IMG/VR virus record: IMGVR_UViG_3300023181_000001
Span: 1-30,508 of that record
Direction: 5' to 3' (one strand)
Length of the DNA: 30,508 nucleotides
DNA from: a virus
Part shown: piece by piece, positions 1-30,508 of the stretch
Layout: each line of letters starts with the position of its first letter
Numbering within the stretch: position 1 is the stretch's first letter
The notes under the pieces: model-generated
Seen by the model: only the letters and a program-made list of their open reading frames with translations
Databases searched by the model: none
Told to the model about the DNA's origin: nothing
Program-made: the position numbers and the translations under genes

Positions 1-115
1 AAGCATTTATCACAGTAAATACAATAGAGGACTTGTCTATATCCCCACTCTCTGCAAGTATAGGGTATTTTGCCTCTATCTCGGCTATAAATTCGTTTAT
101 TGATATTTCATCCAT
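1..115 (-). CDS. Partial conserved phage protein, N-terminus only
   Basis: This reading frame starts at an ATG at 115-113 and runs off the left edge, giving 38 residues beginning MDEISINEF and containing a short acidic helix followed by AKYPILAESGDIDKSS. The start overlaps the stop of the upstream 155-aa gene in a TAATG arrangement, which supports translational coupling and the choice of start. No domain can be recognised from so short a piece. Its position at the end of the connector-like and fibre genes suggests another virion or late protein, but that is inference from neighbourhood only. Confidence 0.6.
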   Translation of the reverse strand, partial: MDEISINEFIAEIEAKYPILAESGDIDKSSIVFTVINA

Positions 116-582
116 TAAATTTGCATGTATTTGGTGGGTTGCAAGAATTTTATTCTGCCTCTTAAATAGATGATTTGTTTTTGAAATTCATCTGCTTGAT
201 CTAGTTTTTTAAGGTTGGGTATCAATACTTTGTCAGTGAGGTACGTACCTTCAATCCTGAAACTTAAAAGCTCGTTACACAGAGGTATAAAACTTTGCTC
301 ATATTTAAACTTGTCTTTTTTTCTTCTCACTACCGATATTCTTCTACCTCTGGATAAGTATTTTGGAAGGTATAAAAAATAACCTAAATCTTTAAGATAT
401 AAACCACCATCCGATTCCCCATACATTATGTTCATTTCAGTCACTAAAGCCCTTGCAATTATAAGCCATTTTTTAAACTCGTCATAACTTTTATGCGTAA
501 ATCTTTTATTTTTTTTGAAATACTCATAAGATTCTCTTCCTAGCGAGTCTATTTCCTTGAAGAATAAAAATTTGTGATCCAT
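115..582 (-). CDS. Hypothetical late protein, 155 aa
   Basis: This is a basic, soluble protein of 155 residues with no signal peptide or membrane segment. The middle holds an aromatic-rich, probably beta-strand stretch (GGLYLKDLGYFLYLPKY, about residues 60-76) followed by a strongly basic patch (RGRRISVVRRKKDK). It follows the 218-aa gene with no gap (upstream stop at 583, start at 582) and its own stop overlaps the next start, so the three genes form one translation-coupled set. I do not recognise the family. The context of conserved virion genes suggests a minor structural or assembly role, which is inference. Confidence 0.75.
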   Translation of the reverse strand: MDHKFLFFKEIDSLGRESYEYFKKNKRFTHKSYDEFKKWLIIARALVTEMNIMYGESDGGLYLKDLGYFLYLPKYLSRGRRISVVRRKKDKFKYEQSFIPLCNELLSFRIEGTYLTDKVLIPNLKKLDQADEFQKQIIYLRGRIKFLQPTKYMQI

Positions 583-1239
583 CTAATTTCCGTTTATACC
601 GTTTGGATTTTGGTCTTCGGGGGTCTGCTTTCTTAGAAGTATTTTTTGAACTGTTTCGTCTATTACTATTTTTACAAATCTGTCAGGAACTATAAACTCG
701 TAATCCCATCCACTTTTGCACTCATCCCCACAACCGCATTTTTCAGTCTCTAAAGTTATCAAATCTAAAGATAAGTGATATATCTCTTCATCTGGGATAT
801 ATATATGTAAATCGCTGCCAATGTAAACTGTAACATCTGATTTATAGCTATATTTTCTTTTTTTATCGCGCCTTATCTGAGTGTCATAACCAATTGAAAA
901 TTCAAATCCTCCATCAACGCTCCTTATATTCTTAATAGAGCTCCCTAATCGGCTAAAAACAGGTTTAGGAAGAGGTTTTTTAGATTTCATTAAAGTCTCA
1001 CACCGTCTTAAATCTACCAAAGGACAGTTTACTCTGTCACTTCTCTCTAATTCAATACATTCTAGAGTAGTGAACAAGGAAGCTTCTCTGAAAAGTGTTC
1101 TTTCTAAAAGCTTTTGGGCTATCAAGTTTATAGAGGAGGCTCTGCCCATTCTTAAGATGTATCTTCTTGGAGGTACGGAGTCTATATTGTTATCTTTCGC
1201 CTGATTTATAACCAAGTCTACAAATTCAGAATTTTTCAA
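583..1239 (-). CDS. Conserved virion protein, probable connector/ring-type
   Basis: The protein has 218 residues. A helical N-terminus (FVDLVINQAKDNN) is followed by VPPRRYILRMGR and a beta-rich centre (YIGSDLHIYIPDEEI). There are two cysteine groups, C61/C72/C80 and C168/C170/C174 (CGCGDEC), and the end is EDQNPNGINGN. The pattern of a cysteine pair, then SGWDYEF, then a helix and a DQNPNG-type tail resembles a conserved structural protein of Bacteroidota phages near the head-tail junction. This is recalled similarity, not a search result. The start codon is TTG at 1239-1237, since no ATG lies upstream in frame. It sits 17-20 bases downstream of a TAAATTTG -7 box and beyond a strong terminator, so it probably begins its own transcript. 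Confidence 0.7.
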   Translation of the reverse strand: MKNSEFVDLVINQAKDNNIDSVPPRRYILRMGRASSINLIAQKLLERTLFREASLFTTLECIELERSDRVNCPLVDLRRCETLMKSKKPLPKPVFSRLGSSIKNIRSVDGGFEFSIGYDTQIRRDKKRKYSYKSDVTVYIGSDLHIYIPDEEIYHLSLDLITLETEKCGCGDECKSGWDYEFIVPDRFVKIVIDETVQKILLRKQTPEDQNPNGINGN

Positions 1240-1259
1240 AATTGTGTTTTTATTATTTG

Positions 1260-1267
1260 CAAATTTA
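1260..1267 (-). promoter_or_regulatory. Candidate -7 box for the 218-aa gene
   Basis: On the - strand this reads TAAATTTG, an exact match to the Bacteroidota -7 element TAnnTTTG, about 20 bases before the TTG start at 1239. No TTTG lies at the expected distance upstream; that place is A/T-rich only. It is therefore a half-matched promoter. Its position just after a terminator makes it plausible. Confidence 0.4.
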
Positions 1268-1312
1268 CTAAAGAATTTTGGATTAAAAAAATTGATTAAT
1301 TTATTATTTATT

Positions 1313-1350
1313 AAAAAAGGAGAGCAAAGGTATTATCCCTCACCCTCCTT
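1313..1350 (-). terminator. Rho-independent terminator after beta-helix spike gene
   Basis: On the - strand, bases 1350-1337 (AAGGAGGGTGAGGG) can pair along their full length with 1330-1317 (CCTTTGCTCTCCTT), using four G-U wobbles, around a six-base ATAATA loop. The stem is followed by a run of T. It lies 25 bases after the stop of the 595-aa spike gene and before the 218-aa gene, so it ends the fibre transcript. The wobble pairs make the stem strong in - strand RNA only; the opposite strand would have A-C mismatches, so it acts in one direction. Confidence 0.8.
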
Positions 1351-1374
1351 CCAAGAAAAAAGAAAACAAAATTT

Positions 1375-3162
1375 TTATTCCATTACGGTATCTATTATCC
1401 AACCTGTTGTGGGGGATGCCACTCCTGCGGTATTTATAAATTTTTCCCCTTTTCTGAGTCCTGACGCTACAGCCACAGCCCTGCTTGAAAAAGATCTCAA
1501 ATTTTCAACCACATTTGAGTTAAATATATTATATGTACTATAGTTATTAGCTCCTGTCAGATCTACTTGTGTAAAATCAGGTCTGCCCGATTGAAAAACA
1601 TTGTTAAACATACTACAGTTTGTCCAGAAGACAGAGCCAGATTTTATGATGTTGGTACAATTAAAAAATTCTGTCGTGTTTGAGGATGCTTGCAGGCTAG
1701 GCTGAAGTGCACTTGTATTTTCAAAAAGCGTTAGTACTTTTCCGCGAAGTTTGCAATTATTAAACACTAAAGTAGTAGCTACAGAAGCAGATTGAGATAT
1801 GGGAAACAGCCTGTTTAAAGTTATTGAAAATACAGGTATGATTTCGAGATTTGCCCTTGAAAATATCGCAGAACCACCTACCTGATTGAAAAATTCAGTT
1901 GCAGTTGGTAGAGTGTTGCTACCTTGAATGCTTATTAAGACTTCTTCAAGTATTATCCTGCTATTACCACCTATTCTGTAAATAGACTGTGTATTTGTAC
2001 CTATTATTATTCCTGATACAGTAAACTGATACGCTCCATCATTATTATAGGTATTGGTTGCATTATAATTAGAATCAAAAATTCTGTAGCTATTGGTGTT
2101 GCTGTTCACTACTTGTCTAATGCTACCCATTCCTGATATAGAAATACTCTTACTATTTGCAAAATTATTGGTTGCTGTGGTTGTTCCTGAATTCCTGAAT
2201 CCTGATTTTTGAAGTATGATGGAAGCATCTTCTTTTATTATAATCTTAATTGAAGATGAAGTGTCAGAAAGTGCATCATAATCACATATAAAATCTCCCA
2301 CTGCAGGGTTTGAATCTATAGATGTTGACTCCTCTAATATTATGGTAAGTGAATTGTAATTAAAATTACCTGTAAATGAGTATCCAAGTCCTTTTTGAAT
2401 TACTACTTCTGCTCCTGCAAATTGGGGAGCTATTGCTGTGCCTGTACCTACGAATGCAGTTAGTGCTCCCTGTATCGTTTTAAATGGCTTAGATATGGTA
2501 CCGTCTTCTGTAGGTGCCTGTGAGGCTGAATTCACTATAAATCTAGGTATATCTACAATTGTAGGAGTCTCTATATTTATAGTTCCGTCAGTCTCTGTTA
2601 TTATCAAACTGTCAGAGGCAATTCTTTTTGCGGAGATTGTTATAGTATCTCCTACTTGTGCTACTGCATTTAGAAGGTCTGTTCCTGTGCCCGTATTTAC
2701 AGAATTTATATTTTTAAAATTAAACTGTGTGTTTGTAGACCCTACTGTTGCGTCTCTAAATACGCCTATGCCAGTTGTCCCTGTATTTACTGCACTATAG
2801 GTTCTCTGTGTTACCACAGGTGCTTCGAAGTCTATTATTATAGTATCGGCAGTTTGAACTATGCTTACAGTATCCGACCCTGGAACTAAGGTTCTAAATT
2901 CATAATTGCCTAAATTACTCAAGCCTTTATATAATTCTTCTCCTGCTCCTACATTTGTTATGGATATCGTAGGTACTGGCGGTGTTATACTTAGCTGTGC
3001 GTCTATTAACTCCAAAACTGTTGACAGTACTTCTCCTGTCTCTGTTCCTATATTAGGTAATTCAGGATTCACCGTTATGCAGTCAGTCATTGTTCTGACT
3101 TGGCATTCGTTGCATATATTATCCGAGAAGCATTTTTTGCAATCACAATTACTTTTACACAT
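1375..3162 (-). CDS. Tail spike/fibre with cysteine-rich head and beta-helix
   Basis: The 595-aa protein starts with a dense cysteine head (C2, C6, C8, C11, C17, C20, C28), then a helix (ETGEVLSTVLELIDAQLS), then Ser/Thr/Asn-rich beta repeats. Around residues 205-235 the motif DGTISKPFKTIQGAL is the usual entry to right-handed parallel beta-helix (pectin-lyase-like) folds of phage spikes and polysaccharide-binding proteins. The remaining residues form short Asn/Ser-rich strands with regular Ile/Val spacing, ending in GWIIDTVME. The likely role is host-surface binding at the tail tip, possibly with glycan cleavage, but no catalytic residues can be assigned. It starts four bases after the stop of the 66-aa cysteine-rich gene, and a strong terminator follows it. 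Confidence 0.8.
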   Translation of the reverse strand: MCKSNCDCKKCFSDNICNECQVRTMTDCITVNPELPNIGTETGEVLSTVLELIDAQLSITPPVPTISITNVGAGEELYKGLSNLGNYEFRTLVPGSDTVSIVQTADTIIIDFEAPVVTQRTYSAVNTGTTGIGVFRDATVGSTNTQFNFKNINSVNTGTGTDLLNAVAQVGDTITISAKRIASDSLIITETDGTINIETPTIVDIPRFIVNSASQAPTEDGTISKPFKTIQGALTAFVGTGTAIAPQFAGAEVVIQKGLGYSFTGNFNYNSLTIILEESTSIDSNPAVGDFICDYDALSDTSSSIKIIIKEDASIILQKSGFRNSGTTTATNNFANSKSISISGMGSIRQVVNSNTNSYRIFDSNYNATNTYNNDGAYQFTVSGIIIGTNTQSIYRIGGNSRIILEEVLISIQGSNTLPTATEFFNQVGGSAIFSRANLEIIPVFSITLNRLFPISQSASVATTLVFNNCKLRGKVLTLFENTSALQPSLQASSNTTEFFNCTNIIKSGSVFWTNCSMFNNVFQSGRPDFTQVDLTGANNYSTYNIFNSNVVENLRSFSSRAVAVASGLRKGEKFINTAGVASPTTGWIIDTVME

Positions 3163-3165
3163 TTT

Positions 3166-3366
3166 TTAAGCGTTTTCAAGAGCTTGAATTCTTGCTTCAA
3201 GTCCTTGTATTATTATTGATAATTTTATGATAGTTATATCTAGTGGCTCATTTACACCAATTCCTAAAATTGGTACAGCATTTTTTGAAACTACGCATTC
3301 TGTAAATTTCTTTTCTCCTTGACACGAATCCTGTTCTAATTCAATACAATCATTACAATCTGCCAT
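3166..3366 (-). CDS. Small cysteine-rich tail protein, 66 aa
   Basis: The sequence starts MADCNDCIELEQDSC and has four cysteines in the first 24 residues (C4, C7, C15, C24). A hydrophobic segment and a C-terminal heptad helix (LDITIIKLSIIIQGLEARI) follow. The layout of cysteine head plus short coiled coil is the same as in the 121-aa protein at 6287-6652, and the head resembles those of the two large fibre proteins. It lies two bases after the 193-aa fibre gene and four before the spike gene. A likely role is a trimeric adaptor or chaperone for the fibre tip. This comes from architecture and context; no known family is recognised. Confidence 0.7.
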   Translation of the reverse strand: MADCNDCIELEQDSCQGEKKFTECVVSKNAVPILGIGVNEPLDITIIKLSIIIQGLEARIQALENA

Positions 3367-3368
3367 AA

Positions 3369-3950
3369 TTAAGTTATTGCTGTTATTATTCCGTTTACTA
3401 CTGTAATTGAAACAGGTGTTGTGAAAGTTCCTGAAATTTCAGAATTAGCATAGCTTACTATTTCATTATCAGAATTCAACGCCAGTCCTCTGCTGTACTG
3501 TTGATTAGTTACTGAACTTAGCCTGACCCCCCCTATTATATCTAGGGGGAGTCCATTTTGGAGAGAAAGGGTAGTTATTCCACTAGAATTAGAAGCACTC
3601 AATCTAGAAGATACTGTATCTCCTGCCTGATTTATAAAACTAATCCCGTCATAAACATCCATTCCACCACCTCTGACTTCAATAGGGGCTCCTTGTGAAA
3701 CTATTCCCGAAGTTATAACGTTACCTGACTGTACTACATCTTGAAGAGTAGGGACTTCACTTGAGCCTCCACCTGTTGCATTTATTGTCAGGGGAGATTC
3801 TTCTGTACCTTCTCCTGATAAGGTTATATTATCCCCTGCCTGTATTTTGGAATTTAGCGGATTATCTGAAGTCCTGAATAAAATCTCTTTAATCTTTCTT
3901 AAAAAATCAAACCAGTTTAATTCTTGTATTAGTTGTTTTACTGTTTTCAT
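3369..3950 (-). CDS. Tail fibre protein, 193 aa
   Basis: An N-terminal amphipathic helix (about residues 1-28) precedes the common fibre motif AGDNITLSGEGTEESPLTINA (38-58). A Gly/Ser-rich linker, a beta-rich shaft and a short C-terminal strand unit (TPVSITVVNGIITAIT) follow. The composition (high Ser, Gly, Thr; few charges after residue 35) is typical of trimeric phage fibres. It overlaps the 215-aa anchored protein by four bases (ATGA), so fibre and lysis genes are translationally coupled. It is shorter than the other fibres and could be a side fibre or a base for the spike encoded next. Confidence 0.75.
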   Translation of the reverse strand: MKTVKQLIQELNWFDFLRKIKEILFRTSDNPLNSKIQAGDNITLSGEGTEESPLTINATGGGSSEVPTLQDVVQSGNVITSGIVSQGAPIEVRGGGMDVYDGISFINQAGDTVSSRLSASNSSGITTLSLQNGLPLDIIGGVRLSSVTNQQYSRGLALNSDNEIVSYANSEISGTFTTPVSITVVNGIITAIT

Positions 3951-4594
3951 AGTTCTATGAGGAGTTTTCCTCCTATTGTTTTTTCTGTTGTAGCTGATCC
4001 TAATACCGTTACTTTTTTTATTCTTATTCCTGCATTTACTTCAAAACTTGAATTATTTTTCAAATCGAAAGAATGGTTATAACCCCCTCCAAGCAGAAAT
4101 CCGATTTTAGGAGTCTTATCGACTAATACTGTATTTGTAATAGTTTTTTCTTGGACTATCACTTCTCTTTCTTTTATCTTGTAGTCTGCCTTAATATCTT
4201 TAAGTTGTCCTTGTACTGTTGTCCTTACTTTTAACTCTATATTTTTGTCTGAGAAATCAGTTATATTTTCTTTTTCTTGAATTGATTTTATAAATAATAA
4301 GTTCTTTAAGCTGTCTGTTGATTTTAGATATTTTTCTGCCAGATTCTTGTCAAATGGATGAGTCGAGTATATAATCTTATCTTTGTAGATTATTGAGTCT
4401 GTCCCTTTGCTTGGTAATTCTGTACTTGTTTCAGGAATTAATGTTCCGACAACTTCTGGGACTTTTACTTTTACGTCTTTATAAGTAGTGACTGTAGATG
4501 TTTCAGGGTTACAATCTCTCAGTAAAGCTATAACTGTAATGACTAGCAATCCTATGATTATTTCTCTCCAATATGTTTTTAGATTTAAAGTCAT
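3947..4594 (-). CDS. Membrane-anchored lysis-associated protein, spanin candidate
   Basis: The 215-aa protein has one N-terminal transmembrane helix (about residues 11-25, IIIGLLVITVIALL). A periplasmic helical stalk runs through about residue 155, with many Lys/Glu and the stretch VQGQLKDIKADYKIKE. The C-terminus (about 160-215) is beta-rich with alternating aromatic and glycine residues (KIGFLLGGGYNHSF, VNAGIRIKK, GGKLLIEL), like strands of outer-membrane beta proteins. One end in the inner membrane and the other suited to the outer membrane is what a one-protein spanin needs. C28 follows LLRD, which is not a proper lipobox. It overlaps the endolysin gene by four bases. The spanin role is inference; proteins of this shape recur beside Bacteroidota phage lysis genes. 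Confidence 0.6.
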   Translation of the reverse strand: MTLNLKTYWREIIIGLLVITVIALLRDCNPETSTVTTYKDVKVKVPEVVGTLIPETSTELPSKGTDSIIYKDKIIYSTHPFDKNLAEKYLKSTDSLKNLLFIKSIQEKENITDFSDKNIELKVRTTVQGQLKDIKADYKIKEREVIVQEKTITNTVLVDKTPKIGFLLGGGYNHSFDLKNNSSFEVNAGIRIKKVTVLGSATTEKTIGGKLLIEL

Positions 4595-5148
4595 AAGTTT
4601 ACATATTTATAAGTTACACTATCTATGACTTCTGTAGTATACTGTTTATTTTTTATTTTATCTTGTAATGTTTTCCAAGTATGTCCAAACGTGTATTCAA
4701 AATGAGGTGGGTCTACAATTGATTTAAAATCTCCTCCCCACTTCCAGCCCTGAGATTTAAAATAATTAGTTACTTCCATCCAATCGCTCTTGCCGTTTTT
4801 GTCATTATCTGCTTTTGTATCCCAGCTTGCTGATTCAAAAACCCCATCGTTATTTTTATCTAAAAGTAATACAATATCGAAAGCCAGGGAAAAATTATGT
4901 ATTGATTGCCCTGCTTTGGCATTAGTAACTTTTCCAAGTCTTTTGCCTTTATTGTCAAAAAGTTTTGTTCTCCCTTGTGCGTAAAGTTCCTCCTGTTCCT
5001 CAAAGCTTCTTGTTGTGTATGCAAATCGCAGCCTTACCCCTTTTCCTAATAGTTTCTCGTTAGCATAAGTGTACATTTCTAACGCCTGTTTCCTAACTTT
5101 TGGGTGAAGTGTTGCTATTCTTTTTAATGTGATTTGATCTAGTGCCAT
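4591..5148 (-). CDS. Endolysin, M15-family peptidoglycan peptidase
   Basis: This 185-aa enzyme should cut peptide bonds in peptidoglycan and release progeny phage. The M15 signature is clear: YTTRSFEEQEELYAQGR (about 44-60), the SIHNFSLAFD motif with zinc ligands H84 and D91, and DPPHFE with the third ligand H149. It has no signal peptide, so it would rely on the neighbouring holin to reach the cell wall. Between D91 and H149 sit two calcium-type loops, DKNNDGVFE (97-105) and DNDKNGKSD (114-122). Calcium control is known in the M15 endolysin of phage T5. The gene starts ten bases after the holin gene and overlaps the 215-aa gene. Confidence 0.9.
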   Translation of the reverse strand: MALDQITLKRIATLHPKVRKQALEMYTYANEKLLGKGVRLRFAYTTRSFEEQEELYAQGRTKLFDNKGKRLGKVTNAKAGQSIHNFSLAFDIVLLLDKNNDGVFESASWDTKADNDKNGKSDWMEVTNYFKSQGWKWGGDFKSIVDPPHFEYTFGHTWKTLQDKIKNKQYTTEVIDSVTYKYVNL

Positions 5149-5158
5149 TTTTTCTTGT

Positions 5159-5419
5159 TTAATTTTCTGTATTCTCTTCTGTTATATTTGGTACTGATTT
5201 ATTTAAAACCTTTTTGTCTAAAATAGTCCCTCCTGTCAAAGCTATTAGGAATAGTAATAAGGAGTCAAATATCCCAGAGGCGTATGTATTTAGTACTTCT
5301 GCTATAACAATATATATTCCCAAACCTAAAGTAATTAAGAATGTAATTATAATCATTACCGATTTTCTTGAATACTTACCACTTGGTGATTTCAGCAGAT
5401 CGTCTATGAGTTTTTTCAT
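5159..5419 (-). CDS. Putative holin, 86 aa
   Basis: A short basic N-terminus (MKKLIDDLLKSPSGKYSRKS) is followed by two hydrophobic helices, about residues 22-42 (IIITFLITLGLGIYIVIAEVL) and 50-65 (FDSLLLFLIALTGGTI), with a polar C-terminal tail. Two-helix proteins of this size directly before an endolysin are the usual phage holins, which open the inner membrane at a set time. The first 44 bases overlap the end of the 83-aa gene. The assignment rests on topology and position, since holins share little sequence. Confidence 0.75.
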   Translation of the reverse strand: MKKLIDDLLKSPSGKYSRKSVMIIITFLITLGLGIYIVIAEVLNTYASGIFDSLLLFLIALTGGTILDKKVLNKSVPNITEENTEN

Positions 5420-5627
5420 CTTTTATTTCTCTTAATATTTTTTGTGTCTGAATTATAGTGTCCTCTACAATAACTGTCTTTTTATATAAATCAGTTTCTT
5501 GCATTGTTTCTTCAAAACTTTTTGATTCTTCTAAACTTATTTTCGCTACTTCAGGGTAAATTTTCTCATTGTTCTTCACTGATAGTACGAGAAAAAATCC
5601 TATAATTAATGCTCCTAATGTCTTCAT
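5376..5627 (-). CDS. Small exported or anchored protein, lysis cassette
   Basis: The 83-aa protein opens with one hydrophobic segment (GALIIGFFLVLSV, about residues 5-17) that could be a signal peptide or anchor. A charged, largely helical region rich in Glu, Lys and Thr follows. There is no cysteine after the hydrophobic segment, so it is not a lipoprotein. Its start directly follows the stop of the 111-aa gene at 5627, and its end overlaps the holin start by 44 bases. It could be the second part of a spanin-like pair or an antiholin. No family is recognised. Confidence 0.6.
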   Translation of the reverse strand: MKTLGALIIGFFLVLSVKNNEKIYPEVAKISLEESKSFEETMQETDLYKKTVIVEDTIIQTQKILREIKDEKTHRRSAEITKW

Positions 5628-5962
5628 TATTTATTCGGTTTTATTTGTCTTACTTCTCTGTAATTTCTACGGGACTCTTCTTCAAGTTTTTCAAATCTTT
5701 CTCTGAAATACTTTTGAGCATCGTCGATGATTTTAAATTTTTCCTTTTCTTGTTCATTGATTTTATTTTGAAGAGCGTCAATGTTATTATTATATCTAAC
5801 GTCATTATTAGTAATAGCTTCATCTTTACTCTTTATTATTTCATTCTGTTTCCATATAACTACTCCCAAACCTGCCACCACTATTGAAAAAAGTAAAATT
5901 ATTATTTGTCTATTGGTGAGGGTAACAAGCGTCTTTAGAAATTCTAGTGCTTTATCAATCAT
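5627..5962 (-). CDS. Membrane-anchored coiled coil, Rz/i-spanin-like
   Basis: The 111-aa protein has one transmembrane helix near the N-terminus (about residues 19-37, QIIILLFSIVVAGLGVVIW). A long charged coiled coil runs from about 40 to 105 (EIIKSKDEAITNN, INEQEKEKFKIIDDAQ, RERFEKLEEESRRN). This is the plan of inner-membrane spanins (Rz), whose periplasmic coiled coil bridges to the outer membrane during lysis. It overlaps the preceding 131-aa membrane protein by eight bases. The role is inferred from topology and location; a virion or other cassette function cannot be excluded. Confidence 0.6.
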   Translation of the reverse strand: MIDKALEFLKTLVTLTNRQIIILLFSIVVAGLGVVIWKQNEIIKSKDEAITNNDVRYNNNIDALQNKINEQEKEKFKIIDDAQKYFRERFEKLEEESRRNYREVRQIKPNK

Positions 5963-6350
5963 TAGTTTGTGTGCTTGTTATGGTGAAAGAGACTATGAAA
6001 AGAATAAGTATTGCAAAGTAGCACTTGAAATAATCCATATCATTATAGTATCTTGCATATTCAGTTAAAATATTAAGTATTATAACAAAAGAAAAACACC
6101 TTATAACTTCCAATTTCCATTTTTTATAGCCTCCTAAAATAAAGCCTGCTATAGCAAAAAATACCATTATATTGTCTATTATCACAAGCTTGGAATACAG
6201 ATTTATATAATAATTAAAATCAATGAAATTGTATATAGTCAAATATGTGAATGCTAGTATTACGGGTAAATATGCTATTTTACTTATTAGGGAAGCCTGC
6301 TTAATATGTAATTTAAAACTTGTCCTAGATTTGTTACTTCTTCCCCGCAT
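5955..6350 (-). CDS. Four-helix membrane protein of unknown role
   Basis: The 131-aa protein has a basic N-terminus (MRGRSNKSRTSFK) and about four hydrophobic helices near residues 20-42, 55-77, 83-100 and 108-126. The tail is short and polar. The first 64 bases overlap the end of the 121-aa gene, which is long for this genome. No in-frame ATG exists nearer the upstream stop, so ATG at 6350 is kept, with a rarer start codon possible. At the head of the lysis cassette it could be an extra holin, an antiholin or a superinfection-related membrane protein. None of these can be decided from sequence. Confidence 0.6.
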   Translation of the reverse strand: MRGRSNKSRTSFKLHIKQASLISKIAYLPVILAFTYLTIYNFIDFNYYINLYSKLVIIDNIMVFFAIAGFILGGYKKWKLEVIRCFSFVIILNILTEYARYYNDMDYFKCYFAILILFIVSFTITSTQTND

Positions 6351-6652
6351 GGATCTTCTATTGTTGATACATTAATACATTGTGTTATATCTTTTAAACA
6401 AACATTCTGATTCTGTAAAGCTGTTACTTGCTGTTGAAGTTCTAAAACCTGCGTTTCTAATTCTTCTAATCTTGTTGTTAAATTTTCAGGAATCTCCTCT
6501 TTTATTTCTCCAATAAGTTCATAAATATCCTGGTTAGTATCTTCCAGATTAACACAATCTTTTGTTATTTTTGAAAATTCTGGTAAATCTTCTTCGTATC
6601 TCACGCACTGCGCAAAAGTAACTTCACCACAGGAATTTATATCTTTACACAT
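6287..6652 (-). CDS. Cysteine-rich coiled-coil tail protein, 121 aa
   Basis: The head holds cysteines at 2, 8, 16 and 33 (MCKDINSCGEVTFAQC). An acidic coiled coil follows from about residue 45 to 84, with clear heptads (TRLEELETQVLELQQQVTALQ). A second cysteine group (C85, C92, C102) precedes a short C-terminal helix. The plan matches a longer version of the 66-aa protein at 3166-3366. A trimeric coiled coil between disulfide- or metal-forming ends would suit an adaptor joining fibres to the tail. It follows a stem-loop (6671-6694) that separates it from the upstream 68-aa gene. Confidence 0.7.
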   Translation of the reverse strand: MCKDINSCGEVTFAQCVRYEEDLPEFSKITKDCVNLEDTNQDIYELIGEIKEEIPENLTTRLEELETQVLELQQQVTALQNQNVCLKDITQCINVSTIEDPCGEEVTNLGQVLNYILSRLP

Positions 6653-6670
6653 GTTTTTAATTTTTAATTA

Positions 6671-6694
6671 CCTCCCAAATTTTACTCTGGGAGG
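6671..6694 (-). terminator. Stem-loop CCTCCCA/TGGGAGG, terminator candidate
   Basis: A perfect 7-bp inverted repeat (6671-6677 and 6688-6694) with a 10-base loop lies between the 68-aa and 121-aa genes. On the + strand it is followed by ATTTTT, the usual terminator form. On the - strand, where the genes are, it is followed by TAATTAAAAA and not a clean T run. It may stop or pause late transcription, act on antisense transcription, or protect a 3' end from decay. Confidence 0.5.
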
Positions 6695-6705
6695 ATTTTT
6701 AGTAG

Positions 6706-6912
6706 TTAAATTCTTTTCTTAGGTTTCTGGGGAAGTGGCAAACCCGACCTTTGCTGTTCAGTAGCTGAAAGGTATATGTCCAAAGCTTCAAAATCATAGG
6801 GGTCGTATTCATCTACTGTTACGCCTAAATCTCTAAGGGCATTAATAGCGTCAGGAATTGCATTTGGATTTGAACCGCTTACAAAATAAGCACTGTCGTG
6901 GAATAATTTCAT
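6706..6912 (-). CDS. Hypothetical protein after fibre gene, 68 aa
   Basis: The chosen ATG at 6912 gives a 68-aa protein starting MKLFHDSAYF. It keeps a 19-base gap to the stop of the 448-aa fibre; an earlier ATG at 6978 would overlap that gene by 47 bases. The protein has a small alpha/beta core (AIPDAINALRDLGVTVDEYD) and ends in a basic, proline-rich tail (PLPQKPKKRI). It is not recognised. Its position after a fibre gene suggests a fibre assembly helper or minor tail protein. Confidence 0.6.
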   Translation of the reverse strand: MKLFHDSAYFVSGSNPNAIPDAINALRDLGVTVDEYDPYDFEALDIYLSATEQQRSGLPLPQKPKKRI

Positions 6913-6931
6913 TTTTGTTTTTATTTGGTTT

Positions 6932-8278
6932 TTAATTAAGTACTTCTTGACCGTTTGTGAAGGTTGTTGACCCTCCACCTGATACCACGCTTCTTAGTCT
7001 GACATAATTTCCTGCTGGAATCATTCCTTGTACGTTGTTCGTAGTTGTTTTTGTGAGTGCCACGGCTACTGCTACTGCGTCTGAATACCCTGCTTGACTT
7101 ATTGTAGTCCAAGTTGAATTATTTGGACTTACTTCTAAAAATACTTGTGAACTTCCTGAAGCTAACAATAATGTCAAAGCTATGGTGTGAGTTACCGTGT
7201 AAGTTACGAAGGCATCTCTTGTTGTAGATATTTGAACCCCCGCTCCATTTATCGTTTTTACCGCTGCATTATTAAAACTTTTACTTGTGCTAGTATAATT
7301 AGGGATATTTAATACTCCTGTACTTGGCACGTAAGTTGCATTTCCTGATGTCCCTGTGGTTGTAAGGCTGATTGCGTTTCTTGCCCCTGTTATATCTACA
7401 GGAGTAATCCCTAAAGATGTTATAACTTGACCTGCTGTTATGTAACTCGCTCCGTTTGTTAACTGGTTGTTATTCGTAGGTATAGTTGGCTTATTTGATA
7501 AATCATTGTAATTCCCTGTAGTGGAAACTGTTGAGAAACTAGGTTTTCCTGTTATACTCGCCCAAGATTGGGCAGGTACATTTGAAATATAAGCATTTGG
7601 ATTAGATGCCAAATAGTATAATGATAGATCGGGCTTGTTTAGAATCTGACTTGCTCCTGAATTACTCAACCAATCTGAGTTCATTTGTAAGGGTGCTCCT
7701 GTTATTTTTGAATATGCTAAGGAATTTATCCACGAAGGATTAGCATAATTTCCTGTAGTAGAGACATTACCTACCTCCCAATCTCTATTAGCTTCTAAGG
7801 TCTGGGTTATACCATTTATAGTAACTGTTCTTACTTCAGGGGCTTTTGTGGCAATTTCAGCTTCCATATTCTCTATAGCGGATGTAGCAGTTGCAACTGT
7901 CATAAAAATATTATCATCCACAGATAATTCATTAGAATTCATTATAATACCTTCCCCCGCAGTAAGTTTATCTTCTAAATCATTATAACTGCCTGTCATA
8001 GCTACATCTGCAAAAACAGGTTTGTTAAGTGTAAAATCCCATTCAGAACTTGTTATATTTTTAATATATCTGCCTGGTTCTTCATCAGGTATTTCATCAG
8101 GTTTCATAACATTTATTCCATTTTCCTCTAGTAGAGAACTGGCGTTATAATACCATGTTTCAAGTGCAACTGGATTTTCCTGATCCATTGTAACAATAGC
8201 TACAGCTTGCCCATTTTGTAGCACATAATCGTGCATGTCATTGATACTCTCAAAATTAAGATAGTCTCTTAAAGCCAT
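6932..8278 (-). CDS. Tail fibre protein, 448 aa
   Basis: The N-terminal domain (about 1-80, MALRDYLNFES, then ETWYYNASSLLEENG and EPGRYIKN) resembles the attachment domain that opens many Bacteroidota phage fibres and holds a folded, aromatic-rich unit. From about 80 the shaft carries repeats of the SW..ITGKP, TTGNYNDL and NKPTIPT type, common in trimeric fibres. The C-terminal 110 residues are beta-rich (VKTINGAGVQISTTRD, EVSPNNSTWTTISQ, GNYVRLRSVVSGGGST) and may bind the receptor. It lies 29 bases after the 1072-aa fibre gene. No enzyme motif is visible. Confidence 0.8.
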   Translation of the reverse strand: MALRDYLNFESINDMHDYVLQNGQAVAIVTMDQENPVALETWYYNASSLLEENGINVMKPDEIPDEEPGRYIKNITSSEWDFTLNKPVFADVAMTGSYNDLEDKLTAGEGIIMNSNELSVDDNIFMTVATATSAIENMEAEIATKAPEVRTVTINGITQTLEANRDWEVGNVSTTGNYANPSWINSLAYSKITGAPLQMNSDWLSNSGASQILNKPDLSLYYLASNPNAYISNVPAQSWASITGKPSFSTVSTTGNYNDLSNKPTIPTNNNQLTNGASYITAGQVITSLGITPVDITGARNAISLTTTGTSGNATYVPSTGVLNIPNYTSTSKSFNNAAVKTINGAGVQISTTRDAFVTYTVTHTIALTLLLASGSSQVFLEVSPNNSTWTTISQAGYSDAVAVAVALTKTTTNNVQGMIPAGNYVRLRSVVSGGGSTTFTNGQEVLN

Positions 8279-8307
8279 AGTTAATGCGTTGTGTTTGTTG
8301 TTTATTT

Positions 8308-11300
8308 TTATTTAAATACTTTAACTTTAAAAGTAGCGCTAGTTGGATTTACTGCAACAGCTGATGAATTAAGTAATCTAATAGTTACCGTATCTGGTGC
8401 TGACACAAATGCAGAATACTCACTAGATGTAGGTGGTGGTGGAGTTCCTATGGAAACCGCATCCCCTAATGAAGCTCCTGTTACAGTTATAGTAAGGTCT
8501 GAATTTGAAGCTGGTGCAGTACTAGGAAAGTCCAATACAGAGGTCGCTGTCAAAATAGTATTTTGATTGACCAAACTCGTCCATATTGTCCCTGAATAGA
8601 TATCAATCGTTGAATTAGTAGTATTATATATTTGTAAACCATTTGCAGGGGATACTATTGCGTCTCTCTGTGCTGTGGTTAGTCTAGGTATTAGTAGCCC
8701 CTCCGTTGTACTATTAATAGCTAATCTCGCAGAAGGAATATCTGTAAAAGTACCGCCGTTCTGTAATTGTTCCCTACCACTCACAAACATTGTTTTTTGA
8801 AGCACTTTTCCGCCAGTAGTTCCTCCTGATGTATATTGTTGATACCTTCCTGACGCATGTGCATTTTCAATATTGCTGTAGCCATTTGTATCAAACAAAT
8901 TTAACCTTCCATAATTTGATCCTCCTGCGGTTTGCGTTAGGTATATTGTATTGCTAAATGGCATTGTTATACCTAAATTAGTATTGACCATTCCATTTTT
9001 TTGCACCTGTAAGCCGAGCAAAGGTAATGCAGATGTTCCAGAATACAAGTTAAGGTTTCCACTTGAATTGTGGTTCCTTATATTAAAATCTCCATTATCT
9101 TCGCAAATATCGATTCTGTTGTGGTTTACATTATCGTATCCTGCAAATATCCTGATACCCCTTAAAAGTGCTAAATCTTTAGACCTGTATGCAGGATTTG
9201 AAACTAAAGCATCTTTTTGTATGAGACTGTTTGAAAATATAATATCTCCTTCTGCCTGCACTGCATCTGGAAGCCCTGTTAAAGGGTAAACATTCCCAAG
9301 CGTATCCATTCCTAGCAAATTACCAGAAACTTTATAAGAAAAATTAGATAACTTTAAGTTTTTTATCTCTGAATTTCCGCCTGAAATTAGAGATTTTCCA
9401 GAAACATTAAAAATATATTCTATCAGGTTTGAGTTGGTAAATATTTTATAGTGAGCCTCGCTTCCTAGTACATTAGGATGGGTTCCATCATTTGTTAAAT
9501 TCCCTAAAGTTTTTACAGAACCGTAAGGAGAGTTAACAATCATTGTATCATAGAAGTCTAAGTATTTAGTACCTAAATTTGTGGCCACATTTAATATAGA
9601 GGTGTTGTAAGCTCGTATAGTAGTATCGGCAACACCTGTTTGAAGTTGATAGCCAGGCATTGTTACTAAAATAATATCAGTATTAACCCATCCCTTAGCA
9701 ATTGCTGCATTTACAAAGTTTGTAAGGTCACTTTGAAAATTAGCTGCTGTATTTCCACCAATTGCACGGTCATTTGTTCCATAGCCAATTACCAAATATT
9801 TTGAAGAACTTGTTTTTGTTGGGATTATAGTTGTAGCTTGTGTCTTAACCGATGTTCCTGCTATACCTAAATTACTTTCTGTGTAACCTAATGCTCCAGA
9901 TACTAATGTAGAATACCTTTTTGAGGTATCAGATAACCCAAATCCCGAAATAATACTGTCTCCTATCCAAACAATTGAATGTGGTGTAAGATTAGGTACA
10001 GATAAAGTCACTTTTGTGTAATCTAAAACATCTGTGGTGGTTAAGGCCGTTTGTCCTAGACCTATAGTTGTGTTATTCTTTAGTATTTCAAATCTTTGTT
10101 GTGTCTCCGTTATAATATAAATTAAAACTTGATTTGAAGGTATTACAACATTTGGATTTAAGGAATTTATATAGATTAAAAATCCTGCTTTATCTAAAGT
10201 TGTTAAATTAGAAGAACTTATACTATTAATTTTTAAATCTACATTCCCTGAACTTGGTGGGATACTGTCAAATAATTCTTGTACGTATTCTGGAGTAGTG
10301 ACATTAAGTATTGGGTTATAAGGATCACTATTATCTATAGCTAATGGGTCTAAAGCCTCTATACTTTGAACTCCTTGTTCTGTTATAGGTAAAGTAAGGT
10401 TTCCATTAGAGTCCGCTAGATTTCCATTGACTGAAACTACTTCATAACCTGATTGATTAGAAGCTTGTCTGTTAACAATAGAATTTATATTTTGAGCATA
10501 TATATTATAGTCAACTAATCCTTTTCTAATTTGAAATTTAGGAGTAGTGCCCTCTAGATACATTCCAGCAGAATTATCTCCAGAGGAATCACTGTTAACA
10601 TTAAAGGATTTAGATTCTCCAATAATAGCCATACTATTTGTAGTAATTTGACCTTCATCTGTTACAGATTGTAAGTCTTGCAATGTTTCTCCTTGTATGT
10701 CAAATTCAACAACCTTTCCATCTGATTTTCTTGCGAGTCCTTTTGTGACTGTGTTATCTGTTATGGGCTGTGTGGTTATATTCAGAGTTCCATCTCCATC
10801 CAATTTCATCTTAGTTGTAAGTGTCGAAATTGTACTTCCCGTCTTGAAATCTACTCCTGTATTATTTGTTGGTGCGATTATAATATCATTAGTTGAAGTT
10901 ATAGCTCCCTTATCTCTGAGGTAGGGTACAAAATAACCTGATCCAAACCATTGCATTGAAATGCTTTTTTCATATAGATTTGCGGAACCTCTAGCTACTA
11001 TTGAAGAAGTTGCACCATTTCCTGTATTTACGTTTACAGCTTCAAACCCGTTTCTTGTATTTGAGTTTTTATTTATCAGGAGGCCGTTTATATTTGCATC
11101 TACTGGGACTAACCTATCTCCTACATAAGAGTCTGTAGCTACTGTTTGGAACTGTTCTTCTAATTCTGTTAAGTATCCTGCGTCATTTACAAGTTCTGAT
11201 ACATTATTTCCTGGCTGTAATGCAGATTGTATGAGACTTTGAAGAATATCTGAAACCTTGACTTGAAAATCTTGTCCATTTTCAGTTACTGTGATGCTTG

Positions 11301-11526
11301 AATCAGGTGAAGTTATTGTTATATCACCTCCTTGACTAGAACCGCCTATTTGAGTAAGTACTCCTGTAAGAGAAGATACGTACATCAAGACTCCGTCAGA
11401 AGTCTTTAGAAAATATATAGAATTGGGGCATGGCTTTGAGGGTAAAGACTTTACCCAATTTATACTGTTTTCTTTGCACTTTTCTTTTTCACATTCCATA
11501 GTTACCATTCTATTTTTGGCGCACAT
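8308..11526 (-). CDS. Large tail fibre with embedded SGNH hydrolase
   Basis: This 1072-aa protein is probably the main receptor-binding or enzymatic fibre. A cysteine-containing head (C2, C12, C17, C33) leads into fibre repeats. At about 510-700 lies an SGNH/GDSL esterase domain with GDS at 522-524 (nucleophile S524), block II glycine 554, GTND at 583-586 and DGTHPN with D680 and H683. Such domains remove acetyl or acyl groups from surface glycans. Further repeats follow, including the Bacteroidota fibre unit ANGLQIYNTTNS..YSGTIW, and a terminal beta domain with a Pro-rich turn (GTPPPPTSS). ATGs at 11526, 11508 and 11499 are all possible; 11526 is kept because other heads here also begin Met-Cys. 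It overlaps the 109-aa gene by 25 bases. Confidence 0.85.
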   Translation of the reverse strand: MCAKNRMVTMECEKEKCKENSINWVKSLPSKPCPNSIYFLKTSDGVLMYVSSLTGVLTQIGGSSQGGDITITSPDSSITVTENGQDFQVKVSDILQSLIQSALQPGNNVSELVNDAGYLTELEEQFQTVATDSYVGDRLVPVDANINGLLINKNSNTRNGFEAVNVNTGNGATSSIVARGSANLYEKSISMQWFGSGYFVPYLRDKGAITSTNDIIIAPTNNTGVDFKTGSTISTLTTKMKLDGDGTLNITTQPITDNTVTKGLARKSDGKVVEFDIQGETLQDLQSVTDEGQITTNSMAIIGESKSFNVNSDSSGDNSAGMYLEGTTPKFQIRKGLVDYNIYAQNINSIVNRQASNQSGYEVVSVNGNLADSNGNLTLPITEQGVQSIEALDPLAIDNSDPYNPILNVTTPEYVQELFDSIPPSSGNVDLKINSISSSNLTTLDKAGFLIYINSLNPNVVIPSNQVLIYIITETQQRFEILKNNTTIGLGQTALTTTDVLDYTKVTLSVPNLTPHSIVWIGDSIISGFGLSDTSKRYSTLVSGALGYTESNLGIAGTSVKTQATTIIPTKTSSSKYLVIGYGTNDRAIGGNTAANFQSDLTNFVNAAIAKGWVNTDIILVTMPGYQLQTGVADTTIRAYNTSILNVATNLGTKYLDFYDTMIVNSPYGSVKTLGNLTNDGTHPNVLGSEAHYKIFTNSNLIEYIFNVSGKSLISGGNSEIKNLKLSNFSYKVSGNLLGMDTLGNVYPLTGLPDAVQAEGDIIFSNSLIQKDALVSNPAYRSKDLALLRGIRIFAGYDNVNHNRIDICEDNGDFNIRNHNSSGNLNLYSGTSALPLLGLQVQKNGMVNTNLGITMPFSNTIYLTQTAGGSNYGRLNLFDTNGYSNIENAHASGRYQQYTSGGTTGGKVLQKTMFVSGREQLQNGGTFTDIPSARLAINSTTEGLLIPRLTTAQRDAIVSPANGLQIYNTTNSTIDIYSGTIWTSLVNQNTILTATSVLDFPSTAPASNSDLTITVTGASLGDAVSIGTPPPPTSSEYSAFVSAPDTVTIRLLNSSAVAVNPTSATFKVKVFK

Positions 11527-11831
11527 TCTCTTAATATCTTGAATTCTTCACACCAATCGCATTTATGTTCCTTATAGTGATTGCAATGTGCTTTTAATCC
11601 GTGTTTTTTACACTTCTTTTGAGTTTGATTGTTTATCTCTTCTTTTATCTCATCTTCTAGACACTCATAGAAATTTCTATAGGCTTCCATCTTAAAATAG
11701 TCTTTCAAGAAATCCACGTCTGAGCCTATCCTGAAATGTTTATATTTATAATGTTTTTGGTAATTCTCTTGTGCTGTTTTTTCAATGTCATCATAAGAGT
11801 ATTTTTTGAAACTTATCTGCCCTGCTAACAT
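11502..11831 (-). CDS. Hypothetical His/Cys-rich protein, 109 aa
   Basis: The protein is charged and helical, with repeated Tyr/His/Lys (NYQKHYKYKHFRIG). The C-terminal half has clustered Cys and His (KKCKKHGLKAHCNHYKEHKCDWCEEF) that could hold one or two zinc ions. Its start overlaps the end of the 164-aa gene by seven bases, and its end overlaps the 1072-aa fibre. It is not recognised. A tail-assembly or adaptor role fits its place between a virion protein and the fibres. Confidence 0.65.
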   Translation of the reverse strand: MLAGQISFKKYSYDDIEKTAQENYQKHYKYKHFRIGSDVDFLKDYFKMEAYRNFYECLEDEIKEEINNQTQKKCKKHGLKAHCNHYKEHKCDWCEEFKILRECAPKIEW

Positions 11832-12319
11832 GATTCACAGTTTATTGACTCTGCTAAAGTTTTGGCAGAATTATATGATTGAACAGCCTTTTGGTAATTA
11901 CCTTCCTTTATGTAAGAGTTAGCAACCTCTAATAGCCATTTTAGTTGAAACACACTTTTTATTTCTTTTTCGCCGAAATAAAAAAGCTCATTTATTTTTA
12001 TTATCTTTTTTGATAGTTGGAATTCTAAAGAGTCTGTTTTGAGATAGTATTTGCTTTCACTGATATCTTCAAACTTGCTCAGAACTTTAATCTCGTAAAT
12101 CCCATCAAGCAAGTCTCCACATCCGAGTCCTAAATCTTTCGCATTAATAGTATTAATATTATTCTTGCGAAAAGTCAGGGTTGTGCATTTCTTTGATCCT
12201 GGTGGCACTATCTGTATGTAAGCAGTCTTCTTTGAAGCATAAGACCAATCACTGTCATCATATACTGCTATCGTTCTTGGTGAAGTGGGCAGGACGTAAA
12301 AATCTATATCAATCTTCAA
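11825..12319 (-). CDS. Conserved virion protein, 164 aa
   Basis: The N-terminal two thirds are beta-rich (MKIDIDFYVLPTSPRTIAVYDDSDW, YIQIVPPG, TTLTFRKNN) and contain DGIYEIKV and KYYLKTDSLEF. The last 55 residues form a TPR-like pair of helices (LKWLLEVANSYIKEGNYQKAVQSYNSA) before a C-terminal NCESC. It resembles a small structural protein that recurs next to fibre genes in Bacteroidota phages; this is recalled similarity. The start codon is TTG at 12319-12317, and no in-frame ATG gives a complete first strand. It begins 29 bases after a stem-loop that follows the 740-aa gene. Confidence 0.7.
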   Translation of the reverse strand: MKIDIDFYVLPTSPRTIAVYDDSDWSYASKKTAYIQIVPPGSKKCTTLTFRKNNINTINAKDLGLGCGDLLDGIYEIKVLSKFEDISESKYYLKTDSLEFQLSKKIIKINELFYFGEKEIKSVFQLKWLLEVANSYIKEGNYQKAVQSYNSAKTLAESINCESC

Positions 12320-12348
12320 AGTATTATAATTTTATTGTTATTAATATA

Positions 12349-12375
12349 AGAGGGAAGCTTTTTACACCTCCCTCT
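12349..12375 (-). terminator. Stem-loop after 740-aa gene, terminator candidate
   Basis: The inverted repeat AGAGGGA (12349-12355) and TCCCTCT (12369-12375), with a 13-base loop, lies just after the stop of the 740-aa gene. As in the stem-loop at 6671, the better T run (ATTTTT) is on the + side, and the - side continues TATATTAATA. It marks a transcription or RNA-processing border between the head/tail-body genes and the fibre group. Confidence 0.5.
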
Positions 12376-12387
12376 ATTTTTAATCTA

Positions 12388-14610
12388 TTATGCTACAAAA
12401 GCTTTCTCCACTGGAATCCCAACTTTAGCGGCCAGTTGGTTCACTAATACTTGGAGGTCTTGGTGGTATCCGACTTCTGCCCAAATTGTATAGCTTGTTC
12501 CGATATTGGAAGTGTGCCCTACTCCTTGAGAGAATTTTCTATCCATTATAGTGATTTCAAAACCTACATATTGTGCTGAGAAATTCAAATTAGAAGCTTC
12601 TCCCAATACTTGTCTTGCATACATATTGTCTTTATGGCGGAAAGTTCCTTCAAAATACACTCTTGATGCTTCTTCCCATCCTAGCAAATGCCATCCTAAA
12701 TTATCTCTGTCTTGTGCCCAGCTCAATTGCTTGATAGCAAAAGGTTCGATGTTCACATAAGTTGATAAGTTAATTTCTTCAGCGTATCCGCCAGCAACCA
12801 TAATTCTTACAGAAGTTTCATAGTAAGGGATTTGGTCTTTTGCGATATCATCTGGTCTTTGGATGATTGGCTTACCTGTAATCTTGATTCCCATTAATCC
12901 TTCTGCGTCTTCTACAACATCTAATCTTCTCCATTCAATTCCTTCATAAGCGTTAGGAGCTTCCGAAGTGAAAAGTTCTGTAAAGATAGGGTCGCAGTCT
13001 TCACAAACTAGGTCTGTTGCTACTGTTGTTTGATAAACTGTCTGGCATCCTCCTTGTGAAGCGATTGGAGTAACTGCTCCTAAAGTTCCTGCTAAGTTTG
13101 TAGTTGCATTTGTGATTGTAATGCCTGTTACGTCTGCATTTAATGCTCTGAAAGTCAAAACTGCTCCATTTGCTGTAACTTGTACTCCTGCTGTTGCTAA
13201 AGCGGCAGAATGCGTTGTAACGAAGTTTGTAGCCGTAACTGCAAGGCTCGTTGCAAAAGTTGCCAAGTAGTTTGTACCTTTAACTGAAACGTTAGCTGTT
13301 CCTGATGTTCCTGTCAATGTCACTGTTCTTGTAGCAAAATCCGTATTAACTACTGCAATTGTCAATTGTGGGTAAGCTAGTTGCAATTCAGCTAGTCTTG
13401 AACCGTCGCAATCGTCATCTTGAAGTTGGATTTGGTAAGTTTCAGTAGAGGTGAAACAGCTTTCTCCATCAACCCATGCAAATTCTGTTTCTGTTGTATT
13501 GTTACACAAATCAGATACAAGTCCTACTAATTGAATTTCTGCGGTTTTTTGTATTGTCCCTGCCGCTACGAAAGTATTGATTTCAGCTACAGTAAGTTCG
13601 TTATCTAAAACAACTGTGTATGTTCCCATACCATCACTGTTTCCTACTTTTACTGTTGATGCTGCTACTGCTCCTGGAAGTGCTTGTACTAATGCTGCTG
13701 AACTTCCTCCGTCATCTTCTAGAGACACTGAATAGATTATACCGCCTGCAAGTTCTGTGTATCCTGCTGGACAGTCCTCACAGCCTTTAACGTAACCTCC
13801 GAAAGTTCTCACGTAATCTGCTAAAGCAACTCCTTCTGGTCTTACTACTGAATAAACAGAATTAATTCCTTGACGTTCTTTTAGAACTACTGTGTAATCA
13901 TACTGCGCTTGGATTCTTGCCAAATCTGCTGGCTCTCCTTGGTCTTGTACTGTCAAAGTTGCAAATACATATTCGTCTCCTGTCAATGCTTCTGCTGTAG
14001 AATCTACTAGTTTTACAGAAGCCAGTGAAGTCAAAGGAATGTTTCCTTGAATAGTGTAGTTTTGAATATTTCTATAAAGCTCTTCGATTACTTCTTTCAT
14101 CGACTGTCCCACTTCTCTTTGAATGTGGAATTTTGCCAAATGTTTTTTAGTACCCGTAACAAACTCCAAAGCATCTCCGCAGAAAGAAATATCTACTACT
14201 GAATAGCCTCCCTCTGGAATTGTCAAAGCTGTTGAGGGATTGATACCATCATACCCGATAATCCAAGAATCAAATTTCTGTTCTGAATATTTAGGTGCAA
14301 CTGTTTTAATAGCCTTGATATCTCCTAATCTGAATACCTCAGAAGAGTTAGGTTTGTTATTATATACGTTTGTTGGATTAGGAAGTTGGAATTTTCCCAT
14401 TCTCATTTCCAATTGCGCATTAGGCGAAAGTGCTGAAATCAAGCCTGCGCTCAATACTGCCGCTCCTGATTGCGTTCCAATTGTAACTGGTTTGTCTTTT
14501 TGCACTAATGCAAACTGTCCTTGGGCTAATTTTGATCCTACCCCTGCTGTCTTTACTGCGCCATCAATTGTAAAAAGGTGGCGAGATAATGCTGAATGAA
14601 TACCTGGCAT
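12388..14610 (-). CDS. Large structural protein with inserted beta domains
   Basis: The 740-aa protein follows the ring-type gene. The N-terminal domain (1-200) starts MPGIHSALSRHLFTIDG and looks like a virion assembly domain. Two CEDC motifs (277-280 and 536-539), plus several more cysteines, frame a middle region of beta domains. One of these, about 430-517, has the pattern LATFATSLAVTATNFVTTHS..TANGAVLTF and resembles small adhesion-like domains seen as insertions in phage structural proteins. The last 190 residues (AYEGIEWRRLDVVE to EKAFVA) look like the other half of the core. It may be a tail protein or an abundant virion protein. It lacks recognisable sheath or tape-measure features. 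Confidence 0.7.
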   Translation of the reverse strand: MPGIHSALSRHLFTIDGAVKTAGVGSKLAQGQFALVQKDKPVTIGTQSGAAVLSAGLISALSPNAQLEMRMGKFQLPNPTNVYNNKPNSSEVFRLGDIKAIKTVAPKYSEQKFDSWIIGYDGINPSTALTIPEGGYSVVDISFCGDALEFVTGTKKHLAKFHIQREVGQSMKEVIEELYRNIQNYTIQGNIPLTSLASVKLVDSTAEALTGDEYVFATLTVQDQGEPADLARIQAQYDYTVVLKERQGINSVYSVVRPEGVALADYVRTFGGYVKGCEDCPAGYTELAGGIIYSVSLEDDGGSSAALVQALPGAVAASTVKVGNSDGMGTYTVVLDNELTVAEINTFVAAGTIQKTAEIQLVGLVSDLCNNTTETEFAWVDGESCFTSTETYQIQLQDDDCDGSRLAELQLAYPQLTIAVVNTDFATRTVTLTGTSGTANVSVKGTNYLATFATSLAVTATNFVTTHSAALATAGVQVTANGAVLTFRALNADVTGITITNATTNLAGTLGAVTPIASQGGCQTVYQTTVATDLVCEDCDPIFTELFTSEAPNAYEGIEWRRLDVVEDAEGLMGIKITGKPIIQRPDDIAKDQIPYYETSVRIMVAGGYAEEINLSTYVNIEPFAIKQLSWAQDRDNLGWHLLGWEEASRVYFEGTFRHKDNMYARQVLGEASNLNFSAQYVGFEITIMDRKFSQGVGHTSNIGTSYTIWAEVGYHQDLQVLVNQLAAKVGIPVEKAFVA

Positions 14611-14630
14611 CGTTTCTTATTTAATTTTTG

Positions 14631-15290
14631 TTAGTTTTGTAATCTGTTTAAATCAGGATTTATCCTGTTTGAGTTAGCCGATGTGTCAAATTCTAGGACA
14701 CATAGGTCGATAATTTTGTAAATTGATTTGTCATCCCACTCTATGATGAAGTCATCGTCAAAGTCTGACTCTGGATTATTTTCTTGCATCAATTTGATTT
14801 CCGTTGGGTTTCGGTAGTAGGACATTTTAACTTTTTCTATCGTGAAGTCGTCTTGGAATATTTCAACCGTATCCGAGGAGAGAGAGTATAAGCTTTCTCT
14901 CCATAGGAAGTCTGGTTTTGTGTCTGAGTTTCTTAAATATTCCGTGTAATTCTCAGGAGATGTTTCATAGAGAAAAATCTTTTGGTTTTTGCATTCTTCT
15001 TTTGTGGCGTAAGCCTCTATGTCTCCTAAGTCGAAAAAGTTTTGGGGTAGTTTGAATCTTGAAGATTGGGTTGTTCTGGAATCTAGTTCCAAAGGTTTTG
15101 ATATTTCTAGAAAAATCTGAGCTTCTCTTATGTTATCACTCCCTTTCATTTCAAGTAGCCTGCGGTAATAGACTATCTGCTGGTTGTTCCATAGTATTTG
15201 AAACCTTCCTCTATCTGTTGATTTTGCATCATTTGTAAGGTTTTTCTCCGCCTTGGTCAAATATATTAGATAGATATCTTCAGCTGTCAT
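14631..15290 (-). CDS. Head-tail connector, crAss-like ring-protein type
   Basis: The 219-aa protein has the layout of the ring/connector protein found shortly after the capsid gene in crAss-like and related phages. It has a helical N-terminus with RRLLEMKGSD, then LPQNFFDLGDIEAYATKEECKNQ, then DTVEIFQDDFTIEKVKMSYYRNPTEI, and an acidic end with IIDLCVLEFD. Such proteins form a ring under the portal that joins the tail to the head. It is one base from the 320-aa gene and 20 bases before the 740-aa gene. The resemblance is recalled from the family pattern and was not searched. Confidence 0.65.
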   Translation of the reverse strand: MTAEDIYLIYLTKAEKNLTNDAKSTDRGRFQILWNNQQIVYYRRLLEMKGSDNIREAQIFLEISKPLELDSRTTQSSRFKLPQNFFDLGDIEAYATKEECKNQKIFLYETSPENYTEYLRNSDTKPDFLWRESLYSLSSDTVEIFQDDFTIEKVKMSYYRNPTEIKLMQENNPESDFDDDFIIEWDDKSIYKIIDLCVLEFDTSANSNRINPDLNRLQN

Positions 15291-15291
15291 A

Positions 15292-16254
15292 TTATTCTAT
15301 ATTGTCTAATTCGTCTTGAATTGCTTTTTTAAGTTGAGAAGCTTTTTCGTCTTTTTGTACTGCGACTTTAGCCGCCGCTTTTAAGCTGTTTCCTAAAAGA
15401 AGATCTCCAAGATAGTATTGACTTCTTCTGTATGTAAGTTTCTTGTTATGGTTTAGCTTGTTCAGGGCTGAGAAATATTCCATTTCAACTTTTTTGTTCT
15501 TGTCATCAAGCATCTCATAGGCTTCCATGAATTTCTCACAGTTCTTCTGTCCTGTAGTAAGGTTATCAAAGAAGATAGAAACTTGTGTCATTAAAGTATC
15601 CTTGTCTGTTCCTCTTGGATTTGGGAAATTAATCCATTCCAAGATTGAATAAAGGTCATCGTTCTCTTCAATTTCGTTCAAGAGATTCATAAAAGTAAAG
15701 AATGCTTTTGCTTTGTCTTTTGCTTTTTTCTCTTTTACGTTTTGTTTTTTATTGTTATCTACTATGCAGTATTTAGCTTTTTGGTAGAAATGGTCTTTTT
15801 CACCTTTCTCGCAGATATGTCCTTTTTTCAAAGCTTGAAACAACTCCAAACGGTGCTTAAAGTTATTCATATCAAAAACTTTACCTATGTACAAATCCAT
15901 CATAAAGCCTTTATCTCCACCTTCTCCCCAAAATTCATCATTTGTAGAATCTAATTTCTTTTTGAATCTTTTTTCATAAGGTGTTTGGATATGAGTTACA
16001 TAGTTTTTGATTATACTTTCTTCCACTCCTTCGTTAGAAGCTGAATCTTTATCAAAAGATGTATCATAGCAGTCTAATTGCGAATCGTAAGGTACTGAAT
16101 GCTTTTCTCCAATTCCTGACATCAGGTATTTTGAAGTATCATATTCAGCAAAACCTTTTGGAGCATCCAAATCAGGCTTTCCAATAATTGTATATTTATG
16201 GTTCCCGCCTACTGTAATTTCGGTATTTCCCACTTTTAGTGTTACTTCACTCAT
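15292..16254 (-). CDS. Hypothetical head-module protein, 320 aa
   Basis: The N-terminal 45 residues contain short beta strands (VTLKVGNTEITVGGNHKYTI). The rest is charged and mostly helical, with Lys/Glu-rich stretches (KKQNVKEKKAKDKAKAFF, LNEIEENDDLYSILEW) and a basic C-terminus. It lies between the capsid terminator and the ring gene, where phages often encode head completion or decoration proteins. No motif allows a firmer name. The start at 16254 lies 28 bases after the terminator T run, with no consensus promoter, so expression probably depends on read-through. Confidence 0.7.
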   Translation of the reverse strand: MSEVTLKVGNTEITVGGNHKYTIIGKPDLDAPKGFAEYDTSKYLMSGIGEKHSVPYDSQLDCYDTSFDKDSASNEGVEESIIKNYVTHIQTPYEKRFKKKLDSTNDEFWGEGGDKGFMMDLYIGKVFDMNNFKHRLELFQALKKGHICEKGEKDHFYQKAKYCIVDNNKKQNVKEKKAKDKAKAFFTFMNLLNEIEENDDLYSILEWINFPNPRGTDKDTLMTQVSIFFDNLTTGQKNCEKFMEAYEMLDDKNKKVEMEYFSALNKLNHNKKLTYRRSQYYLGDLLLGNSLKAAAKVAVQKDEKASQLKKAIQDELDNIE

Positions 16255-16282
16255 TTTGTTTTGTTTTTCTCTTTTTTCTTTT

Positions 16283-16317
16283 AAAAACCTCCCTTGATTT
16301 TCTTAGGTCAAGGGAGG
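16283..16317 (-). terminator. Terminator after major capsid gene
   Basis: The inverted repeat CCTCCCTTGA (16288-16297) and TCAAGGGAGG (16308-16317) is perfect over 10 bp with a 10-base loop. On the - strand it is followed by TTTTT (16287-16283). It starts 16 bases after the capsid stop codon. This is the classic form and should limit transcription downstream relative to the capsid gene. Confidence 0.85.
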
Positions 16318-16333
16318 GTATGCTTATTCTATT

Positions 16334-18031
16334 TTAGTTGTAACCTCTGCGTGCTTCTTTTGCCAATTCAATCATTGCAAATTTAGAAGGGTCTCTCATC
16401 CAAGTTGAAGCAGAACCGTAAATGAAGAATGATTCTGTCATTGTTTTTCTTGAAGCTACAATATCTTTTGCAGATTTAGAACTGTAACGTCCATTTTCAG
16501 TACCCCAGAAAACTTTATCTCCTTTTGGTACAACCAAGTGGATATTAGCTTTGTCATTTCCTCCGATGTTTGTAACTCCTGCTGGCATTCTACCGTTATT
16601 AGAATATGCTTGGTCTGTTACATCCCACATAATTCCTGAGTAAGTAGTGCTTGAGAATCCATTAGCATTAGCTCCTTGGAATCTTCTGTCTTGAAGTCCT
16701 TGTGCCGCGTAATCCAACCCTTTGTCAACTGTATGCTCAACTTGTCCAATTCCTGGTAAGTAAACTGATTTTACTTTTACAGGCTTAAGAATCAAGGCAT
16801 CCCAAGGCCCCGAAACAGGGCTTGTAGTCATTACTCTGTCTGCTCCTAAAAGAGGTGCAATACGGTTAATCTGTTCGTTAAATTCATTTTGATAAATCAT
16901 CTCGAAGTTCTTTCCAAGTTCTGTACCTGTCTTGAATCTCAATACTCTATCAATAACATCCATCATAGGGTTTTGCTTGAATACATAATCAGCTAAAACT
17001 GCTAAATGGCTTGGTTTCATTCCCATACGTTTTGCGTACGTCAAAATAAATCCTCTTCTCATCTGATGCCACAATCCTTCATTATATCTTACGATACCTT
17101 TTTCAGTTTTGATTGTGAAACCTCTTTGCCACATTAATGAGCGAGACATCAAAGTATTAAATTTTCTGATAGTCAAGATTTGCATCATAGAAGCTACAGA
17201 TTTAACTGTTCCTCTTCCTGGTACGTTTTGTTTTAGGAAAGCAATTTCCATTCCTTGTGCTGCATAATTCTCAACATCTGAAATCAAATCTCTAGAACTC
17301 GTCTTACCCCAAGCTAAATCTACTTCGTTGGCCTTTCCTGTATAGAAAGTTTCAGCTCCCATTGGAGAACCAATTTGGAATTCAAAAGTTTGATAGTTTG
17401 AACCTGCTTCTAAATGAGCCAAGGCTAGTTTTTCTCCGTACTCTGCAACTCCATGACCTGAATCAATATAAGTAACATCAGATTTTAAAAGAGATGTGTC
17501 ATAAGTTTTTTCAGAATCATTAGTTCCTAAAACAACTGTATGCAAGAATCCTCCTGATACTGCCTGAACTGGTTCTGCATCTGAAACAACAATAGTCATA
17601 CCTTCATCATCGATGGCATTTGCTGTCAAAGTTGTATTTGGAGCGAACTCTTTGTTCAAGATAATCTGGAAAGTTGTTCCATCGATACCTGCCAAAGGTT
17701 GGTCAGAAGTATCTCCTGTAGTCTTTGTTCTGTTATCTGTTTCGATAGGTAAGTCATAGTGGAACTTTCCTTCCCATCCGTTTACTTCCAGAATTGCTCC
17801 TGAAGATAGTGCGTCTTGGTAGAATGGTACTACTGATACGTCTCCTTGCTCACCAAATTGATTGATAAGTCCTAAGTGATTTTTTAGAGGATCTTCCTCA
17901 TAAATGTCTTGTAATGTTGAATAGTCTTGATATCCTTGTTGAGATACTAATGACCTGGCTGCGTCTGCCGTTGTAAATGCAACAGCCATATCAGAATTTC
18001 TATTCGCTACATGGTTTGTGTAAAAACTCAT
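16334..18031 (-). CDS. Major capsid protein
   Basis: The 565-aa protein sits after portal and scaffold, where the capsid gene belongs, and is the only one in the module followed at once by a strong terminator. An N-terminal arm (DAARSLVSQQGYQDYSTLQDIYEEDP) precedes VSVVPFYQDALSSGAILEVNGWEGKFHYDLP. A beta-rich insertion lies at about 120-215, and helical core elements follow (WQRGFTIKTEKGIVRYNEG, GAAE-like regions, FEMIYQNEFNEQ). The C-terminus has SFFIYGSASTWMRDPSKF. This composition agrees with an HK97-fold capsid protein of the crAss-like kind, somewhat longer than usual because of the insertion. The fold is inferred, not visible in a short motif. Confidence 0.85.
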   Translation of the reverse strand: MSFYTNHVANRNSDMAVAFTTADAARSLVSQQGYQDYSTLQDIYEEDPLKNHLGLINQFGEQGDVSVVPFYQDALSSGAILEVNGWEGKFHYDLPIETDNRTKTTGDTSDQPLAGIDGTTFQIILNKEFAPNTTLTANAIDDEGMTIVVSDAEPVQAVSGGFLHTVVLGTNDSEKTYDTSLLKSDVTYIDSGHGVAEYGEKLALAHLEAGSNYQTFEFQIGSPMGAETFYTGKANEVDLAWGKTSSRDLISDVENYAAQGMEIAFLKQNVPGRGTVKSVASMMQILTIRKFNTLMSRSLMWQRGFTIKTEKGIVRYNEGLWHQMRRGFILTYAKRMGMKPSHLAVLADYVFKQNPMMDVIDRVLRFKTGTELGKNFEMIYQNEFNEQINRIAPLLGADRVMTTSPVSGPWDALILKPVKVKSVYLPGIGQVEHTVDKGLDYAAQGLQDRRFQGANANGFSSTTYSGIMWDVTDQAYSNNGRMPAGVTNIGGNDKANIHLVVPKGDKVFWGTENGRYSSKSAKDIVASRKTMTESFFIYGSASTWMRDPSKFAMIELAKEARRGYN

Positions 18032-18053
18032 TTGTCTTTTTTAATTTTAATGT

Positions 18054-19172
18054 TTATAAGGATTGCTTGGTCTTGAAGAGGGCTTCAAAACCGTCTTCTT
18101 TCTTTTCGGGAGTTTTCTCTGCCGTATTTGTCTTAGCTTTAATCTGAAGTATGTTTTTTGCTACTACCGCAGTCGCTTCGTTTTTTACTTTTGTGTATTT
18201 TACGCTCTCAAACATTTGCTTATCTGATAATAGCATTACGACTTCTAAAAATCTTTCAGGGTCTTCCTGTCTAATCTTGTAGAAAAGTTTCTCTGCTTCT
18301 GATACTCCGTTCTCGTCATATTTTGAAGCTGTTTCTAGAGTCTTTCTTTTATCATGCTCTTTTAGATTGAATACATTGATTTTATCTGAAAGGGTTTTTC
18401 TATACTCCTTTCTGTCTTTTTCAATCTGTTCTCTCTGCTGTTTTAATTGTAATTTGGTATTTTCGAGATGAGTATTGTAGTTTGTTTCTATCTCGTGGAT
18501 GACTTTGTCTGCTTCTTCATCCAAAGTTCCTTCTTTTAAGAACTTAGAAATTTTCAAGTTGATGTAGTCAGCTTCGTATCCTTGGCTCTGCATTTTAAAT
18601 GCCACCAAATCAATTAAGGATTTTTCATCTCTGTTTTCTTTGATCTGTAGAACAGGATTAATTAGCTGTGATTGGGTTTGGATAAGCTGCGATATATCCC
18701 CGCCTTCTTTTGAAATCTCAATAAGCTTTTCAGTGTATTCATTAATACCTTCTTTACTTATATAGTTTTTATCAAACTCAGATTTCTTTCGATCCTCTTG
18801 TGCCTCCTTTAACCTAAAGAACAAATCTTTATCTATATCCTCTAGATTCAGAATTTCTACTTCTTCGTCTTCGCCCTCATCATTTTTAATCTGTATTGTA
18901 CAGTCTATCCAATCCCCTTTTTCGACCAAAGACTTAACGAGTTCAGAATAGTCACTTCCTTTGGGTGCTTGAATCTCCTCCTGTCTTTGTTCTTGTTTTG
19001 GTTCTATTTTAGGCTCATCTGCTTTAGGAGTTTCCTCTTCTTTCTTGTCAAATAAGTCTTCAACTGTTTTTATTTCATTTTCAACTTTCGGCTGTTCTAC
19101 TATTACAGGTTCTTTAACCTCTAAGAATTCAGCTAAACCTCTTGTGTCAAATAATTGCGTTCCTTGTTCCAT
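18054..19172 (-). CDS. Capsid scaffolding protein
   Basis: The 372-aa protein is very rich in Glu, Lys and Gln. The first 80 residues are disordered (KVENEIKTVEDLFDKKEEETPK, KIEPKQEQRQEEIQAPKG), and long coiled coils follow (NTKLQLKQQREQIEKDRKEYRK). The C-terminal segment is short and basic (KTPEKKEDGFEALFKTKQ). It contains no cysteine. Composition and position between portal and capsid are those of scaffolds, which shape the prohead and then leave. No protease domain is visible. The ATG at 19172 lies 13 bases after the predicted start point of a consensus promoter (19189-19219). Confidence 0.75.
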   Translation of the reverse strand: MEQGTQLFDTRGLAEFLEVKEPVIVEQPKVENEIKTVEDLFDKKEEETPKADEPKIEPKQEQRQEEIQAPKGSDYSELVKSLVEKGDWIDCTIQIKNDEGEDEEVEILNLEDIDKDLFFRLKEAQEDRKKSEFDKNYISKEGINEYTEKLIEISKEGGDISQLIQTQSQLINPVLQIKENRDEKSLIDLVAFKMQSQGYEADYINLKISKFLKEGTLDEEADKVIHEIETNYNTHLENTKLQLKQQREQIEKDRKEYRKTLSDKINVFNLKEHDKRKTLETASKYDENGVSEAEKLFYKIRQEDPERFLEVVMLLSDKQMFESVKYTKVKNEATAVVAKNILQIKAKTNTAEKTPEKKEDGFEALFKTKQSL

Positions 19173-19188
19173 TTTCTTGAATGCTCTG

Positions 19189-19219
19189 CAAAGTTAAGTA
19201 TGTTGTTTTAATTTGCAAA
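19189..19219 (-). promoter_or_regulatory. Consensus promoter before scaffold and capsid genes
   Basis: On the - strand this reads TTTG (19219-19216), a 19-bp spacer, then TAACTTTG (19196-19189), fully matching the Bacteroidota sigma-A pattern TTTG-N19-21-TAnnTTTG. It lies in the 91-base gap between the portal stop and the scaffold start, one of the few true gaps in the late region. Transcription would begin near 19185 and run through scaffold and capsid to the terminator at 16283. Confidence 0.8.
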
Positions 19220-19263
19220 ATGTATAAATTGATTAATAATAAGTTAATTTATTTTTTATGTGT

Positions 19264-22095
19264 TTAAATTACATTAACTGTTTTTGGAGTGAGTGCTATT
19301 CTTTCCTTAACAGCTAAGGCTCTTTCTTTTAGGGCGATTTCTCTAGCCTTAAGACCCAATTCTTGCATTTTAGCAGCCTTGTTGTTATCATCGACTATTA
19401 ATTTTCTATTTACGTCATCATTCTTTATCAAGAGGTTTGCTTTTTGGAAATCGTCTTGTATTGATTGATTATAGGCGTTTTCAATTCTATCATAACCGTC
19501 AGTATTCGAAGTTTTATCTGCCGCTCTACCCATTGCATCAATATATTTCTCTTCAATGTCTCCTTGAATCTTCATTGCCGTGATTTCTTTCTCGTGAGCG
19601 TAGTCTTTATCTATTGCCTGAGATTGTGCATCTATGTTCTGTTGGTTAAGCTGTTGTTGTCTTTCGAAATCTAATTGTCCTTGTGCCTCTTTTCTTTTCT
19701 TCATCTCTTGTGCGGCCGATTTTAGTTCAGCAAGCACAGGATTTGTGAACAAAGTAATCATATCATCCAAATCATTTACTATGGTATTATTATTCATCAC
19801 CACGTTTCTGATTGTCTCTACAATTTTTCTATCTTTATTATCTGTCTCGGCAACTATTCCTAATTTTCTTAGGGGAAATATTTCACCATCCTCTTTCATA
19901 ATATCAAGATAGTAAGTGTCTCCATCAGAATTTCTATAGATAGATGATTTTCGGATTCCTTTGTATTCGCAGAATTGTGAGAACGCTAGATGGAAGTTTA
20001 TTCCCTCTGTCTTTCCGTAATTGAATTTGTCAAAATAGGGTGACATTAAAGCCATTGATCCATTTACTCCCTGCTTTACTCCTTCTGCTGTTGCGTAGGC
20101 TTGCGGTGCTCCTAAAATCTCTGCTGAAATACCTAATTTATTAAAAGCTTCCTGTTTATAATTTCTAGCAAAGTTCCATTTAGCGGTTATCATATCTGTG
20201 AATGATAAGTCTTGTCTTTGAAATACGTTTGGAGAATTACCTTGTGTGTTCTGACGACTTAAATCCAAGGGCATAAGTTTTGTTGCTCTTGCGGCATCCC
20301 ACATTCCATTTAAAGCTTCCATAGTGCTCTCTCCTTTATATTCATCAGGAATACCCGTCACATCTAAAGCAAAAATAACTCCTAACTCATCCATTGTAAG
20401 TTCGGTAATACCGTTCATTTGGATATTATATCCGATCTGCTCATTTATGATATGAGGAATTACTCCTGTCGATATAAGTCCTGATACAGGCAATAATACA
20501 TCAAATAAGTTTCCATCTGTACCTTTTATCTGAAAATCTGTTGGTGAAACATCTAGATACAAATCATCTTTAATAGTGAAACCATTTCCTTTAATTCTCA
20601 CAAATTTCCAAGACTCTGGTTGGGGAAAATAAGTTATTGTATTTATATAGTCTGAAAAATCCTGGCTTTCAAAAGCTTTCTTTATTTCAGATATGCTTTT
20701 TGTAGTTAGTTTTTTTATTTCGTTTTTTTCTAGAAACCCTTTTAAAAGTTCCTCATCTACTATGCTCAATTCTACCTGTCCGTACTGATTCTCAAAAATC
20801 AAAATGCCCATCTGCTTGTAGCTTCTCCAATACCCTTCATCAACTTGAATAGAGTCTTTTCTGATTTCTATGTCGTGTCTTAGATAACCTTTAGGTCTGT
20901 TAGCTGAGTAACCATATTCTTCTCTTGGTACAAAGCTTCTGAACGAGTGCTCTTCTCCTTCTTCATCTACTGTTGTTGTGATTCCTGTAGGCTCTCCTGT
21001 GGCATCTTCTAGCTTCTCTAGGAATTTGTGTTCGAAATAATTATGAAAGGGCGTTACTACAGGCTGTGGTATCAAAGCTTTTTTATAATCGGATGTGAAA
21101 AATTCTCCTGAGTAGCTTCCGAAGCCGTAATTCTTATAAGTTTTTTCAGAACCCCAATACTCACTTATATCCTTAATCATCTTTGGAGACATTATGTGAC
21201 CGTAAGTATTTATGATGCTAGAATTAGACATAAATCTTCTTCTACCTATAAATTCTTCTTTCTGTGGTAATTTTGTATCAACTTCCGCCGAGAAATAAGT
21301 TTCTTCGGGAGACCATCTCTCTATGTCATAGGTATCGAATTTAACTTTATAGTGTCTGAAATATCTGCCTGATAACAGCATATCCATAAACTGTTCTTTA
21401 TCAAGTTCTGTGAAGTTGAAATCTTTTTTGTCTGCTGTTAATTTATTCTGCGCCCACTCGACTGCCAAAACTTTAAATCCTTTTGCGACGAATTTCTCAA
21501 TTTCATCAGGTGTGAGCGATTTTACTTCTTGATCTACGTATTCTTGATACTGTGCTTGCTCTTCTTCTGATTGGAAATCTGATTTGTTTACATCTACTCC
21601 TTTTAAAAGAAGCATTCTTTCTAATTCCTCGGCGAATAAAAGCTCAGCATTTTTTCTGATCTGCTCATTTTTGAATCTGAGGAACTCATTTGTAGAATAC
21701 TCGTCTTCACTTTCAATTCTGTACTTATCATCAAGTTCTTGAAATACTGAAACAAACGCATTTAAAATTATAGCTGTAAAATCATAATGTCTTACCCATT
21801 CAGGTGCCCCACTTTTATTGAAATCTTCTTCGCCAAATATATCAAAGTCGTCTTGGAATTCTCTTATGAAATCAGTAGCCATTCCTGTGTACTCTCCATC
21901 TTTCATTTTCCTATACTCGGCAAACTTTCTATTTCTTGCAAGCATTCTGTTCCCATAATTACAAATAGAATCCACAGTTGCTTTTTTCCAATCTGTAGTT
22001 TTTTTGTTTTTGGGGAGATATTGGATAGGGATTGAGTTTCCTATTCCGCCATCGATTATATTAAAATTGGCTAATTCGCCCTCAAATTTTGACAT
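19264..22095 (-). CDS. Portal protein
   Basis: The 943-aa protein follows the terminase gene directly and fits the large portals of Bacteroidota phages. The early region (YLPKNKKTTDWKKATVDSIC, RNRKFAEYRKMKDGEYTGM) is typical of their N-termini. The clip/wing region includes EYSTNEFLRFKNEQIRKNAELLFAEELERML. A stem-like region lies near SPNVFQRQDLSFTDMITAKWNFARN and LGISAEILGAPQAYATAEGVKQ. The last 170 residues form a Gln/Lys-rich barrel-type helix (KKRKEAQGQLDFERQQQLNQQNID, KAREIALKERALAVKERIAL). Twelve copies would form the DNA gate at one vertex. A consensus promoter stands directly before it. Confidence 0.8.
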   Translation of the reverse strand: MSKFEGELANFNIIDGGIGNSIPIQYLPKNKKTTDWKKATVDSICNYGNRMLARNRKFAEYRKMKDGEYTGMATDFIREFQDDFDIFGEEDFNKSGAPEWVRHYDFTAIILNAFVSVFQELDDKYRIESEDEYSTNEFLRFKNEQIRKNAELLFAEELERMLLLKGVDVNKSDFQSEEEQAQYQEYVDQEVKSLTPDEIEKFVAKGFKVLAVEWAQNKLTADKKDFNFTELDKEQFMDMLLSGRYFRHYKVKFDTYDIERWSPEETYFSAEVDTKLPQKEEFIGRRRFMSNSSIINTYGHIMSPKMIKDISEYWGSEKTYKNYGFGSYSGEFFTSDYKKALIPQPVVTPFHNYFEHKFLEKLEDATGEPTGITTTVDEEGEEHSFRSFVPREEYGYSANRPKGYLRHDIEIRKDSIQVDEGYWRSYKQMGILIFENQYGQVELSIVDEELLKGFLEKNEIKKLTTKSISEIKKAFESQDFSDYINTITYFPQPESWKFVRIKGNGFTIKDDLYLDVSPTDFQIKGTDGNLFDVLLPVSGLISTGVIPHIINEQIGYNIQMNGITELTMDELGVIFALDVTGIPDEYKGESTMEALNGMWDAARATKLMPLDLSRQNTQGNSPNVFQRQDLSFTDMITAKWNFARNYKQEAFNKLGISAEILGAPQAYATAEGVKQGVNGSMALMSPYFDKFNYGKTEGINFHLAFSQFCEYKGIRKSSIYRNSDGDTYYLDIMKEDGEIFPLRKLGIVAETDNKDRKIVETIRNVVMNNNTIVNDLDDMITLFTNPVLAELKSAAQEMKKRKEAQGQLDFERQQQLNQQNIDAQSQAIDKDYAHEKEITAMKIQGDIEEKYIDAMGRAADKTSNTDGYDRIENAYNQSIQDDFQKANLLIKNDDVNRKLIVDDNNKAAKMQELGLKAREIALKERALAVKERIALTPKTVNVI

Positions 22096-22112
22096 AGTAG
22101 ATAAAATATCTG

Positions 22113-22144
22113 CAAATTTAACTCTTTAATAGGAATCTACCAAA
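22113..22144 (-). promoter_or_regulatory. Consensus promoter before portal gene
   Basis: On the - strand this is TTTG (22144-22141), a 20-bp spacer, then TAAATTTG (22120-22113), in the 69-base gap between the terminase stop and the portal ATG at 22095. Both elements match the Bacteroidota sigma-A consensus. The transcript would start near 22109 with a leader of about 14 bases. Confidence 0.8.
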
Positions 22145-22164
22145 AGTGTAAATTTTCTATTAAC

Positions 22165-24876
22165 TTAACGTCTTGATCGGTAAGTAGGTTTTAGATTTTT
22201 TTGGTAGAAAGACTTCGTTCTTTGTATTTCTTTTCTAGCTTCCTCTTTTCTTCCCTTGAACCTATCAAAAGATTTTGAAGGTACCCAATGATGAGCACTT
22301 ATTAGGTAGTGTATATAAGCATAACCGCCCATTGCTCCTATAATTCTATCGACGTTGGCATTTTCCTGATAAGAAATTATTTCATCTAATAGGTATATAT
22401 CATCTATAAGTTGAACTCCTTTTACCGTAATTATTTTAGTAACGCTGGGGTCTGTAGAGTCTTGTACTTCTATATCGTACTCTTCATTACAGTAATCTAC
22501 AAACAAGTCAAATATAGTTCTTTTTGAAGCTCTAGGTGTCCATCCAGTATTACGCTTTAAATTATTAGGCAGATTAAATGTTGCCGTGAAATCTAGACTG
22601 CTTGCGAGATATTTATCAGTCAAGTGTCTTATGTCTAAGAAATCTTTAATTTTGTAATCTTCATTTTCCCCGAAACAAGTCCCTTCAAGTTGATATGCTT
22701 CCATTAAAAGTAGCCATTTTTCCCAAACCGTTTTATGCTTTGGGGGTCTTATTGCTAAGGAAGCTACGATTTTCTTAGAAAAAGCATCTCCTAATATTTC
22801 ATTTTTCCAAACATAGAAAGTAGCCACAGAGTCTGTTTCGGAGTCTTCTTGTTTATAATCATCAAAACTTGCAGTATATGTTCCACGTGGAACTCTTTGT
22901 TCAGGGGGATTTTCAAATATCATAAAGGGAGCATCCATCACACCTCTATAAGGATACTCTATCAAAGGTCTTTGAGAAAGTTCTATTTGAATCTTTCCAT
23001 TAGAGTCTTTAAACATTTCTCTTCTTCTGTCCCAAAGTCCCGAATCCCAAAGATACTTTCTATGGGCTTTTGCCTCAGCTACTGGAAATGGATTTTCTTT
23101 TCCCGATAGAAATATTTCGGAAGGGTCTATTGGATGATAAGCTAAAAGTTTTACATAAGCTTTTTTATCACCAGCTAAGGAGTCTCTTAAATCATTAATT
23201 TTATTTAATGTGTTTTCCCAATCCGTAACTCCAATTTGGAGTTTTGATAAGGTGGGATGCTCTTTAGAATTTAGTCCCAAATATGATGTCATACTTGTAA
23301 ATATCTTACTTCCGAACCTTGTTGACATTTGACCAGGTAAAAACAAGCCAAAGGGTCTTGGTGTCCAAGTTCTTAGATTTTCAGGAACTCCTCTATTTAA
23401 GTCTTCCCAGTCCATAGTTACGACATTATTTTTTTCAGGATCATTTAGCATTTTTATCCCATCTGCCGCTAAATCATCATCTCCTCCTGTCGCACTGATG
23501 AGAGGTATGGCTCTCAAAACATCTTCTCCAAACAATGCTGGTTCCAATCCTCTAAGCTGTTCTAGGAAAGGGAATTTAAAAGCCTCATCTAGAATAAACT
23601 CATCAGGAGTAAATCCAGCCAAAGATTCTACCTTTTTTTTATTTGTTCCCCCATCTAGGTTTTTTAGATAAACTGTTGCATGCCTTTTTCTTCTATTATC
23701 TTTTGTTCTAATGCCATATTCTTCCCCACCTTTATCGTCTACTCCTAAAGGATGAAGTGAAAAAGCGGGTTCACAGTTATCCATATTAACTTTACAGTTA
23801 TCAACAATCTGACCTAAATCTGTTGAAGATCCTCCTGCTACAAGTATTTGTCTTCTGCCTAAAACTTTTGCCCTCTCTACACGGGATGAATTTAACGTAG
23901 TTTTAGCCGCACGCCTAGTAGCCGCAATGAGAGCATAGCCTTGTACTTTTTTTGTTTTTATGAAATAGTTTGAGATAAGCCATTCGTTATCCCTAAGAGG
24001 AGGCACTCCGATTAAATCTTGGTTTTCTGTTATACCATTTATTACTTTTTTACCAGGATATTGTGTTCTGAAATGATTTATGTGATAATATATCCACCCA
24101 TCAAAATAGACCCCATCTATGTCTATACCGTTATCTATTTTTTTAAGTTCATCAGCATAGTATTTTATGGTCTCAACCTCTTGTTCCCAAAAATGCTTTT
24201 CTGGATTCCAAATAGGCGCACTTTCATTTAGAATGTGAAGTGTTTTTGGAGCAGGAAGTTTGAAATATTCATCTATTTTTAAAGTTTTCATCTTCTCCTT
24301 TACTGCGGGGAAATCTCTCACAACCTCTTTATAGACTGCTAGGGAAGCTTTCTTGTTATCAAAGAACTCAATGTAGTCCGAGCCTTTATCTTCCTCTTCT
24401 ACAAAGCCATATGAACTCAAAACGCTGTCAACTTTTGAATATTCAGCAAATACTTCTGAATTGAACTTTGCTTCCTTACTTCTGAGATCGTGGATTTTTA
24501 TATCCGTCTCATCAATTTCTAAGGAATATTTGTCACATCTTTTTAGGTGGATGCTTATTATGTTTGTAGCGAGTTTGAAAAATGCTTTGAACTTGGGATT
24601 TTTATAATCCCCTTTTGACTTGTCTATAAAAAACTTAAGTCGGTCTAGTATTTTCTTAACTAGACCGACCTGTACTCTAAATTCGTTGTCCTTGCCATAG
24701 AACTCTATTTCATAATCCCAAGATTTTCCTATGGGAATTGCTTTTGACTCATCCCTAAATAAAAGGTGAACATCCTTGCTCCAATCGAAATCATCTAAGT
24801 GCTGTTTCCATTTCTTGAATCTTGGGCTGTTTCTTTTTATGAACTCATCAATGGCATCATTTTGATTATTTTCCAA
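22165..24876 (-). CDS. terL: Terminase large subunit
   Basis: This 903-aa protein is the packaging motor: an ATPase that drives DNA into the head and a nuclease that cuts it. The ATPase has a Walker A-like loop RRAAKTT (321-327), a Walker B with catalytic acid FILDEA (427-432, D430/E431) and a coupling motif SATGG (461-465). The nuclease, RNase H fold, has likely acids D672 (TASFDDYKQ), E737 (CFGENED) and D843 (NVDRIIG). The Walker A lacks the usual glycine before lysine (A324). About 300 residues precede the ATPase, longer than common terminases and similar to crAss-like ones. It overlaps the 139-aa gene by 11 bases. Confidence 0.88.
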   Translation of the reverse strand: MENNQNDAIDEFIKRNSPRFKKWKQHLDDFDWSKDVHLLFRDESKAIPIGKSWDYEIEFYGKDNEFRVQVGLVKKILDRLKFFIDKSKGDYKNPKFKAFFKLATNIISIHLKRCDKYSLEIDETDIKIHDLRSKEAKFNSEVFAEYSKVDSVLSSYGFVEEEDKGSDYIEFFDNKKASLAVYKEVVRDFPAVKEKMKTLKIDEYFKLPAPKTLHILNESAPIWNPEKHFWEQEVETIKYYADELKKIDNGIDIDGVYFDGWIYYHINHFRTQYPGKKVINGITENQDLIGVPPLRDNEWLISNYFIKTKKVQGYALIAATRRAAKTTLNSSRVERAKVLGRRQILVAGGSSTDLGQIVDNCKVNMDNCEPAFSLHPLGVDDKGGEEYGIRTKDNRRKRHATVYLKNLDGGTNKKKVESLAGFTPDEFILDEAFKFPFLEQLRGLEPALFGEDVLRAIPLISATGGDDDLAADGIKMLNDPEKNNVVTMDWEDLNRGVPENLRTWTPRPFGLFLPGQMSTRFGSKIFTSMTSYLGLNSKEHPTLSKLQIGVTDWENTLNKINDLRDSLAGDKKAYVKLLAYHPIDPSEIFLSGKENPFPVAEAKAHRKYLWDSGLWDRRREMFKDSNGKIQIELSQRPLIEYPYRGVMDAPFMIFENPPEQRVPRGTYTASFDDYKQEDSETDSVATFYVWKNEILGDAFSKKIVASLAIRPPKHKTVWEKWLLLMEAYQLEGTCFGENEDYKIKDFLDIRHLTDKYLASSLDFTATFNLPNNLKRNTGWTPRASKRTIFDLFVDYCNEEYDIEVQDSTDPSVTKIITVKGVQLIDDIYLLDEIISYQENANVDRIIGAMGGYAYIHYLISAHHWVPSKSFDRFKGRKEEARKEIQRTKSFYQKNLKPTYRSRR

Positions 24877-25285
24877 GGGTTAAAACGTTTTGCATTGTTT
24901 GGTAGAAATGCTCTTTTGCAATTTCATGGATTTCTTCATTTATCTTTAAAAGCTTTCCGTCTGTAACAATATAGTATAATTTCCTTGTTCCTAACTTTTC
25001 CATATCCTCTCTTACTTCTTTCGGGAACTGTGATTTATCTGTGAACAAGCTGTAAAGCAAAACCAAATCGTTTGACAAATTTGTATGGTCTGACAGATGT
25101 TTTCCTGGCTCTCCTTGAAGTTCGAAGAGTTCTTCCATCTGTTCTTTTGTAGTGATGTTTACTACTCTTTTAGAGAAGTCTTTCTGTTTTTCTTTTAACT
25201 GTTCTTGGTTTGACTCGATGTAGTTTGTGTAGGCTTTCCAAGACTTGTACTTTTCTTCAAATTTATTTTTTAACTGCTCTTCCAT
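24866..25285 (-). CDS. Helical protein, candidate small terminase subunit
   Basis: The 139-aa protein is mostly helical. The N-terminal half is a charged coiled coil (MEEQLKNKFEEKYKSWKAYTNYIESNQEQLKEKQKDFSKR). A middle helical region (HTNLSNDLVLLYSLFTDKSQFP) and a C-terminal helix (EEIHEIAKEHFYQTMQNVL) follow. It overlaps the start of the terminase large subunit by 11 bases, so the two are translated together. The gene before terL is often the small subunit, which recognises DNA and forms a coiled-coil ring, but no DNA-binding motif is clear here. The role is inference from position. Confidence 0.6.
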   Translation of the reverse strand: MEEQLKNKFEEKYKSWKAYTNYIESNQEQLKEKQKDFSKRVVNITTKEQMEELFELQGEPGKHLSDHTNLSNDLVLLYSLFTDKSQFPKEVREDMEKLGTRKLYYIVTDGKLLKINEEIHEIAKEHFYQTMQNVLTLGK

Positions 25286-25287
25286 TT

Positions 25288-25548
25288 TTATGCTCCTTGA
25301 AATTTACTTGCTCTCCATTGTTCCCATTCTTCATCTGTACATTGTTCATCTTCCAAATCTCCATATTTTAGAAATTTTTCCGCCGAAGCATAAAGTCTTT
25401 CATCATTCATATCAAAAAAATGACTTCCTTTGAAATTACTTTTGTGCAAGATTGAATAGAATACGTGAGCTGTCGGTACTTCGGGATACTTTGTAAATAT
25501 ATCTCCTAGAACTGTATGCAGGTTTCCTTTGAAATTTGTTTCTTCCAT
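25288..25548 (-). CDS. Hypothetical acidic protein, 86 aa
   Basis: The protein is small and aromatic. It has an N-terminal helix-forming stretch (LHTVLGDIFTKYPEVPTAHVFYSILH) and an acidic, Trp-containing end (YGDLEDEQCTDEEWEQWRASKF). It starts at the last base of the upstream stop and lies two bases before the 139-aa gene. The family is not recognised. Tight coupling to the terminase genes suggests that it is expressed with the packaging set. Confidence 0.6.
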   Translation of the reverse strand: MEETNFKGNLHTVLGDIFTKYPEVPTAHVFYSILHKSNFKGSHFFDMNDERLYASAEKFLKYGDLEDEQCTDEEWEQWRASKFQGA

Positions 25549-26015
25549 TATTTTTTTATTTTATTATACAGACCTTTTATCTCCGCAAGTAATCTTTCTT
25601 CTTGTTCTAATTTTGCTTTATACATGAAAGTGCTCTCAAACTCTTCAGCTAATCCTTTATCCGAAGTTTTAAAATGATATCCAGACCCTATATTATGACT
25701 CCCATCTTTGTTAATTATACCCTCAACCTTGTCATTTTTAATGTAGACTTTGGCTAACAATCTCATACTGTCCCCATAAAGAAAAACTTCGTTTTGGTAA
25801 ACGCCTATATTTTCACAAGTTGAAGCCATTATTAAAAAGGTCTTTGCCAATAACAAATTCTTTTCCTGTTCTAGATTGTATATTTTAGTTGTAATATTAT
25901 CTTTTTCAGATATATTTAAAAATTCATCTAATTTTGTTTTGTCCTCAACTATCATATCTAATCTCTTGGCATCTTGATATAATTCTTCAATATCTTCAGT
26001 TGTAATTTGTCCCAT
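25548..26015 (-). CDS. Hypothetical protein, 155 aa
   Basis: The protein has two helical parts (TTEDIEELYQDAKRLDMIVEDK, NLEQEKNLLLAKTFLIMASTC) and a beta-rich middle (EVFLYGDSMRLLAKVYIKNDKVEG, NIGSGYHFKTSDKG). A C-terminal charged helix follows (KLEQEERLLAEIKGLYNKIKK). There is no membrane segment or signal peptide. It shares a one-base junction with both neighbours, which places it firmly in the operon. No function can be assigned. Confidence 0.65.
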   Translation of the reverse strand: MGQITTEDIEELYQDAKRLDMIVEDKTKLDEFLNISEKDNITTKIYNLEQEKNLLLAKTFLIMASTCENIGVYQNEVFLYGDSMRLLAKVYIKNDKVEGIINKDGSHNIGSGYHFKTSDKGLAEEFESTFMYKAKLEQEERLLAEIKGLYNKIKK

Positions 26016-26323
26016 TATAAAATTGTTCCTCTTAGTGTTATTTCTGCTATTACTTTTTTATCCGCGACTACCTTCAAAACTTTTGAAAAAGCATTCAGCC
26101 TTTTTGAATCATACTCCAAAGTAACATCATATCCGTAATCTGTCTTGTTCTTTGTTATCTTTGTGCAAGGACAGGTAGCTACTATGCTGATTATTTCTTT
26201 AGTTTCTATTTTCAGGTCGGTTTTTAAATCACTGTTCCTTTGCCTATAACCATAATTTAAAATATGGTTTTTACCGTCTTTTGTAAATTCGGCTATTTCT
26301 TTGTTTGTTAATTCTATAATCAT
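26015..26323 (-). CDS. DUF1573-like Ig-fold protein, 102 aa
   Basis: The sequence is nearly all beta strands and contains IISIVATCPCTKITKNKTDYGYDVTLEYD, with CPC at 51-53, then FSKVLKVVADKKVIAEITLRGTI. This follows the DUF1573 pattern (a C-x-C turn, a small polar loop, xLEYD, then a strand ending in xGTI), an Ig-like domain common in Bacteroidota secreted proteins. Here there is no signal peptide, so it probably works in the cytoplasm or in the virion. It lies one base after the 81-aa gene. The match is by pattern and was not searched. Confidence 0.65.
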   Translation of the reverse strand: MIIELTNKEIAEFTKDGKNHILNYGYRQRNSDLKTDLKIETKEIISIVATCPCTKITKNKTDYGYDVTLEYDSKRLNAFSKVLKVVADKKVIAEITLRGTIL

Positions 26324-26324
26324 A

Positions 26325-26570
26325 TTAAAAATTTACAGTTCCTATACTCGGATGATACGTTTTCTTAATATTTAAAAAATCTATATTTCTGCCTCCTACG
26401 TGATTAAAAGTCTTTTTGTACTCTGAAGTAAAATAGTCACTTAATTCATTTTTAGAATCTTGTATAACATCCCATTCTCTTTCCATTGGATTAAAAATGT
26501 CTATGTTATTTAAGTCTAATTTAACATCTTCCCCTGTTTTTACGTCTTTGAGTCTTACCATTGTTTCCAT
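26325..26570 (-). CDS. Hypothetical protein, 81 aa
   Basis: Starting at ATG 26570 gives METMVRLKDVKTGEDVKLDLNN, a sensible first strand. This start overlaps the upstream zinc-binding gene by 16 bases; an ATG at 26561 is also possible. A longer frame back to 26627 would add residues coded in the shadow of the upstream zinc motif and is less likely. The rest contains NPMEREWDVIQDSKNELSDYF and ends GGRNIDFLNIKKTYHPSIGTVNF. The family is not recognised. Confidence 0.55.
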   Translation of the reverse strand: METMVRLKDVKTGEDVKLDLNNIDIFNPMEREWDVIQDSKNELSDYFTSEYKKTFNHVGGRNIDFLNIKKTYHPSIGTVNF

Positions 26571-26860
26571 TTGTTTTCGGGGCAATTTTCCCATTCTCCT
26601 TCTCTTGCTTTGTAATATATCGAGCAAGAATCACAAGCTGTGCAATTGCCAAATTTGTCTTTGTGTTTTTGTCCTGTAATCAGAGAATAGAAGTTTGAAA
26701 GTCTTATTAAAAATTTCTTGCTTTTTGGTATTTCACTTTCTTTCATGTTCAAGCTGTTCTTGGGGCAGTTGAGGCATTCTTCTATTCTCTCTGAGATTTT
26801 CCTGTTACTCTTTTGTTTTCTTATTCTTGAAAGGAGGATTCTTAAAAAAGTTTTCCACAT
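26555..26860 (-). CDS. Small zinc-binding (Cys-rich) phage protein, 101 aa
   Basis: A basic amphipathic N-terminus (WKTFLRILLSRIRKQK) precedes ISERIEECLNC with C29 and C32. CTACDSCSIYYKAREGEWENCPENKW follows with C73, C76, C79 and C93. The arrangement of one CxxC, then CxxCxxC, then a CPxxKW end is a recurrent zinc-ribbon-like protein in Bacteroidota phages. It could bind a partner protein or nucleic acid. Its first 56 bases overlap the end of the 130-aa gene, with no later in-frame ATG before the first cysteines, so a long overlap or a rare start codon must be accepted. Confidence 0.65.
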   Translation of the reverse strand: MWKTFLRILLSRIRKQKSNRKISERIEECLNCPKNSLNMKESEIPKSKKFLIRLSNFYSLITGQKHKDKFGNCTACDSCSIYYKAREGEWENCPENKWKQW

Positions 26861-27197
26861 CTTCTACTATTTCTTCTATGTTATTTTCTCGGTACTTTGA
26901 ATTCATCAGGTAGCTCTCGTCATACTTTCTTGGCTTATCACAATATAAACTGTTCATTAGGTATTGAAGCTGTTCTCCCTCGTATTCTTTTGTTTCGGCT
27001 TTTAAATATAAATCAGAGAATATTTCTAACCTGTTCCCTATTTTTATCTTGGTATGAGTCTTGCCAGACTGTTTTATGAATTCTTTCAAAACCCGCCACA
27101 CTTCTCTCACCGCCCTTTCATCCTTTTTATTACCTCTTTGAAGGTAATTTTGGATAATCATCTCTTCTGTTATAAGAGGGTCTTTTACCTTAAACAT
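26805..27197 (-). CDS. Hypothetical charged protein, 130 aa
   Basis: The protein is helical and charged (MFKVKDPLITEEMIIQNYLQRGNKKDERAVREVWRVLKEF). A basic middle (KTHTKIKIGNRLEIFSDLYLKAE) and an acidic stretch before the lysine-rich end (NNIEEIVEDVENFFKNP) follow. There is no cysteine cluster or membrane segment. It overlaps the winged-helix-like gene by eight bases upstream and the zinc-binding gene by 56 bases downstream. The function is unknown. Confidence 0.6.
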   Translation of the reverse strand: MFKVKDPLITEEMIIQNYLQRGNKKDERAVREVWRVLKEFIKQSGKTHTKIKIGNRLEIFSDLYLKAETKEYEGEQLQYLMNSLYCDKPRKYDESYLMNSKYRENNIEEIVEDVENFFKNPPFKNKKTKE

Positions 27198-27567
27198 TTT
27201 CGTCTATGAAATTTATAAGCAGTACTTTTCTTTGAGAGTCTGTTTCGTAAAACTGCTTTAATTTTAAAAGCTCAGGATTTAAAGTTTTGTTTATCTGCTT
27301 ATTTGGATCGGGCATCAGAAAACCTTTCTTCTGTAAGTTACAATTCAAAGTGTTTACGCTTGTTATAGTGGTCTTCAAAGACTTAACTATGTGTTTTTTA
27401 GTCTCTGATGAATACCCTCTGAGAAGGTACTCCCTTAAAATCTCACATTCTGTCTTAGATAATATGTAGTTTTTTTGGCACCTTGAAAACATATAAATCA
27501 AGCAGTCCATGAATCTGTAATTATTGGAGTACTCGAAATCCAATTTTAATGCTACGGGACTACTCAT
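27190..27567 (-). CDS. Winged-helix/HTH-like protein, 125 aa
   Basis: Residues 37-84 read as a small helix-turn-helix unit: LSKTECEILREYLLRGYSSE, then KHIVKSLKTTITSVNTLNCNLQKKGFL, ending in a wing-like turn and MPDPN. The pattern of a first helix on LSxxE, a recognition helix with SVNTLNCxLQKKG, then a basic end is reminiscent of regulators and replication proteins with winged helices. It is the third gene of the leftward operon and could control early-to-late switching or bind single-stranded DNA. The assignment is structural inference. It overlaps the GroES-like gene by eight bases. Confidence 0.6.
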   Translation of the reverse strand: MSSPVALKLDFEYSNNYRFMDCLIYMFSRCQKNYILSKTECEILREYLLRGYSSETKKHIVKSLKTTITSVNTLNCNLQKKGFLMPDPNKQINKTLNPELLKLKQFYETDSQRKVLLINFIDENV

Positions 27568-27802
27568 TCTCCTCCACCCTTCCTACGACTTCCAAATCAG
27601 AGTTTCTTATCCAAAGGCCGTCGATATCTTTAAATTTTATTTTAGGATGCTCGTTCTTAGAAAAAATTAAGACATTATCCCCTTTCTTATAGAAGGAATC
27701 CTCTCCTGCAAATAAAACTTGCACTGTGGAAGATGTCCCCCCCAAAGGTTCTGAGCTTATGTTTGATACGATTAATTTTTTTCCAGGGAATGTCAAGTTC
27801 AT
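27560..27802 (-). CDS. GroES-like co-chaperonin, 80 aa
   Basis: The C-terminal two thirds follow the GroES (cpn10) pattern: VQVLFAGED (28-36), YKKGDNVLIFSKNEHPKIKFKDIDG (38-62), then LWIRNSDLEVVG (63-74). These match the family's [31 protein letters not shown] and LILREEDILAVI. The region before this, where GroES carries the mobile loop that docks on GroEL, is short (SNISSEPLGGTSST, about 13-26). Such a protein could adapt the host chaperonin for capsid folding, as phage T4 gp31 does. Its first 116 bases overlap the preceding gene in another frame. Confidence 0.55.
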   Translation of the reverse strand: MNLTFPGKKLIVSNISSEPLGGTSSTVQVLFAGEDSFYKKGDNVLIFSKNEHPKIKFKDIDGLWIRNSDLEVVGRVEENE

Positions 27803-28115
27803 ATTTATGTGTTTCTATTATTGAATTTATTGATTGCAAAAAATCTTTTCTTCTTTGAATGAATGCGGGTTTTTGACCGAAGGGGAAATCATCAAATTTT
27901 ATGTATCCGATTGATAAGTCTTTGTAAGTGATTATCACAAGTCCTAAATCTTCAACTAATTTTTTAGGTATGAAAACTCCATAATCTCCTTTTAGATAGT
28001 ATCTCATACCTAAATTCTTCTTGTCTAAAAGAAAGTCTTGGCTTAATAATTCCGCTTCTATCAAAAGAATGAACCTCGTATAATATTTTTGCTTTACATT
28101 GTATTTACGCTTCAC
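27687..28115 (-). CDS. First gene of leftward operon, 142 aa, unknown
   Basis: The sequence up to about residue 103 (KQKYYTRFILLIEAELL, YYLKGDYGVFIPKKLVEDLGLVIITYKDLSIG) looks like a folded alpha/beta protein with a basic helical end. Residues 104-142 lie over the start of the GroES-like gene and contain Arg/Lys and Cys-rich sequence of lower quality (HKLRTFGG, FICRRGFLL). They may be a genuine overlap, or the real protein may be shorter in a variant genome. The start is GTG at 28115, and no usable ATG exists before residue 37. Its -7 box lies only four bases upstream, implying a nearly leaderless mRNA. Confidence 0.6.
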   Translation of the reverse strand: MKRKYNVKQKYYTRFILLIEAELLSQDFLLDKKNLGMRYYLKGDYGVFIPKKLVEDLGLVIITYKDLSIGYIKFDDFPFGQKPAFIQRRKDFLQSINSIIETHKYELDIPWKKINRIKHKLRTFGGDIFHSASFICRRGFLL

Positions 28116-28119
28116 TTTA

Positions 28120-28151
28120 CAAAGATATTAATATATAATTTAACAAACAAG
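28120..28151 (-). promoter_or_regulatory. Promoter of leftward operon
   Basis: On the - strand, TATCTTTG (28127-28120) matches the TAnnTTTG -7 box. CTTG (28151-28148) lies 20 bp upstream in place of TTTG; a true TTTG exists at 28147-28144 but with a 16-bp spacer. It is back-to-back with the rightward promoter at 28196, leaving a shared control region of about 45 bases. Confidence 0.6.
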
Positions 28152-28195
28152 AAGTTTAACTAAAGTTTAACAGCGATAAATATTCTATTTACTGA

Positions 28196-28227
28196 TTTGC
28201 TTAAAAGAATTAAATTTATTATCTTTG
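28196..28227 (+). promoter_or_regulatory. Consensus rightward promoter, 70-aa gene
   Basis: TTTG (28196-28199), a 20-bp spacer and TATCTTTG (28220-28227) match the Bacteroidota sigma-A consensus fully. The transcript would start near 28231, about 18 bases before the ATG at 28249. It is the first + strand promoter beside the divergent switch point. Confidence 0.8.
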
Positions 28228-28248
28228 TCGGGAGAAAAAAGAAATAAA

Positions 28249-28461
28249 ATGCAAAAAGACAAACTCGGATTCTTCGAGTATAAAGAAGTAATCTACGGTT
28301 TCTTAAATGAACTTATAATAAATTCCTTTGAAGAAGAAAAAAGAGAAGAAATCCTTTATTCGCTTTGGAGCAGTTATTATAGCAGCGAAGTTCGGGAAAT
28401 ATCAATAAAAAGAGATGCTCAGGTCTTAGAAACGGCTTTATTTTTCTTAGTGAAAGGTTAA
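28249..28461 (+). CDS. Small protein, 70 aa, probable early gene
   Basis: The ATG at 28249 is chosen over a TTG at 28225 because the latter lies inside the -7 promoter box. The protein starts MQKDKLGFFEYKEVIYGFLNEL and is helical and acidic (INSFEEEKREEILYSLWSSYYSSEVREI), ending in a hydrophobic helix (QVLETALFFLVKG). It has its own consensus promoter and another promoter follows it directly, so it forms a single-gene unit. Small, strongly promoted genes beside a divergent switch are often host-takeover proteins or regulators. The family is not recognised. Confidence 0.65.
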   Translation: MQKDKLGFFEYKEVIYGFLNELIINSFEEEKREEILYSLWSSYYSSEVREISIKRDAQVLETALFFLVKG

Positions 28462-28465
28462 ACTG

Positions 28466-28497
28466 TTTGGAAATTATCTTTTAAATCAGTACTTTTG
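28466..28497 (+). promoter_or_regulatory. Consensus promoter of primase-like gene
   Basis: TTTG (28466-28469), a 20-bp spacer and TACTTTTG (28490-28497) match both sigma-A elements. Transcription from about 28501 leaves a leader of roughly 135 bases before the ATG at 28638, far longer than the 12-18 base leaders predicted at the other promoters here. Confidence 0.8.
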
Positions 28498-28533
28498 TAC
28501 GTCAATTAGTAAAATCAGTTGTTGCTTATATTC

Positions 28534-28625
28534 TGGGAGGTTTATAGGAAAGTAACTTTAAAATAAATGATTGCCCTGCGTGATTAAGTCAACCTCCCAT
28601 TTAGACTTGATTATTGTGGGGTTTT
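28534..28625 (+). promoter_or_regulatory. Structured leader, possible attenuator or RNA switch
   Basis: TGGGAGGTT (28534-28542) pairs perfectly over 9 bp with AACCTCCCA (28591-28599), enclosing 48 bases that include AAAGTAACTTT. The AACCTC part (28591-28596) can instead pair with GGGGTT (28617-28622), which is followed by a T-rich stretch (TTTC, CTATTTTAT). The two pairings exclude each other, which is the layout of an attenuator. The second hairpin has a 20-base loop and one G-U pair, so it is weak. A non-coding RNA is an alternative. Confidence 0.45.
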
Positions 28626-28637
28626 TCTATTTTATAT

Positions 28638-29831
28638 ATGCTTAAAGAAAAAGATAATTTTTTTGTAAACACTTACAGAAATACAAAATCACCAACTGTA
28701 TTAAATACAATTTCTATTTATGAATGGTTTGAAAAGATCAAATCTTCGGAGTATTGTGATTTGATTACTTCTGCTAGGGAGGATGAAAATATCTATGACA
28801 TTACGAAACTTACCAAAATACCGTGCATAACTGTAAACTACTTATTTGACAAGTACAAGGAAAATAAAAATATAATTGAGGGGACTGGCTTAATGTATAT
28901 AGATATCGACGCGCCTGACTTTGACGTGACCATGTTGGAATTAAGCTCTGTGTTTGCTTTGTACAAATCTTTTGGGGGCAAAGGCTACTCAATCATAGTT
29001 AAAGTAGATGGCTTGACAGACTCAAATTTCAAAGAGACTTATTCCTATATTTGTTACGAGTTGGGTATCTCAGAGTATGTTGATAATTCTGCAATAAAGA
29101 TGACGCAGTTTAATGTATTATCATATGATAAAGATATATTAGTTAATCCTTTATCAAAGATATTTAAGAGTATTAATACCACCCCCCAATCTGAACTAAG
29201 AAGAAGAGAGAAGAAAGCATATAGCACAGAAGGGGGGGTGTTTGATGGAAATATACGTTTTAATAATAAAAATGATTATTTGAAAGATGATACTACTTAT
29301 GTCATAAATACTGACGGTATGCTATTCATAGAATGCAAACCTTTGTTTAAAAGGGTGGACACTAATAGGAATAATATCCTTCTCGCATACTGTACCAACC
29401 TTGTTATTTTAAATCCCCACATCTCTTTCAAGAGAGCTGAGTCAATAATGTCAAGTATAAATTCTCATAACTTTAATAATCCTGTCGATAAAGATTGGAT
29501 AAAAAGAATAGTTATTTCAGTATTTAAATATAAAGAGCAAGGGACTTTAGAACCCATATTTTCAAAGAAAAAAAGAATTGGCCTTTTTGGGAAAGAATGT
29601 GGTTTAGATAAATTGGAAATACTCTCAATAATGAGAGGAGTAATGTCCGAGAAAAGAAAAAAAGAGAGTATTCAAAAGCTTTATCAGATACTTGAAAATT
29701 GGGACTATTCATTTTTCGGAAATGTGTCACAAAAGAAAATATATACTAATTTTCCCATATCAAAAAAGACAGTAGAAAAATATTATAAAATAGTTAAAGA
29801 ACTCTTAAATGACTTTGATAATACATTATAA
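28638..29831 (+). CDS. Primase-like protein with VirE_N/BT4734-type domain
   Basis: The 397-aa protein has the VirE_N (BT4734-like) layout common in Bacteroidota phages and mobile elements, related to archaeo-eukaryotic primases. Residues 48-66 contain REDENIYDITKLTKIPCIT, then GLMYIDIDAPD with the acidic pair D89/D91 (85-95), SFGGKGYSIIVKV (111-123), and a closing region around DNSAIKMTQFNVLSYDKDILVNP. The C-terminal half (RNNILLAYCTNLVILNPHISFKRAE and on) is helical and may hold a helicase-linker or DNA-binding part. Start ATG 28638 avoids a TTG extension. It stands before a helicase gene, consistent with replication start. Confidence 0.75.
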   Translation: MLKEKDNFFVNTYRNTKSPTVLNTISIYEWFEKIKSSEYCDLITSAREDENIYDITKLTKIPCITVNYLFDKYKENKNIIEGTGLMYIDIDAPDFDVTMLELSSVFALYKSFGGKGYSIIVKVDGLTDSNFKETYSYICYELGISEYVDNSAIKMTQFNVLSYDKDILVNPLSKIFKSINTTPQSELRRREKKAYSTEGGVFDGNIRFNNKNDYLKDDTTYVINTDGMLFIECKPLFKRVDTNRNNILLAYCTNLVILNPHISFKRAESIMSSINSHNFNNPVDKDWIKRIVISVFKYKEQGTLEPIFSKKKRIGLFGKECGLDKLEILSIMRGVMSEKRKKESIQKLYQILENWDYSFFGNVSQKKIYTNFPISKKTVEKYYKIVKELLNDFDNTL

Positions 29832-29844
29832 ATTAGTATTTTTG
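29814..29844 (+). promoter_or_regulatory. Consensus promoter for 74-aa and helicase genes
   Basis: TTTG (29814-29817), a 19-bp spacer and TATTTTTG (29837-29844) match the consensus. The upstream element lies inside the last codons of the primase-like gene. The transcript would start near 29848, about 12 bases before the ATG at 29860. Confidence 0.75.
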
Positions 29845-29859
29845 ATAAAATTTACATAG

Positions 29860-30084
29860 ATGAAACTTAAAGAAATATATTACACAATAAACGCCCCCGA
29901 AAAGATTGAATATGGAGTTAGGCTTGGTGAAAATAAGGGTAATTCTACAATAACGGAGATATTTATAAACACGGAGTCAAGCGAAGAAATTATAAACAGC
30001 ATGCGTTTTTTTGGAATATCTGAAAGAAAAGATCTAGTAAAGATACTAAAGAAATTAGCGAAAGATATTGAAAATGAGTTATAA
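29860..30084 (+). CDS. Small protein before helicase, 74 aa
   Basis: The protein starts MKLKEIYYTINAPEKIEYGVRLGEN, has a beta-then-helix pattern and ends in a charged helix (RKDLVKILKKLAKDIENEL). Its last 11 bases overlap the start of the helicase gene, so the two are translationally coupled. No family is recognised. Coupling to a replication helicase suggests a loader, an accessory factor or an inhibitor, as inference only. Confidence 0.7.
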   Translation: MKLKEIYYTINAPEKIEYGVRLGENKGNSTITEIFINTESSEEIINSMRFFGISERKDLVKILKKLAKDIENEL

Positions 30085-30508
30085 ACTAAGACCAAGACAA
30101 GAAATAGCCGTTAAAAATATGGTTGATTTCGTAAATAATAAAAAGAAAGACAAGGGAATATTCATATATCCTACTAGCTTTGGAAAATCGCTTGTCATCT
30201 CCAATGTAGCTTCTAAATTTCCTGATAAGTACTTTATAAATGTAACTAATTCAAAAGAGCTGGTTTCTCAAAATTATGAAAAGTATATTTCTTATGGTTT
30301 TGAAGCTGATTTGTGTTCCGCCTCCCTTAAGTCAAACTCTGTCGGGAAAGTTACCTTCGCCACAATAGGAACTTTAGTTCAACACTTAAATTTTTTTAAA
30401 GATAAGGATGTAATTATACTCGATGATGAGTGCCATTCGGGTTCGAAAGTTGGCAGTCAGCTAGGAGAATTTATCAAAAAGATTCCAAAGTGTAAGCTTA
30501 TAGGAACC
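30074..30508 (+). CDS. Superfamily 2 DNA/RNA helicase, N-terminal part
   Basis: The frame is open to the window edge (145 codons) and begins MSYKLRPRQEIAVKNMVDF, the Q-motif-like LRPRQ. Motif I is PTSFGKS (33-39) and motif II is LDDECHS (116-122), a DECH-type box. Motif Ia-like LVSQNYEKY and motif Ib-like TIGTLVQHL lie between them, and KLIGT at the end fits the start of motif III. This is the RecA-like domain 1 of a UvsW/RecQ/DEAD-type helicase. Its place after the primase-like gene suggests genome replication or recombination. The second helicase domain lies beyond the window. Confidence 0.85.
   Translation, partial: MSYKLRPRQEIAVKNMVDFVNNKKKDKGIFIYPTSFGKSLVISNVASKFPDKYFINVTNSKELVSQNYEKYISYGFEADLCSASLKSNSVGKVTFATIGTLVQHLNFFKDKDVIILDDECHSGSKVGSQLGEFIKKIPKCKLIGT

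Follow-up and report, generated by a model that had tools for sequence, protein, structure and literature searches.

INTRODUCTION

In the replication-gene leaders of the plasmids pT181 and pIP501, the transcript chooses between an antiterminator and a terminator, with specificity set by RNA pairing. Pairing likewise drives the specificity of the CI RNA of phage P4 and of the C4 RNAs of phages P1 and P7. In the fluoride, ZTP and preQ1-I riboswitches the loop of a terminator-proximal hairpin pairs with the upstream leader, and phi29-type pRNA keeps two of its segments complementary in phages where the letters of both differ. The P4 CI RNA is processed from an untranslated leader and pairs with the seqA and seqC segments of that leader, leading to termination and turning the replication genes off (PMC4825925).

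The element described here lies in a window of 30,508 nucleotides at the start of a 146,648-base IMG/VR virus record and, by analogy, appears to work most like the plasmid rep leader attenuators and P4 RNA immunity. As in P4, an untranslated leader of an early or replication unit holds a segment complementary to one farther upstream, with predicted termination before the genes (PMC4825925). CI is cut out of its transcript and has targets on either side, seqA and seqC; the element has a single partner, and its pairing segment sits in the loop of an intrinsic terminator. A search for a second, seqC-like target gave no further 10-base copy in the genome, and two close relatives lack the GGGGTT match seen in the window. 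The phages and hosts are also unrelated to those of the C4 antisense RNAs (RF01695); no match to that model was found at gathering score in the window or its relatives, and none at E<=10 in the leader. With no model match and no second target, the element falls outside the C4 family.

Further differences separate it from the other systems. Unlike in pT181 and pIP501, the opposite strand gave no sign of an antisense RNA, and the antiterminator arm is placed in the terminator loop rather than overlapping the 5' arm. Unlike in the riboswitches, the paired letters change completely among relatives; the arms and linker diverge freely, no conserved aptamer or ligand core was found, and the element has no match in Rfam. 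The pairing of phi29 pRNA is intermolecular and serves packaging; here an early leader carries the pairing ahead of a terminator, and nothing points to a role in packaging. We found no paper describing the element.

RESULTS

A consensus promoter drives a long untranslated leader

The first-pass annotation had placed a promoter ahead of an unusually long leader of about 135 bases, and both claims were borne out. The promoter (P2; Table 1) reads TTTG-N20-TACTTTTG, a perfect match to the Bacteroidota promoter consensus, and 140 bases separate its last base from the ATG of a primase-like gene, compared with 15-21 bases for the neighbouring and other well-placed consensus promoters of the genome (TTTG/TAnnTTTG sites at 19189, 22113, 28227, 29844 and 120538). 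Sites matching the consensus numbered 22 in the 146 kb, against 7.1 in base-shuffled sequence. No promoter was found in the window between the terminator described below and the primase-like ATG. A 6-codon ATG frame at about 28568-28588, seen by eye only, overlaps a terminator arm; no counterpart was noticed in the two close relatives, and inspection by eye likewise revealed no leader peptide conserved across relatives.

Around the element, genes point leftward as far as 28.1 kb and rightward beginning at 28.25 kb, and the GC skew turns over near 28.0 kb, at this strand switch. The terminase of the window phage has 34% identity to those of Cellulophaga phages phi17:2 and phi4:1 and more remote kinship to that of crAss-like csAssE; its portal and one head protein also match phage families. 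Elsewhere in the genome, at about 61976-62010 (L010:13976-14010, + strand), a match to the DUF805b RNA (RF02914) scored above threshold, at 40.6 bits.

Table 1. Features of the leader and its surroundings (positions in the window)
Feature	Position	Strand	Basis
P1 promoter, TTTG-N20-TATCTTTG, of the small 70-aa gene	28196..28227	+	consensus match; likewise present in L002 and L003
Small 70-aa gene, upstream neighbour of the element	28249..28461	+	amino acid identity 89-94% in L003/L002
P2 promoter, TTTG-N20-TACTTTTG, drives the leader	28466..28497	+	full consensus kept in 6/6 phages
Untranslated leader RNA	28501..28637	+	start at about 28501-28504 predicted from promoter position
Possible weak hairpin HP1, CUUAUA[UUCUGGGAGGUU]UAUAGG, S1a in loop	28525..28548	+	-0.9 kcal/mol, S1a open
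S1a, TGGGAGGTT, 5' arm of the putative antiterminator/pseudoknot helix	28534..28542	+	complementarity to S1b
S2a, 5' arm of the intrinsic terminator	28573..28590	+	folding
S1b, AACCTCCCA, partner of S1a; first nine bases of the 13-nt terminator loop	28591..28599	+	folding and complementarity
S2b, 3' arm of the terminator	28604..28621	+	folding
Terminator U-run, TTTTT	28622..28626	+	T-run kept in all relatives
Primase-like gene, BT4734-like N-terminal domain (PF08800)	28638..29831	+	26% identity to the L002 gene
Promoter of the gene after the primase-like gene	29814..29844	+	consensus match

The leader ends in a terminator whose loop is complementary to an upstream segment

Folding predicted a terminator hairpin of 18 pairs (28573-28590 with 28604 to about 28622) at -17.9 to -19.9 kcal/mol, the value varying with the choice of ends. 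This stable hairpin is followed directly by TTTTT, an arrangement kept in both close relatives, and the primase-like ATG begins about 11 bases past the U-run. The perfect complementarity between TGGGAGGTT and AACCTCCCA noticed at first reading was confirmed. The annotation had gone on to propose two competing hairpins sharing AACCTCCCA as an arm; here the first pairing stands and the shared arm falls, AACCTCCCA being the terminator loop. Its third segment, GGGGTT paired with AACCTC, does not make a stable second structure: the 18-pair terminator takes its place, the AACCTC pairing has no counterpart in the close relatives, and GGGGTT, which lies at 28618-28623 rather than 28617-28622, is the end of the terminator's 3' arm. 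The main hairpin of the leader is a terminator that the first reading had overlooked. Since AACCTCCCA is placed in the terminator loop, S1a and S1b would constitute a pseudoknot-type switch, not hairpins with a common arm.

A scan of the window's own genome for other looped terminators returned only this one as convincing. A kissing-loop version, in which S1a is presented by its own hairpin (HP1), was also considered; it is weak in three phages and unfavourable in two more (L022 and L025), and is at best a possibility.

Five relatives share the architecture with other arm sequences

Six phages were compared: the window phage, two close IMG/VR relatives (L002 and L003), two distant ones (L022 and L025) and Cellulophaga phage phi17:2. 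A terminase search recovered the close pair at about 81% identity, and a looser search added the distant pair at 35%, together with phi4:1. The large terminase genes of the close pair (L002:10001-13801 and L003:10001-13825) each carry an in-frame intein-like insertion, not alike in the two phages, and the window phage terminase is without it.

All five relatives have the promoter and the architecture of the window at the syntenic place, and the arm sequences differ in every one. The full TTTG-N20-TAnnTTTG promoter stands just before the element in 6/6 phages; the element directly follows a small gene in five and a tRNA array in phi17:2. In the close pair the small upstream gene, P2, the terminator (CCCTG...CGGGG and T-run) and the pairing of loop with upstream segment are all kept, with the letters of the arms changed to GTGGAAAGG/CCTTTCCAC and GTAGCACT/AGTGCTAC. 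The loop in these two phages and the window consists of S1b followed by TTTA, directly atop the stem. In the distant pair the stem is another one (ACCCTTGGG/CCCAAGGGT), the loop is larger and the arms are TAATAAGAG/CTCTTATTG and TGCTAGTCA/TGTCTAGCG. In phi17:2 the arms are CGCTGAG/CTCAGCG, in the loop of AAACCTACC...GGTAGGTTTTTTT. S1a lies 40, 45, 45, 45 and 45 bases upstream of the terminator stem in five phages, and 62 bases upstream in phi17:2.

The small 70-aa protein has its own promoter, always adjoins the element on the upstream side and could be a partner of the leader; in the distant pair a small protein of other sequence occupies its slot.

Other searches returned nothing further: a primase homologue search for relatives in IMG/VR and the phage collection, the leader as a DNA query against phages, and, on genome contigs, a looped-terminator pattern and a TerL profile. 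The exact 18-mer upstream of the promoter was found only in the close pair and in a chance coding match (L016). No convincing element besides the phi17:2 one was seen in csAssE-Sib, part of Lbo-JY46 and further stretches of phi17:2. Two Cellulophaga phages in culture, phi17:2 and phi4:1, also appear to carry the element.

The loop pairing is specific to each phage's own arms

Across the six phages, pairing of each arm with its own partner gave 52 of 54 pairs, the best of 720 permutations, while arrangements in which every arm was swapped reached a maximum of 28. Duplex energies ran from -7 to -14.5 for own arms and were mostly above -4 for foreign combinations. Each leader was also considered singly, the match of its loop to the upstream sequence being set against 20,000 dinucleotide shuffles. 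For the window alone, the 9-pair complement had p = 0.0026, and the six loci, taken one by one, gave 0.0026, 0.0078, 0.025, 0.029, 0.46 and 0.084; L025, in which one S1 pair is broken, is not significant by itself (p = 0.46). The pairing had first been seen in the window; with that locus left out, combining the others gave p = 0.0007, and 0.0012 when phi17:2 was also left out. Both values are approximate, L022 and L025 lacking independence, and the permutation test is the cleaner one. The compensatory changes proposed as a check on the first reading are thus found for the S1 arms, in the 52 of 54 own pairs and in double changes between L022 and L025. By comparison, the full 140 nt has only a modest folding advantage over shuffled sequence (z = -1.99); the real evidence lies in what the relatives conserve, not in whole-leader folding.

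A descriptor requiring the promoter, a stem, a T-run and a loop complementary to a segment 20-70 bases upstream was run over 0.88 Mb, both strands counted. It matched the sites in the window, L002, L003, L022 and phi17:2, and one further, likely chance site with a promoter-like sequence upstream; the L025 site fell below its score cut-off. Chance complementarity in an AT-rich leader would fit the modest single-locus p values (0.0026 to 0.46), but six loci with unrelated letters at the same position, the 1/720 permutation result and the double compensatory changes make it extremely improbable.

The terminators of the window clade reach -18 to -19 kcal/mol as + strand RNA and only -6 to -11 kcal/mol on the reverse complement, an asymmetry due to G-U pairs. 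This argues that the element is an RNA of the + strand, and against a DNA palindrome, cruciform or protein site. A DNA-level role, in which the hairpin pair or inverted repeat would mark an origin of replication or a site for primase or a repressor, would suit a position beside a primase-like gene and close to the gene strand switch and skew turnover near 28 kb. We consider it very improbable: besides the far weaker hairpin on the other strand, a T-run always follows, the arm letters change freely and the element persists where no primase lies downstream.

The unit behind the element varies

The L002 counterpart of the primase-like gene also has a PriCT_1 domain. In L003 the downstream gene encodes an unrelated 301-aa protein with no assigned function, and in L022, L025 and phi17:2 the element is followed by a conserved untranslated region of several hundred bases, with a ResIII-type helicase farther downstream (in phi17:2 under its own promoter). 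The helicase-like ORFs of the window phage and the close pair were recognised from translations only. The annotation's placement of the leader exactly before replication starts is therefore apt for the window and L002, with their primase homologues, and fails for L003, L022, L025 and phi17:2. Because the downstream unit varies, the element is not tied to the primase as such; in the window, where the next gene has its own promoter, the main target of an attenuator would be the primase gene.

The first gene past the element (28638-29831 in the window, and its positional counterparts in the close pair) is 26% identical or replaced, compared with 81% identity for the terminase and about 90% for the small gene. 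The slot after the element is a cassette-exchange slot.

The untranslated region, about 500-700 bases (L022:6160-6860, L025:6370-7080 and L020:4000-4535, all minus strand), is conserved in L022, L025, phi17:2 and phi4:1 and contains a hairpin (CACGG.TGGGAAT.CGTG / CGTAA.TGGGAAT.TACG) with three double compensatory changes. It has no Rfam match, and a DNA search of the window phage, L002 and L003 found none; it is a candidate large non-coding RNA. The L025 helicase gene (L025:3290-5890, minus strand) is interrupted in frame by an intein-like LAGLIDADG/homing-endonuclease domain that the L022 copy lacks.

The suggestion of a small RNA read from its own promoter proved an equally compatible description of the leader, inasmuch as predicted termination would release one. 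As a reading of the function it would mean that a stable, pseudoknotted RNA of about 125 nt acts elsewhere and that the downstream gene is served by leaky read-through. The element does have its own promoter and terminator, and with the downstream unit varying, the RNA is the constant part. However, the arms hold no conserved sequence fit for a shared target, the rest of the phage genome has no complement to them, and in every relative the unit directly downstream has no further consensus promoter. This reading is improbable.

A proposed transcription attenuator with its antiterminator arm in the terminator loop

Our preferred reading, to which we give a probability of roughly 0.6, is that the leader is a cis-acting transcription attenuator gating whatever unit follows, with the antiterminator arm displayed in the terminator loop. 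The terminator lies between a promoter and the first gene with no other promoter intervening, and the alternative pairing is conserved by covariation. The initial proposal of an attenuator or switch is accordingly well supported by the conserved promoter, the terminator with its U-run, the compensated upstream pairing and the lack of an intervening promoter. Judged from sequence, a genuine on/off control by RNA is very probable here, and the control is possibly specific to each phage.

RNA polymerase would start at P2 and synthesize S1a, S2a, S1b and S2b in that order. Before the 3' arm of the terminator exists, S1b could pair with S1a, forming the antiterminator. As S2b emerges, the terminator would form, stopping transcription about 11 bases before the start codon and releasing a short RNA of about 125 nt; alternatively, the S1 helix would delay or block the hairpin and polymerase would read into the primase gene. 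In the relatives, an equivalent switch would gate whichever unit fills the slot. We infer that termination is partial.

Folding of a nascent chain made to just past S1b gives the S1 helix a P of about 0.7-1.0. At equilibrium the complete RNA of the window, L002 and L003 prefers the terminator fold to the S1 fold by 7-16 kcal/mol. The succession of S1 in the nascent chain and terminator in the full RNA is as expected of an antiterminator acting during transcription, and the preference for the terminator fold means that antitermination in the window clade would have to be kinetic. In L022, L025 and phi17:2 the S1 fold of the complete RNA equals or betters the terminator fold. Because S1b occupies the loop and not the 5' arm of the terminator, S1 and the terminator need not exclude each other and a pseudoknot could form. 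By general pseudoknot geometry, 4 nt (TTTA) spanning 8-9 base pairs looks strained. In the window clade this strain, judged from loop lengths only, favours S1 as antitermination over full coexistence, and we hold with moderate confidence that S1 pairing opposes, rather than helps, termination.

In one phage pair the arms change faster than neutral sites

L022 and L025 share 94% identity over a 1-kb stretch, yet 12 of their 18 arm bases differ, compared with 79 of 947 bases outside the arms. At 4-fold degenerate sites in eight gene segments, 131 of 577 (23%) have changed, giving p = 1e-4 for the 12/18 in the arms; counted by pairs, 6 of 9 have changed (p = 0.006). Of the six S1 pairs that differ, five changed on both sides in compensation and one (G-C to T/T) is broken. 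Arms that change faster than neutral sites in one comparison and keep their complementarity bear the signature of specificity. The 50 bases between the arms hold 9 differences, so that a recombinational swap of the whole cassette is likewise possible; one phage pair cannot tell a swap from step-by-step diversification.

A trans-acting, allele-specific feedback would explain such fast change. Here the released leader RNA, with S1b in its loop, would pair with S1a of new leaders in the same genome pool or in a superinfecting phage of like type, keeping S1a from its antiterminator role and forcing termination. Such an RNA would act as a counter of genome copies and shut out phages with shared arms, and new arm pairs would be selected for. 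Several observations agree with this: the arms are orthogonal between phages, those of L022 and L025 outpace 4-fold sites, and the loop position frees S1b from the stem and displays it in the released RNA. The 146-kb genome contains no other 10-base match to S1b or to full S1a, leaving the leader itself as the only target there, and the CI RNA of phage P4 provides a precedent (PMC4825925). Against it, cis pairing is kinetically favoured, the fast arm change could be a single recombinational cassette swap, the second target (seqC) is not conserved and these phages look virulent. We regard trans feedback as rather doubtful, and retain the cis-acting attenuator as the preferred reading.

DISCUSSION

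The element is a conserved RNA control not yet filed in any family, and it occurs in large, distant relatives of the crAss-like phages, on whose RNA regulation almost nothing is known to us. Its apparent presence in the cultured phages phi17:2 and phi4:1 makes both the attenuator and the self-recognition readings directly testable.

Should the released RNA work in trans, the arms, as they change, would serve as tags of specificity. Carried further, and quite doubtful as it stands, virulent Bacteroidota phages may possess a self-recognition RNA code, in which the loop of the aborted leader pairs in trans and silences the early unit of genomes with the same arm pair. Were this true, arm diversity would be maintained because new pairs escape, and one sense-strand RNA would serve both to sense copy number and to exclude superinfecting phages.
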